A DNA stretch of 64,000 nucleotides, from NCBI GenBank assembly GCA_013360295.1, contig JABWCL010000001.1, positions 62,001-126,000 on the forward strand, read 5' to 3'. A model generated the notes under the pieces. That model saw only the letters and a program-made list of their open reading frames with translations. It was not told the origin of the DNA and made no database searches. This stretch comes from Ignavibacteriaceae bacterium. Lineage in GTDB: Bacteria; Bacteroidota; Ignavibacteria; Ignavibacteriales; Ignavibacteriaceae. The position numbers and the translations under genes were made by a program. Below are positions 1-64,000 of this stretch, piece by piece (within the stretch, counting starts at the first letter, position 1; the number at the start of each line of letters is the position of its first letter).

Positions 1-1271
1 CCTGAATTTGTCAGAGCAAACTTAATTGTCGTAGCCGGATTAAACGGATTAGGATAATTCTGCATAAGTTCAAACTGAGAAGGTATTGCGGATTCATCCT
101 TCTTTATTCCCACAATGGTTAAAGGAATTGTAGGAAGGGTTCCGGTATAATTCCATTTATCTACCGTCCAGCCATAATACGAAACTGTATAGACATTACC
201 ATTAGCATCGAAGTCAACGTAATAAGGTGATGTATAACCTGATGCGTTGCCCGGAGTCGTACCTCCGCTTCGGGTTTGGTATCCGCCGGTCATCAGGTAG
301 TTCCATTCTGCGCAATCAATGGTATCCATAAATGCGCCGGTATTAGGATTAATGAAGAAGATTTTTCCGTATTCGTAAGCTGATCCGCCGAGGAAACTGA
401 GATCCGCGGCAAGAGCAAGAATGTTTTTGTTAGGAAGATAATTTAAGCCCCAAGGTCCTGGACGAAGAGTATCTCCGGTTGTTGCAATTTTTGTATCGTT
501 AAAATTTATCGTAAAAGGAGCATATAATTGGTATCCTGATGAAGGGCTGCCAATATAACAATAGACTTTTTTAGCCGTGTAGTTCGAAACATAAATGACC
601 GTACCCTCCGGATTGACGGTTATTCCCCTGAGTTCTCCTGCGTCCGGTACGGTGAATGATGTCATAGGTGCGGAATTGTGAGCTGTTGCCCAGTTTGGAT
701 CATTCGCGATTGAGTTAAACACAAGAACTTTTCCGGGGGCATCGTTTATTATCTGGGTAACATAAACACGTTTTGATGCGTCAATATCTATCGCGTAAAC
801 TGAATCAGCGCCGGTAACCATTCTGTATTCGGTCGAAATCACTGAGTCTGCGGACATCCTGAAAACCAGAATATTCCTCTCCTGGTCGTTATTAGCAACA
901 AAAACCAATGAATCAGGTGAAGCGGCAAGATCCATTGCCTCTCTCATCTCAATATAATCGAATCCACTCACCCATGGCTGGCGGTAACCACCAACGCCGG
1001 AAGTACCATATCCGTATGAGCCCATTCGCCCATTCATGGAATCCGCATTGGTATAACCAACAAGGTAGTTAGTAGTGTTCGTTCCCCTGCGAACGAGGGC
1101 AACGAATGTATTTTCTTTAATAACTCCGACTGAAGGAGTATTATAACCTGTACTGTTTGGTTGTTCATCCCAGGTAGCATAAAGGCATAACCATGAACCA
1201 TCAAAAGTCTGAGAGTAAGGCGTCGTCTGAAAGGCGAGGAAAAGAACCAGGAAAAAGAAAAAACTTTTCAT
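1..1271 (-). CDS. Exported propeller-like protein with T9SS sorting domain, 3' end cut by window edge
   Basis: An open frame runs from an ATG at 1271 to the left edge of the window; 423 residues are visible and the C terminus is missing. The start is supported by an AGGAG ribosome site seven bases upstream and by a signal peptide (MKSFFFFLVLFLAFQTTPYS). The middle contains repeated beta-strand-rich segments with phrases such as DLAASPDSLVFVANND and VYAIDIDASKRVYVTQ, as in NHL/YVTN-type beta-propellers. The visible end carries LMQNYPNPFNPATTIKFAL, the opening of a type IX secretion C-terminal sorting domain, so the protein is probably secreted across the outer membrane and attached or released there. 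Its ligand is unknown. It is transcribed away from the neighbouring MATE gene. Confidence 0.85.
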   Translation of the reverse strand, partial: MKSFFFFLVLFLAFQTTPYSQTFDGSWLCLYATWDEQPNSTGYNTPSVGVIKENTFVALVRRGTNTTNYLVGYTNADSMNGRMGSYGYGTSGVGGYRQPWVSGFDYIEMREAMDLAASPDSLVFVANNDQERNILVFRMSADSVISTEYRMVTGADSVYAIDIDASKRVYVTQIINDAPGKVLVFNSIANDPNWATAHNSAPMTSFTVPDAGELRGITVNPEGTVIYVSNYTAKKVYCYIGSPSSGYQLYAPFTINFNDTKIATTGDTLRPGPWGLNYLPNKNILALAADLSFLGGSAYEYGKIFFINPNTGAFMDTIDCAEWNYLMTGGYQTRSGGTTPGNASGYTSPYYVDFDANGNVYTVSYYGWTVDKWNYTGTLPTIPLTIVGIKKDESAIPSQFELMQNYPNPFNPATTIKFALTNS

Positions 1272-1411
1272 CAAAAGTCTCCTAGATTTATTGGTGATTT
1301 AATAAAGATACCCTAAATTGCTAAAAATATAAGAAAAATCAAATATTAATTATTATTTTTTTGGTCAAATACTTATCTGCCTGGATGGTTTCAATACTGC
1401 ATTTTTATTTG

Positions 1412-1419
1412 TACTTTTG
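1412..1419 (+). promoter_or_regulatory. -7-type promoter box abutting the MATE start
   Basis: TACTTTTG matches the Bacteroidota -7 consensus TAnnTTTG exactly. A TTT at 1389-1391, 20 bases upstream, is one base off the TTG expected at -33. The box ends six bases before the ATG at 1426, which would leave almost no 5' leader. The match is seen; its activity is inferred. Confidence 0.4.
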
Positions 1420-1425
1420 CCAGTT

Positions 1426-2760
1426 ATGAATTTCTTGCCAAGAAACGGTTACTATAAACGTATACTTCACATCGCTCTTCCTGCTATAGCCGGACTGTCG
1501 TCACAAATGATCGTCTCGATTGTTGATGCTGCGATTGTCGGCAGGCTTGGCAACTCTGAATACGCCCTCGCGGCTATGGGTATTGGTGTACTGGCAACGT
1601 GGGTAATAGTGAGTTTTCTATCCAGCCTTGCTACCGGAACCCATATACTTGTCGCCAGGCGTTACGGTGAACACGATCTGGAGTCGTGCTCTAATATTTT
1701 TAATAATTCTCTTCTACTCGGCTTTTTTCTGGGAATAATTATAACTTTATTAGGGATGATGTTCGCTGATGATTTTGCGCAGCTTCTCGCAAAGGACCAT
1801 ACTGTTGGTGACCTTGCCGGGGAATTCATATTCTATCGGGTTATCGGTATCCCATTCTTCCTGATCACGGTCTCATTCAGGGGTTTTTTATTTGGTATTG
1901 GGAACACCAGGATTTTTATGTTTTCGGCGATCCTGGTTAACGTCCTGAACATAGTGTTTAATTACATTTTTGTATACGGGAAACTTGGGATGCCTGCTAT
2001 GGGTGTCGCAGGTTCTGGGCTGGGTTCTTCACTGGCAACTATATGTGATGCAGCCTATTATTTCATTGTTACTTCTTTCAGCAGCCACAGAAGAAATTTT
2101 TCATTATACAGGAATATCCGGATTGATACTTCGCTGATCCGCTCCATTTTCTCGCTATCTCTTCCGGTCTCTTTTCAGAATATCTTTATCCTGATCGGTT
2201 TTCTTTCTTTCGTGGCAATAACAGGACTCATCGGAACTGTTGAGCAGGCTGCGAGTCAGGCAGTCATTTCCGCGCTTTTCCTTTCATTTCTGCCAACTTA
2301 TGGATTCGGTATCGCGGTTCAGACTCTCGTGGGAAATAACATTGGAAAGGGTAAAATGCAATTGGCGAAGATTTTTGGATTTGAGACTGCAAAAATCGCG
2401 ACTTATTACACTTCATTCCTGGCACTCATTTTTATTTTCTTCCCGGAGTTAATTCTCATCATTATCACAACGAATAAAGAAATAATTGATGTCGCTATAC
2501 CTGCATTGAGGATCGCCGGTTTCGCTCAGGTGTTTTATTCTTATGGTGTAGTGCTTGCTAACGGCCTTCAGTCAATGGGAAAAACAAAGTATGTAATGTA
2601 CGCCGAAGTTTTCGCGAACCTTATTTTATTCGTTCCGTTTGCCTATATCGCCGGCGTAGTATACAGAGGCGGATTAAGTATAGCGTGGATGGGGCTTAAT
2701 CTTTATGTGATTGTCTACACCATTTTTATTACATACGAATTTAAAAAAGCGAAAATTTAA
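1426..2760 (+). CDS. MATE family multidrug/toxin exporter
   Basis: This 444-residue polytopic membrane protein belongs to the MATE family of cation-coupled exporters. The N terminus (LPAIAGLSSQMIVSIVDAA) matches the first helix and inter-helix region of the family, and about twelve hydrophobic segments in two similar halves can be seen, which is the usual MATE length and topology. The frame is also open from a TTG at 1417, but the ATG at 1426 is preferred because the upstream TTG lies inside a likely -7 promoter box. The gene stands alone: its neighbours on both sides are on the other strand, and it ends only seven bases from the convergent gene. Its substrate cannot be predicted from the sequence. 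Confidence 0.9.
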   Translation: MNFLPRNGYYKRILHIALPAIAGLSSQMIVSIVDAAIVGRLGNSEYALAAMGIGVLATWVIVSFLSSLATGTHILVARRYGEHDLESCSNIFNNSLLLGFFLGIIITLLGMMFADDFAQLLAKDHTVGDLAGEFIFYRVIGIPFFLITVSFRGFLFGIGNTRIFMFSAILVNVLNIVFNYIFVYGKLGMPAMGVAGSGLGSSLATICDAAYYFIVTSFSSHRRNFSLYRNIRIDTSLIRSIFSLSLPVSFQNIFILIGFLSFVAITGLIGTVEQAASQAVISALFLSFLPTYGFGIAVQTLVGNNIGKGKMQLAKIFGFETAKIATYYTSFLALIFIFFPELILIIITTNKEIIDVAIPALRIAGFAQVFYSYGVVLANGLQSMGKTKYVMYAEVFANLILFVPFAYIAGVVYRGGLSIAWMGLNLYVIVYTIFITYEFKKAKI

Positions 2761-2767
2761 CTCAGAC

Positions 2768-3676
2768 TTACCGAAGCGATATTTTCCCTCTAAACAAATT
2801 CCCATCTTCATTAACGAAATATACATTCCCTTCTTTATCAACTGAAGGATAAAAACACATTTGTCCGGTTCCAGCGGAAATATTTATTTCCTTTTGATTT
2901 GAAATCTGCAGCAGGAACAGGTCAGAATCAATAAATCTTTGCCCATCGTCCTGCACCAGAGCTGTTAGCAATAAATCGCTGTTAAACCAAACCGGCATCT
3001 CATACTTTCCGAAGTCTATAATTTTACCGTTGCCGGTATTAATCACGAATAAACCCAGAGAAGCAACTTCAACCGCCAGATATTCTTCTGAAGGTGAAAG
3101 AGCAATATTCAGGATGTAATCTTCCGGTTTACGGACAATCTGCCTGACTGCCTCAGAGACGATAGAATTATCAGTCATTAAAACGTTGTCTCCGATTGCA
3201 TAGTAGTTCCCTTTCCCTCCCTCATTATAACTAATCTCTTTTGGAACTGAGTTCTCTGAATAATGCAACCTGTGTCCACCTGAATTCCAATAAGGTAACC
3301 CGGTAGAACCGGAATACTCTGTCCTGTAAACTTCTGAAGCTTTCAGATCATATACCGCCAGGCAAGATATGATTAACTCCGAACCGGAAGCTTTTTGGTT
3401 TTCCCGGAAAGCAATTTTATCTGCATTGCCGTTCCAACTGAACCCCCAACCGGATCCCGGTTTTTCGGATAAGATCCGTAACTGTTTCCCTGAGTGATCT
3501 AACAAAAACAAGCCCGAATTATTCTCCGCACCGGCTGCAAGATAGTTACCGTCGGGAGATACCTTAACCATCGAAAATTTTGTATCCGCCAGCAAAGGTT
3601 CGATATCAGAAAGAACAAAATCCTGAGCGAAGACAAAAGAACTTAAAAATAAAATATAGGATATAATTTTTTTCAT
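2768..3676 (-). CDS. Exported PD40/WD40-like beta-propeller protein
   Basis: The 302-residue product begins with a signal peptide (MKKIISYILFLSSFVFAQ) and then shows repeated blades with phrases such as MVKVSPDGNYLAAGAENNS, WNGNADKIAFRENQ and IALSPSEEYLAVEVAS, typical of TolB/PD40-type six-bladed propellers. No catalytic domain follows, so it is probably a binding or scaffold protein of the periplasm or surface. The start is well supported by an AGGAG ribosome site seven bases upstream. It lies ten bases downstream of the amidase gene on the same strand and is probably co-transcribed with it. A specific ligand cannot be named. Confidence 0.75.
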   Translation of the reverse strand: MKKIISYILFLSSFVFAQDFVLSDIEPLLADTKFSMVKVSPDGNYLAAGAENNSGLFLLDHSGKQLRILSEKPGSGWGFSWNGNADKIAFRENQKASGSELIISCLAVYDLKASEVYRTEYSGSTGLPYWNSGGHRLHYSENSVPKEISYNEGGKGNYYAIGDNVLMTDNSIVSEAVRQIVRKPEDYILNIALSPSEEYLAVEVASLGLFVINTGNGKIIDFGKYEMPVWFNSDLLLTALVQDDGQRFIDSDLFLLQISNQKEINISAGTGQMCFYPSVDKEGNVYFVNEDGNLFRGKISLR

Positions 3677-3686
3677 AATTCCACTC

Positions 3687-5897
3687 CTATTTAATGTACA
3701 TTAATTTGGTTGATATACTCTCCCTGCCACCGGTGACACGAATATAATAAACTCCTGAAGATTGAGATTTCATACTAAGGGGAACTTCGTTCATCCCATC
3801 CCGCATTTCGCCGGAAAATACTTTTTCGACAAGGCGCCCAAGCTGATCATAAAGTTCAACTGTATATTCTCCCCTCTCGCGTATCAGGCATACCAACTTA
3901 GCATTTGTGATAACCGGATTTGGTGATACAAACACCTGCATCCTGCTGATATTTCTATCCGCTTCTTCTTCGATCGATGTTGGGAGATCGAAGAATTCTA
4001 TTATTCTTTTTATCATAGTGTTCCGGATGGAAGTATCTTCGATAGTCTCAAATGCAAAAGCCAGATAAACTAACTTTCCGTTTATAAAACCTCCGGGGAA
4101 TATTCCGTTGAATGAGACACCCGCTAACTGGGAAGGATTATACTGCAGTACCGGTACGCTGCCATTCAGAGTATCGATAACATCAGGATGATCCTCCGGA
4201 TAGGTTATCCCGAAAGTGAAATTTGGTACACCCGTAAAAATACTGCCTGAAACGGGTTCCGCGGATGGGAAATTCGGATTGGGCTCATCGGCAACAAACG
4301 CCGCCTTAAGATACTTGTTGTAAAAATCTTTGTCATTAAAATCGCCGTTCTGAAAAAGATCAAATCCGATTTCGGAGCCTGTGACAAATACCCTTCCCCC
4401 TTGCTTCAGATAGTCCTTGATTACGGTCTGTTCTACTGAAGAAAATGTTGTGTGCTCGGTGGATTCATCCCCGACAAACCAGATAACTGCATTATAAGGT
4501 ATCAGCTGGGCGCTTTGATTAACGACAAAACTACCAACCGTTTCATATTTTACGTTCAACTTTGAGAGCGCATTCCCGTAAAAAGAAGCAAAATTGTGGT
4601 TCGGCTGCGTATAGCTGCCGGTTCCTGTGTTACGTGAGAAGCCGTCAATGATGAGCACCTTCTTCGAATTTCCCGACACATACGCCCCGTAAACGTTTGA
4701 ATAATTAGTGCTTTCTCCAAGGTTGTTTCTGGCTTTAAGTTTGATGAAATAACTTTTCCCCGCGCTCAGTCCGGAAATGGAAGAACTAAGAAGGTTACCC
4801 GCGACAGAACGGTTTGGAACAGTGTCAAAATTCATTCCATCCTCGGAAAGATAGATATCATAAAAGTCAATAGTGCCTGTCGGCTTTTCCCACTGGAAAA
4901 AAATTGAACTTGCGGTAGATTGCACTGCTTTGATTTTAACATCACCTACAGTCTCGGTAACCCGGAAAGTCAGATTCAGCCTTGTAATTTTTCCACTCTG
5001 CACCACTCCTATAACAGACATTGTATCCCTGGAAGTGGTTAGCTTAATTGTGTACGACCCCTGCGGGAGTGAGTCAAAGCGATAAAAACCCGATCCGAAA
5101 TCATCCAAAATAAGCTGTTTTCCTACCGACTCAATCTGAACCTTAACGTTCTTGGCCGGTGTACCGGTCGTACTATTTGTGACAACACCAACGAGTGAAC
5201 CGTGAGTAGGCATCGGCTGATTGTAGTACTGAAGAAAACTATGGAACAGAGCCTCTGCTTCTGTCTCAAGATAATCGAGGTTTGCGAGTCTGATCCTCTC
5301 CGCCGGAAAATCAAAGAAAGACCCTTCACTCAAAGTCCCGGGCATATTGAGTGTGCTCAGTACACCCAGGTTAAATGTAAGAAAACAGTAATCTCCTCGG
5401 TGAATCCCAGAAGTCGTCCACAATGCTCCGTAGAGCCTCGCCGCCTGGATTTCCGCCATACGGTCCGCCTGATTCGGCCAGGCAGGGTTTCCGTTCGGAC
5501 AACTATTTGCGTTAAGTTGTTTGAACAGGGAGAGAGAATAATTCGATGTACCATTGAAAGCATTATGATGCACCGAATGAAAGAAATTAACGTTATTATT
5601 ATTTGCTATGGTTTTTCGCTGAGTGAGTGTTATACATGGACTAACAGAATCGTAGTCTGCCCTGGTTGTTATTACTGTCGCTCCAGCAGAAAGCAAATAT
5701 CTCTTAAGATAAGGAACCACTATGTGATTAATATATCCCTCGAACCTCTTGGTTTCGGCATCGCCGCATACAGATGCCTGCCCGGGAACAAACCCGTGCC
5801 CCGGATCAAGACAAAATTTGATACCGCTCAGACTTTGTGAATAAGCAGTGGTACTTAAAACAAAGAACAAAATAATTATACTTTTCAGGAGTCTCAT
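3687..5897 (-). CDS. Secreted N-acetylmuramoyl-L-alanine amidase, multidomain, T9SS-sorted
   Basis: The 736-residue protein has a signal peptide, then an Amidase_3 zinc hydrolase domain (about residues 25-225) that would cut the bond between MurNAc and the stem peptide of peptidoglycan. The expected ligands and catalytic residues are all visible: His in DPGHG, Glu in RFEGYIN, His in FHSVHHNAFNG and Glu in TLSEGSFFD. Next come a carboxypeptidase-regulatory-like Ig domain (about 235-305), a fibronectin type III domain (about 320-410), a Rossmann-like region resembling class I glutamine amidotransferase/ThuA folds (KKVLIIDGFSRN to about 650) and a T9SS sorting domain ending in KLMYIK. The frame is open from a TTG at 5909, but ATG 5897 directly precedes the signal peptide. 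It lies downstream of a GHL10 hydrolase. Confidence 0.88.
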   Translation of the reverse strand: MRLLKSIIILFFVLSTTAYSQSLSGIKFCLDPGHGFVPGQASVCGDAETKRFEGYINHIVVPYLKRYLLSAGATVITTRADYDSVSPCITLTQRKTIANNNNVNFFHSVHHNAFNGTSNYSLSLFKQLNANSCPNGNPAWPNQADRMAEIQAARLYGALWTTSGIHRGDYCFLTFNLGVLSTLNMPGTLSEGSFFDFPAERIRLANLDYLETEAEALFHSFLQYYNQPMPTHGSLVGVVTNSTTGTPAKNVKVQIESVGKQLILDDFGSGFYRFDSLPQGSYTIKLTTSRDTMSVIGVVQSGKITRLNLTFRVTETVGDVKIKAVQSTASSIFFQWEKPTGTIDFYDIYLSEDGMNFDTVPNRSVAGNLLSSSISGLSAGKSYFIKLKARNNLGESTNYSNVYGAYVSGNSKKVLIIDGFSRNTGTGSYTQPNHNFASFYGNALSKLNVKYETVGSFVVNQSAQLIPYNAVIWFVGDESTEHTTFSSVEQTVIKDYLKQGGRVFVTGSEIGFDLFQNGDFNDKDFYNKYLKAAFVADEPNPNFPSAEPVSGSIFTGVPNFTFGITYPEDHPDVIDTLNGSVPVLQYNPSQLAGVSFNGIFPGGFINGKLVYLAFAFETIEDTSIRNTMIKRIIEFFDLPTSIEEEADRNISRMQVFVSPNPVITNAKLVCLIRERGEYTVELYDQLGRLVEKVFSGEMRDGMNEVPLSMKSQSSGVYYIRVTGGRESISTKLMYIK

Positions 5898-5950
5898 CTT
5901 ATCAGTCAAAATTTATTTCCGGTTACTGAATTTAATTTATTCATTTTTCT

Positions 5951-8900
5951 CTATTTTATCAGGGTAACTTTACGGGTGAGAGAATTTATCTTCCCGTCGC
6001 TATTGATTGTCAATCTGACAAAATAGACCCCACTCGCGAAATCATCCAGGCAGATATCGGCAATCTGGCTTCCTCTCCCCTCATATCCGTTTTTAATCAC
6101 TTTTAATAAAGCCCCTCTGTAGTCAAAGACTTCCATCTTCACCATCGATGCAGCCGGGAGATAATATGGGAGAGAAGTACACGAAGTGAACGGATTTGGG
6201 TAATTCTGCTTCAAGATAATTTCACTGCTTTCCTCCTTCTCTTCGTTAGCCTCACTTATTACCGGACTCTTTTTCACAACTCTGAAATTATCAACGTAGA
6301 TCCTGCCGTAATCAGCAGAAGTATTATCCCTTGTCATCTGGAAACTATCAACGCGATAAAGCGGAAAATCGAGTACACCGTTTCCAATCCAGGCCCCTAC
6401 TGAAGCGGGATCTCCCAGTTCCCATTCAACCAATCTCCAGCCCACCCAGTCGATGGTAATCCATTTTGAAACCTCGTGATTTGGCCAACTTAAACCGCCA
6501 TTACCCTCGTCCACACAAAAACGGAATTTGTTTCCGCTTGCGTCTCCGAAGACATAAACCTGCATAGTGTAAGATGTATCAAAAGTAACATCCCGCGGAG
6601 TACCGCCGGATAGGTATTCTCTCAGTAAATAATTTGATGATCCTGCTGACCACTGGTAATTAATATAAGCCGACATCGCGGGTGATGATGCCGGAAGAAA
6701 TAGTGAATTAGTATATGCAAAATAGGTGCCCGAATCAACCACCCCGACTGTGGAGCCGCTGAATTCTGGCTGCTGCCAGGGTCCTTCCGCAGTGAAATCA
6801 TCAATCAGTCTGTATTCATCGTACCTAAGTCCTGATGTTATAAAGGGAATTTCCAATTGGCTGGCTAATGGATTATTAAAAACATCCTTTATTCCCTCGG
6901 TGAGAGTAAGAGAATAATTCGCATTATTAGCAAGCTGCGATGTCGTTTTAAGGCTTAGTATAGTCCTGTTATTTATATTCGTGAACCTGATATCTTTACT
7001 TATCGGGGTGTTATCTTTTTTCAGGATAACGTTATTATGGTTCAGTGTGGATGTATTTAGTAACTCATCAAATTCAATTGACATCACTGATTCCACGTCA
7101 AAACCGCTTCCCGCACCGGTATCAGGATACGAAGCCACAACTACCGGCCCTACTGAATCAATTCCCACTGTGCTGAAACTGAAATAGAAAGAATCGCCGG
7201 GAACACCGTTACCGTCTCCGTCTATTGCAGTTCCGTTTATATCCGTCGCCGTAGGCAGTATGGTAATCCCATAATTAGTCGAATTAGTAAGCAGACCTGA
7301 TTTATTGAATGTCACCGTTCTGTCTTCATCACTCCAGGTGAGAGAGGTGATCGGTATCAGGGGCTCAGTTCGCATCGCATCCATAAAACCGTTCGTTTTC
7401 ATACGTTTCGAAAAGTTTATTCTTATAACGGTATTTACATTAACGGTATCATTATTCGACGGAATTGATGCCAATACTTTTGGAGCGAAAGAAGGGATGG
7501 AATCCGTCTGTACAATATTGGATAATGCTGACTCATTCCAGAAGCGGTTGCAGGATGTGACAGTATAACTATACTTACCGTTGAAATCCTGCAAGCCGGT
7601 AAATGAAAGATTAATCTGAAATGGCTGACTGCCGAATCTGATATCAATAATTTCGGATTTATTCTTATCAAATGCGGCAGTATCAGTACGGTAAACGACA
7701 TACCAGTTCGCCGCCGTATCATTTGGTGACGGGGTTACTGAGAGGATATAATTAAGTGAATCAGTTTTTTGGATATTCACAGCAGGTGCGGAAGGCACAG
7801 CAGTCGAGATCAATCCGGTTCCCCTGATCTTGGTTTTCCTCTTAAAGAATGTGTTGCCTGCGGTTTGCCAGTAGTCATAGTCCTGCCAGCTTCCGTATGA
7901 GAAGAATTGAAAGCCATCCACCCACGGTAAAGTTCTTGAACTATTTACAATCTCAACGTGGTTACCCCAAACATTATTGTCATTAAGTATGTAGGAACCC
8001 GGCCCGACAGAATATAATCGTCCTGCGTTGATGCCAGGCTGAATAAACTGGCTCCAGCACTGCGGACAACTCCCTGCGAGCATTCCATAAAAAGCGCTTC
8101 CTGTTGTCCAGTGATAGTGCATCGGAGTTAACTGATCAACGTAACCGTTATTAAACCATAATGCAGCGTCCTGGTATACAGTTCCGTAACCCTGCCAGGA
8201 GGTCCAATTATACTTTCCCAAAACCGCTGCGGAAATACGAACCCACGGCTTGGCAGCTTTTATCGAATCATTTGCCTGTTTTACAAATTCTGTCACTGAA
8301 TAGCGCCACCACTCCTCCCAGGATGTAAAACCAGTGGGAATTCCACCCGAATAAGGATTATTCACGGTATATAAATATCTTCCTGCCAGATAACTTTCCT
8401 CAGTTAATTTTTCTTCATTACTGAGAAATCCATCCAGCTGCTTGTATTCTTCGGGGAGCCCTGCCGGATACTGCGGTGGTTCGGTGGCGCTGTATTCATT
8501 CCACCTAACATAATCCCAGTGAATTCCGTCAATGTCATAATTCCGGACTACTTCGAGGGCAACCTGTACCAGATAATCCCGTACCGCGGGAATACCGGGG
8601 GCGAGGGCAATGTTTGAAGTCATTGGATTACCGTCACGATCGCGGCATATCCACTCCGGATGCTCCTGTGCAGGTGTACCATTTACAGTGCTTCCACAGG
8701 CAAATACGTTAAACCAGGCGTGAAGTTCCAGCCCGCGCTTATGAGCTTCCTCGATGGCGTACTGTAAAGGATCAAATCCTGGATAGGAACCTCCTGCATA
8801 TGAACCCCAGGGTTCGAATGATGAGTTATAGTAGGCAGTACCGGCCTGACGTACCTGCCAAAGTACAGATGTCATATTGGCTTTTTTGTGATTGTCAAGG

Positions 8901-9055
8901 ATCTGTCTTATCGTGGCTTTATTTTGTTCAACTGTTCTTGAGCCGGAAATATATTCCCAGGTAATAACCCACGTGGCTCTGAATTCACGGTTTGTGGACT
9001 GTGCTAAGATTAGAAAATTAAGAAGAAATAATAATACAGTAATTTTTTTTATCAT
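5951..9055 (-). CDS. Secreted GHL10 (DUF187, DigH/YngK-like) glycoside hydrolase with T9SS domain
   Basis: This 1034-residue protein has a signal peptide and then a glycosyl-hydrolase-like 10 TIM barrel (about residues 22-400): REFRATWVITWEY, LHAWFNVFACG and the acidic strand YDIDGIHWDYVRWNEY are family hallmarks. Known relatives include E. coli DigH (YddW), which cuts peptidoglycan glycans stripped of their peptides; other relatives may act on other glycans. Behind the barrel are an Fn3-like region, two Big_5/SbsA-type Ig domains (about 525-630 and 640-740), a jelly-roll-like carbohydrate-binding region (about 745-925) and a T9SS domain containing LKQNYPNPF. It is followed on the same strand by the amidase gene and faces rlpA across a 65-bp spacer holding a long inverted repeat. 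Substrate assignment to peptidoglycan is inference. Confidence 0.85.
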   Translation of the reverse strand: MIKKITVLLFLLNFLILAQSTNREFRATWVITWEYISGSRTVEQNKATIRQILDNHKKANMTSVLWQVRQAGTAYYNSSFEPWGSYAGGSYPGFDPLQYAIEEAHKRGLELHAWFNVFACGSTVNGTPAQEHPEWICRDRDGNPMTSNIALAPGIPAVRDYLVQVALEVVRNYDIDGIHWDYVRWNEYSATEPPQYPAGLPEEYKQLDGFLSNEEKLTEESYLAGRYLYTVNNPYSGGIPTGFTSWEEWWRYSVTEFVKQANDSIKAAKPWVRISAAVLGKYNWTSWQGYGTVYQDAALWFNNGYVDQLTPMHYHWTTGSAFYGMLAGSCPQCWSQFIQPGINAGRLYSVGPGSYILNDNNVWGNHVEIVNSSRTLPWVDGFQFFSYGSWQDYDYWQTAGNTFFKRKTKIRGTGLISTAVPSAPAVNIQKTDSLNYILSVTPSPNDTAANWYVVYRTDTAAFDKNKSEIIDIRFGSQPFQINLSFTGLQDFNGKYSYTVTSCNRFWNESALSNIVQTDSIPSFAPKVLASIPSNNDTVNVNTVIRINFSKRMKTNGFMDAMRTEPLIPITSLTWSDEDRTVTFNKSGLLTNSTNYGITILPTATDINGTAIDGDGNGVPGDSFYFSFSTVGIDSVGPVVVASYPDTGAGSGFDVESVMSIEFDELLNTSTLNHNNVILKKDNTPISKDIRFTNINNRTILSLKTTSQLANNANYSLTLTEGIKDVFNNPLASQLEIPFITSGLRYDEYRLIDDFTAEGPWQQPEFSGSTVGVVDSGTYFAYTNSLFLPASSPAMSAYINYQWSAGSSNYLLREYLSGGTPRDVTFDTSYTMQVYVFGDASGNKFRFCVDEGNGGLSWPNHEVSKWITIDWVGWRLVEWELGDPASVGAWIGNGVLDFPLYRVDSFQMTRDNTSADYGRIYVDNFRVVKKSPVISEANEEKEESSEIILKQNYPNPFTSCTSLPYYLPAASMVKMEVFDYRGALLKVIKNGYEGRGSQIADICLDDFASGVYFVRLTINSDGKINSLTRKVTLIK

Positions 9056-9065
9056 CTGGAAGCTC

Positions 9066-9096
9066 TTTTATAAATTAAGTTAATTAATTTATAAAA
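9066..9096. promoter_or_regulatory. Perfect 13-bp inverted repeat between divergent GHL10 hydrolase and rlpA genes
   Basis: The arms TTTTATAAATTAA (9066-9078) and TTAATTTATAAAA (9084-9096) are exact inverted copies around a five-base spacer GTTAA. The element starts 10 bases upstream of one start codon and ends 24 bases before the other, so it is well placed as a shared operator. It is entirely A+T apart from one G in the spacer, so a structural or chance origin is not excluded. Confidence 0.5.
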
Positions 9097-9120
9097 ATTA
9101 CTGTTAATTATTAAGTCGTT

Positions 9121-9609
9121 TTGAAAGACCCATCGAAATATCCGGGAAATAAGTATTTATTAGCTGTAATCCTGATGTTAACATCTTCTTATGTTCTGAC
9201 CGGTTGTTCTTCTACAGTGAGAAGTTACGGTGAGAGCGGGAATTCTGACGCCGGAAGGTATTATTCTTCTGAATATGCAGGAGCAGAAGTATTGTTCACC
9301 GCTGAGGGTACTGCGTCGTACTATGCAGATGACTTCCACGGGAAAAAAACAGCGAACGGTGAAACCTATAATATGTACGGTATTTCTGCCGCGCACCCTG
9401 AGTTCCCTCTTGAAACAATCATCCGCGTTACCAACCTAAAAAATGACAGAAGCGTTATTCTACGGATAAATGACCGGATGCCCGACTTTAAGGGAAGGAT
9501 GATTGACCTGTCTTTGGGAGCCGCAAGGGAACTTGATACAGTTAATGATGGAATTGCAAAAGTCAGGATCGAAGTACTGAAATGGGGTACAGGTAAACGA
9601 AAGAAATAA
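9121..9609 (+). CDS. rlpA: RlpA-like lipoprotein (septal-ring lytic transglycosylase family)
   Basis: The 162-residue product starts at a TTG and has a lipoprotein signal ending in the lipobox VLTGC (Cys29). Residues about 60-155 form the double-psi beta-barrel of RlpA: GTASYYADDFHGKKTANGE, ISAAHPEFPL, INDRMPDFKGRMIDLS. The Glu of NGE, the His of AAH and the Asp of NDR, conserved in active RlpA enzymes, are present. Pseudomonas RlpA cleaves glycan strands that lack stem peptides; other members only bind them. There is no C-terminal SPOR domain, so this is the short form. It is divergent from the GHL10 gene and ends one base from a convergent reductase gene. Confidence 0.85.
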   Translation: MKDPSKYPGNKYLLAVILMLTSSYVLTGCSSTVRSYGESGNSDAGRYYSSEYAGAEVLFTAEGTASYYADDFHGKKTANGETYNMYGISAAHPEFPLETIIRVTNLKNDRSVILRINDRMPDFKGRMIDLSLGAARELDTVNDGIAKVRIEVLKWGTGKRKK

Positions 9610-9610
9610 A

Positions 9611-10489
9611 TCAGATCTGCGGACGCCAATCATCCTGATGATGATTAAAACAGTGTATAAATCTCTCCCTTAGTTCTGCTTCCAGGTCTCCCTCCTCTAT
9701 CGCTTTTACAATGCTCATCAGGTGGTCAACGCTTCCTGTCCCCGCGATGATAGTACTAACCCCTGAAGCAAAAGCGGAAAACTTTACGGCTGCAGGCAGA
9801 TATTCATCCTCCGTCATTTCTACACCCATCTTTTTCATTCGCAACCAATATTCCTCGCAATAATTTCCGAACGGCTGGGTTTTGAAGCGCCAGGGAGCAT
9901 TCGCAATAGGTCTTTTAATGATCACCCCTCGTCCGCTTAGTGATAAATGATTAATTGATTCATAATTATTCTGATCAAAGAGGTTATAAGAAAACTGAAA
10001 AGAATCAAAACAACCAAATGACATTGCCGTCTGAAGGTCCTCATTCTCGCCGGAATAAGCCGCACACCCTATTTTTCCTTCTTCCTTGCATTTCAAGAGG
10101 GCCTCCACGACACCGTTATTTTGCAGTATCAACGATGAGCAGGAATGTAAATGAACAATATCAATTGTATCCCGCGAAAGAAATCCGCGGGCGGCTTCAA
10201 CTCCCTTTATGATACACTCGTATGTCCAGTCTTCAATGCCTTCTATACCATATCCTACCTTGGTAGATATAATGACCTCATTCTTTTTCCCCCTTATCCA
10301 TTTCCCGATCCTCTCCTCCGACAATCCATATCCCCTGGCAGTGTCAATTAAATTAATACCAGAGTCAATAACAGCGTCGAGAAGTCTGAAAACTTCTGAA
10401 TCGCTCTTATCCTCTCCCCCAATATGTCCGGCTCCAAAACCCAGAGCAGAGACAGAAATTCCTGTATTCCCGAATGATCGTTTTAGCAT
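9611..10489 (-). CDS. Aldo/keto reductase family oxidoreductase
   Basis: The 292-residue protein matches the NADPH-dependent aldo/keto reductase TIM barrel. Visible motifs are LGFGAGHIGGEDKSD near the N terminus, the catalytic region INLIDTARGYGLSEERIG (Asp and Tyr), ISTKVGYG with the catalytic Lys, and IDIVHLHSCSS with the catalytic His. The C terminus (FASGVSTIIAGTGSVDHL) is the cofactor-phosphate-binding segment. The natural substrate cannot be told from sequence. The gene is convergent with rlpA and has about 255 bp of non-coding DNA upstream of it. Confidence 0.88.
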   Translation of the reverse strand: MLKRSFGNTGISVSALGFGAGHIGGEDKSDSEVFRLLDAVIDSGINLIDTARGYGLSEERIGKWIRGKKNEVIISTKVGYGIEGIEDWTYECIIKGVEAARGFLSRDTIDIVHLHSCSSLILQNNGVVEALLKCKEEGKIGCAAYSGENEDLQTAMSFGCFDSFQFSYNLFDQNNYESINHLSLSGRGVIIKRPIANAPWRFKTQPFGNYCEEYWLRMKKMGVEMTEDEYLPAAVKFSAFASGVSTIIAGTGSVDHLMSIVKAIEEGDLEAELRERFIHCFNHHQDDWRPQI

Positions 10490-10744
10490 AAAAAAATGTT
10501 TAATTAGTAGTTAGAAATAGTCAGTGAAAGATATCGAAAATCCTTCAGGATAAAAATTGACGCAAAGTTAAACTCTGGAACAAGTATGGTTTAATAAGTT
10601 ATAGAAAACTATCAGCACACTACTATTCAAAAGTGGCAAACATAGTTAAGACTCCCAATAATTATGCCGGCGATGGAGGAATCTTCAACAATTCCATCCT
10701 AAGTTTATCGTCAGATAAGCAGGTGATATTTACAGTCCTTTCTG
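10490..10744. other. 255-bp intergenic region
   Basis: This stretch lies between the start of the aldo/keto reductase and the end of the epimerase gene. It contains no convincing reading frame or RNA gene. An imperfect inverted repeat, GATGGAGGAAT against ATTCCATC near 10670-10700, could be a weak hairpin behind the epimerase gene. The promoter of the reductase should lie at its left end, but I see no full consensus match. Confidence 0.4.
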
Positions 10745-11734
10745 TTATAACCAGTTCTTTTCACGGTACCAATTCACGGTCTTGCTGATACCTTCTTCAA
10801 GAGAAATTGTCTGCCTGAATCCAAAATCATTAACAGCTTTTTTTACTGAACACGTCCAGTATTTCCGGGTGAGATCCCGTGCTTTCTCGATATTTAGTGT
10901 CGGCGCGGCCGTACTGAACATTGAAAAGAATTCCGCAAACGCGGAAATCGTATATACAAGAAAATGAGGTATACTGATACTTAGGCTCTTTTTCTGAAAT
11001 ACCTTCTCACATACTCTCCTCACTTCATCCCACGAATACGTTTCTTCAGATGCCAAAAAGTATATTTCGCCTCTGCTTTTTTCTGATAGGCTTGCGAGAT
11101 ACAATCCGTTCACAAGATCAGCAATATGGATAAGGTTGAGCCTTTTTTCATCAAAACCTACTTTAGTCATAAGTCCGGAAGCGTAAGTCCTAAAAAAGAT
11201 GAATATCTCCGTATCCCTCTCCCCATAAACAGCACAGGCACGGCAGACAGTGATAGGCAAACGGTCATAATACCCCTCGCAAAGTTTCTCCTGCTCCCTT
11301 TTACTGATGCCATAAGTGGTAATGGGATTCGGAAAAAACTGCTCATCAATAGGTTCAGGAGCGGGAGAAGGGCCTGCCGCAGTTTGGGAACTTACCACGA
11401 CCAGTTTCCTGAGAGTGTCCTTTGTTCTTAAAGCCGCCTCAAGTACGTTACCTGTGGTAATGACGTTTCCATAATGGTACCCCTCTTTAGTCTTGGATTT
11501 CACCACACCCGCAACGTGGTAAATATAATTTGCACCCAAGAATGCCTCCGCGAGTCTGCCGGTATCATCTAATCCGCAATCATAAACAGAAACTCTCGAC
11601 CGGTCTATCCACTGAAGGTTTGATGACTTCCTGGCAACGATTCTTACCTGGTAGCCCTTTTCCAAAAGCAGATCAACGAGGTGGCTGCCAACAAATCCGG
11701 TAGCCCCGGTAACAACACAAATCTCATTTTTCAT
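10745..11734 (-). CDS. NAD-dependent epimerase/dehydratase, candidate ceramide reductase (CerR-like)
   Basis: This is a 329-residue extended short-chain dehydrogenase. The cofactor motif is GATGFVG (residues 10-16), the active-site pair is Tyr141/Lys145 in YGISK, and the catalytic serines lie in VVVSSQTAAG. It is divergent from a serine-palmitoyltransferase-like gene that is followed by a GNAT-like gene. In Caulobacter, Spt, bCerS and the epimerase-family CerR make ceramide; the same three families next to each other suggest this enzyme reduces the keto group of the sphingoid base. It could instead be a nucleotide-sugar epimerase or steroid-dehydrogenase-like enzyme. The family call is solid; the ceramide role is inferred from neighbours. 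Confidence 0.82.
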   Translation of the reverse strand: MKNEICVVTGATGFVGSHLVDLLLEKGYQVRIVARKSSNLQWIDRSRVSVYDCGLDDTGRLAEAFLGANYIYHVAGVVKSKTKEGYHYGNVITTGNVLEAALRTKDTLRKLVVVSSQTAAGPSPAPEPIDEQFFPNPITTYGISKREQEKLCEGYYDRLPITVCRACAVYGERDTEIFIFFRTYASGLMTKVGFDEKRLNLIHIADLVNGLYLASLSEKSRGEIYFLASEETYSWDEVRRVCEKVFQKKSLSISIPHFLVYTISAFAEFFSMFSTAAPTLNIEKARDLTRKYWTCSVKKAVNDFGFRQTISLEEGISKTVNWYREKNWL

Positions 11735-11787
11735 TGGGACTAATTACAAAAATTGAATAATAATTAATAAATTAGGTGGAAATTTAT

Positions 11788-11795
11788 CAAAATTA
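11788..11795 (-). promoter_or_regulatory. -7-type box upstream of the epimerase gene
   Basis: On the minus strand TAATTTTG matches the TAnnTTTG consensus exactly and lies about 53 bases upstream of the start at 11734, in the spacer between the two divergent genes. No clear TTG is found at -33, so support is partial. Confidence 0.35.
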
Positions 11796-11853
11796 TTACA
11801 AATCCGCTTGGATATGCAATTATTCATTTTTTATTCTGATCACACACGGAGGT

Positions 11854-13047
11854 ATGTTGGATATATTTGCGAAATGTTTTGAATTTACCAGAGCTGATGA
11901 AGTTAAGAAGCTAAATCTGTACCCCTATTTCAGGGCTATAGAAGAGAATGAAGGCCCTGTTGTACAGATTGAGGGGAGAAAAGTTGTAATGGCTGGTTCT
12001 AACAATTACCTTGGACTCACCGCGCACCCAAAGGTAAAAGAAGCTGTAATTAATGCAGTTAAGAAATACGGATCAGGTTGTTCAGGCTCAAGGTATCTTA
12101 CAGGAACACTTGATTTACACATTGAATTAGAAGACCGTCTGGCGAAGTTTTTCGGAACCGAAGCGGTTCTGCTCTTTTCCACGGGTTACCAGACCGCCCA
12201 GGGTATCATCCCTACCCTCGTTCAGAGAGGTGATTATGTTATCTCAGATAAAGATAACCACGCCTGTATTGTTGCCGGCAATTTAATGGCAAAAGGCTCC
12301 ACTGCTGACTTCGTACGTTATAAACATAACGATATGAAAGACCTTGAAAGAGTTATTAAAAAGCTTCCGGCTAAATCAGGAAAACTGATCGTGAGCGACG
12401 GCGTATTTTCAACCGGAGGGGAGATTGTTGAACTGGATAAACTGAATGAAATCGCCAAGAAATACGGGGCGAGGATTCTAATTGACGATGCGCACTCAGT
12501 CGGAGTTATCGGAAAGGGTGGCCGGGGCACTGCCAGCGAGTTCAACCTCGAAAAGGAAGTTGACCTTACTATGGGTACGTTCAGTAAAACTTTTGCTTCC
12601 TTGGGAGGATTTGTCGCGGGGCAGGAACGAATTATCAATTACCTAAAACATCATTCTCCTGCTTTAATTTTCAGCGCCTCCCCCACACCTGCATCTGTCG
12701 CGGCTGCACTTGCGGCTCTCGATATTCTTGAGAAAGAACCAGAACACGTCAGCAGACTTATCAGCAACTCTGAAAGGGTTAGAAAAGGTTTGTCGTCGCT
12801 TGGATATAACGTTGTCCCCGGCAGAACAGCTATAGTACCTGTAATTGTAGGAAGCGACGAACTCGCGTTCCAGATGTGGCGTATGCTTTATGACGCGGGT
12901 GTATTTGTAAATGTATTCATCTCGCCGGGTGTTCCGCCAGGCAGGCAGATGATGCGCACGAGCTATATGTCAACTCACGAAGAAGAACATCTCGACTTTA
13001 TTGTTTCGACTTTTGAAAAAGTCGGTAAGGCCCTCGGATTAATTTAA
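11854..13047 (+). CDS. PLP-dependent alpha-oxoamine synthase, candidate serine palmitoyltransferase
   Basis: The 397-residue protein belongs to the AONS/KBL/SPT family of pyridoxal-phosphate enzymes that condense an acyl thioester with an amino acid. It has the family N terminus ([20 protein letters not shown]), the PLP-stacking His of [10 protein letters not shown] (about H136), the [11 protein letters not shown] motif (Asp about 212, His about 214) and the Schiff-base lysine in [13 protein letters not shown] (about K245). The frame is open back to a GTG at 11776, but M at 11854 gives the normal family start and is preceded closely by GGAGG. A GNAT-like gene follows after 18 bases and a reductase is divergent, a context that favours serine palmitoyltransferase over biotin or threonine pathway enzymes; no bio genes are nearby. 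Confidence 0.85.
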
Positions 13048-13065
13048 CAAACTCCTGTCACCATT

Positions 13066-14187
13066 ATGTCCGTCACACAAATAAAACCCGTTACCTCGCA
13101 GAGCGACCTGATGAAATTCATAAGGTTCCAGTGGACTATTTATAAGAATGACCCTTATTGGGTTCCGCCGCTTATGATGGACAGGAAAAAGCTTTTAAGT
13201 AAGGCGAAGAACCCGTTTTTTCGCCACGCTGAAGCTGAATATTTTCTAGCCTATAGGGATAATGAGATTGTCGGAAGGATCGCGGCAATAAAAAATGACC
13301 TCCACAATTCCGTGCATAATGACAAGGTCGGTTTCTTTGGGTTTTTCGAGTGTATCAATGATCAGGCTGTTGCAAACGCTCTGTTTGATACAGCAAAGGG
13401 GTGGCTTAAAAAACGCGGGCTCGACAGTATGAGGGGACCCGCGAACCCATCAAGCAATGATGAATACGGTCTGCTCATCGAAGGTTTTGATGATTCGCCG
13501 AGGCTCCTAATGACTTACAATCCACCCTATTACATCAACCTTACGGAGAACTACGGTCTATTAAAAGCTAAAGACCTGTATGCATATAAACTGGAGTACG
13601 GCAAGGCAATTAAGAGCGATAAGCTCAGGCGTGTCGCGGAACTTGCAAAGAAAAGATACGGACTGAAAATCAGCCAGATGAATATGAAAGACTTTAAGAA
13701 TGAACTGAATAAAGTTAAATATGTTTATAACAAGGCCTGGGCGCCGAACTGGGGGTTTGTTCCGCTGACTTCCGACGAAATCGACGCTATGGCTGCCGAC
13801 CTCCGTCCCCTTGCTGAACCATCCTTAATTCTTTTTGGCGAAATAAATAACGAGCTTATCGGTTTTGCCCTTGTGTTGCTTGATTATAATGTCGCTTTCA
13901 AGCAAATGAACGGCAGATTATTTCCTTTCGGTTTTCTAAAATTATTCACCGCGAAAAAACAGATTGAATGGGCACGGGTCCTCACTCTGGGTATCATCCC
14001 TGAACATCAGAAAAAAGGACTCGACGCAGTCTTTTATCTTGATATAATGGAACGTGCCAGGAAGATTGGCATTGAACTTGGCGAAGCCAGCTGGATCCTG
14101 GAAGATAATGATATGATGAACCGCGGAGCAAAAGTCCTTGGTGGAGAAGTATATAAAAAATACCGCATTTATGAAATGCCGGTTTGA
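13066..14187 (+). CDS. GNAT-fold (YghO-like) acyltransferase, candidate bacterial ceramide synthase
   Basis: The 373-residue protein resembles the large YghO-type GNAT family: an N-terminal half with FIRFQWTIYKNDPYWVPPL and RIAAIKNDLHN, the phrase RGPANPSSNDEYGLLIEGF, and a C-terminal half with an acyl-CoA-binding-like segment (RVLTLGIIPEHQKKGLDAV). It sits 18 bases behind the palmitoyltransferase-like gene and so is probably translated from the same message. The ceramide synthase bCerS of Caulobacter is also a GNAT-type protein, so N-acylation of a sphingoid base is a reasonable hypothesis. From sequence alone only the GNAT-like fold is certain; the acyl donor and acceptor are not. Confidence 0.78.
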   Translation: MSVTQIKPVTSQSDLMKFIRFQWTIYKNDPYWVPPLMMDRKKLLSKAKNPFFRHAEAEYFLAYRDNEIVGRIAAIKNDLHNSVHNDKVGFFGFFECINDQAVANALFDTAKGWLKKRGLDSMRGPANPSSNDEYGLLIEGFDDSPRLLMTYNPPYYINLTENYGLLKAKDLYAYKLEYGKAIKSDKLRRVAELAKKRYGLKISQMNMKDFKNELNKVKYVYNKAWAPNWGFVPLTSDEIDAMAADLRPLAEPSLILFGEINNELIGFALVLLDYNVAFKQMNGRLFPFGFLKLFTAKKQIEWARVLTLGIIPEHQKKGLDAVFYLDIMERARKIGIELGEASWILEDNDMMNRGAKVLGGEVYKKYRIYEMPV

Positions 14188-16147
14188 TTATCACCTCCTG
14201 TTTATAATTCTTCTGATTGCACCGGTAATAAAGGCGCAATACACGCCTTCTGACCGGGCACTGATAAAAACAACTTCAATCCGCCAGTATGATAACGAGA
14301 TCATTAAAAGATATTTAACCTCCGCAAACGAACAGCAAACTACTGCGGCTCTTCTTGCAATATCTAATTCCGGTGATACCTCCTGGATCAGTAATATTTT
14401 AAACTTAAGTCCCGTAAAAGATTACCGCAGGGATATTGTGTTTTGCCTTTCACAATTGGGACCTTCAACCAAATCAACGGAATATTTGCTTCAGTTATTA
14501 GCTCGTTCCTCATCGCCTTATGAAATACGTGGCATTCTTTCTGCACTGGGAAATACCGGGGACAGCGCGGTTCTGAGAAATATTATTGGAATGACTTTTG
14601 AGGGTAAGGCATTATCAATATTAAACTTTTACTCACGCGGGATCAAATCTCCTGAGTCAGAAGCAATAATCGTTTCGGAAATACTCTCAGATGATGATTC
14701 GGTTTCACTCGCTGCTATGTTTGCCGCGAACAGGATGGGACTTTCAGCCAGGCTGCACGCAACATTTGTAAAAATCTTCAATTACGAAATTTCGGCTGGC
14801 AGATACAACAGTGAAAAGACTTATTATTGCCTGGTATCCTTCCGGCGAGCAAAGAAGGCTCCTTATTCCGTGTCAGAAGCAAAAGTAAGGAATGCAAAGT
14901 TTAACTTTAATCAGCGGGTAGAATTCGCCCGTACCCTTCCGTTTCTCAGAGAAAAGGATTCTTTGGACGAAGTATATACTGATCTTCTGCTTGATAAAAA
15001 TCCGAATGTTGCGATAAGCGCCGCATCATCCTTAGCTGACCTGAAAAATAATGATGGGGGTGTTATCAAAGGATTATACCCGCTACTCAGAGAAATAATA
15101 CTTGAGCCCTCTTTGAACGAAGACGTGCGTGGGAACATCTTCACAGGTATTATTTCAATGTTCCCCGATAGTAGTGTAATTCTTCGCAAGGAGTGTAAAT
15201 CCAAAATAAGTAAAAAATACTATCTAAAGTCTTTCGGCATTGCAAAACTGATCCTCCCTATGGAACAGCAAGAATTATTGAATCTGGCTGACGATGGCAG
15301 CTCTACGGAAAAAATTGAGGTTATTACAGCTCTCGCTTCAAACAGGAATGAGTGGAAAAAAATATTTGACTATGATAAAGAACTTCTGAATTTAATTAGC
15401 AATGACCCTGAGCCGGCGATAATCTCTGTTTTCTTTGAATCAATTGATTCCGCATTCATCGCTGAAAACTCTGCAGCAGTTGCCAAAGCGATAATAGACT
15501 TTTTCGGCGCGAATAAGGACAATTACGAAACCTCTTCAGCCTACCCGCAATTGCTCAAAACTCTCGAATCAATCAGCGCCGCGGATCACGGCGAAGCTAT
15601 CCGGATCCTGAAGTCATCATCGAAGGTCAGCCCCGAATCTATTGCCCCATTGAAGCCCGGAATAAAAGCGCCTGAATTAAAATCCTTTGAAATGTTTGAT
15701 AAATTTATTGACCGCGCGTTCACTTATTCCTCCGCAAGAATTTTAACCACAAAAGGGGAAATCAGGTTTAAGCTCTTACCGCAGTATGCACCCCTCACCG
15801 TTGGTAATTTTATCTGGCTTACTGAGAGTGGGTTCTATAATGGCGTGAAATTCCACAGGGTTGTTCCCGGTTTTGTCATTCAAAGCGGTGATACATCAGG
15901 AACAGGTTGGTACGGACCCGGGTACCAAATTATTTCCGAGTTTTCTTATCTTCCGTTTACTGAGGGCACCGCGGGTATCGCGAGCAACGGACCAGATACT
16001 GAGGGCTCACAGTGGTTCTTTATGCAAAAAGATTTCCCACATCTAAACGGCCGTTATACCGCTTGGGGACAATGCTCTGAAAGTATTGAAGTAATTCGTA
16101 ATATAACTGAGTCTGACGCTGTATTACGAATTGTTCTTGAGAAATGA
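14171..16147 (+). CDS. Exported HEAT-repeat / cyclophilin-type peptidyl-prolyl isomerase fusion
   Basis: The chosen ATG at 14171 overlaps the end of the preceding gene by 17 bases and opens with a signal peptide ending near VIKAQ; the frame extends to 14138 but that would bury the signal. Residues about 25-500 are alpha-helical HEAT-like repeats (for example ILSALGNTGDSAVLRNIIG, ISAASSLADLKNN). The last 150 residues form a cyclophilin domain: FHRVVPGFVIQSGD carries the catalytic Arg, GTAGIASNGPDTEGSQWFF the substrate groove, and LNGRYTAWGQ closes the barrel. It is probably a periplasmic or lipid-surface folding factor. Translational coupling to the acyltransferase gene is suggested by the overlap, but no shared pathway is obvious. 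Confidence 0.85.
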   Translation: MKCRFDYHLLFIILLIAPVIKAQYTPSDRALIKTTSIRQYDNEIIKRYLTSANEQQTTAALLAISNSGDTSWISNILNLSPVKDYRRDIVFCLSQLGPSTKSTEYLLQLLARSSSPYEIRGILSALGNTGDSAVLRNIIGMTFEGKALSILNFYSRGIKSPESEAIIVSEILSDDDSVSLAAMFAANRMGLSARLHATFVKIFNYEISAGRYNSEKTYYCLVSFRRAKKAPYSVSEAKVRNAKFNFNQRVEFARTLPFLREKDSLDEVYTDLLLDKNPNVAISAASSLADLKNNDGGVIKGLYPLLREIILEPSLNEDVRGNIFTGIISMFPDSSVILRKECKSKISKKYYLKSFGIAKLILPMEQQELLNLADDGSSTEKIEVITALASNRNEWKKIFDYDKELLNLISNDPEPAIISVFFESIDSAFIAENSAAVAKAIIDFFGANKDNYETSSAYPQLLKTLESISAADHGEAIRILKSSSKVSPESIAPLKPGIKAPELKSFEMFDKFIDRAFTYSSARILTTKGEIRFKLLPQYAPLTVGNFIWLTESGFYNGVKFHRVVPGFVIQSGDTSGTGWYGPGYQIISEFSYLPFTEGTAGIASNGPDTEGSQWFFMQKDFPHLNGRYTAWGQCSESIEVIRNITESDAVLRIVLEK

Positions 16148-16149
16148 TC

Positions 16150-17028
16150 TCAGGGGTTTAAGACCTCATCATATCTGGAGGCATGCGGAGGATCAATAGA
16201 TTTGAGTACTCTGAAAATTTCCTTATCCGGGTAATCGCGCAGGTAATCGACAATCTCTCCGTGTTTGGAATCAAATATTGTCTTAATAAGCACGCTCCTG
16301 ACGTCAAGTTTCGATTCAAGGCTTTTAATCGTAGTAATAAATCCGGCTATCTTCTTCTGCCCCGCTGCCCTATTCCTCTGTGCCTGGTCGATGCCATAAT
16401 GATAATCAGAGAGGGCTTCCCGGACTGTCCTGTATTTTTCACTCAATAGGTTCTCAACCAGGTCCTTCCTGTTATAATTTCCGCTCGTGGACTCCCAACC
16501 TTTCCCATACCTGGTGCCCGATGAGATGTTCACAACATCAAACGCCTTCCTGAAATACTCTGAACCGGATAGTTTTTCCCACGAATCCTGCTCCATCCCA
16601 ATGATCATATACGCATAATAATCGAGGAAACTTGTTATTGAGTTAAATACCAGGGGATTAAAATAAAGAGGCTGATTTTTTTCGTATGTGAATACCCAGT
16701 TATTATCAAAGACCCGGAGCATCGGAGAGATACTCTGTGATTTATAAATTTGCCTTTGGCTTACTAAAACGGTCTGAGCTGAATAATTAGTCTCATCAGT
16801 TGCGGTAGTGATTGAAATATTAAAATTGCATTTTATTCTGTCATACTTCCATTCTGTTCCAGTAAAGCGGGTAGTATTCAGATAAGTCTCTATTTCCCTT
16901 GCAAAATTAACAAGGCTTTCCTTATTTATTACAGGAAGATTTTGATAATTTACTGTAACGACAGCCTGCAATTCCTGGGCAGGCATCGAAAAGTATAACG
17001 CAAAAACGAATAAAAGCACTTTTTTCAT
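16150..17028 (-). CDS. porD: DUF4835 family protein, PorD-like T9SS component
   Basis: The 292-residue protein has a short signal peptide (MKKVLLFVFALYFSMPAQ) followed by a domain recognisable as DUF4835: LQAVVTVNYQNLP, FTGTEWKYDRIKCNFNISIT, LLRVFDNNWVFTYE-like strands and YYAYMIIGMEQDSWEK. Members are annotated as PorD, a protein linked to the type IX secretion system in Bacteroidota. That fits the four T9SS-sorted proteins encoded in this window. It ends two bases from the convergent cyclophilin fusion and is divergent from an outer-membrane protein gene. The PorD name rests on family recognition, not on experiments in this lineage. Confidence 0.75.
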   Translation of the reverse strand: MKKVLLFVFALYFSMPAQELQAVVTVNYQNLPVINKESLVNFAREIETYLNTTRFTGTEWKYDRIKCNFNISITTATDETNYSAQTVLVSQRQIYKSQSISPMLRVFDNNWVFTYEKNQPLYFNPLVFNSITSFLDYYAYMIIGMEQDSWEKLSGSEYFRKAFDVVNISSGTRYGKGWESTSGNYNRKDLVENLLSEKYRTVREALSDYHYGIDQAQRNRAAGQKKIAGFITTIKSLESKLDVRSVLIKTIFDSKHGEIVDYLRDYPDKEIFRVLKSIDPPHASRYDEVLNP

Positions 17029-17077
17029 ATTTATCTGAAACCTATATTAAACGTAATTAAAAATATAAATTATTACT

Positions 17078-17914
17078 TTGTTACAAAAGAGAATATTTCT
17101 TTTAACCCTTTGCCTGGGATTTTTATTTTTTTCCGTCCCTTCTGCCGCTCAGATCAGGCCGGGAGCAAAACAGGCTGCATTGAGCCAGTCCGATATCGCC
17201 GCGCCCTGTGACGTGTTCTCCATTTACTTTAACCCTGCCGGATCAAAATTGTTCCATACTCCGCAGTTGTCGTTTTATTATGCGCCCGCCCCTTACGGAC
17301 TTACAGAACTAAAACAATTCGGTGTACACGGACTTCTGCCGTTTAACGATTCATTCACAATGAGTGCTGGGATTTATAATTACGGGTTTAAGCTCTACCA
17401 TGAAACCCATGCGCTGTTTAATATTTCTCATAATCCTCACCGCAGCGTATTGCTCGGTTTAAATGTCACCGCCCAAAATCTCAGCATTGAACGATACGGT
17501 AATTCTTTTGCTCTGAGGATTGATGCAGGGGCGATTTTCCTCCTTTCAAAAACAATCACAATTGGTTTAGCGGGTACAAATATCACTGGAAGCGAGTATT
17601 CAGATTCAGAGAATTCAATCCCCAGGATTCTGCGTACCGGTATTTCTTATCAGCCATTATCGCTCATTCGAATAAACGCAGTAATTGAAGCTGAAACCAA
17701 TTTCGAACCGGCAATAAAAATCGGCAGTGTGATTAAGCCGCACGAAAATTTTTCGGTCCGCAGCGGTTATAACACGCTCAATAAAGAAATTTCAGCTGGC
17801 TTAAGTGTTTATTTCGCCGGAGTCAGTTTCGACTATGGCTTCACCTACCATCGCTATTTAGGAGCGTCACATTTCACCGGAGTTTCACTCCCCGATGTCA
17901 CTTCTTTTTTCTGA
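17078..17914 (+). CDS. Outer-membrane beta-barrel protein, PorV/PorQ-like
   Basis: The 278-residue product has a signal peptide ending at SAAQ and then alternating amphipathic strands. The segment RPGAKQAALSQSDIA...VFSIYFNPAG near the N terminus resembles the start of PorV/PorQ/FadL-like barrels, in which a conserved NPAG-type turn follows the first strands. The start is a TTG that directly follows TTAC within a promoter-like TTACTTTG; an in-frame stop lies just upstream and no other start codon precedes the signal peptide, so the TTG is needed. The gene overlaps the next frame by 20 bases. PorV-like proteins are T9SS attachment or shuttle factors, which would fit the porD neighbour, but this is inference. 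Confidence 0.65.
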   Translation: MLQKRIFLLTLCLGFLFFSVPSAAQIRPGAKQAALSQSDIAAPCDVFSIYFNPAGSKLFHTPQLSFYYAPAPYGLTELKQFGVHGLLPFNDSFTMSAGIYNYGFKLYHETHALFNISHNPHRSVLLGLNVTAQNLSIERYGNSFALRIDAGAIFLLSKTITIGLAGTNITGSEYSDSENSIPRILRTGISYQPLSLIRINAVIEAETNFEPAIKIGSVIKPHENFSVRSGYNTLNKEISAGLSVYFAGVSFDYGFTYHRYLGASHFTGVSLPDVTSFF

Positions 17915-19844
17915 CGGAAAATTCTTTCTTTTGCTTTTTCTGATCGGATGGGGGATCATTCTTTACCCTCAAACCTCTCATCCCCCTGACTCATTAGAAA
18001 AAGTATCTCAATATATTATTGACGAAGAAACATCTGAAGGAGAGAATGCTTTTGAAGAAATTTATCAAGAGTTGATCAGGAAGAAAAAGAACATAAACAC
18101 AGTATCATTTAATGAATTGGTAAGAATTCCGGGTATTGATTCGATCAGCGCCCTGGCTATTATCAGCTACCGATCAGCCACAGGATTCATCTTTTCGCCC
18201 GAAGAACTCAGATTTATAAACTCACTCTCTGCCGCGCAATTAAACTCAGTTAAACGATACTTTTTTACTGAAGAACGAAATGCGCCTTCTTTAATAGTGA
18301 ATAATTACGCAGCAGATAAATACTCTCATAACTTAGTGACAAGAATAAGAAAAAATGATGATGGCGATAACCCCGGCGGACTTTTACCTTATAGGTTATT
18401 CAGCAGGTATGTATATCATAATTCGCTGTTTTCTTTAACCCTGGTTACTGAAAAGGATCCTTTTGAAAAAAACTATCTTGACCATTATTCGGGAAGTATT
18501 TCTTTCAGAAGTGTGCCGTTCTTTGAAAATGTGCTTATCGGGGACTATCGGGTTAACTTCGGACATGGACTAATTCTCGGATCAAGTTACCTGAACAGGA
18601 AAGGAATCAGTGTTATTCGCGATGCAGAACCCTTTACAAATATCCATACCGCAGGAATCGCAGATGAAAATACCCTGATGCGGGGTATATCCGCTGATTT
18701 ATTTATCAATGAATATCTAAGTCTCAATCTTTTTATATCCTATAATGAAAGGAACACACGTACAGATTCTTCTGGCAGTATCATCTCATTTTATGAGAGC
18801 GGTTATTTTACCAATAGCAGCGAATCGGCTTATAAACGAAACACAGGAAACTTGGATGGAGGGGCAATTGTGCGGTATTCACTCTCTGAGATAGTAAGCG
18901 GAGATATACTATTATTCAACTCAAATTACAGCAGGGAGTTCTCGAATCTATTTAATCGAGGCCTGACACGGAATAATTTCTATGCCTCTGTTTCCAACTC
19001 GTTCGATTTAGGGTTTACTTCCGCGTCGCTTGAATATGCTATAAAATCAGGCGGGACATCGTCATTTTATCTCACCACAAATACCGATCTTGCAGATAAA
19101 AACATTCTCACACTTTCACTCAGGAATTATTCGCGGGGATTTCTTACTGAAAGAAGCTCCGCGTTCAGTGAGAACTCATTACCTTATTCAGAAAAAGGTT
19201 TTTACTCCGGTATCGTGACATATACCGGAGCAGGCGTTATCTCAGCGTACATTGATCTGTACCTTTTTGAATCTGTAACAGTAAGAGGATTTGAGCTAAG
19301 CGGTATCGATTTTCTTCTTCACCATAACATCACCTCCCTGTTTCTTGATGAAATCCGGACACGGGTTAAGGTCGAGAATAAGGAGGAGTTGAACCTGTCG
19401 CCGAATCCGGTAAAAATCCTTAACAAAACCATCGAAGTCAGGAATGAAATTCTTCATACCTTCGATGAGATAAGATGGCGGCTGATAACCGCGCTTCGAT
19501 TTACCGGAGCTGATAATAAAGCATCCGGGTGGCTTATATCAAATGAATTAATTCCTCCTCTAATGTTTCAAATCAGAACAGCATTCCGCTTCACTTATTA
19601 TGAATCAGATTCATTCACCTCTGGGATATACGTCCTCGAAAGAGGAGCCGGAAGCGTATTCGATGGCGCAAGATACTACGGTAAAGGTATCTCTTTTAGT
19701 ATGAATGCTGATCTGAAATCTCACAAGTTCTACCGGTTAGCTGTAAAATTCAGGCATACAACCCGGACAGATCCGGGTGTTACCGACGGCATAGATTACA
19801 CGGCCTATAATGTCTTCGCGCTTGAGTTCAATCTCCAATTATGA
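17895..19844 (+). CDS. Helix-hairpin-helix protein with C-terminal beta-barrel-like region
   Basis: This 649-residue exported protein has an N-terminal hydrophobic signal, then two helix-hairpin-helix motifs (about residues 55-115: NTVSFNELVRIPGIDSISAL and FSPEELRFINSLSAAQLNSV) of the ComEA type, and then about 500 residues of alternating strands ending in an aromatic/hydrophobic C terminus (ALEFNLQL), as in outer-membrane barrels. Such HhH-barrel proteins are common in Bacteroidota and have no agreed function; the HhH part often binds DNA, which would be unusual in the envelope. It overlaps the preceding outer-membrane gene by 20 bases, so the two are probably translated together. Confidence 0.7.
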   Translation: MSLLFSDGKFFLLLFLIGWGIILYPQTSHPPDSLEKVSQYIIDEETSEGENAFEEIYQELIRKKKNINTVSFNELVRIPGIDSISALAIISYRSATGFIFSPEELRFINSLSAAQLNSVKRYFFTEERNAPSLIVNNYAADKYSHNLVTRIRKNDDGDNPGGLLPYRLFSRYVYHNSLFSLTLVTEKDPFEKNYLDHYSGSISFRSVPFFENVLIGDYRVNFGHGLILGSSYLNRKGISVIRDAEPFTNIHTAGIADENTLMRGISADLFINEYLSLNLFISYNERNTRTDSSGSIISFYESGYFTNSSESAYKRNTGNLDGGAIVRYSLSEIVSGDILLFNSNYSREFSNLFNRGLTRNNFYASVSNSFDLGFTSASLEYAIKSGGTSSFYLTTNTDLADKNILTLSLRNYSRGFLTERSSAFSENSLPYSEKGFYSGIVTYTGAGVISAYIDLYLFESVTVRGFELSGIDFLLHHNITSLFLDEIRTRVKVENKEELNLSPNPVKILNKTIEVRNEILHTFDEIRWRLITALRFTGADNKASGWLISNELIPPLMFQIRTAFRFTYYESDSFTSGIYVLERGAGSVFDGARYYGKGISFSMNADLKSHKFYRLAVKFRHTTRTDPGVTDGIDYTAYNVFALEFNLQL

Positions 19845-19851
19845 TTTAAGA

Positions 19852-21090
19852 CTACTTTCTTTTTGTTATTATCCTGATTCCGTGTTTGAATGTCAGATAG
19901 TACCAGATCCACTCAGCCATTACCCGTATCCTGTTCCTGAACCCGATCAGGAACATCACGTGAACAAATGACCAGAGTATCCACGCAAAAAATCCGCTGA
20001 ACTCCATCCCCCAGATATTTGCCACCGCCTTAGCCCTCCCAATAGTCGCCATACTCCCCTTATCGAAATAGCGGAACTCCTCACGGGGAATCTTCTCAAT
20101 GTCGTTGGCAATCTGCTTTGCGGCAAACTTTCCCTGCTGCATAGCCACGGGCGCAATTCCGGGCAATACACCATATCTTCTGTCCTTAAAAAATGCTGCA
20201 TCTCCAATGATGAATACTTCCTTATAACCTTCAATGCTAAGGTCCTGATTGACTTTCACTCTCCCCGCCCTGTCCTTTTCACAATCAATCTTATCAATTA
20301 CCTCGGCAACTTTATTTCCTGCAGCCCAGACAATGGTAGATGTTTCTATCATCCCTGTGCTTGTTTTCACACCGGCTTCCGAAATATCTTCCACATTTGT
20401 TTTGAGCCGGACATCAACTCCCATTTTTTCAAGTTCCTTCAGCGCTTCCGAAGATAATCTTTCTGAGAATGCTGAAAGTACTCTGCTTTGCCCTTCGAGA
20501 AGGATAACTTTAGTCTCGGAAGGCTGAATATTTCTGAAATCTCTTATCAGATCTTTTTTAGCCATCTCTGCAATAGCTCCTGCCATTTCCACTCCTGTCG
20601 GCCCGCCTCCGACTATAACAAAGGTCAGGTTCTTTAACTTCTCGACCTGATCGAGAGAGGCCTCAGCATTTTCCAGGCACTGCAGAATGCGCTCCCTTAT
20701 TCTGAGGGCGTCAGCAAGGATTTTAAGACCCGGCGCTTTCTTTTCCCAATGGTCATTCCCCAAGTAGGAATGGCGCGACCCGGGCGCAAGGATCAGGTAA
20801 TCATAATCCAATTCCCTGTCCGAAAGCAGCACCCTTCTGTTTGAAATATCCACCCCGGTCACTTCACGCATAATCACATTTACATTTTTATATCCGGAGA
20901 GAATACTTCTGATGGGAATAGCAATATCTCCGGGTGAAAGAACGGAGGTTGCAACCTGGTAGAGCAGCGGCTGGAAAAGATGGTGATTCGTCTTATCAAC
21001 CACAGTAACTTCAAAAGTGCTGGCGTCAAACTGCTTCGCGGCAGTAAGGCCGCCAAATCCGGCACCGACAATGATCACTTTTTTCTTCAT
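19852..21090 (-). CDS. ndh: Type II NADH dehydrogenase (NDH-2), FAD-dependent
   Basis: The 412-residue protein has the FAD-binding motif GAGFGGLTAAKQ near the N terminus, the NAD-binding motif VIVGGGPTGVEMAGAIAE near residue 165 and the second FAD motif VFIIGDAAFF near 300. The sequence NHHLFQPLLYQVAT is the quinone-site signature of NDH-2 enzymes. A hydrophobic C-terminal stretch (FFAWILWSFVHVMFLIGF) would attach it to the membrane. It passes electrons from NADH to quinone without pumping ions and complements the nuo genes found downstream. It is divergent from the fur-feo operon. Confidence 0.9.
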   Translation of the reverse strand: MKKKVIIVGAGFGGLTAAKQFDASTFEVTVVDKTNHHLFQPLLYQVATSVLSPGDIAIPIRSILSGYKNVNVIMREVTGVDISNRRVLLSDRELDYDYLILAPGSRHSYLGNDHWEKKAPGLKILADALRIRERILQCLENAEASLDQVEKLKNLTFVIVGGGPTGVEMAGAIAEMAKKDLIRDFRNIQPSETKVILLEGQSRVLSAFSERLSSEALKELEKMGVDVRLKTNVEDISEAGVKTSTGMIETSTIVWAAGNKVAEVIDKIDCEKDRAGRVKVNQDLSIEGYKEVFIIGDAAFFKDRRYGVLPGIAPVAMQQGKFAAKQIANDIEKIPREEFRYFDKGSMATIGRAKAVANIWGMEFSGFFAWILWSFVHVMFLIGFRNRIRVMAEWIWYYLTFKHGIRIITKRK

Positions 21091-21112
21091 AAAATTCCTT
21101 AAATCTGTGAAG

Positions 21113-21120
21113 CAAAAATA
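21113..21120 (-). promoter_or_regulatory. -7-type box of the ndh gene
   Basis: The minus strand reads TATTTTTG, an exact match to TAnnTTTG, 22 bases upstream of the ndh start at 21090. No TTG is found at the expected -33 distance. Confidence 0.35.
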
Positions 21121-21142
21121 TAAAATGATACCTTATTTAGAC

Positions 21143-21187
21143 TTGATTTAATTAAATTTTGTTATTAATTTTCTTTAGATTAAATCT
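21143..21187 (+). promoter_or_regulatory. Putative fur-feoAB promoter with two palindromes
   Basis: A TTG at 21143-21145 and TAATTTTC at 21166-21173 (one base off TAnnTTTG) are 20 bases apart. The -33 element runs into the perfect 12-bp palindrome ATTTAATTAAAT (21146-21157), and the expected transcription start is covered by the inverted repeat AGATT-A-AATCT (21177-21187), nine bases before the fur start. Either palindrome could be a Fur operator giving autoregulation. Both are A+T-rich, so chance occurrence is possible. Confidence 0.4.
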
Positions 21188-21195
21188 TAATAATA

Positions 21196-21654
21196 ATGCC
21201 GAACAATAAAAAAGCTTCTGATATATTCAGGGAGTTCCTCAAGCAGGGTAAAAACAGGATTACCCCCGAGCGCTTCGAGATACTCGATGCCGCCCTGGAA
21301 TTTGACGGACACTTCTCTGCCGACGAACTTTATATATCCATGAAGAATCATAAGTCAAGGGTTTCACGGGCAACTGTTTATAATACACTCGAACTTCTTA
21401 CCCAGTGTGAACTTCTCTCCCTTCGCAATTTCGGTGACAATATGAAACGTTACGAAAGCAATTATAAGCGAAGGTTCCACGATCACCTGATCTGTCTTGA
21501 CTGCGGCAGAATTGTTGAGTTCACCAACAACAAAGTTAAAAATATCCAACAGGAAATCTGCGATGCTCTCGGTTTTGAATCCGCGTCATATTCTTTCAAT
21601 ATATTCGTCAAATGTAAAAACAAAAAGGAGTGCCCATACTACAATGGGAAATAA
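21196..21654 (+). CDS. Fur family metal-dependent transcriptional regulator
   Basis: The 152-residue protein has a winged-helix N terminus (ITPERFEILDAALEFDGHFSADELY, VSRATVYNTLELL) and a dimer domain with metal ligands in HDHLICLDCGRIVEF. A CxxC pair and a second CKNKKEC pair form the structural zinc site typical of Fur/PerR. It is the first gene of a run with feoA and feoB, so ferrous-iron regulation is likely; a PerR or Zur role cannot be excluded from sequence alone. Its stop codon overlaps the start of feoA. Confidence 0.88.
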   Translation: MPNNKKASDIFREFLKQGKNRITPERFEILDAALEFDGHFSADELYISMKNHKSRVSRATVYNTLELLTQCELLSLRNFGDNMKRYESNYKRRFHDHLICLDCGRIVEFTNNKVKNIQQEICDALGFESASYSFNIFVKCKNKKECPYYNGK

Positions 21655-21874
21655 AACACTCGATAAAGCCTCTAAAGGCAAGTTCCTCAAGATCAACTCT
21701 TTACCCAAAGGCATACACAGGATTCAGCTACTCCGCTTTGGTATCACTGAGGGTGACATTGTCTTCTGTTTGGAAAGGCTCCCGGGCGGTACTGTCGTTA
21801 TAAAAAAGAACAGGCAGGAGATAGCCATCGGCTTTGACATCGCGAAAAATATCTCCTGTTCATATCATTCATAA
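21644..21874 (+). CDS. feoA: FeoA, ferrous iron transport accessory protein
   Basis: The 76-residue protein is an SH3-like FeoA: KFLKINSLPKGIHRIQLLRFGITEGD is the conserved core, followed by RLPGGTVVIKKNRQEIAIG. The ATG at 21644 overlaps the fur gene by 11 bases, with AAAGGAG about 13 bases upstream. The frame is open far upstream of this point, but that part lies inside fur in another frame and is not coding. It works with the FeoB permease encoded directly downstream. Confidence 0.85.
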   Translation: MGNKTLDKASKGKFLKINSLPKGIHRIQLLRFGITEGDIVFCLERLPGGTVVIKKNRQEIAIGFDIAKNISCSYHS

Positions 21875-21891
21875 TACCCCGGAGAAATTGA

Positions 21892-23916
21892 TTGAATAAC
21901 CAGGCTGCAACTGAACCTGTCCAGGAATTAAAGCAAACAGGAAATAACCCGCCGGGGAAAAAACTAAAAATAGTATTAGTAGGTAATCCGAATGTCGGGA
22001 AGTCTCTCTTCTTTAATCAGCTTTCCGGCGGTTATGTTGATGTATCCAACTTCCCGGGCACCACGGTTTCTGTCACTAAAGGTAATTACCGGAATTATGA
22101 AGTTTTTGATACACCGGGTATATACGGAGTCTCCTCGTTTAACGACGAGGAAAGGGTTGCAAGGGATATTATTCTTGAAGCCGACATTATACTCAACATT
22201 GTCAATTCTCTCTATCTTGAACGCGACCTCTTCCTCACACAGCAGCTCATTGATATGGGAAAAAAAGTAACAATCTGCCTGAATTTCTCCGATGAAGTAA
22301 AAAGGCGTAATCTGAAAATTGATTATCAAAAACTTTCTGACTTCTTTGGAGTTGAGGTTATCCCCTTTTCTGCCGTTTCTGGCAACGGTTTTAACCGACT
22401 TGATTTTGCGATCGAAAATGCCAGAGAGGGTAAACGGTTATACGACATCTCCAGAATAAAAAACAAAACAGTTTATTCTTCAATACCGGACGCCGAACTG
22501 ATAATGATCGCGGAAGGAGATGATATTATCTCTGAACGATACGGGCTTCCCGTCGCAGGATTTGATGAACGAGAGCTTATTTATATAGAGCGAAGGAACG
22601 CTGTCAACGAACTGGTCAGCAATGCTGAATATGAGGATTCATCCAGTGGCAGGTTTTTCAATCTCCTGGGAAGATTATCAATTGATCCTAAATATGGTAT
22701 ATTCGTCCTCTTAGGTGTGCTTACCCTGATGTATTTTTTCATCGGTGACCTTGTCGCGCAGCGCCTCGTCGGGTTCACTGAGGGTGAAATCGGGAACAGG
22801 CTATTTGAATATAATCTGAAACTTTATGTCGGAGAATTCACACCGGTGGATGTAACCGCCGAATTGATGAATGTAGAAGATGAAGTAACAGAATCCCGTA
22901 ATTTTAATTTCCCCGCGGGAATTGATAAAAATTCAGACGCTTATGTTGAAATGAATCAGTTTATTGATGGGAAAAATTACGCTCTCTCTTTCCACTATCC
23001 GAATTGGTTTTATAAACTCCTTTTTGGTGAGTTCGGAGTGATCAGTATGACGATAACATATTTGCTATTCCTCCTCTTCCCGCTTGTAATCGCATTTTAT
23101 TTCGCGATGGCATTTCTTGAGGACAGCGGTTACCTTCCGCGCCTCGCGACTATGATGGACAGAAGCCTGAATAAACTTGGACTGAACGGAAAAGCTATCA
23201 TCCCAATTATCCTGGGATTCGGCTGCGTGACTATGGCTACTATCACGACACGCATACTCGGGAATGAAAGAGAGAAAACGATCGCAACTGCAATCCTGCA
23301 GTTTGTTATCCCCTGCTCAGCACAACTTGCAGTTATTACTGTCCTAATGGCGTCCGCCGGTTTTGTACCGCTGATGATTTACTCCTTCGTAATTTTGACA
23401 GTTCTCATTACCCTTTCCACTATTCTGAACAAATTCCTGCAGGGTTCCTATTCTCCGCTTCTTCTAGATCTGCCGATGATGCAGTTTCCGAAGTTTAACA
23501 ACCTGATGAAAAAAACATATTACCGGACTCTCGGATTTATGAAGGAAGCAGCAGTTTGGTTCTTTGTAGGCGCGCTCATAGTCGGACTTTTTGATATCAC
23601 CGGATTGTTAAAGATCTTTCAGGATATGCTTGCTCCGGTCACTGTTCATTGGCTTAAGTTGCCGAAAGAAGCAGCTACAGCATTTGTGATGGGTATCGTG
23701 CGGAGGGATTTTGGAACCGCGGGTCTATTCGAAATGTCTCTCGCACCGATGCAAATAACCGTGGCAATTATCACCATAACCCTTTTTGTGCCCTGCATCG
23801 CTTCTCTTATGGTAATGCTAAATGAACGGGGATTAAAAACCGGTATGATGATTTGGGCGGCCACGTGGATAGTTGCCTTCGCCATCGGCGGTATTGTCGC
23901 GCAGATAATAGTATAA
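21892..23916 (+). CDS. feoB: FeoB, ferrous iron transport GTPase/permease
   Basis: The 674-residue inner-membrane protein has an N-terminal G domain with the P-loop GNPNVGKS (residues 31-38), the switch region NFPGTTVSV and DTPGIYG. Two Gate domains follow; the signature GCVTMATITTRILGNEREKT lies in the first and the AWFFVGALIVGLF-like helices belong to the second. It imports Fe2+. The start is a TTG preceded by GGAG at a normal distance. Length is a little below the E. coli protein (about 770), as is usual when the C-terminal cytoplasmic part is short. It forms an operon with fur and feoA. Confidence 0.93.
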   Translation: MNNQAATEPVQELKQTGNNPPGKKLKIVLVGNPNVGKSLFFNQLSGGYVDVSNFPGTTVSVTKGNYRNYEVFDTPGIYGVSSFNDEERVARDIILEADIILNIVNSLYLERDLFLTQQLIDMGKKVTICLNFSDEVKRRNLKIDYQKLSDFFGVEVIPFSAVSGNGFNRLDFAIENAREGKRLYDISRIKNKTVYSSIPDAELIMIAEGDDIISERYGLPVAGFDERELIYIERRNAVNELVSNAEYEDSSSGRFFNLLGRLSIDPKYGIFVLLGVLTLMYFFIGDLVAQRLVGFTEGEIGNRLFEYNLKLYVGEFTPVDVTAELMNVEDEVTESRNFNFPAGIDKNSDAYVEMNQFIDGKNYALSFHYPNWFYKLLFGEFGVISMTITYLLFLLFPLVIAFYFAMAFLEDSGYLPRLATMMDRSLNKLGLNGKAIIPIILGFGCVTMATITTRILGNEREKTIATAILQFVIPCSAQLAVITVLMASAGFVPLMIYSFVILTVLITLSTILNKFLQGSYSPLLLDLPMMQFPKFNNLMKKTYYRTLGFMKEAAVWFFVGALIVGLFDITGLLKIFQDMLAPVTVHWLKLPKEAATAFVMGIVRRDFGTAGLFEMSLAPMQITVAIITITLFVPCIASLMVMLNERGLKTGMMIWAATWIVAFAIGGIVAQIIV

Positions 23917-23924
23917 TTTCAGAT

Positions 23925-24650
23925 ATGACAAAGAAGCAATTACTTTCACAATACCCGCTCAACTGGAAGAATAAAGGATTCGGAATAAAAATTTTCTGTT
24001 CGATTCCCAAAATTGCGACCGGTATACTTATAACGGCAGACAAGAACTTAGTGCTTGTTGATCCGGGAGACGGAATATTGCGTGATTTAAACAGGGAGAT
24101 CACCCCGGCGCAACTGCTATCAATTTCTGATATATTCATCACCCACGGGCACCACGATCACGTGGGAGGAGTATGGGCGCTGCTTACTTACTGGAGAGTT
24201 GTCAGAAAGCTTTCTCCTGTAAACATATATTATCCCGAAGGCTGTGTTGAGATCGAATCAATTTATAGTGCGTTCAGCAAAGTCTACTCCAACACAATAT
24301 CTTACAGAATCAACCTCCGGAAAATCGGAAACAGCCGCAAGATAAAAGCCTCCGGAATGGAGGTAAAACCTTTCCCTGTTCTGCACAGGGAATACGAACT
24401 TAGTGATGATAGGAATGTCAATGTCCCCGCCCTTGGATACAAATTTTATTTCACTGATATGAGTATCTGTTATGGCGGCGATTCCGCAAGGTGTGAACCC
24501 CTTGAAAAAATGGTAAAAGGGTCAGATCTCGCTGTTCTTGAAGCCGGGTTTGAAGAGGGAGAACCCGAAGGAATGCATATGTCCGTATCTGAAGCAGCGG
24601 AAATCGGCAAAACTGCTAAAAATTTCTTCCTGGTACACGTACCACAGTAG
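23925..24650 (+). CDS. Metallo-beta-lactamase-fold hydrolase in the feo operon
   Basis: The 241-residue protein shows the MBL zinc motif THGHHDHVGG (about residues 70-80), a later His in VLHREYE, the Asp of GGDSAR and a C-terminal His in FFLVHVPQ. The frame opens earlier at 23853 within feoB, but the ATG at 23925, eight bases after the feoB stop, is the natural start. The closest functional families by feel are RNase Z-like or phosphodiesterase-like MBL proteins; the substrate is unknown. Its position right behind feoB suggests co-transcription, not necessarily a role in iron uptake. Confidence 0.8.
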   Translation: MTKKQLLSQYPLNWKNKGFGIKIFCSIPKIATGILITADKNLVLVDPGDGILRDLNREITPAQLLSISDIFITHGHHDHVGGVWALLTYWRVVRKLSPVNIYYPEGCVEIESIYSAFSKVYSNTISYRINLRKIGNSRKIKASGMEVKPFPVLHREYELSDDRNVNVPALGYKFYFTDMSICYGGDSARCEPLEKMVKGSDLAVLEAGFEEGEPEGMHMSVSEAAEIGKTAKNFFLVHVPQ

Positions 24651-24671
24651 GCTCCGGGTCAAGTATCCTGA

Positions 24672-24701
24672 TTGAAAATTCCCTCCTTATCCTTAAATTT
24701 G
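24672..24701 (+). promoter_or_regulatory. Full Bacteroidota-type promoter for the PD40/M28 gene pair
   Basis: TTG at 24672-24674 and TAAATTTG at 24694-24701 match both halves of the consensus exactly with a 19-base spacer. Transcription would start near 24708, about 20 bases before the ATG at 24728, leaving room for the GAGG ribosome site at 24720-24723. Confidence 0.65.
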
Positions 24702-24727
24702 AGATTTAGTTTACACAATGAGGCAAG

Positions 24728-25762
24728 ATGAAAACCACATTATTCATACTTTTTCTATTTTATGTTACAAGCTTCTCACAGGAATCGGAACAGTACATTT
24801 ATCCGGGCGAGAAGCATTTTAAAAATGTAAAAATGCTAACCGACGGCGGTGAGAATGCGGAAGCATATCTTTCATTTTCCGAGCAACAGCTTATACTTCA
24901 GATCACGAACGGGGACGTTAAATGTGACCAGATATTCACAATGGGAACTGATGGCTCAAATCTGAAGATGGTTTCTAATGGCAAAGGCAGGACTACCTGC
25001 GCATACTTTTTACCGGATGATGCTGAGATAATTTACGCCTCTACACATCTTGCTGATGCTGATTGCCCTCCGCCCCCAGACCGGAGCAGAGGTTATGTTT
25101 GGAAGCTTTATGACAGCTTCGACCTCTTTATCTCAAACGTTGACGGTACCAATATCAGGCGCGTAACTGACGCCCCGGGGTATGATGCCGAAGCGACAGT
25201 CTCCCCTCTCGGTGATAAAATTGTATTCACAAGCCTTCGAGACGGTGATCCGGAGTTGTACCTTATGGATATTGACGGCACCAACCAGAAGCGTCTAACT
25301 TTCGAAAAAGGTTATGACGGCGGAGCATTCTTCTCACCTGACGGGAAACAATTAATCTTCAGGGCCAGCCGCCCAAAAACTGAAAAAGAGTTAAAGGATT
25401 ATGATGAATTAGTTAAGGAAGGATTGGTACGTCCTACAGCGTTTGAGCTTTTTATGATTAATGTTGACGGTACCGGACTCCGGCAGATTACAAACCTAGG
25501 TAAGGCAAGTTTCGCGCCCTATATGCACCCCGACGGAAAAAGGATAATCTTCTCTTCCAACATCAACAGTGAGACAGGGAGGGATTTTGACTTATATATG
25601 ATTAACACTGACGGCACGAACCTCGAACAGATCACCTTTAATAAAACCTTTGACGGCTTCCCGATGTTTACGCGGGATGGAAAGAAACTCGTATTCGCCT
25701 CCAACCGTTTCAGTAAAAAGGAAGGCGATACAAATATTTTTATTTGCGACTGGATAGACTAA
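24728..25762 (+). CDS. Exported TolB-like PD40 beta-propeller protein
   Basis: The 344-residue protein has a signal peptide (MKTTLFILFLFYVTSFSQ) and a six-bladed TolB-type propeller. At least five PD40 blades can be read, such as ATVSPLGDKIVFTSLRDGD, AFFSPDGKQLIFRASRP, PYMHPDGKRIIFSSN and MFTRDGKKLVFASNR, each followed by a D(G)TN loop. It lacks the N-terminal TolB domain and any peptidase domain. It is 14 bases upstream of an M28 peptidase gene and shares its promoter, so the two may act together on peptides or as a sensor-enzyme pair; that link is inferred. Confidence 0.82.
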   Translation: MKTTLFILFLFYVTSFSQESEQYIYPGEKHFKNVKMLTDGGENAEAYLSFSEQQLILQITNGDVKCDQIFTMGTDGSNLKMVSNGKGRTTCAYFLPDDAEIIYASTHLADADCPPPPDRSRGYVWKLYDSFDLFISNVDGTNIRRVTDAPGYDAEATVSPLGDKIVFTSLRDGDPELYLMDIDGTNQKRLTFEKGYDGGAFFSPDGKQLIFRASRPKTEKELKDYDELVKEGLVRPTAFELFMINVDGTGLRQITNLGKASFAPYMHPDGKRIIFSSNINSETGRDFDLYMINTDGTNLEQITFNKTFDGFPMFTRDGKKLVFASNRFSKKEGDTNIFICDWID

Positions 25763-25776
25763 AGAAAGAATAAAAA

Positions 25777-27582
25777 ATGAAAAACTACTTATTGATTTGC
25801 TTACTCGCATTATTCGTTGTGATTAATGCCGCATCATTTGCACAGAAGGGTTTCAATCCGGAGATTGACAGCCTTGAATTAATGTCTTACATTGGATACC
25901 TTGCTTCTGACGACCTGAAAGGAAGATTCACGGGTACTAAGGAACTCGATATGGCGGCAGATTACCTTGCCAAGAAGTTTAAGGAAGCAGGCCTGAAACC
26001 ATATTTCGGGGATTCATATTTTCAGACATTCCCGTTTATTTCAGGAATCGAACTGAACAAAAAAAATTCGGCACTATTAAAAGCCGGGAAAAAGAAATTT
26101 AAATTAGTACTAAACAAAGACTACACTCCGGCACCGTTCTCCGGTAGTATTAAGGTTAAGGGCGATTTGGTCTTTGCAGGCTACGGGATATCAGCTCCAA
26201 AACTAAAATACGATGACTACGAGGGACTTGATGTTAAAGGTAAGATCGTCCTTGTTATGCGTTACCACCCTGAATATGATAACCCGCATTCGGAATATGA
26301 AGAGTTCGCTGCCTTCAGAAGCAAAGCATCCGTCGCCAAAGAAAAAGGGGCAGCCGGTATTATCTTTTTTACACCACCGTCTCCAAAGGATGACGAAGAT
26401 AAACTTATGAAATTTTCGTATGACCGCGCGCCCGGATTGAAAGATTTTGCCGTGCTTCATATTAAGCGGAAAGTAGCTGCAGAAATATTATCAGCCTCAG
26501 GTTTTGACATTAAAAAAATTCAGGACTCCATTTACTCTTCAAAAAAACCTCTCTCTTTTGAACTCAAAGCCGCCGGTGCGGAAATCACCACTGGGATTGA
26601 TGAGATAAATAAAACAGGTAAAAACGTAGCGGCCATCATTGAGGGCTCCGACGAAAACCTTAAAAATGAATTTATTATAATTGGCGCTCACTTCGATCAT
26701 CTTGGTATGGGACAGGAAGGCTCGCTTTACCGTGGCGCAGAACCTCAGATCCATAACGGAGCAGATGATAATTCTTCGGGAACTTCCGGATTAATTGAAC
26801 TCGCGCAGAAATTATCAGCTGAGAGGAAAAAAATAAAAAGGAGTATTGTTATCGTTGGCTTTTCCGGAGAAGAACTTGGATTGCTTGGGTCTGCATACTT
26901 CGCCAATAATCCCCCGCTTGATGCCGCGAAGTATGTTACAATGATCAATATGGATATGATCGGAAGGCTCAACCCCGAAAAGAACCTTATAGTTTACGGT
27001 ACAGGAACCTCAAAACTATGGAAAGATATTCTGAATGAGAAGAATACAAATAATTTTAAATTAACCTTTAATGATGAAGGTTTCGGGCCGTCCGATCATT
27101 CATCGTTTTATGCGAAAAATATACCTGTACTCTTCTTCTTTACCGGTACACACAGCGACTATCACCGGCCTTCCGATGACGCTGAACTCATTAATTACAC
27201 CGGTCTTACTCAGATACTTAATTACGTCCACTCGGTCACAGAAGTTATATCGAATCTTGACACGAAACCGGACTATGTCAATGTACCCCGTAAGGATGGC
27301 GGCAGGACTATGTCCGCCTGGAAAGTATATGTCGGAACTGTTCCCGATTATGCCTATACCGGCGAAGGACTTAAAATCACAGGAGCGAGTGAAGGGAGCC
27401 CTGCTCAGAAAGGCGGAATGAAGGCGGGAGACATTATGGTTAAATTCGGAAATAAAAAGATTACGAATATCTATGATTACGTTTATGCTCTGAAGGAGTT
27501 TGTCCCCGGTGATATCGTTGAAGTCGAAGTCAAGAGAGGGGAAGAATTAATTAAATTATCCCTTACTCTAACCGCTCGATAA
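25777..27582 (+). CDS. Exported M28 family zinc peptidase with PA and PDZ domains
   Basis: The 601-residue protein has a signal peptide, a protease-associated (PA) insert (about residues 130-260) and an M28 aminopeptidase core. The five metal/catalytic sites are visible: AHFDHLG (His), GADDNSSG (Asp), FSGEELGLLGS (Glu pair), NMDMIGR (Asp) and THSDYHRPSDD (His). A C-terminal PDZ domain (ITGASEGSPAQKGGMKAGDI, about 525-600) would bind a peptide or partner. It probably trims peptides in the periplasm or outside the cell. It follows the PD40 propeller gene after 14 bases and a strong hairpin lies 14 bases behind its stop. Confidence 0.9.
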   Translation: MKNYLLICLLALFVVINAASFAQKGFNPEIDSLELMSYIGYLASDDLKGRFTGTKELDMAADYLAKKFKEAGLKPYFGDSYFQTFPFISGIELNKKNSALLKAGKKKFKLVLNKDYTPAPFSGSIKVKGDLVFAGYGISAPKLKYDDYEGLDVKGKIVLVMRYHPEYDNPHSEYEEFAAFRSKASVAKEKGAAGIIFFTPPSPKDDEDKLMKFSYDRAPGLKDFAVLHIKRKVAAEILSASGFDIKKIQDSIYSSKKPLSFELKAAGAEITTGIDEINKTGKNVAAIIEGSDENLKNEFIIIGAHFDHLGMGQEGSLYRGAEPQIHNGADDNSSGTSGLIELAQKLSAERKKIKRSIVIVGFSGEELGLLGSAYFANNPPLDAAKYVTMINMDMIGRLNPEKNLIVYGTGTSKLWKDILNEKNTNNFKLTFNDEGFGPSDHSSFYAKNIPVLFFFTGTHSDYHRPSDDAELINYTGLTQILNYVHSVTEVISNLDTKPDYVNVPRKDGGRTMSAWKVYVGTVPDYAYTGEGLKITGASEGSPAQKGGMKAGDIMVKFGNKKITNIYDYVYALKEFVPGDIVEVEVKRGEELIKLSLTLTAR

Positions 27583-27596
27583 TAGTTGCATTAAAT

Positions 27597-27630
27597 ATCA
27601 GGACGGCGGTGATGTACCTGCCGTCCTGAT
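27597..27630 (+). terminator. Strong hairpin behind the M28 peptidase gene
   Basis: ATCAGGACGGC (27597-27607) pairs perfectly with GCCGTCCTGAT (27620-27630) around a 12-base loop. It lies 14 bases after the stop codon. It is not followed by a T-run (AAATAAATCC follows), so it may be a weak or factor-assisted terminator, or an RNA-stabilising structure. Confidence 0.55.
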
Positions 27631-27995
27631 AAATAAATCCTGAATTTTCCTCTCAAGCTGATATATCAGATTTCAGGGAAAGAATAATCTGTTTTATGAT
27701 AAAAGAAAGTTGTGGCGTCTGATTCATTTTGCGCCAATCCCTGAGCTATGTGATACAAAATATTTTTCTGTGGAAGCTTGTTTCATTCATTTGCTGAATA
27801 AAATAAAAGCTATTATGAATCGGAGACTTGTTGTACTTCAGCGTGCACAAGCAAAAGGTACTCCCGCTAAGTGGGAACCCGCTCCACAGGTACCGATGAA
27901 ATAAGTCGATGGATTTTTAATGTATATTCAAGGTAGATTCAAAATAAAACTTATGCCAGTTTGTTCATTAACCTTACTTCAAATTTCGGCATAAC

Positions 27996-28020
27996 TAAAA
28001 AAAGCCGCCATACGGCGGCT
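27996..28020 (-). terminator. Rho-independent terminator of the nuoABCDEF operon
   Basis: On the minus strand the stem AGCCGCC / GGCGGCT (28014-28020 and 28003-28009) with a four-base loop is followed by a run of at least seven T. It lies 22 bases after the nuoF stop codon. This is a textbook intrinsic terminator and marks the end of the operon. Confidence 0.9.
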
Positions 28021-28042
28021 GAAAAAACTTTGAATAACTCAA

Positions 28043-29365
28043 TTAAATATTTATCGGGGAAATCGGATTTACGGTTCTTCTCATCGAATGAACTTTATTA
28101 ACTACTTCCCTGGCAGCTGACTCTTTTACTCTTGCTTCGAATTCGTCCCTGAACCGTGTTACCATAAATTTGACCGGCCATGCCGCAGCTTCACCCAGCG
28201 CGCAAACAGTATTTCCTTCAATATTATTCGCGACTGAAACAAGAAGTTCAACATCTTTTGTACTTCCTTCGCCCCTTAAAATCCTGTTAAGTAGTTTAAG
28301 CATCCAGCCTGTACCTTCCCTGCAAGGTGTGCACTGTCCGCAGCTCTCGTGATAATAAAACTTTGTAATTCTGGCTAACACTTTAACCAGGTCAGTATCT
28401 TCATCCATCACCATTATTCCGCCGGTACCAATCGCACTTCCTGCCATACGGAGCGATTCCGCGTCCATCTTCACTCCTTCAAGCTGATCGCCTCTGAGAG
28501 GGGGCATTGATGATCCGCCGGGAATAACGCATTTGATTTTTTTATTACCGGGCACTCCGCCTGCATAACTGTATATAATATCTGTCAGCAGTGTTCCTGA
28601 AGGCAATTCATAAACTCCGGGTTTATTAACGTGGCCACTGACACCGAAAAGGATCGTTCCGGGGTGTTTTGGTTCGCCGATCGAGGCATACCATTCCCAG
28701 CCTTTATTAATGATTGCGGGTACATTAGTAATTGTTTCAACATTATTGATCGTAGTCGGGTTGCCCCACAATCCGTTTTGCGCGGGGAAAGGCGGTTTCA
28801 CTCTTGGATAAGGGCGTTTCCCTTCGATAGAATTCATCAAAGAAGATTCTTCACCGCAGATATAGGCCCCCGCTCCTTTATGCACGTGAATATCACAGAA
28901 GAATCCACCGCCAAAAACCTCCTTCATTTTCTCCCCAACAAATCCTTTTTCGTAGGCGGTCTCAACGGCTTTTTCCATAAATTTAACCCATTTATGATAC
29001 TCGCCCCTGATATAGATATAGCAGGTCTTCGCGCCGATCGCATAACAGGTTATAAGGATACCTTCGATCAACTGAAAGGGGTTATATTCAAAAATCTGCC
29101 GGTCTTTAAAAGATCCGGGCTCGCTTTCGTCGCCGTTGACACAAAGGTATTTTGGCTTATCGGTTGTCTTGGGCATAAAGCTCCACTTCAGCCCCGCCGA
29201 AAATGCAGCTCCCCCGCGTCCCCGTAAACCGGATTTTTTCACCTGGTCAATAATGTCATCAGGGTACTGTGTTAAAGCTTTTCTATATGCACTAAAACCT
29301 CCGTTAGCGAGGTACGTATCTATTTTATCAAAATTCGGAATATCCGGTAAGACTATCTTTTCCAT
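28043..29365 (-). CDS. nuoF: NADH-quinone oxidoreductase subunit F
   Basis: The 440-residue protein is the NADH- and FMN-binding subunit of complex I. GLRGRGGAAFSAGLKW is the NADH site, GAGAYICGEESSLMNSIEG and GLWGNPTTINNVET form the FMN pocket, and the Cys set SCGQCTPC plus a downstream Cys in GNTVCALG bind the N3 [4Fe-4S] cluster. The ATG at 29365 is preferred over a TTG two codons upstream that directly follows the nuoE stop. It is the last gene before a clear terminator. Confidence 0.95.
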   Translation of the reverse strand: MEKIVLPDIPNFDKIDTYLANGGFSAYRKALTQYPDDIIDQVKKSGLRGRGGAAFSAGLKWSFMPKTTDKPKYLCVNGDESEPGSFKDRQIFEYNPFQLIEGILITCYAIGAKTCYIYIRGEYHKWVKFMEKAVETAYEKGFVGEKMKEVFGGGFFCDIHVHKGAGAYICGEESSLMNSIEGKRPYPRVKPPFPAQNGLWGNPTTINNVETITNVPAIINKGWEWYASIGEPKHPGTILFGVSGHVNKPGVYELPSGTLLTDIIYSYAGGVPGNKKIKCVIPGGSSMPPLRGDQLEGVKMDAESLRMAGSAIGTGGIMVMDEDTDLVKVLARITKFYYHESCGQCTPCREGTGWMLKLLNRILRGEGSTKDVELLVSVANNIEGNTVCALGEAAAWPVKFMVTRFRDEFEARVKESAAREVVNKVHSMRRTVNPISPINI

Positions 29366-29371
29366 CTGCAA

Positions 29372-29845
29372 TTATTTCAGTGATTCTAATATTTTTATAG
29401 TGGAGGATACATCAAGATTTTCATAGTAATCCTCGTTAACAGCGATCATCGGCGCCGTTCCGCAGGAACCCATACATTCAACTTCTTCAAGAGAGAACTG
29501 CCGGTCAGCGGTTACTTCCCCGTTATTTATGCGGAGTTGGTCTTTTACCTTATCATATATTTCATAAGCCCCGCGGAGCATACAGGACACATTCGTGCAT
29601 ACCTGGATATGGTACTTCCCTATCGGTTTCTGATGATACATTGTGTAAAAAGTAACCACGCCAAGCACTTCTTCTTCCGGCATCTCGCATACCCGCGCGA
29701 CTTCTTTCATCACTTCGCCTGAGATATAACCGTTCTGTTCCTGCGCGATATAAAGCACCGGCATAACAGCGGCTTTTTTCTCCGGATACTTTTTCAGTAC
29801 CGTTTCTATCTTCTGAAGATTTTCTTCTGTAAACTTAAATTCCAT
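29372..29845 (-). CDS. nuoE: NADH-quinone oxidoreductase subunit E
   Basis: The 157-residue protein has a helical N terminus and a thioredoxin-like domain holding the N1a [2Fe-2S] cluster; the four ligands are in CTNVSC and VECMGSC. Phrases such as VMPVLYIAQEQNGYIS and VVTFYTMYHQKPIG are typical of the family. It partners NuoF, encoded directly downstream, in the NADH-oxidising module. Eighteen bases separate it from nuoD. Confidence 0.95.
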   Translation of the reverse strand: MEFKFTEENLQKIETVLKKYPEKKAAVMPVLYIAQEQNGYISGEVMKEVARVCEMPEEEVLGVVTFYTMYHQKPIGKYHIQVCTNVSCMLRGAYEIYDKVKDQLRINNGEVTADRQFSLEEVECMGSCGTAPMIAVNEDYYENLDVSSTIKILESLK

Positions 29846-29863
29846 TGTATTCCAAAATATTAA

Positions 29864-31117
29864 TTATTTATCCGCCTCTCCCATTACGGGGTCCAGGCTG
29901 CCAATGATTGCTACTACATCCGACACCATGTGCCCTTTAACAAGCACCGGCAACGACTGCAGATTGACCATAGAGGGGGATCTGATCTTCAGTTTCCACG
30001 GATGCCCCTCCCCCTTGCTAACGATATAAAATCCAAGCTCTCCCTTTGGGTTTTCTGCTGCAAAATAAATCTGCCCTTCGGGGGGATTGATACCGTAGTT
30101 CACCAGCATAAAGTCGTGTATCAGTTCTTCCATCCTTGAGTAGATCTCCACCTTGCGCGGAAGAACCTTTTTAGGCGCGTTCAGCATAACTTCACCACGC
30201 GGCATTTTATCAAGTATTTGGTGAATGATTTTCACGCTCTCCCGTGTTTCGTCAGCACGGACAAAATACCGCGCTAAGGAGTCACCTTCTTTGTAAACGG
30301 GAACATTAAAATCCATTTCCGAATAAAACATATATGGTGTTGCCTTACGAAGGTCAAAATTGACGCCGCTGCCACGAAGGCTTGGTCCGGTCAATCCCCA
30401 GTCTATCGCCTGATCGTAACTTATAACTCCGACACCTTCAAGACGTTCAAGAAATATTCTGTTACCATTAAGTAATCGTTCAATCTCATCGAGTTTTTCA
30501 TCGTACTGCGATACAAAATCTCGGACTTCTTTCAGTGTCTTTTCTTCGACATCCTGCGCGAGCCCGCCAATTCTTGTATAGCTTGTAGTGAAACGCGCTC
30601 CGCAAATATGATCATAAAGATCGAGTATTTTTTCCCGTTCGCGTAGAGTCCACAGGAACACTGTGAGCGCTCCGACATCCATTGCCAGCGCGCCGATAGC
30701 CACCATATGCGAAGCAATACGCGATAATTCGCACATCATCATCCTTATGTACTGTGCGCGGGGCGGGGCCTCAATTCCTGCAAGCTTCTCAACTGCAAGG
30801 GCATAGGCAACATTATTCGCGGGAGGTGATAGATAATCGAGTCTGTCGGTATGGGGGATATAGTCCAGATAATTCATGTTCTCAGCCATCTTTTCATATC
30901 CCCTGTGCAGGTAACCCAGCTCGGGAACGCAGGCAATAACGGTCTCACCGTCTAGCCTGAGCAGAAGCCTGAGCACTCCGTGAGTAGCCGGATGCTGCGG
31001 GCCCATATTGAGGATCATTTCATTATCAAGTACATCATCCGAAATAACCTCGGTTTCGGCATCTAATAATGCCTGTAAAATTTTAGGGTGAGCGTCTTCT
31101 TTTTTTAATCTTTCCAT
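29864..31117 (-). CDS. nuoD: NADH-quinone oxidoreductase subunit D
   Basis: The 417-residue subunit lines the quinone site of complex I. Recognisable motifs are NMGPQHPATHGVLRLLL with the quinone-site His, ELGYLHRGYEK, and the C-terminal SLDPVMGEADK. The ATG at 31117 is preferred; a GTG at 31123 overlaps the nuoC stop. NuoC and NuoD are separate proteins here, unlike the fused NuoCD of enterobacteria. Gene order A-B-C-D-E-F is the standard one. Confidence 0.95.
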   Translation of the reverse strand: MERLKKEDAHPKILQALLDAETEVISDDVLDNEMILNMGPQHPATHGVLRLLLRLDGETVIACVPELGYLHRGYEKMAENMNYLDYIPHTDRLDYLSPPANNVAYALAVEKLAGIEAPPRAQYIRMMMCELSRIASHMVAIGALAMDVGALTVFLWTLREREKILDLYDHICGARFTTSYTRIGGLAQDVEEKTLKEVRDFVSQYDEKLDEIERLLNGNRIFLERLEGVGVISYDQAIDWGLTGPSLRGSGVNFDLRKATPYMFYSEMDFNVPVYKEGDSLARYFVRADETRESVKIIHQILDKMPRGEVMLNAPKKVLPRKVEIYSRMEELIHDFMLVNYGINPPEGQIYFAAENPKGELGFYIVSKGEGHPWKLKIRSPSMVNLQSLPVLVKGHMVSDVVAIIGSLDPVMGEADK

Positions 31118-31122
31118 AGTCA

Positions 31123-31605
31123 CTATTTCTTAGGTAGGGGTAATGAGCCTGGAATTCCCATCAGCGGGAAATCCTTGCGAAGCGGATGATACTCAAATTC
31201 CTCCGGCATATACATCCTGCGCAGATCCGGGTGGTTGTTAAACGTAATTCCGTACATATCGTAAGTCTCGCGTTCGTGCCAGTTAGCTGTTTTCCAGATG
31301 CCGGAGACTGAATCCAGGTTATCAGCAGTGCCCAGAGGCACTTCTATCCTGATACGCAGACTATTCGGGATCGAAAAAATGTGGTAAATAACACTAAACC
31401 GGTTTTTCCTCTCAGCCCAGTCAATTGCGGTCAGATCTTCAAGTAATTCAAATTTTAATTCGCTGTCATATTTAAGAAAAGAACTGAACTCAACGATGAT
31501 TTCCGGTTTTACCTTAACAGTAGTTTCTCCTCTGAATTCCGTAACATCCAGAATTGAACCGGCGAATTTTTCCTTCAGTTTATTAATGATTTTCTCCATC
31601 GTCAT
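31123..31605 (-). CDS. nuoC: NADH-quinone oxidoreductase subunit C
   Basis: The 160-residue protein is the 30-kDa-type subunit of the complex I hydrophilic arm. The family signature is visible as NWHERETYDMYGITFNNHPDLRRMYMPEEFEYHPLRKDFP, read in pieces: ERETYDMYGI, HPDLRRM and PLRKDFP. It lies two bases after nuoB and overlaps the possible GTG start of nuoD. Confidence 0.94.
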   Translation of the reverse strand: MTMEKIINKLKEKFAGSILDVTEFRGETTVKVKPEIIVEFSSFLKYDSELKFELLEDLTAIDWAERKNRFSVIYHIFSIPNSLRIRIEVPLGTADNLDSVSGIWKTANWHERETYDMYGITFNNHPDLRRMYMPEEFEYHPLRKDFPLMGIPGSLPLPKK

Positions 31606-31607
31606 AT

Positions 31608-32120
31608 TCAGTTCTTCCTGTTTTCTATTTCAGGAATATCCTGAAAATCCCGTACTCTGGTTCTGCCTATTTTTTCCTGGATCTGAATAAGTGCGTTTAA
31701 CAGGTTGTCAGGGCGCGGAGGGCAACCTGCAAGGTATATATCCACAGGCAGAAACTGGTCTATCCCCTGCACCACTGAATAAGAACGGTACATACCGCCG
31801 CTGGAAGTACAGGCACCCATAGCAATAACCCATTTAGGGTCAGCCATCTGGTCATATATTTTTCGGACTATCTTGGACATTTTATAGGTAACAGTACCGG
31901 CAACAATCATTAAATCACATTGCCTGGGGGTAAATCTCATAACTTCAGAACCAAACCTGGCAATATCATACTTGGGGTCGCCCACAGCCATCATTTCAAT
32001 CGCACAGCAGGAGATACCCATCGGCATCGGCCATACTGAACTCTTTCTGGCCCACGCCGCAAGCGCGTCAACGGTTGTGGTAATGAACCCGTCCTGGTTA
32101 AGTTTTGCTTCTAATCCCAT
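31608..32120 (-). CDS. nuoB: NADH-quinone oxidoreductase subunit B
   Basis: The 170-residue subunit carries the N2 [4Fe-4S] cluster that reduces quinone. Ligands lie in [14 protein letters not shown] (paired cysteines), GACTSSGGM and [15 protein letters not shown]. It overlaps nuoA by ten bases, which implies coupled translation. Confidence 0.95.
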
Positions 32121-32485
32121 TTAAAGCCTCCTTTCTTATATACATATAAATATCCGATCTCAAAGACTACTAAAAATATCAACATTGCATAAAAAGCAGT
32201 AGTTCCAACACTCGGGTCGAGGTATAGTTTTTTAAACTGAACCGCCCAGGGATAGACAAAAATGACTTCAAGATCAAAGATTATGAATAGCATAGCAACT
32301 AAGTAGTACTTCACCGACATTCGTTCGTGGGTTGTCCCTACAGGCTGAACACCGCTTTCATACGTGGAAAGCTTTTCAGGATTCGGGCGCTGAGGGCCGA
32401 ATATCTTGGATGAAAATACAGTACCAAACGCGAAAACTATTGCGAAGGCAATAACTAAAAACAGGGGTATATATTCTACTAACAT
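32111..32485 (-). CDS. nuoA: NADH-quinone oxidoreductase subunit A
   Basis: The 124-residue membrane subunit has three predicted transmembrane helices and the conserved loop [32 protein letters not shown] (key parts ESGVQP and FDLEV). It is the first gene of the operon and has a full consensus promoter about 24 bases upstream. Confidence 0.94.
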
Positions 32486-32508
32486 GCCTCTTCAAAAAAA
32501 GTAATCTG

Positions 32509-32539
32509 CAAATTTATCATAAAAGTGGCATATTGTCAA
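32509..32539 (-). promoter_or_regulatory. Full Bacteroidota-type promoter of the nuo operon
   Basis: On the minus strand TTG (32537-32539) and TAAATTTG (32509-32516) match the -33/-7 consensus exactly with a 20-base spacer. Transcription would start near 32502, about 17 bases before the nuoA start. Confidence 0.7.
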
Positions 32540-32614
32540 TTTATTAGTAAATGTATTTTATTATTTATTTTATTAGCTTTATTAATACTGTATTTTTTTA
32601 TTTGGCAAAACATT

Positions 32615-34012
32615 ATGAAAATCAAATTTATCGGCGCGGCAAAAACAGTAACCGGATCCATGCATCTGGTCAGTATCAATGGCTCTAAATTACTTCTGGA
32701 TTGCGGACTCATTCAGGGTAAAAGAAAGGAGTCATATGAGGCAAACAGGAATTTCGACCTTTTTTCACCTGATGAAATTGACGCGGTCATACTTTCACAC
32801 GCTCATATTGATCATTGTGGTAATCTTCCTAATTTGGTAAAATCGGGATTTGACGGACCAATCTATTCCACTTTCGCTTCAAGAGACCTTGCTCTCCTCC
32901 TCCTGCGCGATTCAGCCCATATACAGGAAAAGGATACTGAATTCGTTAATAAAAAGAGAGTGAAGCAGGGAAAAAATCCTTTCACGCCGTTATATACGGA
33001 TGAAGATGTCATTAAAACCCACAAAATGTTCGTCGGGCTGAACTACCACAGGGAATTCGAAGTAATCCCCGGAGTGCACCTGACCTTCTTCGATGCGGGC
33101 CATATTCTCGGCAGCGCCTCAGTACACCTGAATATTAAAGAAAAAGACAGGATAACAAGTTTTGCCTTTTCAGGTGACCTCGGGAGGCCAAATCTTCCAA
33201 TCCTGAGGGATCCCGAAAAAATCCCGGATGTGGATTATTTTATCTGTGAGAGCACCTACGGAGGCAGGTTCCATGATGATTATGAGAATACTGAGCGAAG
33301 AATGGCAGAGATAATAACTAAAGCAACGGCTAGAAAAGCCAAGATCATTATTCCTGCTTTTAGCGTCGGCAGAACTCAGGAACTCGTCTATCTGCTGCAT
33401 AAGATATTCCATAAAAAACTTGCTCCCGAAATTCCTATCTTTGTTGATAGCCCACTTTCCACAAATGCCACCGAAATCTTCAAGTTGCACCCGGAATGTT
33501 TTGATTATGAAATTTCAGAATTCTTTTCAGAGACAAAAGATGTTTTTGGATTCAGAAAGCTGAGTTACATAACCGATGTAAATGACTCAAAAAGGCTTAA
33601 TTCAGTTGATGGCCCGATGATGATCATTTCTTCATCAGGTATGGCCGAAGCCGGCAGGATACTTCACCATCTGGCTAATAATATTGAGAACCCGAATAAT
33701 ATTATCCTGATCGTCGGTTATTGCGCGGAGCACACACTTGGAAGAAGAATTGTTGAAAAAAGCCCATATGTGAAGATTTTCGGTGAAGAATTTCCCCTAA
33801 AAGCTGAAGTGATGGTGATGAACTCAATGTCTGCACACGCTGACTCAGATGAATTACTTACCTATTGCAACAATCTCGATAAAGGCAGACTGCAAAATAT
33901 TTTTCTTGTGCACGGCGATGAAGACCAACAGGAGAAATTCAAAAAACGCCTGAAGGAAAATGAATTCAGCGAAGTGACTATTCCTTCAAGGGGGGATGAA
34001 TTTGAGATTTAA
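32615..34012 (+). CDS. MBL-fold / beta-CASP ribonuclease-like protein
   Basis: The 465-residue protein is a cytoplasmic beta-CASP nuclease of the YSH1/CPSF-like branch with a C-terminal RMMBL domain. Zinc motifs are SHAHIDHCGNLP, the His of DAGHILGSAS, the Asp of SGDLG and the late His in VHGDEDQ; the beta-CASP region has ESTYGGRFH, PAFSVGRTQELVYLL and SSSGMAEAGRILHHL. The upstream 30 codons of the open frame are dropped because ATG 32615 (MKIKFIGAAKTVTGSMHLV) is the normal family start. It probably processes or degrades RNA. The divergent gene is nuoA; the next gene overlaps its end by 17 bases. Confidence 0.88.
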   Translation: MKIKFIGAAKTVTGSMHLVSINGSKLLLDCGLIQGKRKESYEANRNFDLFSPDEIDAVILSHAHIDHCGNLPNLVKSGFDGPIYSTFASRDLALLLLRDSAHIQEKDTEFVNKKRVKQGKNPFTPLYTDEDVIKTHKMFVGLNYHREFEVIPGVHLTFFDAGHILGSASVHLNIKEKDRITSFAFSGDLGRPNLPILRDPEKIPDVDYFICESTYGGRFHDDYENTERRMAEIITKATARKAKIIIPAFSVGRTQELVYLLHKIFHKKLAPEIPIFVDSPLSTNATEIFKLHPECFDYEISEFFSETKDVFGFRKLSYITDVNDSKRLNSVDGPMMIISSSGMAEAGRILHHLANNIENPNNIILIVGYCAEHTLGRRIVEKSPYVKIFGEEFPLKAEVMVMNSMSAHADSDELLTYCNNLDKGRLQNIFLVHGDEDQQEKFKKRLKENEFSEVTIPSRGDEFEI

Positions 34013-35006
34013 AGGAAAGGCTGAATACCTTTCTTTAAAGATTATCTTAATTGCGTTAACTTCAATGTTTATAACAAGTTGCGAGCGGCCAATTGATTCA
34101 GACTATATGGATGACGGGATACCCCCATCCGCACCTATGGGGTTGGGAGTTTATTACGCCTCTGACGGAACTATCGAAATAGTCTGGCGAACTAATCCTG
34201 AAAAGGATGTGAGCCATTACCTGATAGAAAGGAGCATTGGGGACACTTCTTCATTTACAATCCTGGTTTCAACCTACAGCGACTACTTTATTGATGATTC
34301 ATTGGATTATGATAAATTATACTTTTACCGGATTCGGGCAGTTGACCAGACATCCTTACAATCACCTTTTTCCTCGATTGTCTCAGCCCGTCCGGTAAAC
34401 AGGTACAAACCGCAAACTCCCGAGGGATTACTGGTTCTCGGAAGGAATTGGGACACAAAACAGATTTATACTGCCTGGAAAATCAGCTACGAAACCGATA
34501 TAAGCCATTATCTGCTCTTCAGAAGCAATACTTCTGAATTTACGCCGGACTCTTCAAACATAATTGCGACGCTCAACGGTTTTGAATATTATGATACATC
34601 CGCTTCGATACTGAATAGCACCTATTATTACAAACTGCTCGCGGTTGATAAAGGAGGGCTTCGGAGCGACGTTCCTGCTGAAGGAGCTGATGTTATTCTT
34701 TCAAAACCTGAACCTGTCTTTCCCGCGGATAATTCGGTGATTCCTGTTTCATTCAGATTCAACATTAAAGCCGTGGGGCGCCCCTGTACATATAAATTGG
34801 TGGTACAATCCTCCCCCGCATACGGAGAAATCTGGTCAATATCGTTCTTCTCTGATGAAGTTAATGATACAATTGAAGTCCAGCCGGGATTATATTATCT
34901 TGAGTATGGCAGAAGGTACTACTGGCAGGTGTTTTCTTATACCGGTTCCGAAGTTGTACCCAATTCCGCCTCCGAAGTTCGGTCCTTTATTTTGAGGCGT
35001 AATTGA
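33996..35006 (+). CDS. Fibronectin type III lipoprotein
   Basis: The 336-residue product has a lipoprotein signal with lipobox MFITSC (Cys about 29). Two Fn3 domains follow (about residues 40-135 and 138-230: EIVWRTNPEKDVSHYLIER and TAWKISYETDISHYLLFR are equivalent strands), then a third Ig-like region to the end. It is probably displayed in the periplasm or at the surface. The ATG at 33996 overlaps the nuclease gene by 17 bases and is preceded by a G-run that can act as ribosome site. Its stop overlaps the next start by four bases, so it should be translated with that barrel-like protein. Confidence 0.78.
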   Translation: MNLRFKGKAEYLSLKIILIALTSMFITSCERPIDSDYMDDGIPPSAPMGLGVYYASDGTIEIVWRTNPEKDVSHYLIERSIGDTSSFTILVSTYSDYFIDDSLDYDKLYFYRIRAVDQTSLQSPFSSIVSARPVNRYKPQTPEGLLVLGRNWDTKQIYTAWKISYETDISHYLLFRSNTSEFTPDSSNIIATLNGFEYYDTSASILNSTYYYKLLAVDKGGLRSDVPAEGADVILSKPEPVFPADNSVIPVSFRFNIKAVGRPCTYKLVVQSSPAYGEIWSISFFSDEVNDTIEVQPGLYYLEYGRRYYWQVFSYTGSEVVPNSASEVRSFILRRN

Positions 35007-36904
35007 ATAAAACGCTTCTGTTTTTAACAATATTCGCTCTTTTAGGGACCTCGAACTTCGCGCAATCTTTCGCGGACAGCATAATCGTCAATCCTGTCAT
35101 TAAAAAGAACACCTATCTCATTAATTACGATAAACAGTTCTACACTCACTCTTTAAGTACCACTTTAACTGCCGGTATAAATAAAAATGATTTTACCGGC
35201 GGGATAAATCTTAATATCAATTCTGTTGTTTCCGGTACCGGCACGAAGAGCCTCCGCGATCAAAATCAGATGGCGTTTATTACCGGCTATAATCCTTCGC
35301 GACTGGTAAACATCTCCCTTATCACTTCCCACGAAAACTATAAAGATACCAGGGAAACCGGGCTGAACTTCCTTTCGAATACAGAATTCCTTGCGTTGGG
35401 AAAATTTTCAAACCGTCCTGAACTTTCAGCATCGCTGTTCTATGGAATGGTGCAGAACAAACAACTCGGTGACCTGGAGAGAGGAAACAAATACGGGATA
35501 TGGGGAAAGATCGATAATTATGATGAACTTGATCTGCTGGTCAACAGCTCTCTGATTTACGAGAAAGAGAATTTCGACCAGAGAAAAAAACAAAGTTCGG
35601 CTTTCCGGCTGAGGCTGGATAAAGATTTTGGTGATGAAATCAAAATCGGTTTTTTCTCTGCGTACTCATCAAAAAGCAGGGATTTTTATATTAAAGCAGA
35701 TAGTGCATTGGTAAAGGAATACGAGATATCAAAAAATATTCTGACACGCGAGGAGGATGAACTGTCTTTAGCCGGAAATTTTCAGATCGGTAATCTGCAA
35801 AGAGACCTTTCATTCTCTGTTAACGGGGGCCTATTATCGAAGGGAGTTGCTAGATTGAGCAGATACAAGTCATTCCTTCTCCCGGGCGAAAACGTCTTCG
35901 ATTCCAGGCTTGATGAGATTTCTATTATCCTGAACAGTAGCCTCGATTATATATCCGATGAGGCTGTGATCAGGGTAAATGCGGGTTATAATACACGGGA
36001 CGAAAGGCAAAGCGCTATACCTCTGCCCGGTATTAATCAGATCTTCTTTGAACGAAGGAGTGAACTGGAAGCTAAAAAGAATAATCTCGCTCAGAGAGCA
36101 TTACTCTCTGTATTCAGTGAAGTGAAACTATCTGAGCGCGAAAGGATTACCATACAGCTATTTCAAAGTAAACTTAAATATGATACACCGAGCAAGGATA
36201 ATTTCGATGACAGGGATGAGTTGCTTACTATTGCTAAAATGAGGTACTCCCGGAACCTTACACAGGGATTACTGGTCTTCTTGTCTGGCGAATACACTTA
36301 CAGCAGGCTTGTATACCTTTTTGCCGAGAGATCCTCCAATAATACGATCGGACGGCTTTATAAAATAAACACAGGAAATGAGATCAATAATAAATACCTG
36401 ACCTCAAAAAATCTCTTTGAAGTCTCGGCTAATTATAGTGTTTATGACTACGAAGCTGTCATTACAGGATATAAGAGTTTCTCCTTCCGTCAGATGTACT
36501 TCTCTGACTCGACCACGTTCAATATCGGCAGGAATGTTAAACTTGGATTTACCGGTTTTTACCGGCTCTCCGAGCAGTCTGAGCTTAAGTGGACCGAATT
36601 TACAATTAAACCGGTGAGGGTTCTCGAAGAATTACTTCTTTTCCCCAAAATTATGACTCAGATCGGAAGGATTAATTTTGCGGCAGGAATACGGAGATTC
36701 ACCATTTTCACCTTTAACTATAGCAAATCGGTTAAAACGCTCCAGAATCAGTTCGTGAGTATAGCCCCGGCTGCCGAGATAGATTATCTCACCCCCGATG
36801 GTCTGCTCATTACCTTCAGAGGGTGGCACGAATTTAACTCTACTTCAAGTGAAAACCGTTTTGAATTAACGAATTTTTACTCTGAGATAAAATACTTTTT
36901 TTAA
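35003..36904 (+). CDS. Outer-membrane beta-barrel-like protein of unknown function
   Basis: The 633-residue protein starts at a TTG that overlaps the previous stop (TTGA) and has a signal peptide ending near SNFAQS. The rest is a long series of alternating strands with aromatic girdles (for example LVNISLITSHENYKDT, ALSVFSEVKLSERERITIQL) and a C terminus NFYSEIKYFF ending in the aromatic residue typical of outer-membrane barrels. I do not recognise the family. Together with the Fn3 lipoprotein upstream it looks like a barrel-lipoprotein pair. A promoter-like box lies just behind its stop. Confidence 0.65.
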   Translation: MNKTLLFLTIFALLGTSNFAQSFADSIIVNPVIKKNTYLINYDKQFYTHSLSTTLTAGINKNDFTGGINLNINSVVSGTGTKSLRDQNQMAFITGYNPSRLVNISLITSHENYKDTRETGLNFLSNTEFLALGKFSNRPELSASLFYGMVQNKQLGDLERGNKYGIWGKIDNYDELDLLVNSSLIYEKENFDQRKKQSSAFRLRLDKDFGDEIKIGFFSAYSSKSRDFYIKADSALVKEYEISKNILTREEDELSLAGNFQIGNLQRDLSFSVNGGLLSKGVARLSRYKSFLLPGENVFDSRLDEISIILNSSLDYISDEAVIRVNAGYNTRDERQSAIPLPGINQIFFERRSELEAKKNNLAQRALLSVFSEVKLSERERITIQLFQSKLKYDTPSKDNFDDRDELLTIAKMRYSRNLTQGLLVFLSGEYTYSRLVYLFAERSSNNTIGRLYKINTGNEINNKYLTSKNLFEVSANYSVYDYEAVITGYKSFSFRQMYFSDSTTFNIGRNVKLGFTGFYRLSEQSELKWTEFTIKPVRVLEELLLFPKIMTQIGRINFAAGIRRFTIFTFNYSKSVKTLQNQFVSIAPAAEIDYLTPDGLLITFRGWHEFNSTSSENRFELTNFYSEIKYFF

Positions 36905-36909
36905 TTGTA

Positions 36910-36917
36910 TAAATTTG
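36910..36917 (+). promoter_or_regulatory. -7-type box upstream of the RsbW-like gene
   Basis: TAAATTTG matches TAnnTTTG exactly, 41 bases upstream of the TTG start at 36958. The nearest TTG upstream is too far away to be a -33 element, so only half of the promoter is supported. Confidence 0.35.
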
Positions 36918-36957
36918 ATTTTTTATTATCTTGGGTAAATAAAAATTAACTGTAGAA

Positions 36958-37374
36958 TTGACCGAATCTCCCCTTACTATCGAGATACCAAGCGATTCAA
37001 CTAATCTAATTTTAGTTGAAGAGTTCATCAACCAGGTTGCCTTTGAATTCAAAATTACTGAAGACAGGCTTCCCGGTTTGCTTCTTGCCGTTACTGAAGC
37101 TACTACTAATGCTATTATCCACGCTAACAAAAAGGACAAATCGAAAAAGGTAAGGATCAGCGCGAAGCCTGAGAGCGGCAATTTATTCATTATAGTAAAG
37201 GATGAAGGCAAGGGATTCGATCCGGCTGCTATTCCCGACCCAACTGCACCTGAAAATTTGCTGAAGGACTCCGGAAGAGGTCTCTACCTTATGAGGATTT
37301 ACTCAGATGAGTTGTCATATAACCAAACACCGACGGGAACAGAGACTATTCTGAGAATAAAACTAAATGAATAA
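36958..37374 (+). CDS. RsbW-like ATP-binding regulator (anti-sigma factor kinase family)
   Basis: The 138-residue protein is a single histidine-kinase-type ATPase domain. The N-box is VTEATTNAIIHAN (Glu and Asn), the G1 region VKDEGKGFDP and G2 GRGLYLMRIYSDE. Such small proteins act as anti-sigma factors or serine kinases in partner-switching modules. No sigma factor or anti-anti-sigma (STAS) gene is present in the window, so the partner is unknown. The start is a TTG. It is followed by mdh after 92 bases and probably forms its own unit. Confidence 0.82.
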   Translation: MTESPLTIEIPSDSTNLILVEEFINQVAFEFKITEDRLPGLLLAVTEATTNAIIHANKKDKSKKVRISAKPESGNLFIIVKDEGKGFDPAAIPDPTAPENLLKDSGRGLYLMRIYSDELSYNQTPTGTETILRIKLNE

Positions 37375-37466
37375 ACTCTTAATATTTCGTTTTCCTCCCC
37401 TTCCGACTTTTCAATTCATATTCAAAACTAAAATCATTTATTTACTTATTATTCAGAGAGGTTTCA

Positions 37467-38432
37467 ATGCGTAGACCAAAGATCGCCTTAATAGGAGGCG
37501 GACAAATTGGTGGTGTACTTGCTCAGTTAATTGCCCTTAAGGGATTAGGTGATGCGGTACTTTTTGACATTATTCAGGATTTCCCTCAGGGGAAGTGCCT
37601 GGATATTGCTGAAGCAGCGGGCGTAGATAAATTTGACGTTCAGCTCAAAGGAACAAATAATTACGAGGATATCAAAGGATCAGATATCGTCATAATCACC
37701 GCGGGCTTACCTCGTAAACCCGGAATGAGCAGGGACGATTTGTTGGTAACCAATGCCAATATAATGAGATCTGTAGCCGAAAACGTAAAACAATATGCTC
37801 CTGATTCGATCGTAATCATTATATCCAATCCTCTGGACGCTATGGTTACACTATTCCAAAAGATAACCGGATTCCCTCATCACAAGGTCTTTGGGCAGGC
37901 GGGTGTCCTCGATTCGTCTCGCTTTGCAACATTCATCGCCTGGGAACTGGGCGTTTCTGTTAAAAATGTAAATGCTCAGGTACTCGGCGGACACGGCGAC
38001 ACAATGGTTCCACTCGTCAGATATGCTAATGTGAACGGCATCCCTGTTATGGAACTTTTAGAGAGAAAATATAAAGATGCGGCCAAGGCTAAAGAAGTAA
38101 TGACCCAGATGGTCGAACGCACTAAGATGGCAGGTGGTGAAGTGGTTAAACTGCTTAAAACAGGTTCAGCGTTCTATTCCCCCGCATCTGCCGCTATTCA
38201 GATGACAGAATCAATTATTTATGATGAGAAACAGGTTTTACCGGTTTGCGCGTATCTTAATGGTGAATATGGCGTGAACGGTTACTACGTCGGAGTGCCT
38301 GCAGTACTTGGAACTGAAGGTGTAGAGAAGATCCTCGAAATCTCATTAGACCCGGAAGAATCCGCGCTTATGGAAAATTCAGTTAATGCTGTAAAGGCTT
38401 TGGTAGCCGATATGGAAAGGCTGGGTCTTTAA
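37467..38432 (+). CDS. mdh: Malate dehydrogenase (LDH-like type)
   Basis: The 321-residue enzyme interconverts malate and oxaloacetate with NAD in the citric acid cycle. It shows the dinucleotide motif GGGQIGG, the substrate-binding [12 protein letters not shown] with two Arg, NPLDAM, a substrate-binding [10 protein letters not shown] and the catalytic His in [10 protein letters not shown]. An Arg at the loop position (PRKPGMSR) supports malate over lactate specificity. GAGAGG lies seven bases upstream of the ATG. A strong hairpin follows the stop. Confidence 0.94.
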
Positions 38433-38433
38433 A

Positions 38434-38475
38434 ATTAGTGAGGTGTCCCTTTCCGGGGGACACCTCATTTCTAAT
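38434..38475. terminator. Bidirectional terminator between mdh and rpmA
   Basis: TGAGGTGTCCC (38439-38449) pairs with GGGACACCTCA (38457-38467), and the flanks ATTAG and CTAAT extend the pairing beyond a three-base mismatch on the right side. A and T runs lie on both sides, so it can serve both convergent units. Confidence 0.8.
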
Positions 38476-38484
38476 AAAATTTGA

Positions 38485-38742
38485 TTAGTTCTGTGGATAA
38501 ACGCTGACGAAAGACCTTTCGCCTCTACCCTTCTCGAACTTAACAACACCGGTAACGAGAGAAAATAAAGTATCATCGCTTCCGATCGAAACATTGTTCC
38601 CCGGATGGAACTTGGTGCCTCTCTGCCTTACAAGTATTTCACCGGCATTAACAAACTGTCCGCCGAATCTTTTAACACCTAATCTTTGCGCGTTACTCTC
38701 ACGTCCGTTTTTGGTAGAACCTTGTCCTTTTTTATGTGCCAT
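38485..38742 (-). CDS. rpmA: 50S ribosomal protein L27
   Basis: The 85-residue protein begins [16 protein letters not shown] and continues with [22 protein letters not shown], the conserved L27 core whose N terminus reaches the peptidyl-transferase centre. It follows rplU by six bases, the universal rplU-rpmA pair. Confidence 0.96.
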
Positions 38743-38748
38743 TTCAGA

Positions 38749-39069
38749 TCACTCCTTTCCAGCTACTATACCGGTCACTTCAACTTTTGTGTACTGTTGC
38801 CTGTGCCCGACAGTCTTTTTATAACTAATTCTTCTTTTCTTCTTAAATACGATAACTTTATCATCTTTTAAGTGCTCAATTACTTTTACTTTAACAGAGG
38901 CGTTTTTAACAAATGGGGCGCCTACAACAGTCTTACTGTCATCAGTAGTCAAAAGCACTGATTCGAAAGTTAACTCTGTACCCGGTTCAGCCTCCTGCTT
39001 CGGTATGTAATAAGTGTTCTTCTCCTGAACAATAATCTGCTCCCCGGATAAATCAACTAATGCAAACAT
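38749..39069 (-). CDS. rplU: 50S ribosomal protein L21
   Basis: The 106-residue protein has the L21 pattern MFALVDLSGEQIIVQEKNTYYIP and the C-terminal KKKRRISYKKTVGHRQQYTKVEV signature, seen here as RRISYKKTVGHRQQYT. A GAGGAAAA ribosome site precedes the ATG. It is the first gene of the two-gene ribosomal operon. Confidence 0.95.
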   Translation of the reverse strand: MFALVDLSGEQIIVQEKNTYYIPKQEAEPGTELTFESVLLTTDDSKTVVGAPFVKNASVKVKVIEHLKDDKVIVFKKKRRISYKKTVGHRQQYTKVEVTGIVAGKE

Positions 39070-39158
39070 TTTTCCTCAAAAGTTTAATATAATTAAGTAA
39101 TTTAACAAATTTTATAAAGAAATGCAAATTCTGATACTGGGTTAAAAGGTGTAATTTT

Positions 39159-40139
39159 TTACTTTTTTACACTGAATGAGAAGACGCTCCCCTCTCCCTG
39201 CATGCTCCGGACGGTAATCTTTGAACCGTGGGCTTCAACAATATGCTTTACAATAGCCAGGCCCAGACCCGTCCCCCCTACTTCACGAGATCTGTCCTTA
39301 TCAACCCTGTAAAAACGCTCAAAAATGCGTTCCAAATCCGCGGAAGGGATGCCGACTCCGGTATCACTAACTGAGATTTGAGCGCTTTTCCTGTTGTCCA
39401 CAAGTGAAATAACGACCTCCCCTTTTTCAGTATACTTAAGGGCATTCATTACGAGGTTGTTGACTGCTTGTTTTAATCTCGCTTTATCTGCGAATATCTG
39501 CACTGCCTTTTCAGTTCCACGGTATTCCAGCTTAAGATTTTTTTCCTCCGCGAAATTCTTGTATTCGCTGATAATTCCGGCAAAAAATTCATTAGCATCA
39601 AAATAACGGAAACTCATTCTCATCTCCCCGGATTCGATCATCGAGATATCTATTAGGTCAGAAACCAGATTGTTGAGATTATTTGTATGATGCAGAGCTT
39701 TTTCCAGGAAATACTTATTAACCTTCGGGTCATTTATAGCACCGTTTATAAGAGTCTCAACATATCCCTGGATAGCAAAGATCGGGGTTTTAAGTTCATG
39801 TGAAACATTCCCCAGAAATTCAGTTCTGACTTTCTCCAGTTTTCTCAGGTATCCAATATCCTCATTAATCCTTTTGTGCATCAACCTGATCTCGTCCTCA
39901 AGCGGCTTAATGTCCGGGTTAAGTTTCAGTTTCTCTTCGGGAATTGCAGGATCAATCCTAATCTGTCTGACTGCTGATATTATCTCATTGATCTCAGCCC
40001 GTCGAAGTTTCAGTAGTTCAAATAAAGTTAAAAATGCAAAAAATAAAAATATGATAAACGAGATTGTAACTGAGCCAGTAAGAGTAAGCGAAAGGATGGA
40101 AAACAAAAAAGCGCTGACAACAAAAACAAGCGGCTTCAA
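39159..40139 (-). CDS. Sensor histidine kinase (PhoR-like) without a periplasmic sensor loop
   Basis: The 326-residue kinase has two closely spaced transmembrane helices (about residues 4-24 and 26-46) with almost nothing between them, a short linker, a HisKA domain with the phospho-accepting His114 in NVSHELKTP, and a HATPase domain (DKARLKQAVNNLVMNALKYTE N-box, DTGVGIP, GGTGLGLAIVK). It should phosphorylate the response regulator encoded just upstream. The start is a TTG; 43 bases separate it from the regulator gene. The lack of an external domain suggests intramembrane sensing or control by a partner protein. Confidence 0.88.
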   Translation of the reverse strand: MKPLVFVVSAFLFSILSLTLTGSVTISFIIFLFFAFLTLFELLKLRRAEINEIISAVRQIRIDPAIPEEKLKLNPDIKPLEDEIRLMHKRINEDIGYLRKLEKVRTEFLGNVSHELKTPIFAIQGYVETLINGAINDPKVNKYFLEKALHHTNNLNNLVSDLIDISMIESGEMRMSFRYFDANEFFAGIISEYKNFAEEKNLKLEYRGTEKAVQIFADKARLKQAVNNLVMNALKYTEKGEVVISLVDNRKSAQISVSDTGVGIPSADLERIFERFYRVDKDRSREVGGTGLGLAIVKHIVEAHGSKITVRSMQGEGSVFSFSVKK

Positions 40140-40182
40140 GCCTTTACCTGTTAGTAAACCAGCAGTACGGTGGAAGAACTTT

Positions 40183-40866
40183 TTAACCTTTGAACCGATA
40201 GCCGATCCCCTTTAAAGTTTCTATCAATTCAGAATACTTCTCAAGTTTTTCCCTGATCTTCCTGATGTGTACGTCTATCGTACGGTCTACAACATAAATG
40301 TCAGAGCCCCAAACCTCTCTTAGTAATTCTTCGCGCGAATGTACAACCCCGGGGCTGCTGGCAAGGTAAAACAATAGCTCAAATTCTTTACGCGGAAGTA
40401 TTTTTTCCTTCCCGTCGAGTGTAACCCTGTATTTATTCCTGTCGATGATAATATTACCGATTTTTAGAATTGAAGATTGGCCAGGCGGGAGGGTTAGAGG
40501 TTCACTCTTTCTGAGATTTGTCTTTACTCTGGCAATCAGTTTCTGCGGGGAAATCGGTTTCTGGATGTAATCATTCGCGCCAAGGTTCAAACCAATCACT
40601 TCATCCAATTCCGAGGATTTCGCGGTGAGGAATATTACAGGAAGGCTTTTAGATAGCTCATTCTCCCTGATTCGTTTACAAACTTCAAAGCCGTTCAGTT
40701 TAGGCATCATTACATCAAGGATAACAAGGTCAGGATTTTCCTCAAGTTTCTTTAGCGCCGCTTCACCGTTATAGGCGGTTATAACCTGGAAATTTTCAGA
40801 CTCTAAGTTATATTTCAGGAATTCGACTATATCTTTCTCATCATCAACGAGAAGTATCTTTTTCAT
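40183..40866 (-). CDS. OmpR/PhoB-family response regulator
   Basis: The 227-residue protein has a receiver domain with acidic pocket DDEKD, phosphorylation site Asp51 (LVILDVMMPKLNGF), Thr of FLTAKSS and Lys of YIQKPI, then a winged-helix DNA-binding domain (RKEFELLFYLASSPG, WGSDIYVVDRTIDVHIRKIREKL). The closest type is PhoB. It starts one base after the oxidoreductase stop and pairs with the downstream kinase. Its regulon is unknown. Confidence 0.9.
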   Translation of the reverse strand: MKKILLVDDEKDIVEFLKYNLESENFQVITAYNGEAALKKLEENPDLVILDVMMPKLNGFEVCKRIRENELSKSLPVIFLTAKSSELDEVIGLNLGANDYIQKPISPQKLIARVKTNLRKSEPLTLPPGQSSILKIGNIIIDRNKYRVTLDGKEKILPRKEFELLFYLASSPGVVHSREELLREVWGSDIYVVDRTIDVHIRKIREKLEKYSELIETLKGIGYRFKG

Positions 40867-40867
40867 T

Positions 40868-41869
40868 TCAGAATCTGATCTCCTTACCCGATTCAGCGCT
40901 TTTATACATTGCTTCTATTATTTTCATCCTCTCAGGCGCTTCTGATACAGGAGAATAATATGTATTGATTCCCCGCACAGCGTCAATGAAGGACTTCATT
41001 TCATTATGATATGACTTTGTAAAAAGGGCTGTTGAATTTTCAAATTTTTGCAGGCTTAATTCTTCATCTATGCCTCTGTTCTTCTTAAAGACTCTGAGAG
41101 GGTTTAAGGTGGCGCTTCCATCCTTCGCGAAGAGTTCAAGATTGAAAGTATTTTTCTCAGACCTCATTGACCAGCTTGATTCAGTAACAATTGTTGTTCC
41201 GCAGTTGCATCTGATATAACTGATTGATGAATCCTCAACATTCCTGGTGTTGTGATAATAATTCTTGGTCGTGACCGAATCGATTTCAGGAAAATCAAGA
41301 AGCCATAAAACCATATCAAGCATTACAATACCAAGGTCAAAAATAACTCCACCTCCAGACTCTTCCCTTTTCCTGAACCACTGGCTGTCGCTGCTTTGCG
41401 GTCTGTACCATGCAGAGCGCAGATAAAAGATATCATTGAGCTGCTTAGTCTTAATAATAGATTTAAGAAGCTGCAGATCGGGACGAAAGCGAAGGTTCAT
41501 TCCAACCATTACGGGAACATTTTTTTCCTTCGAGTAATCGGCTATCGCTTTGGACTCAGCGAAACTGCGGCTAACAGGTTTCTCTATAAAAACCGGTTTC
41601 CCGTTGTCGATTGCTTTGAGCGCTATTTCTTTATGTGTCGAGGTTGGAGTTGAAATAATAACAGCATCATAGGCAGAGGATTCCATAAGTTGATTGAAAT
41701 CCGTAAAGCGTTCGGTTACATCAAATCTTTCAGAAACAGTCTTTAGTCTGTTCTTGTTTGTCTCACATACAGCGCTTATCCTGACTTTTTGCATCTTCCG
41801 CAGGATTGGAAGGTGGATCAACTGCGCTACTGTTCCAAGACCGATGACAGCAACTTTAACCTCTTCCAT
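40868..41869 (-). CDS. Gfo/Idh/MocA family oxidoreductase
   Basis: The 333-residue protein has an N-terminal NAD(P)-binding fold (VAVIGLGTVAQLIHLPIL) with the family hallmark EKPVS near residue 95, and a C-terminal alpha/beta domain with the GGGVIFDLGIVMLD catalytic-helix region. Such enzymes act on sugars, inositol or cyclic polyols; the substrate cannot be told. It begins one base after the dxs stop and is followed one base later by the response regulator gene, so it is part of a dense operon. Confidence 0.88.
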   Translation of the reverse strand: MEEVKVAVIGLGTVAQLIHLPILRKMQKVRISAVCETNKNRLKTVSERFDVTERFTDFNQLMESSAYDAVIISTPTSTHKEIALKAIDNGKPVFIEKPVSRSFAESKAIADYSKEKNVPVMVGMNLRFRPDLQLLKSIIKTKQLNDIFYLRSAWYRPQSSDSQWFRKREESGGGVIFDLGIVMLDMVLWLLDFPEIDSVTTKNYYHNTRNVEDSSISYIRCNCGTTIVTESSWSMRSEKNTFNLELFAKDGSATLNPLRVFKKNRGIDEELSLQKFENSTALFTKSYHNEMKSFIDAVRGINTYYSPVSEAPERMKIIEAMYKSAESGKEIRF

Positions 41870-41870
41870 A

Positions 41871-43784
41871 TCAAACCGCGCTGGCTTCCGATTTCAATGG
41901 AGCAAATGCTTTTACTTTTTCAACTATTCCTTTCGGATCAAGTTTTATAAGGTTGTGAAGTTCAGGCTGGGTTCCGTGATCGATAAACTCATCCGGCAGC
42001 CCAAGAGTCAGCACATCATTTTTGTATCTGTGTTCAGCCAGAAATTCTAGTACACCGCTTCCAAAACCACCTACTACAGTATTCTCTTCCAGAGTTATAA
42101 TCTTATTCCCTGATGACGCAACACGGTGCAGAAGTTCAGTGTCAAGCGGTTTGACATATCTCATGTTTATTATTTCCGGGTTATAACCCTCAGCTTTAAA
42201 AAGATCAACGCTTTTTAGTGCGTAATCCACCATAGACCCAACCGCAATTATTGTGACTCCCTTCCCTTCCAACAGGACTTCACCTTTACCAATTTCTATC
42301 TTTTCAAAACCATCTTTAAGTGGAACTCCAAGCGCATTACCTCTGGGATATCTTATTGCAACCGGACCTTTTCTGTGAACGACAGCAGTATAAAGCATAT
42401 CTCTGAGTTCAGACTCGTCTTTAGGCGCCATAATAACCATACCGGGGATCAATCTCAGGTAAGTGAGATCAAATGTACCATGGTGAGTCGGCCCGTCGGC
42501 ACCAACAAGCCCAGCACGGTCGAGCACAAAGACCGCGTGTAATTTCTGTAAGGCCACATCGTGAATAATCTGATCAAAAGCACGCTGCAGGAAGGTAGAA
42601 TAGATAGCTACAACCGGTGTTACCCCCTGTGTAGCAAGCCCGGCAGCGAATGTAACGGCATGTTCCTCTGCTATCCCAACATCGTAATAATTTTCAGGAA
42701 TTCTCTCCTGAAGTATATTCAAACCGGTTCCGTCAGGCATTGCCGCGGTTATTCCGACGACGTTTTTATTTTCCTGAATGATCTCTGTAAGAGCTTCACC
42801 AAAGATGGTGGTATAAGCGGCGGAGGAACCGGATTTTTTAATAGCTTTTCCGGTAACCTTATCAAACGGAGTAGAAGCATGAAGCCTCTGAACGTGTTGC
42901 TCAGCTGGCTTGTACCCTTTCCCCTTTTGAGTAGTAACATGAATTAGAATCGGTCCGCGGAGCGGTTTTACCTGTTCAAAAATCCTTATAAGCTGATGAA
43001 GATTATGGCCGTTAACCGGTCCAAAATATCTGAAACCCAGTGCCTCAAAGAGCATTCCGGGTGTGACAACTGACTTTATCCCGTTCTCTAATCTCGCGGC
43101 AATCCCCCTAAGCCTGTCGCCAAAGTTATCCAGTTTGCCTGTCAGATCCCAAACGTAACCTTTAAATTTATTGTACTCCGGGTGAGCGATCATCTCAGTA
43201 AAATAATTCGATATCTGCCATACATTAGGCGCGATTGACATATTATTATCATTTAAGATGACTTTAATGTCAGCTTTAAGCACGCCGCTGTTGTTCATTG
43301 CCTCATAAGCCATCCCGCCGGTCATTGCGCCGTCACCGATTATAGCAACAACCTCTCTGTCGTTCTTGAGGTGCCTGTGGGCAATTGACATTCCTAAAGC
43401 AGCGGAGATAGAAGTTGACGCATGACCTGCACCAAACGTATCATACTCACTTTCACTTCTTTTCAGAAAACCCGAAATGCCGTTTAACTGGCGGATAGTA
43501 TGAAGTGACTCTTTTCGGCCTGTAAGTATTTTATGAGGATAGGCCTGGTGTCCGGTATCCCAAACCAAAAGATCACTGGGAGTGTTAAAAACTTTGTGCA
43601 GGGCTACGGTAAGTTCGACTGTACCCAAACCTCCTCCGAAATGCCCGCCGATTTCGGAAATGACATCAACCATATACTGACGAATATCAGTACAAAGTGT
43701 TTTCAATTCATGAATATCCATATCCCTAATATCAGGTGGATTGTTTACTTTCGATAAGACGGGATAGTGGCTCATATCGCGCAT
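41871..43784 (-). CDS. dxs: 1-deoxy-D-xylulose-5-phosphate synthase
   Basis: The 637-residue thiamine-diphosphate enzyme makes DXP from pyruvate and glyceraldehyde-3-phosphate, the first step of the MEP isoprenoid pathway. Motifs include WDTGHQAYPHKILTGR with a catalytic His, the ThDP/Mg site GDGAMTGGMAYEAMNNSG, ILNDNNMSIAPN, and in the second domain GIAEEHAVTFAAGLA and DRAGLVGADGPTHHG. Length is normal. The gene follows xseB after 19 bases, as in many bacteria. Confidence 0.95.
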   Translation of the reverse strand: MRDMSHYPVLSKVNNPPDIRDMDIHELKTLCTDIRQYMVDVISEIGGHFGGGLGTVELTVALHKVFNTPSDLLVWDTGHQAYPHKILTGRKESLHTIRQLNGISGFLKRSESEYDTFGAGHASTSISAALGMSIAHRHLKNDREVVAIIGDGAMTGGMAYEAMNNSGVLKADIKVILNDNNMSIAPNVWQISNYFTEMIAHPEYNKFKGYVWDLTGKLDNFGDRLRGIAARLENGIKSVVTPGMLFEALGFRYFGPVNGHNLHQLIRIFEQVKPLRGPILIHVTTQKGKGYKPAEQHVQRLHASTPFDKVTGKAIKKSGSSAAYTTIFGEALTEIIQENKNVVGITAAMPDGTGLNILQERIPENYYDVGIAEEHAVTFAAGLATQGVTPVVAIYSTFLQRAFDQIIHDVALQKLHAVFVLDRAGLVGADGPTHHGTFDLTYLRLIPGMVIMAPKDESELRDMLYTAVVHRKGPVAIRYPRGNALGVPLKDGFEKIEIGKGEVLLEGKGVTIIAVGSMVDYALKSVDLFKAEGYNPEIINMRYVKPLDTELLHRVASSGNKIITLEENTVVGGFGSGVLEFLAEHRYKNDVLTLGLPDEFIDHGTQPELHNLIKLDPKGIVEKVKAFAPLKSEASAV

Positions 43785-43803
43785 TAATCAGACTCCGGGT
43801 TAA

Positions 43804-44019
43804 TTAATTGTTCTTTTGATTGTTTAATTTAATCTCGTTAATTTTAAGTTCCGCTTCCTTCAGAAGGGTGAGACATTCATTCGAAAGCTTCATTCCCTCT
43901 TCATAGATCTGGATCATCTGTTCAATTTCCAGGTCCTCATTTTCCAGTTGATCCGAAATTGATTCCAGCCGTGCTAACTTTTCTTTAAATGAATCAGGTG
44001 TTGTTTTAGCTTTTGCCAT
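43804..44019 (-). CDS. xseB: Exodeoxyribonuclease VII small subunit
   Basis: The 71-residue helical protein shows the XseB pattern FKEKLARLESISDQLENEDL...EEGMKLSNECLTLLKEAE, a helical hairpin that binds the large subunit. It overlaps the end of xseA by 14 bases. Confidence 0.92.
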   Translation of the reverse strand: MAKAKTTPDSFKEKLARLESISDQLENEDLEIEQMIQIYEEGMKLSNECLTLLKEAELKINEIKLNNQKNN

Positions 44020-45196
44020 TATCTTTTACAATAACTTTTTTGTCAAAAAAATGCATTTCGAAGGCCTTATTTTCAGATAAATCAGATCCTCTACCCACAA
44101 ATTTATCTCCTTGCCGGACTAAAACAAAACCCTTTTTTTTAATTTTTTCGGGATCGTGAAGCTTGATTTTCTCAACAATGTGAGTAATCGAGGTGGCGGT
44201 GCTTTTAAAGAACGTATTAAATCCGTTATTAAATCTCATAGTCTCGTAGTCAAGTCTCTGCCCTGATTGCCTCACGCGATCAAGAGGAAGACTAAAACTT
44301 CTTGAGGATAAATAATCTGTTATCGTATCACGGTATTCTGTTATGTTATCAATAACCGCGTCGTGAATTGATTCCTGAACCGAGCTTATGTAATTAACTA
44401 CTTCATCCTGCTCCGGAAGTATGATCTCCATAGCGGCAGTAGGAGTAGCTGCTCTTAAATCAGCAACAAAATCGGCGATGGTAAAATCTATCTCATGCCC
44501 TATACCAGTCACAACAGGGATTCCCGAGCGGTAAATTGCACGTGCCACTATTTCTTCATTAAAGCACCACAAATCCTCGATTGATCCCCCTCCGCGCGCG
44601 ATAACTATAACATCAACTTCATTTATATTATTCATTTCATCTATTGCAGCGGCAATTTGTTCGGCTGCACCTGCGCCCTGAACAAGTACCGGGATAAGAA
44701 AGAGCTGAACCATCGGGAACCTACGTTTAGCAACGCTAAACATATCTCTTACCGCAGCCCCTTCTTTTGATGTAATAAGCCCAACCTTCTCAGGCATATC
44801 CGGAATTTCCTGCTTATTTTCTTCATCAAACAAGCCTTCCTGGAACAGTTTATTTTTCAGAGCCTCGAAAGCAAGTTGAAGGTCTCCGGTACCCGCCGGC
44901 TGCATGCTACGGACGTCCATCTGGTAATTTCCCCTCGGCGGATATACGGTAATCCTCCCCTTCACAATAATCTTCATTCCGTCCTGCGGAGTAAAGAAAA
45001 CGTAACTGTTGAGTCCTTTCCACATTGTACAGGAGATCTGTGCGACACTATCTTTAAGTGTGAAATACCAATGTCCGGATGTGTGAGATTTAAAGTTTGA
45101 AATCTCTCCGATCACAGATATATCAGAGAAATTTTTCTCAAGAGTATCTTTAATCAGAGAAGTGATCTCCCCGACACTGAAAAATTCTTTTTGCAA
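44006..45196 (-). CDS. xseA: Exodeoxyribonuclease VII large subunit
   Basis: The 396-residue protein has an N-terminal OB fold (VIGEISNFKSHTSGHWYFTLKD) and the nuclease domain with VGLITSKEGAAVRD, VDVIVIARGGGSIEDLW, FNEEIVARAI and VTGIGHEIDFTIADFVAD. It degrades single-stranded DNA from both ends. The start is a TTG 16 bases after the TonB receptor stop, so transcription may read through from that gene. The coiled-coil part is shorter than in E. coli (456 residues). Confidence 0.93.
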   Translation of the reverse strand: MQKEFFSVGEITSLIKDTLEKNFSDISVIGEISNFKSHTSGHWYFTLKDSVAQISCTMWKGLNSYVFFTPQDGMKIIVKGRITVYPPRGNYQMDVRSMQPAGTGDLQLAFEALKNKLFQEGLFDEENKQEIPDMPEKVGLITSKEGAAVRDMFSVAKRRFPMVQLFLIPVLVQGAGAAEQIAAAIDEMNNINEVDVIVIARGGGSIEDLWCFNEEIVARAIYRSGIPVVTGIGHEIDFTIADFVADLRAATPTAAMEIILPEQDEVVNYISSVQESIHDAVIDNITEYRDTITDYLSSRSFSLPLDRVRQSGQRLDYETMRFNNGFNTFFKSTATSITHIVEKIKLHDPEKIKKKGFVLVRQGDKFVGRGSDLSENKAFEMHFFDKKVIVKDNGKS

Positions 45197-45212
45197 AATC
45201 AGGCTTTCACTG

Positions 45213-47756
45213 TCAAAAATTTACACTCACCCCGAAAGTTGGAAGTATCGGAAACATATAGTTAGCCTCCCTGCCAAGAGTCAGATTTTCGTTGATGTAA
45301 TAATCATAGCCAACCAGGTTGGATCTGTTGTAAGCATTTATAACGTCAAGATAAAACGACCAGTCGGCATTCCAGAATCTGGTGTAATATGTTACCCGGA
45401 CATCCAGGCGATGATAAGGAGATTTTCTCGAATTAAATCTTTCATTTTCGGTGTATGCCACATCGAAGATTACTTCTTCAGTCTTTCTATCAAAGCTCTT
45501 ACGCGTAGCAACAACAGGGGTCTCAGGTATATTGTCTCCGTTAGTATCAGTCAATAATATCCTTGGTTTGATTCCCTCAGGTAAAGAAATCGGGAAACCG
45601 GAACCATACTGCCACCGCATCCCGACATCCCATTTCTCAGCGAATTTGTAGTTCGCAACAATATTCAGAGTGTGCCTTTGGTCGAACCTGAACGGAATAA
45701 TCTGTCCGTCTTCGTATCTGTTGGCAAACGCGAATGAATAGGATACCCATCCATTTAGTTTAGCATCCATTTCCCTGTTCTTTTTCTGCAGGAGAATTTC
45801 AAACCCATAAGCTTCGCCATAACTCGCGTTAGCAGGCACCTGAGTAACTGAGTCACCGATCAGTGCCACTGGGGGAGTCCAGGCATTTGCATATTTCGGG
45901 TCCCTGCCGGGTATCAGTTCGGAAAAGAATTTGCTTCCGGGCACTTTATGTGCAACAATTAGATTCCGGAAATCCTTGTAATACGATTCAAACCTCAGGT
46001 TCCACTCTGCGGAAAGCCAGTGTTCCAGACCTAAAACATAATGGATTGACTTCTCAGCTTCCAATTGTTCGGTGAGTGCAGGATTAAGATCAAACAAAAC
46101 ATTCTGGTCCCGAAGCTTTTCGTAACCCGGACTCTGATAAAAGATTCCTGTTCCAAAACGAAGAACTGTGATATCCGTCAGTTTATATGATAGCGAGAAT
46201 CTCGGAGCTACATAAGTTTTATTTAAGATATCATAATAATCAACTCTTAAGCCCGGCTGAAGATAAAGGTTTTCGGCAATATTAAAACTATTTTGCGCGT
46301 ACACTTTGTAGCGTTTATAGTCTCTGGTATCCTTCAGATCAGCTAATGTCGCGCGTGCATTAGCCCTTGAATTAAAAAACGCAAGCAGCGAAGGATCAAC
46401 CTGGAAATCAAATGTAAGAAGAGTCTGCATCATGTCTACTCCAGCACCCGCTTCAATAATCATAGACTTGAGATTATAAGTAATCCTGTTTTCGATACTG
46501 GTTTTCTTAAACATAAAATCAGAATCAAACTTGAAACCAAGCAGATATGGACTGAGGGTATCGGGCAGAACATCTTCAAAGCTCTTCCGGTTAAGTGAAG
46601 GATCGAGAAATTTTGAGGCAAATTCCGCCACTCCTCCATTCTCATAATAAGAAACATAGAGACGGTTAATAAACTTATTCCTGGAAGCATAACGCCAGGA
46701 TAGAGAGAGAACATTATTCCTGGTAACATTCTGGACAGCGACACTATCAGGCGTCTTTCTGGTTTTCGCACTTATAACATCTACAGCGTCTCGCGAGAGT
46801 ATACCGGTAAGAAATATCTTGTGGCCCCGCCCTAACCTGAAAGTAAGTTTTCCCTGAATATCATAGAAATTCGGGAACGAAACATTCTCTTCAACCAGTC
46901 CGGCACTCTTTACAAATGGCTCAAGAACAAGATCGTAATAAGTCCTTCGTGAACTGAACAGCCAGCTCCCGTCGATACCAAACGGATTACGCCCTTCAAA
47001 AACAAGGTTAGCATCAATTATGGAAGCATTGATCATCCCTTTGAGAGGAGTAGAAACTGTACCTTCCCTGTTTTCAACATCTAAAACTGCGGATAACCTG
47101 TCGCCGTAAACAGCGGGAAAAGCGCCGGTGATCAGATTAACGTCAGAAACAGTGGATGGATTAAACATGCTAATAGCTCCATACAGCCTGTAAGGATTAA
47201 AAATCTCGACTCCATCAATAATTATAAGATTCTGATCAGGACCACTCCCACGCACAATTAACTGACTGGAAAAGTCATTCGGCGCGAGAACTCCGGGCAA
47301 AGCCTGAAGAGTTCTGAAAACATCCTCGCCCGCACCGGGAAGAATCTTCGCGCTTTTGGGATTCAGATCGATGAAACTTGTGCGGGTGTCGCTTGACTCC
47401 TGATTTTTGTTTCCAATGATTTCGATTGCCTGCAGTTGAAGTATAGTGGACCTCAACTTCACGTCCAATCGGGCAGTCTGATTTTTTTCAATAGTAACGT
47501 CAAAGTATTCAGTGATGTAACCGATAGCGCTGACCTTTACTTCATACTCACCCGGAGGAATGTTCCTGATAAGATAATTACCTTTTATATCAGTAACCGC
47601 TCCAAGATCGGTCTCCTCAATTATGATATTTACTGATGGAATCGCGTCAAGGCTATCTGTAACTTTCCCTCGAAGAGTCCCGGACTGCGAATACGCTAGA
47701 ATCGGGAGTAGCAGAAAGAGAAAGAATGCAAAAACAGGTCTTGTCAGATTACTCAT
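45213..47756 (-). CDS. TonB-dependent outer-membrane receptor
   Basis: The 847-residue protein has a signal peptide, a carboxypeptidase-regulatory-like domain (about residues 27-115: GTLRGKVTDSLDAIPSVNII, IRNIPPGEYEVKVSAIGYI), a plug domain (about 125-240, with VFRTLQALPGVLAPNDFSSQ and LIIIDGVEIFNPYRLYG) and a 22-strand-type barrel ending in the aromatic FGVSVNF. It takes up a substrate too large for porins, energised by TonB. No SusD-like lipoprotein gene is adjacent, so this is not a SusCD pair. AAAGGA precedes the ATG and a -7 box lies 48 bases upstream. Substrate unknown. Confidence 0.9.
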   Translation of the reverse strand: MSNLTRPVFAFFLFLLLPILAYSQSGTLRGKVTDSLDAIPSVNIIIEETDLGAVTDIKGNYLIRNIPPGEYEVKVSAIGYITEYFDVTIEKNQTARLDVKLRSTILQLQAIEIIGNKNQESSDTRTSFIDLNPKSAKILPGAGEDVFRTLQALPGVLAPNDFSSQLIVRGSGPDQNLIIIDGVEIFNPYRLYGAISMFNPSTVSDVNLITGAFPAVYGDRLSAVLDVENREGTVSTPLKGMINASIIDANLVFEGRNPFGIDGSWLFSSRRTYYDLVLEPFVKSAGLVEENVSFPNFYDIQGKLTFRLGRGHKIFLTGILSRDAVDVISAKTRKTPDSVAVQNVTRNNVLSLSWRYASRNKFINRLYVSYYENGGVAEFASKFLDPSLNRKSFEDVLPDTLSPYLLGFKFDSDFMFKKTSIENRITYNLKSMIIEAGAGVDMMQTLLTFDFQVDPSLLAFFNSRANARATLADLKDTRDYKRYKVYAQNSFNIAENLYLQPGLRVDYYDILNKTYVAPRFSLSYKLTDITVLRFGTGIFYQSPGYEKLRDQNVLFDLNPALTEQLEAEKSIHYVLGLEHWLSAEWNLRFESYYKDFRNLIVAHKVPGSKFFSELIPGRDPKYANAWTPPVALIGDSVTQVPANASYGEAYGFEILLQKKNREMDAKLNGWVSYSFAFANRYEDGQIIPFRFDQRHTLNIVANYKFAEKWDVGMRWQYGSGFPISLPEGIKPRILLTDTNGDNIPETPVVATRKSFDRKTEEVIFDVAYTENERFNSRKSPYHRLDVRVTYYTRFWNADWSFYLDVINAYNRSNLVGYDYYINENLTLGREANYMFPILPTFGVSVNF

Positions 47757-47804
47757 TGTTCCTTTGGATTATCCTAAATTAAAGCTGAATTTATTTATCA
47801 TCAT

Positions 47805-47812
47805 CAAATATA
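47805..47812 (-). promoter_or_regulatory. -7-type box of the TonB receptor/xse/dxs operon
   Basis: The minus strand reads TATATTTG, an exact TAnnTTTG match, giving a leader of about 45 bases. The inverted repeat ATACT-AC-AGTAT overlaps its upstream edge and could be an operator. There is no exact TTG at -33. Confidence 0.45.
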
Positions 47813-47924
47813 CTGTAGTATTTACTGATAAAACCCTGTAAAACGAAATAACGTTCCAATTTTATCAGTATCTGGAACAGCTCACCGACACAAACCTGAC
47901 CCCATATTTATATAAATCCGGTGT

Positions 47925-48758
47925 TTATAATTGGATCGAAAAAAATGAAGAAAAGAGCCCGATGGACTGCTGCGAATACCCGGATTTTGCTGAGGGGTAG
48001 TATCCGAACCTGTTCTCAACATAAAACGTAAAAACATTCAGTACACGGAACAGTCCGACTGAGACATCCAACGTCAGACTGTTGCTTTTTCTGAAATCCG
48101 TTGTGTATCCAATCCCGGCCGAGAGGTACTCTACAGGTTTGAACTCGAGTATTCCGTTAGCAGTAATTGATACAAAGTTTTTTGTCACGGCTTTGGGCAG
48201 GTGGATATATTCAAGCGCCAGGTAGCCAACGGGGTAATTATATCCTCCTCTGAAATACGATATTACGGGTAATTCCTTATCGATGCCAAAGTAGCTTTCA
48301 CCGGCTTCGTAGTAGTGAACGACCCCCGGAATCATATAAACCATACCCCCTATCAGGCAGCCGGTTAGCGCCCCACTCTCCTGGGCAAGCTGGACTATTT
48401 CTCTCCGCGGTAATTCTACTTCGAATACCTCACTGCTGTTTCCGGTACCGTCCTCCCTTTCTACAAGAACCACAAATTCAAGAAAGGTGGTGTCCGACTT
48501 AACCCCGCTTATATTTAACTTCACCTTATGATTATCGACAAAACTGCCATTAACCGTCATCTCTTCCCCTTTACCGAAGAGGAGACGACTCTTCACTGGT
48601 TCTGAGGTAAAAAACGACAAAATCAAATGATCAGGGTCATCCTGGGTAACATAGGCTTCGATGAGAATGACCTCGACCGAATCCGTGTCAAAATCATCAG
48701 TCTGAGCAAATACCGGATAAGCAAATAACAGTATAAACAGTGGGAGAACATATTTCAT
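47925..48758 (-). CDS. Exported envelope protein of unknown family
   Basis: The 277-residue product starts with a signal peptide (MKYVLPLFILLFAYPVFAQ) and has a strong GAGGTGA ribosome site seven bases upstream of the ATG. Residues about 30-120 look like one Ig-type beta-sandwich (LIEAYVTQDDPDHLILSFF, VKLNISGVKSDTTFLEFVV). After a glycine-rich hydrophobic stretch (GALTGCLIGGMVYMIPGVVHY) the second half has alternating strands and ends in SIGLFSSFFSIQL, suggesting a small barrel or a membrane-associated beta domain. I do not recognise a family. Confidence 0.6.
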   Translation of the reverse strand: MKYVLPLFILLFAYPVFAQTDDFDTDSVEVILIEAYVTQDDPDHLILSFFTSEPVKSRLLFGKGEEMTVNGSFVDNHKVKLNISGVKSDTTFLEFVVLVEREDGTGNSSEVFEVELPRREIVQLAQESGALTGCLIGGMVYMIPGVVHYYEAGESYFGIDKELPVISYFRGGYNYPVGYLALEYIHLPKAVTKNFVSITANGILEFKPVEYLSAGIGYTTDFRKSNSLTLDVSVGLFRVLNVFTFYVENRFGYYPSAKSGYSQQSIGLFSSFFSIQL

Positions 48759-49014
48759 CAGATAATCACCTCTTAAGTCATTTATTTACAATTTTTTACT
48801 AAAGTGCTTTAAATCATACAAGGAATATATTTATTGTTTTTAATTCCTTTTTTTTGCATATTTTGGTTAACTTATGTGGATTATTGCAGAGTATTTTATT
48901 TTGCCGGCTTAAACGGCCTAACATTCAATTCAGCAATAAGTTAGTTTTAATTCAATAGACTAAAATACTATAATTTATCAGAATCGTATAAAAAATTGAT
49001 AAATATTCCCTGAT
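48759..49014. other. 256-bp divergent intergenic region
   Basis: This A+T-rich spacer lies between two divergent start codons and must contain both promoters, but neither shows a complete TTG/TAnnTTTG match; TTATTTTG near 48895 is one base off. A short GCCG...CGGC fold lies at about 48903-48917. No RNA gene or reading frame is convincing. Confidence 0.4.
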
Positions 49015-49965
49015 ATGATAGCAAAATTTTGGGGAGTGCGCGGTTCAATACCAGCGCCCCCGACTTCAAAAGAAGTTAAATTTAAGATGCTCAGGCTGCT
49101 CGAACAAGCAGCTAATCACGATATCAGTACACCTGCAAAGCGAGAAGAATTTCTGCAGACAGTAGATGAAAAACTTTTGGGTGTCCTCGGAGGCAATACT
49201 TCCTGTGTTGAATTGCGCGTTGAAGATAAGATTTTTATTTTCGACATGGGCTCCGGTTTACGCGAACTCGGACAATACCTCATCAACAAAGTCGGCAACT
49301 CAGAATCGCTTGAACTCCACATTTTTATTGGTCACACTCACTGGGATCACATTCAGGGTTTCCCTTTCTTCCTCCCTGCGTATAATTCAAAAACCACAAT
49401 AAACTTTTACCACCTTCACCCTCAGTTAAAAGAACGTCTGGATTTACAGCAGGACTTCAGGTTCTTCCCGGTTTCACTGGATTATATGGCGAGCAAGAGG
49501 ACTTACAACCAGCTCCAGGTTGACTCTGAGATAACAATTGGTAAAGTTAAAATCAAAACCATCGAACTTAATCATCCCGGTAAGGCTTTTGGCTATAGGG
49601 TCGAATACTGCGGGAAAACTTTTATCTATGCCAGCGACAGCGAATACAGTAATCTCCCACCCGAGCGGATTAATAAGTATATAGATTTTTATAAGGATGC
49701 AGATCTTCTTGTATTTGACGCGCCTTATTCATTTAATGAGGAATTAGAAAAGATAAACTGGGGACATAGTTCAGCACTGGTTGGAATTGATATATCGGTT
49801 AAAGCCAGAGTTAAACACCTGGCATTATTTCACCACGCGCCAGAAAATGATGATTATGAAGTTTTTAAATTACTTGATACAGCCCTGCACTATAAACAGA
49901 GGAACTACCCCCTCGCGAACCTGAATGTCTTCCTGGCCCGCGAAGGGATGGAAATAAATCTCTGA
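49015..49965 (+). CDS. MBL-fold metallo-hydrolase, PqsE/phosphodiesterase-like
   Basis: The 316-residue protein begins MIAKFWGVRGSIPAPP, a signature of a family of cytoplasmic MBL phosphodiesterase-like enzymes. Zinc ligands are GHTHWDHIQGF, the His of ELNHPGKAFGYRV, the Asp of YASDSEYS and a late His in LFHHAPENDD. The substrate is probably a nucleotide or cyclic nucleotide, by analogy. A GGNTSCVEL segment precedes the first zinc motif, as is normal for the family. The gene stands alone between divergent and convergent neighbours. Confidence 0.82.
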   Translation: MIAKFWGVRGSIPAPPTSKEVKFKMLRLLEQAANHDISTPAKREEFLQTVDEKLLGVLGGNTSCVELRVEDKIFIFDMGSGLRELGQYLINKVGNSESLELHIFIGHTHWDHIQGFPFFLPAYNSKTTINFYHLHPQLKERLDLQQDFRFFPVSLDYMASKRTYNQLQVDSEITIGKVKIKTIELNHPGKAFGYRVEYCGKTFIYASDSEYSNLPPERINKYIDFYKDADLLVFDAPYSFNEELEKINWGHSSALVGIDISVKARVKHLALFHHAPENDDYEVFKLLDTALHYKQRNYPLANLNVFLAREGMEINL

Positions 49966-49983
49966 TCACCCGCTTTTTTGCGT

Positions 49984-50829
49984 CTATCTTACAGTTATTC
50001 TTCCCGGTCTGGGGTTAGAAAACGATATTAACTGCCCCCTGCTGTTTCTTAAATCCATATTTGTAATATCAAGGCTGGACGTACCGGCAGCTTTGGCATC
50101 GAATACCAATGTAATGATCCTGCCAGAACCTGAAATCGAATTTGCGGGATAAGACGCAAAGTCCATTAGGAAAGCAGAGTTAATCTCAATACGACCGGTA
50201 TTGTTCGCATTTTCGAGTATTCTGGCGTCTGAATAATCAGGTAATATAATCTGACTCAGCCCGCGAATAGCAGCCAATTGCCCCGTCCTGATACCCGCTA
50301 AAGAGAGAAGATTTTTATCAAATGTCATTATAATTCTGAATCCTGTAAGACTATCGACATCTTCCATCCACAAAGAAACAGAATCGCGCTGACTGACACT
50401 CATCGAAGTGTTTACCCTGTAAAAAGAAAAGGTCGGCCCAACGATGGAATTGACCGTAAAATTCCTCTTTAATGCAGGTGATTCTATACCGGCAGCAAAA
50501 GCTTGTACCTCAAAAGTATAATTACCTTCATCCAGGTTTGTAAATGAAACTTCGGAAGCACGTGAGTATTGAGTCCAGTCCTGGTATGTAGTAGGGAAAT
50601 TATCCGCGTCAATGTACATCAGACGGTAGCGGAATTGAAAATCTGAACCGCTCCCCGTCCAAACGAGAGTGACTCGATCGATAGATACAACTGAACCCTC
50701 TGCGGGACCTTCTGTTATCTGAAGGAACGGAGGAGGATTATCCACAATTCCGTTACCTGTACAAGAATGCCACAAAAGCGAACTTCCGAGGACGAATAGA
50801 ATAAAAATAAAAAACCGAGTTTTAGTCAT
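49984..50829 (-). CDS. Cohesin-like-domain lipoprotein
   Basis: The 281-residue product has a lipoprotein signal (MTKTRFFIFILFVLGSSLLW, lipobox WHSC), an Ig-like domain (about residues 30-125: RVTLVWTGSGSDFQFRYRLM, LDEGNYTFEVQAFA) and a C-terminal cohesin-like beta-sandwich (about 135-281: SVSLWMEDVDSLTGFRIIMT, GRIITLVFDAKAAGTSSLDI). The start at ATG 50829 is preferred over a GTG at 50844 that directly follows the giant gene's stop. It lies 15 bases downstream of a giant T9SS protein that has a dockerin-like segment, so a cohesin-dockerin contact between them is possible but unproven. Confidence 0.75.
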   Translation of the reverse strand: MTKTRFFIFILFVLGSSLLWHSCTGNGIVDNPPPFLQITEGPAEGSVVSIDRVTLVWTGSGSDFQFRYRLMYIDADNFPTTYQDWTQYSRASEVSFTNLDEGNYTFEVQAFAAGIESPALKRNFTVNSIVGPTFSFYRVNTSMSVSQRDSVSLWMEDVDSLTGFRIIMTFDKNLLSLAGIRTGQLAAIRGLSQIILPDYSDARILENANNTGRIEINSAFLMDFASYPANSISGSGRIITLVFDAKAAGTSSLDITNMDLRNSRGQLISFSNPRPGRITVR

Positions 50830-50844
50830 AGCTCTTTTTTCCAC

Positions 50845-53800
50845 TTATTTAATGAGCATTAATTTCTTAGTCATAGTGTAGTTATTAGTCCTTAACTGAT
50901 ACAAATAAACGCCGCTTGGCAGATTAAGATTTGACGCATTCATGTCAAGAACATAACTATAGGTTCCCTGAACCTGTTCTTCATTGATCAGGGTTGCGAT
51001 CCTTTGCCCTAATATATCATAGAGAATCAGGCTAACACTCGCCTTTTCAGGCAGGTCGTATCTGATTGTAGTATAAGGATTGAACGGGTTTGGATAATTC
51101 TGGTACAACTGGTAAGTAACTGGTACTTCCTTCATTGAGTATACTATAGAAGAACTGCCTACAACCTGCAAACCCGAGTTAATAATACGGGAGTTGACAA
51201 GTATTGAGTCACGTATACCCAGCGATCCGTCAATGGCTTTTATTCTGGCGTTGATCACAAACTCAGGAGTAATATCGCCGGATAATTCCGCGATATCAAT
51301 GACGATTCTGCCGTTGAGCGTGTCGATATACTTCAATATTACTGGCGATGTAAAACTACCGTTAACCGTCAGAGAATCGAAACTGATACGGGATGGATCA
51401 TAGAATATCTCATATGAAGCAGCCATTAATCCTTTGGTACCCTTCAGATCAACCGGAAGTACAAATGATTCACTGTTCTTAACAATGTTCATTTCTTTTC
51501 GCTCCGTCGCCGCAGAGAATGAAGACTCCTTACCTTGCTTTGGCAGACTGCGGTTCACCTGATAATAATTCCACATATCAACGAAGACAAATAAATCTTC
51601 AAGATCAAGACGCTGGTTCCGCCTTACGGTAATTTTCGGAATGGTGTTCACATAAGGCGCCAGATCAGCCGCGAGGATCGAATCCGCGCTGGACCAGAAT
51701 TTAACAAACGAGCCAAGATCGAGTATGTCTATCGCGTTGTCAGAATTGAAATCCGCGGCAGCACGCGATTTGAAGCTAACATCATAATTCCTCGAATTTT
51801 CGAGAGGATCCGAAACAGTGACCCTGATCTGGTAATCGCTACTGGTCTTTATGTTAGTGATAATCGTCGAGTCTCCGGAGATTCTCGCATTAGGAATAGT
51901 GTTGAATATTGCAGAATCCGTGGCGAAAATATTATATATAAGTGGGCTATTCAGATCCTGTGCGGGATCATAGCTCACACTCATAGAGCCCCAGCCATAT
52001 TTCAGAGGATCCTGAACCACGCTAATAGAAGAAATATCCATTAGAGGCGCTTTATTATCAACCCCGAAACTGTCAATCTGCAGCGGATAGGTTACATTAA
52101 AGTTTGAAGTAAAGGTCGCTTTAAGCGTAACTCTACCCTCGAACTCGTTCAGACTTGATCTGGAGTTCCAGTAAATTGTATCCACGACCGGACCGGTAAT
52201 ATTTTCATAGCTGCCAACCAATGCGTTTGTAACGTCATTGATGCCGGCAGAAGTCTCATATTCAAGCCTTGTGAGTGTCACACGCTCTCCCGGAGTGCTG
52301 AGACTAAAGAGAATTTTTACAGTGTCTCTTTGGTAGTTATGAACACTAGAAATTTTTGGAAATTCCAGAACTACGAAATTAGTATCGCTGTCGTCGTAAA
52401 TAAGAAGATCATTTTTATCCACTATCCTGATTCTGGCTGTAGTAGTCTTAATGTTTGGAATAGTCCATTCATACTTCTGGGAATCCGCCGCGACTGAAGC
52501 AACAACAACCGGGAATGAATTTCCGCCGTCCGTTGAGTAGAGAATACGCAGCGAATCCATGAAGAATGATTGCCAGGTAATAGTTGTGCGGCCGTTTAGT
52601 TCAATAGCACTTAGCGTATTTGGTGAAGTAACCCTGATATCACTGATCCTAAAAGTGGTATCGCTGACATCAAAAATAGAAGGTGTGGATTCATCACTGA
52701 TCCGAACTAAACAATTATTGCTGGGAATATTGACCACATTCCATACAAACGTGCCGTTTACAGCAGGAACAGAGGAACCACCGGGCATGAGATTCCAGTC
52801 CTGTCCGCCGTTTATCGAATATTCAAGTTTCACGGCATTAATAAAACCGCTCTGCCAGCTGATGGTAAAAGGCTTTCCGGCCTGAACACGCTGGTTTGTG
52901 CCGCCATTAGGGAACGTTATCTTAATTGAACTTATAACAAAAGTGCTGTCGCTACCGTCTATAATTGAAGAATTTGCGGCATCACTTACTCTCACCCTGC
53001 CTGTAGCGGTTGGAGTGTTAGGAATTGTCCAGTTATAAATTCCGCCAAGCGCAGGAGCTGATTCAGCAATAATGATCCAGGAGATACCGTTATTGGTAGT
53101 GTACTCAAGTTTTACATTACTGATTGTACTGTCGCTGTGTATCCACCGAATCGTGTGCGCTGTGCCCAGGGTCTGATTAAACGCACCATTTGGAGATACG
53201 AGTTGAATATAACTGATAGTAAAAGTATTATTACTGGTATCTGCAATACTGGTTGCGCTAAGGTCGCGTAATCTGATCTTATAATTTCTGTTGGCCAAAC
53301 CGGCGTCAGCCATTGTTGCCCATGAATAACGTCCGCTGTCAGCCGGATAAGAGTTCTGTATCGTTGACCAATCGAGGCCTCCATTAGTAGTATACTCAAT
53401 AGCTAAATTACTTACAAATGAACTGAGCCAGGTTATGGATACATTTTGTCCGGCGAAAACTAATTGTCCGCCGTTAGGAGTAATAAGCTGGAGTTTAGCA
53501 ATCATTAATTTAGCGTTGGAGACATCAAGGAACGAGATATTTGATGAATTCCTCACACGTACGAATACCGAATCACCGGGTGTATCCGGAATTGTCCAGT
53601 TGAATGAACCAGCAGTAGCATCCAGGGATTGTGCGCCTGAAATCGGAATCCATACTGAACCGCCATTAGTCGAGTAATGAAGATCAACGAGCCTAACGTT
53701 TGAACTTACGCTCCATCTTACATTATATACAGCACCAACAAGGAGCTTCTCTCCTCCGTTAGGAGTAAGAAGCTGAATGGCGGAAAGCCGGAATACATTA

Positions 53801-56800
53801 TCAGATGCGTCAAAAACGAATGGGTTCGCCGCATCACTTATTCTTATAAGAACTGAGTCCGAAGTTGCGGACTGCGGAATTGTCCATAATACACTCTGCC
53901 CTGAAGCATTGATTGAGGAGAAAATATTCAACCAGGTGCCGCCATTGTCGTAAGAAACATCAATATCCACTGTGGTGATATCAGCGCTGTTCTCCCATCT
54001 GATCCTGGTAGTATCTCCACTGTAGAGATACTCTCCGCCGTTGGGAGCTAAAACCCTGATAAGGCTTATCGCGAAAGTTCCGTCAGAAACGTCATTGATC
54101 TGCAGACCCGAGAGTGCATCTGATATCCTGATCCGGCCGCTGTTTGTACCTATCATAGGAACGTTCCAGTTATATGATCCGTTGGCTGCGGGGAGATTAG
54201 TCGCGATACTTGTCCATACTGAATCTGTTGTATAGTCAATGTTTATCAGAGATACGTTAGAACTATTAAGCCACTGGATAGTGGTTGGCCTTCCTGCCTG
54301 GATAGATTCTCCTCCATTCGGAGTCTGGACAGTAACCCACCGAATGTTGAATTGACCATCGGAAGAATCGTGCAATGAAGGGTTATTAAGGTCTGTAACT
54401 CTTATTCTGGCTGAGGAGGATGAAATACCCTCGTTAATTGTCCAGTCATAATAACCTGAATCTGTGAGTACAGCCTGATTTATCAGATTCCATGAGGCTC
54501 CGTTGTTAAGAGTATATTCAAGACTAACGACCGGAATGAAGGTGCTATTCCATCTGATTCGCTGAGTTGTACCAGCCTGCCAGTACTCACCGCCGTTAGG
54601 AGCAGTTAGCACAAGCGTCGGAACAAAAATTGTGAACCTGCCTGATGTATCCATCACATTGGTCGCCTGAGGGGTTAGGATTCTAATCCGGCAGCTTGTC
54701 GATGCGATATTGTTCGGAATATTCCAATAAAAAACTGAATCCGTAGAGCTGATATTTGTTCTTATGGTATCCCAGGAAGTTCCGTTATTAGTTGAAATCT
54801 GGAGATTCACAGTTGAAATTCCGGGACTACTTACCCATCTGATCGGTTGTGAGGATCCTGCTCCCCAATTTGCGCCCGCGGTCGGATAAGTTATCAAAAG
54901 TCGAATAATGCTGAATGTCGTATCGCTCTTATCATTAATTACCAGTGAAGAAAGTGCATCGGTAACTCTGATCTTTGCTGTTCCCGAAAATACGGTAGTC
55001 GGGATAGTCCAGGCATAGGTTCCGCTATTATTTAAATTAGAAACGATATTTTGCCAGGTGCTTTCGTTATCAATGGAGTAGTCAATATTTACAACTGACA
55101 CGGAATTACTGCTGGTCCAGTTGATATTTGTTGTCTTGCCAGACTGATAAACCTCCCCTCCATTTGGAGAAGTTATCTGTATAAAGCCCGCTGTGAAATA
55201 ACCGTCGGTTGTGTCGGTTATTGAAGAATTAGCTGAAGAAGTGATCCTGATTTTACCCGTGATTGTTGATAAAGTAGCAGGAACAAGCCAGTTATATGAC
55301 CCGGATGAAGCATTGACCTGGGACGCAATGAGAGTCCATATAGACCCGCCATTTGAGGAATACTCTATGTTTAGGTTTGCAAGGTTACTGCTGCTGAGCC
55401 ATTGTATCGGATACGTGCTTCCTGAGAAATAATAGTTATTTCCGTTTGGTGACAAAACGGTTAATCTTTTAATCGCAAAAACATTGTTTGACTGATCAGT
55501 TACGAGGGTATCTACGACATCAGTTAAACGTACCAGGAACTGCGAGGAGGCGAGTGTATCCGGTATCTGCCATGCAAAAGTACCTGTCGCAGCGACGGTA
55601 GAGGCAATGATAAGTTCCCAGGTTGTACCATTATCCGGGGAATATTCAATTTTCAGGTTGTTCACCAGACTACTGCTCCAGGTAATATCTCGCTGTGTTC
55701 CGGCCTGCCATATTTCGCCGCCATTCGGAGAGGTTACGGTTAAACTCGGATAGAAAATTGAAAACTGGCCGCTTGTACTGCTTATGGAAGTTAGAGCAGG
55801 ATCAAAAACTTTAATCCTAGCCTGGCTTGAATTTATTATTGGCGGAATAGCCCAATCGTAGCTACCGGTTGAAGCATTCTGATTAGTAACAATATTGGTC
55901 CAGGTCGCACCGTTATCTGTTGAGTACTGAATATCTACGAGACTTACATCGCTGCTTCTCGTCCAGGTGATAGCCCGTGTCGTTCCACCTTGCCAGTTTT
56001 CTCCGCCAACCGGCGAAGTGAGAGCAAGTCCGGAAATCGTGAATACAGCATCGCTGCTGTCACGGATCTCAAGATTAGACGCTGCATCGACAACTTTCAC
56101 CAGACTGTTGGTTGAAACCGTCTGTGGTAAAGTCCAGGAATATGAGCCGCTTGATGCGGTTAGCCCGGAAACTACACTTAACCAGTTCACTCCATTATCA
56201 GTTGAGTACAGAATATCAACATTTGAAATACTGGCGGTTGCATTCCAGGTAATTGGTTGGCTTGCTCCGCTCTGCCATCTTTCACCGCCATTAGGAGTAA
56301 GTACGGTGATATTGCCAATCTTTGATGATTGTGAGCTGCTATCCACAATAAAAGCATTAAGTGCATCGGAAATTCTCACTTTAACCTGGGTACTAGAAAG
56401 TACAGGAATTGTCCACGCGTAACTGCCTGTATTTGCAGGAGTTGAAGCGATTATCGGGAACCAGGTACTACCATTATCGACGGAATAATCTATCTTTATA
56501 TTCGCTACCTGTGCGCTGTTCCAGGTAATATTTTTTACGAGTCCCGACTGCAGATAGTTAACGTCATTAGGGAAGGTGACATCCAGTAATTTTATCGTAA
56601 AGACAGCATCGGATGTATCTGCAATACTGTTATTCGATGCATCAAGAATTCTGACCCTGCCCTGAGAGGTTGAAACATCTGAAGGAATCTGCCAGCTAAA
56701 ACTGCCTGATGTAGCCGGTGTTGAAGCCGTGATCACACTCCAGTTCGTTCCGTTGTTTGTGGAGAACTCAATGCGCAAATTCTGAATAGATGTACTGCTT

Positions 56801-59800
56801 GTCCACTGAATGTTATAATTCTTCCCTGCCTGGTACTCTTCACCTCCATTTGGAGTCGTAACAGATAAGGTTCCTATCTGGAATGGATTATCACTCAGAT
56901 CACTTATCAAAGTATTAGAACTATCGGAGATTCTGATTCTGGCCTGAGTGGTTGCACTGTTCGGTACGAGCCAGGTATAAGTACCTGCTGCCGCAGTGAC
57001 ACTGTTACTTATCAGATTCCAGGTTGGTCCGTTATCGGAAGAAAACTCGATTCTTAGGGTTGAAATAACATCACTTATCCAGGTGATGTTCTGTACTGAA
57101 CCAGCCTGGTAATTCTCATTACCATTTGGTGAATTAACTCTTAACCGCTTTATCCGGAAAGAGCTGTTGCTGGCGTCTGTAAGCAGAGAATCAACTGCAT
57201 CTGATACTCTGATAAGTGCCTGCGATGAAAATAGATCCGCTCCGATCGCCCAGTTAAATGTTCCTGCAGAAGCAGGTGTTGAAGAAGTAATCGTGCTCCA
57301 GGAAGTTCCGTTATCGGTTGAATACTGAATCCTGACATTCGAAATGGTATTACTCGCTGTCCAGGTTATATTTGTTGAGGAACCGGACTGGTATTGTTCC
57401 CCTCCATTTGGTGAAGTAACTTCTATTGTACTTATCGAGAAAATAGCCTCACTGATATCACTTATTGCCAGACCGGAAGCTGCATCGCTGATACGCACTT
57501 TAGCCTGAGTGGTAAAGACATTGGGTGTACTCCAGCTAAAAGAGCCTGCTGCTGCGGGTGTTGAGGGGGTAATTAGTGTCCAATTCGAACCGTTATCCGT
57601 AGAATATTCGAGCCTGACATTTGAAATACTTGAGCTGTTAGTCCAGGTTATATTTCTTGTACCCCCGGCAAGAATATTTTCTCCTCCGTTCGGTGATACG
57701 ATATCAACTCTTCCAATCTTAAATACTCCATCGGTCGCATCTGTAACAGTTGGATTGATTACATCCACGACTCTAACTTTAGCTGTCAAACTAGAGAGCG
57801 TGTCATCAACGAGCCAGTTGTATGTACCGTTAGATGCCGGGACAGTAGCAGCAACCGTTCGCCAGGTTGAGCCGTTATCAACCGAATATTCGAGCCTCAC
57901 ATTAGTTACGAGGCTGGAAGTCCACGTTATGGGGTAGACTTTTCCTGCCTGGAAAAATTCATTTCCGTTGGGAGATGTCACTGCTAAGGTGGGGAAATAA
58001 ATCGAAAACTGTTTTGAAGTATCAGTAACCGTTAGGTTAGCCGAGTTAACAATCAAAATCCGCGCTGTGCTGGTATTTACTCCGGTTGGAACAGTCCAGT
58101 CAAATGATCCTGTAGCAGCATTTTGGTTCGCTACGATATTTGTGTATGAGGCACCGTTATCTAGGCTATAACTAATATTGAGAGTAGTTATATCCCCACT
58201 AGCAGACCATTGTATTGTTTTCGTGGAACCCCCAGCGAGGTTTTCCCCTTGAACAGGAGATACAACATTAAGTTTCGATATTGTGAAATTTGCGTCACTC
58301 GCATCTGCTATCGAAAGTGCTGAGGCGGCATCAGCGATTCTAATCCTTGCAATAGTACCCACAGCATCAGGAACGACCCAGGAATATGAACCTGCAGCCG
58401 CATTAAAAGAAGTTTCTATTGTTATCCAGTTGCTGCCGGCATCAGTAGAATAATATAGGGCAACGTTGGAGATATTAGAACTGGCGTTCCAGGTGATATT
58501 TCTCGTTCTTCCAACCTGCCAGGTCTCCCCACCATTCGGCGCTGTCACTGTGACAAAGCCTATCTTCAGAGTAGTATCACTAAGATCATAAATAGATGCA
58601 TTTGAAGCATCACTGATGCGAACACGTACACTGGAAGAGGAATTGTTCGGAACAGTCCAATTATAGTTCTGTGAACCTGCGCTTATATTATTGGCAATAA
58701 GAATCCAGTTAGATCCGTTATCAATCGAGTAATCGAGGCGGACGTTTGCTATTCCTGGACCGTTATTCCAAGTTATCTGTTTAGTCGAACCAACAGCCAG
58801 GTATTCACCTCCATTTGGAGCTGTTAACTGGATGGAACTGACGCTAAAGACATTATCACTCTGATCGGTTATCAGAAGTGCTGTAGCCGCATCGCTGATA
58901 CGCACAAGCATACTGGAAGATGCCAGACCAGCTGGTACCTGCCAAGTATAATTGCCACCCGCCGCAGCTGTGGAATTAATTATAGATGTCCAGTTAGTCC
59001 CATTATCTGTCGTGTATTCGATTTTCACATTTTGTACGCTAGTGGTACTGTTCCAGGTAACTGAATAATTGGTACCCGCCTGGATCAATTCACCGCCATT
59101 CGGTGCTAATACAGTAATATTACCTACTCTGATACCGGTGGAGGATGAATCTTTTATCTGTGTATTCGAAACGTCAGAAATTCGGATTAGTGCATTACTC
59201 AAAGAAAGCGCACCCGGAACGTTCCAGGAATAGGTCCCGGCAGCAGCCGGTGTGGAAGCTACAATTGTATTCCAGGTAGATCCATTATCATCGGTGTATT
59301 CTATTTTCACATTAGTTATTGTACCACTTGACCATGTAATATTTCTTGCTACACCTCCCTGCCATACCTCACCGCCGAGTGGTGAAGTCAGGCTTATGCG
59401 CTTAACGGTAAAGTCACCGCTTTGACTATTAATAAGAGTATTGGCAAGGTTCGTGATTTTAACACGGTTCTGGGTACTGTTCAGATTTGAAGGAATTGTC
59501 CATGCATATGTTCCATTAGAAGCCGGGACAGATGCCACAATAGTTGACCAGGTAGATCCGGCATCGGTTGAATACTCAATACTAATATTAGATATACCGG
59601 AATTTGCTGACCAGGTAATATTCTTTATTTTCCCTGCCTGGAATTCCTCTCCGCCCAAAGGTGCGGTGAGTACAAGGTTGCTGACAGCAAAAGTTGAATT
59701 ACTGGAATCCTTTATTGCAGTATTGGAAGCATCACTAACCTTAACAAGCATTTGTGATGAACCAAGCCCTAACGGAATCGACCAGCTGTAAGTACCGGGT

Positions 59801-62800
59801 GCGGCGCCAGTAGAGGTGACAACGCTCGTCCAGTTCGTTCCGCCGTCTGATGAATATTCAAGTTTAACATTAGTTACATTGCCACTCGTCCACGTTATGT
59901 TCTGTGATGTGCCAGACTGCCACTGCTCACCTCCGTTGGGAGAAGTCAATGCCAGGTTACTGATCTTAAAAGCGAAACTCGAATCATTAACCAAGGAGTT
60001 AGCCGCATCTGAAATTCTTATTTTAGCCGTGGAGGTAGCTAATCCCGCGGGAACCGACCATTGATAACTTCCGGATGAAGCTCCGACAGAACTCTCAATA
60101 ATACTCCAGGTGGTTCCATTATTAGTACTGTATTCCAGTTTAACATTAGAAATATTCGCGGAAGTCCACGTAATATTCTGTGATGTTAATGATTGCCAGT
60201 GGCTTGAAACAATCGGCGATGTCAGGTTCAGAACCGAAAAACTAAATACGTTGGAAGATGAGTCTTTAACATTAACATTAGAAGCATCCGAAATTCTGAC
60301 TCTGCCTTGTGAGGAACTTAAGCCTGCCGGTACGCTCCAAGCATAGGTCCCGGCAGCAGCGGCGGTGGAAGTGATTATTGTATTCCAGTTTGAACCGTTA
60401 TCAGTGGAGTATTCAAGTTTAACATTTGAAATTAAATTACTTGCGCTCCAGGTAATATTAAATGTAGCGCCGGACCGAAGTTTTTCTCCACCATTCGGGG
60501 CTCCCAGATCAAGGTATAATAAAGTAAAAGCGTTTGAAGAAACCGAAATACCTAATGAAGATTCCGCGTCGCTTAGCCTGATTCTTGCTGTTGATGAACT
60601 TAGAGTATTAGGAACTGTCCAGTTATAAGTACCTAGTGAAGCATCCACACCATTTGAAATCACATTCCACGTGGAGCCGTTATTAGTAGAATAGTCAACC
60701 CGTAAAGAAGTTACGGCTGATGAGTTAGTCCAATTAATAGATACCGTGTTTCCAGACTGTGCAATCGTACCCGTCGTTGGCGAGGAAATCTGGATCCATC
60801 CGAGACGGAATAAATTATCGCTCTCATCATTAACAGCGCTATTTACAGCATCACTTATTCGTACTTTTGCCTGGGTTGATGAAAGTGATGAGGGAATTAC
60901 CCAAGGATAAGTACCTGCAGCAGCAGGGGTTGAGGCAATAATTGTATTCCAGGAGGTGCCATTATCAGTTGTATATTCAATCTTAATGTTACTGACCAGC
61001 CCGGTGGACCAGGTGATGTTCTGTGTTGAACCTGATCTCCAGTACTCCCCTCCATTTGGAGAAGTGAGCTGGAAAGTGCTAATCGTAAAGAGACCGCTGC
61101 TATCGGCAATCGTGGATGATGCAGTCGAGGTAATCCTGATTCGGGCGTTAGTGGTATTCAAAGTACCGGGGACGGTCCACAGATAGTTTCCCGTTGAAGC
61201 TCCGGTAGAATTTGTTATAGTATTCCAGGATGTTCCTCCGTTTGTACTGTATTCCAATTTAACATTCTGGATGTTTGAGGTAGCCGTCCATTGAATAGAT
61301 TTTTGTCCACCTGACCTCACGACTTCGGCTGCAACAGGCGAGCTAAGAGTGATACTTCCGATAGTAAATGCAATTGAAGAATCCGATACCCCATCTGATA
61401 AAGTATTGGAAATCCTTACAATAGTTGAATTAGAAGGCGCGTTAGGGATAGTCCAGGAATAAGAACCGGAAGCTGCTGCAACACTTGCAGCGATCGTGTT
61501 CCAGGACGTGCCATTATTTGAAGAATACTCTAGTTTTACACTGCTGATTCCTGAACTTGTCCAGGTTATATTTCTTGAGGAACCGATAACTAGTCCCTCC
61601 CCACCTGCCGGGAAGGTAAGATCCAATGATGTAATGGAGAAAGAATTATCACTTAAATCAAGAACAGAAGCATTGCCAGCATCACTCACCCGAATCCGTC
61701 CCTGGGTTGTCACTGAATTTGGTACTGTCCAGGCGAAAGTCCCGAGAGCCGCGTTAACAGATGTGGCAACCGAACTCCAACTGGTTCCATTATCTGCTGA
61801 GAATGATATATTCACTGCGCTGATATTGGAAGCGCTCCATTGAATCTGGTATGATTTCCCCACCTGCAGAATCTCTCCTCCATTGGGCGAAACAACCTGC
61901 AAAGACTGAATCGTGAAAACATTATTGCTTACGTCATTTACGTTCGCGTCATTTACATCTCTAACCCTTACCAGAGCTGAAGATGAAGGAGTATTAGGAA
62001 CAGTCCAGGCATACGTCTGCAGGGCAGCGTTTACTGATGCTGCTATTACATTCCAGGAAGAACCGTTATTTGTCGAATAATCTAGTGCCACATTTGTCAC
62101 AGAACTGATATTAAGCCAGGTAATATTCCGAATGGTACCTGCTTGCCAGGTTTCACCGCCATTGGGTGAAGTAAGCTGAATAGAAGATATGCTAAACACA
62201 GCTGCGCTGGTATCGGCAACAAAAGAATTTGAAGCATCAGCAATTCGGACCCTGACCTGACTGGAAACAGTATTCGGAACAAGCCAGGAATAGCTTTTCG
62301 GTGCGGCTGGAGTGGACGCGATTACGGTACTCCAGGAAGTGCCGTTATTCGTTGTATATTCAATGCGAAGATTGGCTATCGAAGCAGAACTGCTCCAGGT
62401 GATGGGAACAGTACTGTTTACAGCAAAGACTTCTCCCCCATTGGGAGAAATAAGGGCTAACGAATTGATCGAAAAAACCGCGTTACTTTCATCGGCAATA
62501 TTATCTCCCGGATAGTCAGCGTCTGATATCCTGACTTTTGCCGAATTTGTAGAAACACCCGGTACAGTCCAGGCATATAATTGTGATGCCGCAGAAGTTG
62601 AATTAGTGATAGTAATCCAGGTCATGCCGTTATTGGTGGTATACTCAAGTTTAACGTTCGTAACATTCCCGCTGCTCCAGGTAATGTTATTTAAACTGTC
62701 AGCCTGAAGGAATTCTCCACCGTTAGGATAAGTCAGCTGAAGAGATTTTACGCTGAAAACTGCGTCACTCTGATCCTGAATAAAAGAATTTGATGCATCT

Positions 62801-64000
62801 GTAATTCTGATAAGTGTAGAATTGCCCGGGGCGTTCGAGACAAGCCAATTATAAGTACCGAGGGCAGCGTTCACAGACGAAGCGATGTTTGTCCAGCTGG
62901 TTCCATTGTTTGTGGAATACTCAAGGGTAACATTAGCAACATTTGAACTGTTAGTCCAAGTAATCGCTTTTGTTGTACCCGATAACCAGCGCTCACCACC
63001 ATTCGGTGATGTAACCGATAAATTAGCTATCTTGAATACGGCATCACTCTGATCGGAAAAGGCAGAATTATCCACATCAACAACCCTCACAAGCGCCTGA
63101 GAAGTAGGAGCATTTGGGACGGTCCAGTTATATGTACCTGAGGCAGCATTAAGGCCCGTTGCAATATTGGTCCAGTTGGTTCCACCGTTGGTAGAATATT
63201 GTAAATTCACCTGATTAATAATGGTGGATGTCCAGGTAATATTTTTCGATGCACCAATGATGAATCCTTCCCCTCCATTCGGTGAAGTAAGAGTCAGAGT
63301 GGCGATGGTAAAAGTTGCATCATTTGTATCTGAAATTGAAGCCGCGAAAGCGTCACTGATCCTGACTCGCGCATTACTTGTTGCAACATTGGGAACTGTC
63401 CAGGCATAAGTACCGGCCCCACCCGCTGTTGCACTTGTGATGGTTGTCCAGGAAGACCCGTTATTCGTAGAATACTCGAGTTTTACAAAGTTAACACTCG
63501 AACTTTTCAGCCATTGAATATTAAAGGTTGAACCGGCGAACACCTTTTCTCCGCCAACCGGAGCAGAAAGCGCAACATAGCCAACCTTGAACTGTCCCGA
63601 AGTTGAAGTAATGGTTGATGTACCGTTATCAGTGAGTCGAATTCTTCCCTGGCTGGCTGAAGCATTACTTGGAATAACCCAGGGAAAAGTTCCGGTTGTT
63701 GCATCAGCATTTGTAGTGATGGTTGACCAGTTCGTTCCATCATCTGAACTGTACTCAATAGTAAGAGAGACAAGATCACTGCTCGCTGTCCACGTTATAT
63801 TTTTAGTAGAACCTGCTCTAAGGGCTTCACCTGCAGTAGGTGCATTCAGAGTCAATCTTGAGACAGTAAACATACCGCTTGTAGAACTGATATCCATTCC
63901 CGTTGTAACATCTGAAAGGCGTATAAGAGCCTGGGTTGATACAAAAGAGGCTGGAATACTCCAGTTATAACTTCCTGAAGAGGCAGAGGTAGAATTAGTA
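50845..64000 (-). CDS. Giant T9SS-sorted surface protein with more than 41 Ig-like (Kre9/KNH-like) repeats; 5' end outside window
   Basis: The frame is open from the right edge to a TAA at 50845, giving 4,384 visible residues without the N terminus; the Met codon at 63897 is inside a repeat and is not the start. From the edge to about 52,361 it consists of repeats of about 92 residues with the pattern (L/I)xxxxPNGGExxxxGxxxxITWxS, xVxLEYSTDNGxxW, GxYxWxVP and ARVRISDA, ending D.SD..F.I. Then come a non-repeated beta-rich stretch, a dockerin-like segment (DFNSDNAIDILDLGSF and a degenerate partner RLDLEDLFVFVDMW, about 51,560-51,770), a cohesin-like domain (about 51,130-51,475) and a T9SS domain with LYQNYPNPFNPYTTIRYDL. 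It is probably a long surface adhesin or stalk. Substrate or partner unknown. Confidence 0.9.
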   Translation of the reverse strand, partial: TNSTSASSGSYNWSIPASFVSTQALIRLSDVTTGMDISSTSGMFTVSRLTLNAPTAGEALRAGSTKNITWTASSDLVSLTIEYSSDDGTNWSTITTNADATTGTFPWVIPSNASASQGRIRLTDNGTSTITSTSGQFKVGYVALSAPVGGEKVFAGSTFNIQWLKSSSVNFVKLEYSTNNGSSWTTITSATAGGAGTYAWTVPNVATSNARVRISDAFAASISDTNDATFTIATLTLTSPNGGEGFIIGASKNITWTSTIINQVNLQYSTNGGTNWTNIATGLNAASGTYNWTVPNAPTSQALVRVVDVDNSAFSDQSDAVFKIANLSVTSPNGGERWLSGTTKAITWTNSSNVANVTLEYSTNNGTSWTNIASSVNAALGTYNWLVSNAPGNSTLIRITDASNSFIQDQSDAVFSVKSLQLTYPNGGEFLQADSLNNITWSSGNVTNVKLEYTTNNGMTWITITNSTSAASQLYAWTVPGVSTNSAKVRISDADYPGDNIADESNAVFSINSLALISPNGGEVFAVNSTVPITWSSSASIANLRIEYTTNNGTSWSTVIASTPAAPKSYSWLVPNTVSSQVRVRIADASNSFVADTSAAVFSISSIQLTSPNGGETWQAGTIRNITWLNISSVTNVALDYSTNNGSSWNVIAASVNAALQTYAWTVPNTPSSSALVRVRDVNDANVNDVSNNVFTIQSLQVVSPNGGEILQVGKSYQIQWSASNISAVNISFSADNGTSWSSVATSVNAALGTFAWTVPNSVTTQGRIRVSDAGNASVLDLSDNSFSITSLDLTFPAGGEGLVIGSSRNITWTSSGISSVKLEYSSNNGTSWNTIAASVAAASGSYSWTIPNAPSNSTIVRISNTLSDGVSDSSIAFTIGSITLSSPVAAEVVRSGGQKSIQWTATSNIQNVKLEYSTNGGTSWNTITNSTGASTGNYLWTVPGTLNTTNARIRITSTASSTIADSSGLFTISTFQLTSPNGGEYWRSGSTQNITWSTGLVSNIKIEYTTDNGTSWNTIIASTPAAAGTYPWVIPSSLSSTQAKVRISDAVNSAVNDESDNLFRLGWIQISSPTTGTIAQSGNTVSINWTNSSAVTSLRVDYSTNNGSTWNVISNGVDASLGTYNWTVPNTLSSSTARIRLSDAESSLGISVSSNAFTLLYLDLGAPNGGEKLRSGATFNITWSASNLISNVKLEYSTDNGSNWNTIITSTAAAAGTYAWSVPAGLSSSQGRVRISDASNVNVKDSSSNVFSFSVLNLTSPIVSSHWQSLTSQNITWTSANISNVKLEYSTNNGTTWSIIESSVGASSGSYQWSVPAGLATSTAKIRISDAANSLVNDSSFAFKISNLALTSPNGGEQWQSGTSQNITWTSGNVTNVKLEYSSDGGTNWTSVVTSTGAAPGTYSWSIPLGLGSSQMLVKVSDASNTAIKDSSNSTFAVSNLVLTAPLGGEEFQAGKIKNITWSANSGISNISIEYSTDAGSTWSTIVASVPASNGTYAWTIPSNLNSTQNRVKITNLANTLINSQSGDFTVKRISLTSPLGGEVWQGGVARNITWSSGTITNVKIEYTDDNGSTWNTIVASTPAAAGTYSWNVPGALSLSNALIRISDVSNTQIKDSSSTGIRVGNITVLAPNGGELIQAGTNYSVTWNSTTSVQNVKIEYTTDNGTNWTSIINSTAAAGGNYTWQVPAGLASSSMLVRISDAATALLITDQSDNVFSVSSIQLTAPNGGEYLAVGSTKQITWNNGPGIANVRLDYSIDNGSNWILIANNISAGSQNYNWTVPNNSSSSVRVRISDASNASIYDLSDTTLKIGFVTVTAPNGGETWQVGRTRNITWNASSNISNVALYYSTDAGSNWITIETSFNAAAGSYSWVVPDAVGTIARIRIADAASALSIADASDANFTISKLNVVSPVQGENLAGGSTKTIQWSASGDITTLNISYSLDNGASYTNIVANQNAATGSFDWTVPTGVNTSTARILIVNSANLTVTDTSKQFSIYFPTLAVTSPNGNEFFQAGKVYPITWTSSLVTNVRLEYSVDNGSTWRTVAATVPASNGTYNWLVDDTLSSLTAKVRVVDVINPTVTDATDGVFKIGRVDIVSPNGGENILAGGTRNITWTNSSSISNVRLEYSTDNGSNWTLITPSTPAAAGSFSWSTPNVFTTQAKVRISDAASGLAISDISEAIFSISTIEVTSPNGGEQYQSGSSTNITWTASNTISNVRIQYSTDNGTSWSTITSSTPASAGTFNWAIGADLFSSQALIRVSDAVDSLLTDASNSSFRIKRLRVNSPNGNENYQAGSVQNITWISDVISTLRIEFSSDNGPTWNLISNSVTAAAGTYTWLVPNSATTQARIRISDSSNTLISDLSDNPFQIGTLSVTTPNGGEEYQAGKNYNIQWTSSTSIQNLRIEFSTNNGTNWSVITASTPATSGSFSWQIPSDVSTSQGRVRILDASNNSIADTSDAVFTIKLLDVTFPNDVNYLQSGLVKNITWNSAQVANIKIDYSVDNGSTWFPIIASTPANTGSYAWTIPVLSSTQVKVRISDALNAFIVDSSSQSSKIGNITVLTPNGGERWQSGASQPITWNATASISNVDILYSTDNGVNWLSVVSGLTASSGSYSWTLPQTVSTNSLVKVVDAASNLEIRDSSDAVFTISGLALTSPVGGENWQGGTTRAITWTRSSDVSLVDIQYSTDNGATWTNIVTNQNASTGSYDWAIPPIINSSQARIKVFDPALTSISSTSGQFSIFYPSLTVTSPNGGEIWQAGTQRDITWSSSLVNNLKIEYSPDNGTTWELIIASTVAATGTFAWQIPDTLASSQFLVRLTDVVDTLVTDQSNNVFAIKRLTVLSPNGNNYYFSGSTYPIQWLSSSNLANLNIEYSSNGGSIWTLIASQVNASSGSYNWLVPATLSTITGKIRITSSANSSITDTTDGYFTAGFIQITSPNGGEVYQSGKTTNINWTSSNSVSVVNIDYSIDNESTWQNIVSNLNNSGTYAWTIPTTVFSGTAKIRVTDALSSLVINDKSDTTFSIIRLLITYPTAGANWGAGSSQPIRWVSSPGISTVNLQISTNNGTSWDTIRTNISSTDSVFYWNIPNNIASTSCRIRILTPQATNVMDTSGRFTIFVPTLVLTAPNGGEYWQAGTTQRIRWNSTFIPVVSLEYTLNNGASWNLINQAVLTDSGYYDWTINEGISSSSARIRVTDLNNPSLHDSSDGQFNIRWVTVQTPNGGESIQAGRPTTIQWLNSSNVSLINIDYTTDSVWTSIATNLPAANGSYNWNVPMIGTNSGRIRISDALSGLQINDVSDGTFAISLIRVLAPNGGEYLYSGDTTRIRWENSADITTVDIDVSYDNGGTWLNIFSSINASGQSVLWTIPQSATSDSVLIRISDAANPFVFDASDNVFRLSAIQLLTPNGGEKLLVGAVYNVRWSVSSNVRLVDLHYSTNGGSVWIPISGAQSLDATAGSFNWTIPDTPGDSVFVRVRNSSNISFLDVSNAKLMIAKLQLITPNGGQLVFAGQNVSITWLSSFVSNLAIEYTTNGGLDWSTIQNSYPADSGRYSWATMADAGLANRNYKIRLRDLSATSIADTSNNTFTISYIQLVSPNGAFNQTLGTAHTIRWIHSDSTISNVKLEYTTNNGISWIIIAESAPALGGIYNWTIPNTPTATGRVRVSDAANSSIIDGSDSTFVISSIKITFPNGGTNQRVQAGKPFTISWQSGFINAVKLEYSINGGQDWNLMPGGSSVPAVNGTFVWNVVNIPSNNCLVRISDESTPSIFDVSDTTFRISDIRVTSPNTLSAIELNGRTTITWQSFFMDSLRILYSTDGGNSFPVVVASVAADSQKYEWTIPNIKTTTARIRIVDKNDLLIYDDSDTNFVVLEFPKISSVHNYQRDTVKILFSLSTPGERVTLTRLEYETSAGINDVTNALVGSYENITGPVVDTIYWNSRSSLNEFEGRVTLKATFTSNFNVTYPLQIDSFGVDNKAPLMDISSISVVQDPLKYGWGSMSVSYDPAQDLNSPLIYNIFATDSAIFNTIPNARISGDSTIITNIKTSSDYQIRVTVSDPLENSRNYDVSFKSRAAADFNSDNAIDILDLGSFVKFWSSADSILAADLAPYVNTIPKITVRRNQRLDLEDLFVFVDMWNYYQVNRSLPKQGKESSFSAATERKEMNIVKNSESFVLPVDLKGTKGLMAASYEIFYDPSRISFDSLTVNGSFTSPVILKYIDTLNGRIVIDIAELSGDITPEFVINARIKAIDGSLGIRDSILVNSRIINSGLQVVGSSSIVYSMKEVPVTYQLYQNYPNPFNPYTTIRYDLPEKASVSLILYDILGQRIATLINEEQVQGTYSYVLDMNASNLNLPSGVYLYQLRTNNYTMTKKLMLIK
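52361..64000 (-). repeat. Tandem array of about 277-bp coding repeats (41 full, one partial)
   Basis: Reading the frame from the edge I count one partial and 41 complete units, each beginning with a (S/T/A)PNGGE-like motif. Copies differ at many positions, so the array is old and evolves mainly as protein; I saw no pair that is nearly identical in DNA. Some units lack the GGE motif (for example units with SPIVSSHW and FPNDVNY). Unit length varies by only a few residues, and the linker between units is two to five residues. Confidence 0.9.

Follow-up and report, generated by a model that had tools for sequence, protein, structure and literature searches.

Architecture of a giant Ig-repeat gene

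We analysed a window of 64,000 nucleotides that corresponds to positions 62001-126000 of contig C48 in a genome of 4.46 Mb. Its far end is taken up by one minus-strand frame (50845-63999) that is stop-free throughout and encodes 4,384 residues inside the window. An original prediction, drawn from the letters of the window, had described a single unbroken frame of 13.2 kb with its N terminus beyond the window, and both statements hold. Following the contig outward, as had been suggested as a check, places the start of the complete gene at an ATG at C48:127346 (would-be window coordinate 65346, 1,346 bases beyond the window), which is preceded by AGGAG, and neither a stop codon nor a frameshift interrupts the frame just past the window edge. 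The N terminus appears signal-like by eye (residues 1-24: MNRIFTTLFFFVFVFSSIILPSKG). The full-length protein, hereafter the giant, comprises 4,833 amino acids, and its 14.5-kb gene ends with a stop codon at 50845-50847. An assembly collapse or expansion of the array had been named as the finding that would overturn the prediction. Exact DNA repeats within the giant gene all stay below 22 bases and complete orthologues are present in six other genomes, so such an error is unlikely and lacks support; the giant gene is genuine.

A unit profile search resolved the bulk of the giant into 46 units of about 93 residues that run gapless from residue 36 to 4326 with a period of 91-96 residues. Forty-one whole units fall within the window, in agreement with the 41 full Ig-like copies of about 92 residues originally counted. 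Their assignment to the Kre9-KNH type, for which an HMM search had been proposed, is borne out by a match to PF10342 with an E-value of 6.7e-89 and 293 bits against a Pfam gathering cut-off of 24.6. The copies had also been described as diverged, and pairwise identity between units ranges from 23 to 62% with a mean of 41%. Scaled from SiiE, in which 53 Ig domains span 175 nm (PMC6272769), a 46-unit thread would measure about 150 nm if stretched, which makes the envisaged rod of tens to hundreds of nanometres a reasonable one. A second Kre9_KNH array of at least 1,773 residues and about 20 units occurs in the same genome on contig C12 (L011:5991-11309); it has a lipoprotein-like start, and its other end is lost at the contig end.

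The 507 residues that follow the array carry fn3-like, dockerin-like and cohesin-like segments and a T9SS type A tail (Table 1). The tail, already recognised as a T9SS domain in the original prediction, scores 38.4 bits with TIGR04183 (cut-off 23) and has matches in 7/7 orthologues, and a full-length SprA translocon is encoded in the same genome (1,003 bits, cut-off 200). The dockerin-like and cohesin-like domains that had been proposed are visible as weak matches: the dockerin model scores below its cut-off of 29 bits here (17.4 bits with the whole protein, 20.9 bits with the C-terminal part), and the Pfam cohesin match is confined to two of the seven orthologues.

Overlooked in the first reading was a conserved gene for a cohesin-like lipoprotein directly downstream of the giant, a position that it holds in most of the loci that are complete. 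Seven of nine members of this lipoprotein family match Cohesin (best 9.3e-5), and the source-genome member scores 13.8 bits, under the cut-off of 24.1. The cohesin-like lipoprotein could bind the dockerin-like segment of the giant and thereby help to hold the giant at the surface. The site is marked by an MBL-fold (ribonuclease Z-like) gene on the plus strand (window 49015-49965), and several relatives lack both the giant and the lipoprotein gene there.

Table 1. Features of the giant locus, its upstream cassette and related loci. Plain coordinates are window positions; position p of L010 equals window position 64000 + p.
Feature	Position	Strand	Basis or remark
Giant repeat protein	50845..64000, on to C48:127346 (= L009:346-14847)	-	ORF reading and neighbouring contig sequence
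Kre9_KNH Ig-like unit array	52369..64000 (window part)	-	Unit profile and Pfam; 46 units in total
Conserved non-repeat region with fn3-like segment	51760..52368, residues 4327-4529	-	fn3 match in 6/7 orthologues
Dockerin-like segment	51568..51759, residues 4530-4593	-	NCBIfam NF041540, weak match in 7/7 orthologues
Cohesin-like segment (weak)	51154..51468, residues ~4627-4731	-	Pfam Cohesin in 2/7 orthologues, best 0.0078
T9SS type A C-terminal sorting domain	50857..51096, residues 4751-4830	-	TIGR04183, PF18962
Lipoprotein, Y_Y_Y and cohesin-like	49984..50829	-	Conserved beside the giant in relatives
GldL-like, 180 aa, two membrane helices	L010:9179-9721	-	Helix prediction and alignment
M1, 206 aa, one helix and beta-rich domain	L010:8529-9149	-	
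M2, 360 aa, exported, three Ig-like domains	L010:7382-8464	-	Homologue model
barA1, exported outer-membrane-type, aromatic C-terminal residue	L010:5780-7309	-	
barB1, exported outer-membrane-type, aromatic C-terminal residue	L010:4362-5753	-	
barA2, exported outer-membrane-type, aromatic C-terminal residue	L010:2825-4345	-	
barB2, exported outer-membrane-type, aromatic C-terminal residue	L010:1409-2818	-	
Four-helix GldL-like relatives before PorU-type sortase genes	L153:3589-4956, L154:3301-4824, L156:3743-5089, L167:3204-4526		

The array changes length in steps of two units

Seven complete arrays, that of the source genome included, were compared in orthologues with total lengths of 4,259-5,413 residues. 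The number of units is 46 in the source genome and 52, 50, 50, 44, 44 and 40 in the others, and is even in every case. With the general similarity of each unit removed, unit-by-unit colinearity among the first five orthologues read is strong for every one of the ten pairs (z 11 to 22; 0/300 shuffles as good), including pairs that span families. In unit-chain alignments of the 21 pairs, every one of 35 register changes involves an even number of units, and the same holds at other gap costs (40/40, 33/33 and 26/26). Only a very permissive gap cost yields odd steps (6/48, taken as noise; the remaining 42 even), and a planted single-unit deletion was scored as odd in 63/63 control trials. The 35 register changes stand for far fewer independent events, as the pairs share history and were counted pairwise rather than on a tree.

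Units two apart resemble each other more than neighbours do in 7/7 arrays, as expected if units duplicate in pairs. We also considered two clear unit types, A and B, for odd and even positions. This idea was dropped, since within single arrays odd and even units differ in an alternating way only weakly and at a few positions (z 0 to 3.5), and the pooled test, strong as it is, is inflated by orthology. Two relatives that belong to one genus could be aligned indel-free over 2,263 codons, with a dN/dS of 0.16. Taken together, the colinearity, the even steps, the likeness of units two apart and this dN/dS support selection on the sequence and on length in two-unit steps, and the view that the length is under selection, put forward in the original prediction, gains from the colinear orthologues and the dN/dS alike. 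The cause of the two-unit rule may be geometric, such as a rotation of about half a turn per unit or a contact made by two units.

The giant closes a putative operon with a conserved envelope cassette

The giant is the last gene of a putative same-strand operon in which it is preceded, outside the window, by a cassette for a GldL-like protein, M1, M2 and two barA-barB pairs, with intergenic gaps of 6-72 bases from the cassette to the giant. The prediction made from the window captured the giant secreted repeat protein, and the GldL-like/one-helix/barrel cassette lay out of its sight. Pfam and NCBIfam returned no named family for any cassette protein, and we found no description of this cassette in the open literature searched. 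The gene immediately before the cassette, in the source genome as in most relatives, encodes a DUF2254 membrane protein (L010:9973-11553).

Models of homologues inform two of the cassette proteins. In the M2 homologue model (pLDDT 92.8), a signal helix is followed by beta domains that read as three Ig-like domains, and GldM/PorM is absent from the fold matches shown for it. The barB homologue model (pLDDT 83.6) combines a helical N-terminal part with an antiparallel barrel that ends in a C-terminal aromatic residue. It resembles FadL-like channels, the best being TbuX (Z 14.0, rmsd 3.8 over 230 residues), and a chain of a T9SS complex (Z 12.5); as modelled on this homologue, barB is an outer-membrane beta-barrel.

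A profile-guided scan of named genomes recovered 34 cassette loci, whose titles name only Ignavibacteria/Ignavibacteriales, Melioribacter or Melioribacteraceae, Kapabacteria, Chlorobiota and Bacteroidetes. Two loci bear the name Melioribacter roseus. About 30 loci, most of them from Ignavibacteriales and Melioribacteraceae, keep the order GldL-like, M1, M2, barA, barB, in which the barA-barB pair is single or double, so the cassette is old, and the giant directly follows barB in ten of these loci as well as in the source genome. Some loci are free of the giant; there barB faces an MBL-fold gene, or the lipoprotein gene alone comes next.

The membrane pair resembles GldL and GldM in anatomy

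The GldL-like family shares the anatomy of GldL, namely two membrane helices with a basic residue in the first and an invariant glutamate in the second. Its helices span residues ~34-52 and ~79-97, with a buried Glu85 invariant in helix 2 and Arg49 nearly invariant in helix 1, 11 residues past the start of a GAA motif. In true GldL, collected from the phylum with the GldL model itself, GAA is followed at the same distance by a lysine and Glu49 is invariant in helix 2; the latter is essential for both secretion and gliding in Flavobacterium (PMC8986121). M1 likewise has a nearly invariant, buried glutamate inside its sole helix.

Neither TIGR03513 nor PF22827 gives a GldL match over cut-off in the source genome, where the GldM model TIGR03517 also has no match; elsewhere in the phylum TIGR03513 does detect GldL, in 28 genomes, and none of the class members listed has GldL over the curated cut-off. 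When helix-only profiles of the cassette family and true GldL are compared, 25 of 100 shuffles reach the observed score, so that the likeness does not exceed chance, and the match of the M1 profile to the GldM N terminus is equalled by 3 of 100. An apparent likeness between the full-length profiles of the GldL-like family and true GldL was rejected, its alignment covering the coiled tails only. Sequence searches of the PDB found relatives of neither M1 nor M2; the GldL-like family had tail matches only, among them a PorL/GldL tail at E 0.12. These comparisons of sequence are at best suggestive of homology between the membrane pair and GldLM.

A wider search found distant GldL-like relatives within the class only, often two per genome and without a MotA/TolQ/ExbB match in Pfam. 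Four helices are predicted in most of the relatives that were read, helices 2 and 3 being joined by a long loop and the last two by one as short as that of GldL. Against the true GldL profile their GAA and glutamate line up, a result matched by 3 of 200 shuffles and suggestive of common descent with GldL. In four loci from other families of the class, the four-helix relative lies directly before a PorU-type T9SS sortase gene, and this adjacency lends contextual support to a T9SS-linked energising role. Two variants were also seen. One other family of the class has an M1 relative of 430-470 residues, as if M1 and M2 were fused, in GldM-like fashion (L158:4923-6335, L159:5194-6480), and in some genomes the tail segment of the GldL-like protein is doubled (L038:4300-4986, L040:12328-13002).

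The giant occurs only with the cassette

The distribution of the three components was assessed across 116 genomes of the order, with the C-terminal module of the giant (408 residues, T9SS tail excluded) as the query for the giant. SprA is present in 116/116 and the GldL-like gene in 36, two of these 36 matches being weak. The giant module was found in 13 genomes, every one of which also has a GldL-like gene, and in none of the 80 that lack this gene, an association with hypergeometric probabilities of 4e-8 by genome and 1e-3 by genus, both optimistic given the relatedness of the genomes. Among the loci read, the giant adjoins the cassette wherever one contig spans both. The giant was thus seen only in company with the cassette, and the cassette can manage without the giant: no giant was detected in 23 of the 36 genomes with a cassette, which implies that the cassette has some use apart from it.

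Additional arrays were noted in two relatives. Genome G003 encodes another two giants on other contigs, with arrays of 27-28 units (L149:625-10269, reverse complement, and L150:1-9522) and C-terminal modules only 28-29% identical, and these are possibly other clients of a cassette. In genome G001, of the same genus, a giant C terminus with a module 69% identical is followed by the same lipoprotein (L151:1-4389), and this piece sits on a different contig from the G001 cassette.

A proposed surface filament with a motor-like cassette

The GldL-like/one-helix/barrel cassette and the cohesin-like lipoprotein together suggest a filament at the surface that is served by dedicated, energised machinery in the envelope. 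We propose, with a probability of roughly 0.5, that the giant is a T9SS-exported surface filament or adhesin, and that the cassette is a motor-like, ion-driven device dedicated to handling it. The giant would be exported by Sec and then by the T9SS, as its tail and the presence of SprA suggest, and would be anchored at the surface by the T9SS and perhaps also by the cohesin-like lipoprotein. The GldL-like protein and M1 could assemble into a GldLM/MotAB-type motor driven by ions, with M2, an exported Ig protein, carrying force or contact across the periplasm and the barrels serving as the outer-membrane end of the machine. We infer the motor function of the cassette by analogy; judged from its anatomy, its linkage to the giant and the parallels with SprB-GldLM and SiiE-SiiAB (PMC8986121, PMC9389320, PMC6272769), the machine may move, position or retain the filament. 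The length of the filament would be kept by selection, with the two-unit step as its structural module.

A broader and more tentative proposal, which we consider possible and do not favour, is that the cassette represents a dedicated Ignavibacteriales envelope motor and the giant its client, a thread that would evolve only by two-domain steps because a two-unit register governs its geometry or its contact with the machine; the porU-linked relatives would then supply the energiser that the T9SS of the class seems to lack. An envelope motor of this composition, with a GldL-like protein, a split GldM-like partner and paired barrels, is not described in the literature that we found. That literature also yielded no description of gliding in this group, and Melioribacter roseus has been reported with flagellar motility (PMC3534657).

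The giant could instead be a static scaffold or stalk, a spacer or adhesin anchored by the T9SS and by cohesin-dockerin-like contacts with the lipoprotein, and the cassette a separate envelope system that merely shares the operon. The pairing of a dockerin-like segment in the giant with an adjacent cohesin-like lipoprotein fits this arrangement, as do the 23 of 36 cassettes without a giant and those that run straight into the lipoprotein or MBL-fold gene. A free-standing adhesin would not need the cassette, however, and the absence of the giant from all 80 genomes without one, together with a gene order conserved over two families, makes a static role rather unlikely.

The adjacency of the distant GldL-like relatives to a PorU-type sortase in four loci also allows that the cassette is the general T9SS energiser of the lineage and the giant one cargo of many, a notion in keeping with the abundance of T9SS tails in these genomes and with the failure to detect canonical GldL and GldM in the source genome. 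Since all 116 genomes of the order have SprA and only 36 of them the GldL-like gene, the cassette would be dispensable for the T9SS, unless its relatives are too diverged to be seen. We have set the cassette aside as a plain T9SS motor on this distribution, and regard the general energiser as improbable.

An S-layer-like or sheath protein around the cell would share with the giant its size and repetitive Ig-like make-up and nothing else that we observed; the strict one-to-one order of diverged units across species, like the strict dependence on the cassette, speaks for one long thread with position-specific units, and a sheath is very unlikely. Repeat genes are frequently misassembled and the paralogous array on contig C12 does stop at a contig end, yet an assembly or annotation artefact, or a repeat gene in decay, found no positive support and can be dismissed almost entirely given DNA free of exact 22-base repeats, seven complete orthologues, and a related pair with 2,263 indel-free codons at a dN/dS of 0.16.

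Should the giant prove to be a motor-handled surface filament, it would be another example, within the wider Bacteroidota, of an ion-driven motor coupled to a giant surface protein, and would help to separate the parts of GldLM that are needed for export from those needed for motion. It would also bring forward a candidate for the T9SS energiser of a class in which SprA was found in 116/116 genomes of the order and GldL over cut-off in no member listed. The even-only changes of unit number, in arrays that stay in register across families, are, in addition, a rare measurable sign of what sets length and phase in a giant repeat protein.

Comparison with known systems

The unit family of the giant is a known one, matched here far above its cut-off, and what distinguishes the giant from other Kre9_KNH (PF10342) repeat proteins is an array of 40-52 diverged units held in register across species. 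Its dockerin-like segment and the cohesin-like neighbouring lipoprotein recall the cohesin-dockerin pairs of cellulosomes, although the matches in the source genome lie below the curated cut-offs and no enzyme scaffold is seen.

The SprB-GldLM system of Flavobacterium gliding offers a closer parallel, as there too a giant T9SS-exported surface protein is found in a genome with SprA. The membrane pair likewise couples a two-helix with a one-helix protein, and shares the invariant glutamate in helix 2, the basic residue in helix 1 and beta-rich periplasmic domains. In contrast to GldLM, the GldL-like protein and M1 miss the GldL and GldM models, the periplasmic part is split over two genes, the paired outer-membrane proteins belong to no known family, and no named GldK or GldN is adjacent. 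Unlike SprB, the giant is built from Kre9_KNH units and comes from a group in which gliding is not known.

The SiiE-SiiAB system of Salmonella SPI4 provides the second parallel, in that a thread of about 50 Ig domains is encoded with a MotAB-like membrane pair, and that pair, SiiAB, controls the retention of SiiE at the surface (PMC6272769). SiiE is, however, secreted by a type I system and built from BIg domains, whereas the giant has a T9SS tail and Kre9_KNH units, and the cassette described here also encodes outer-membrane barrels. Taken alone, the giant is a protein of a known sort; it is the cassette and the two-unit rule that set it apart as a variant.
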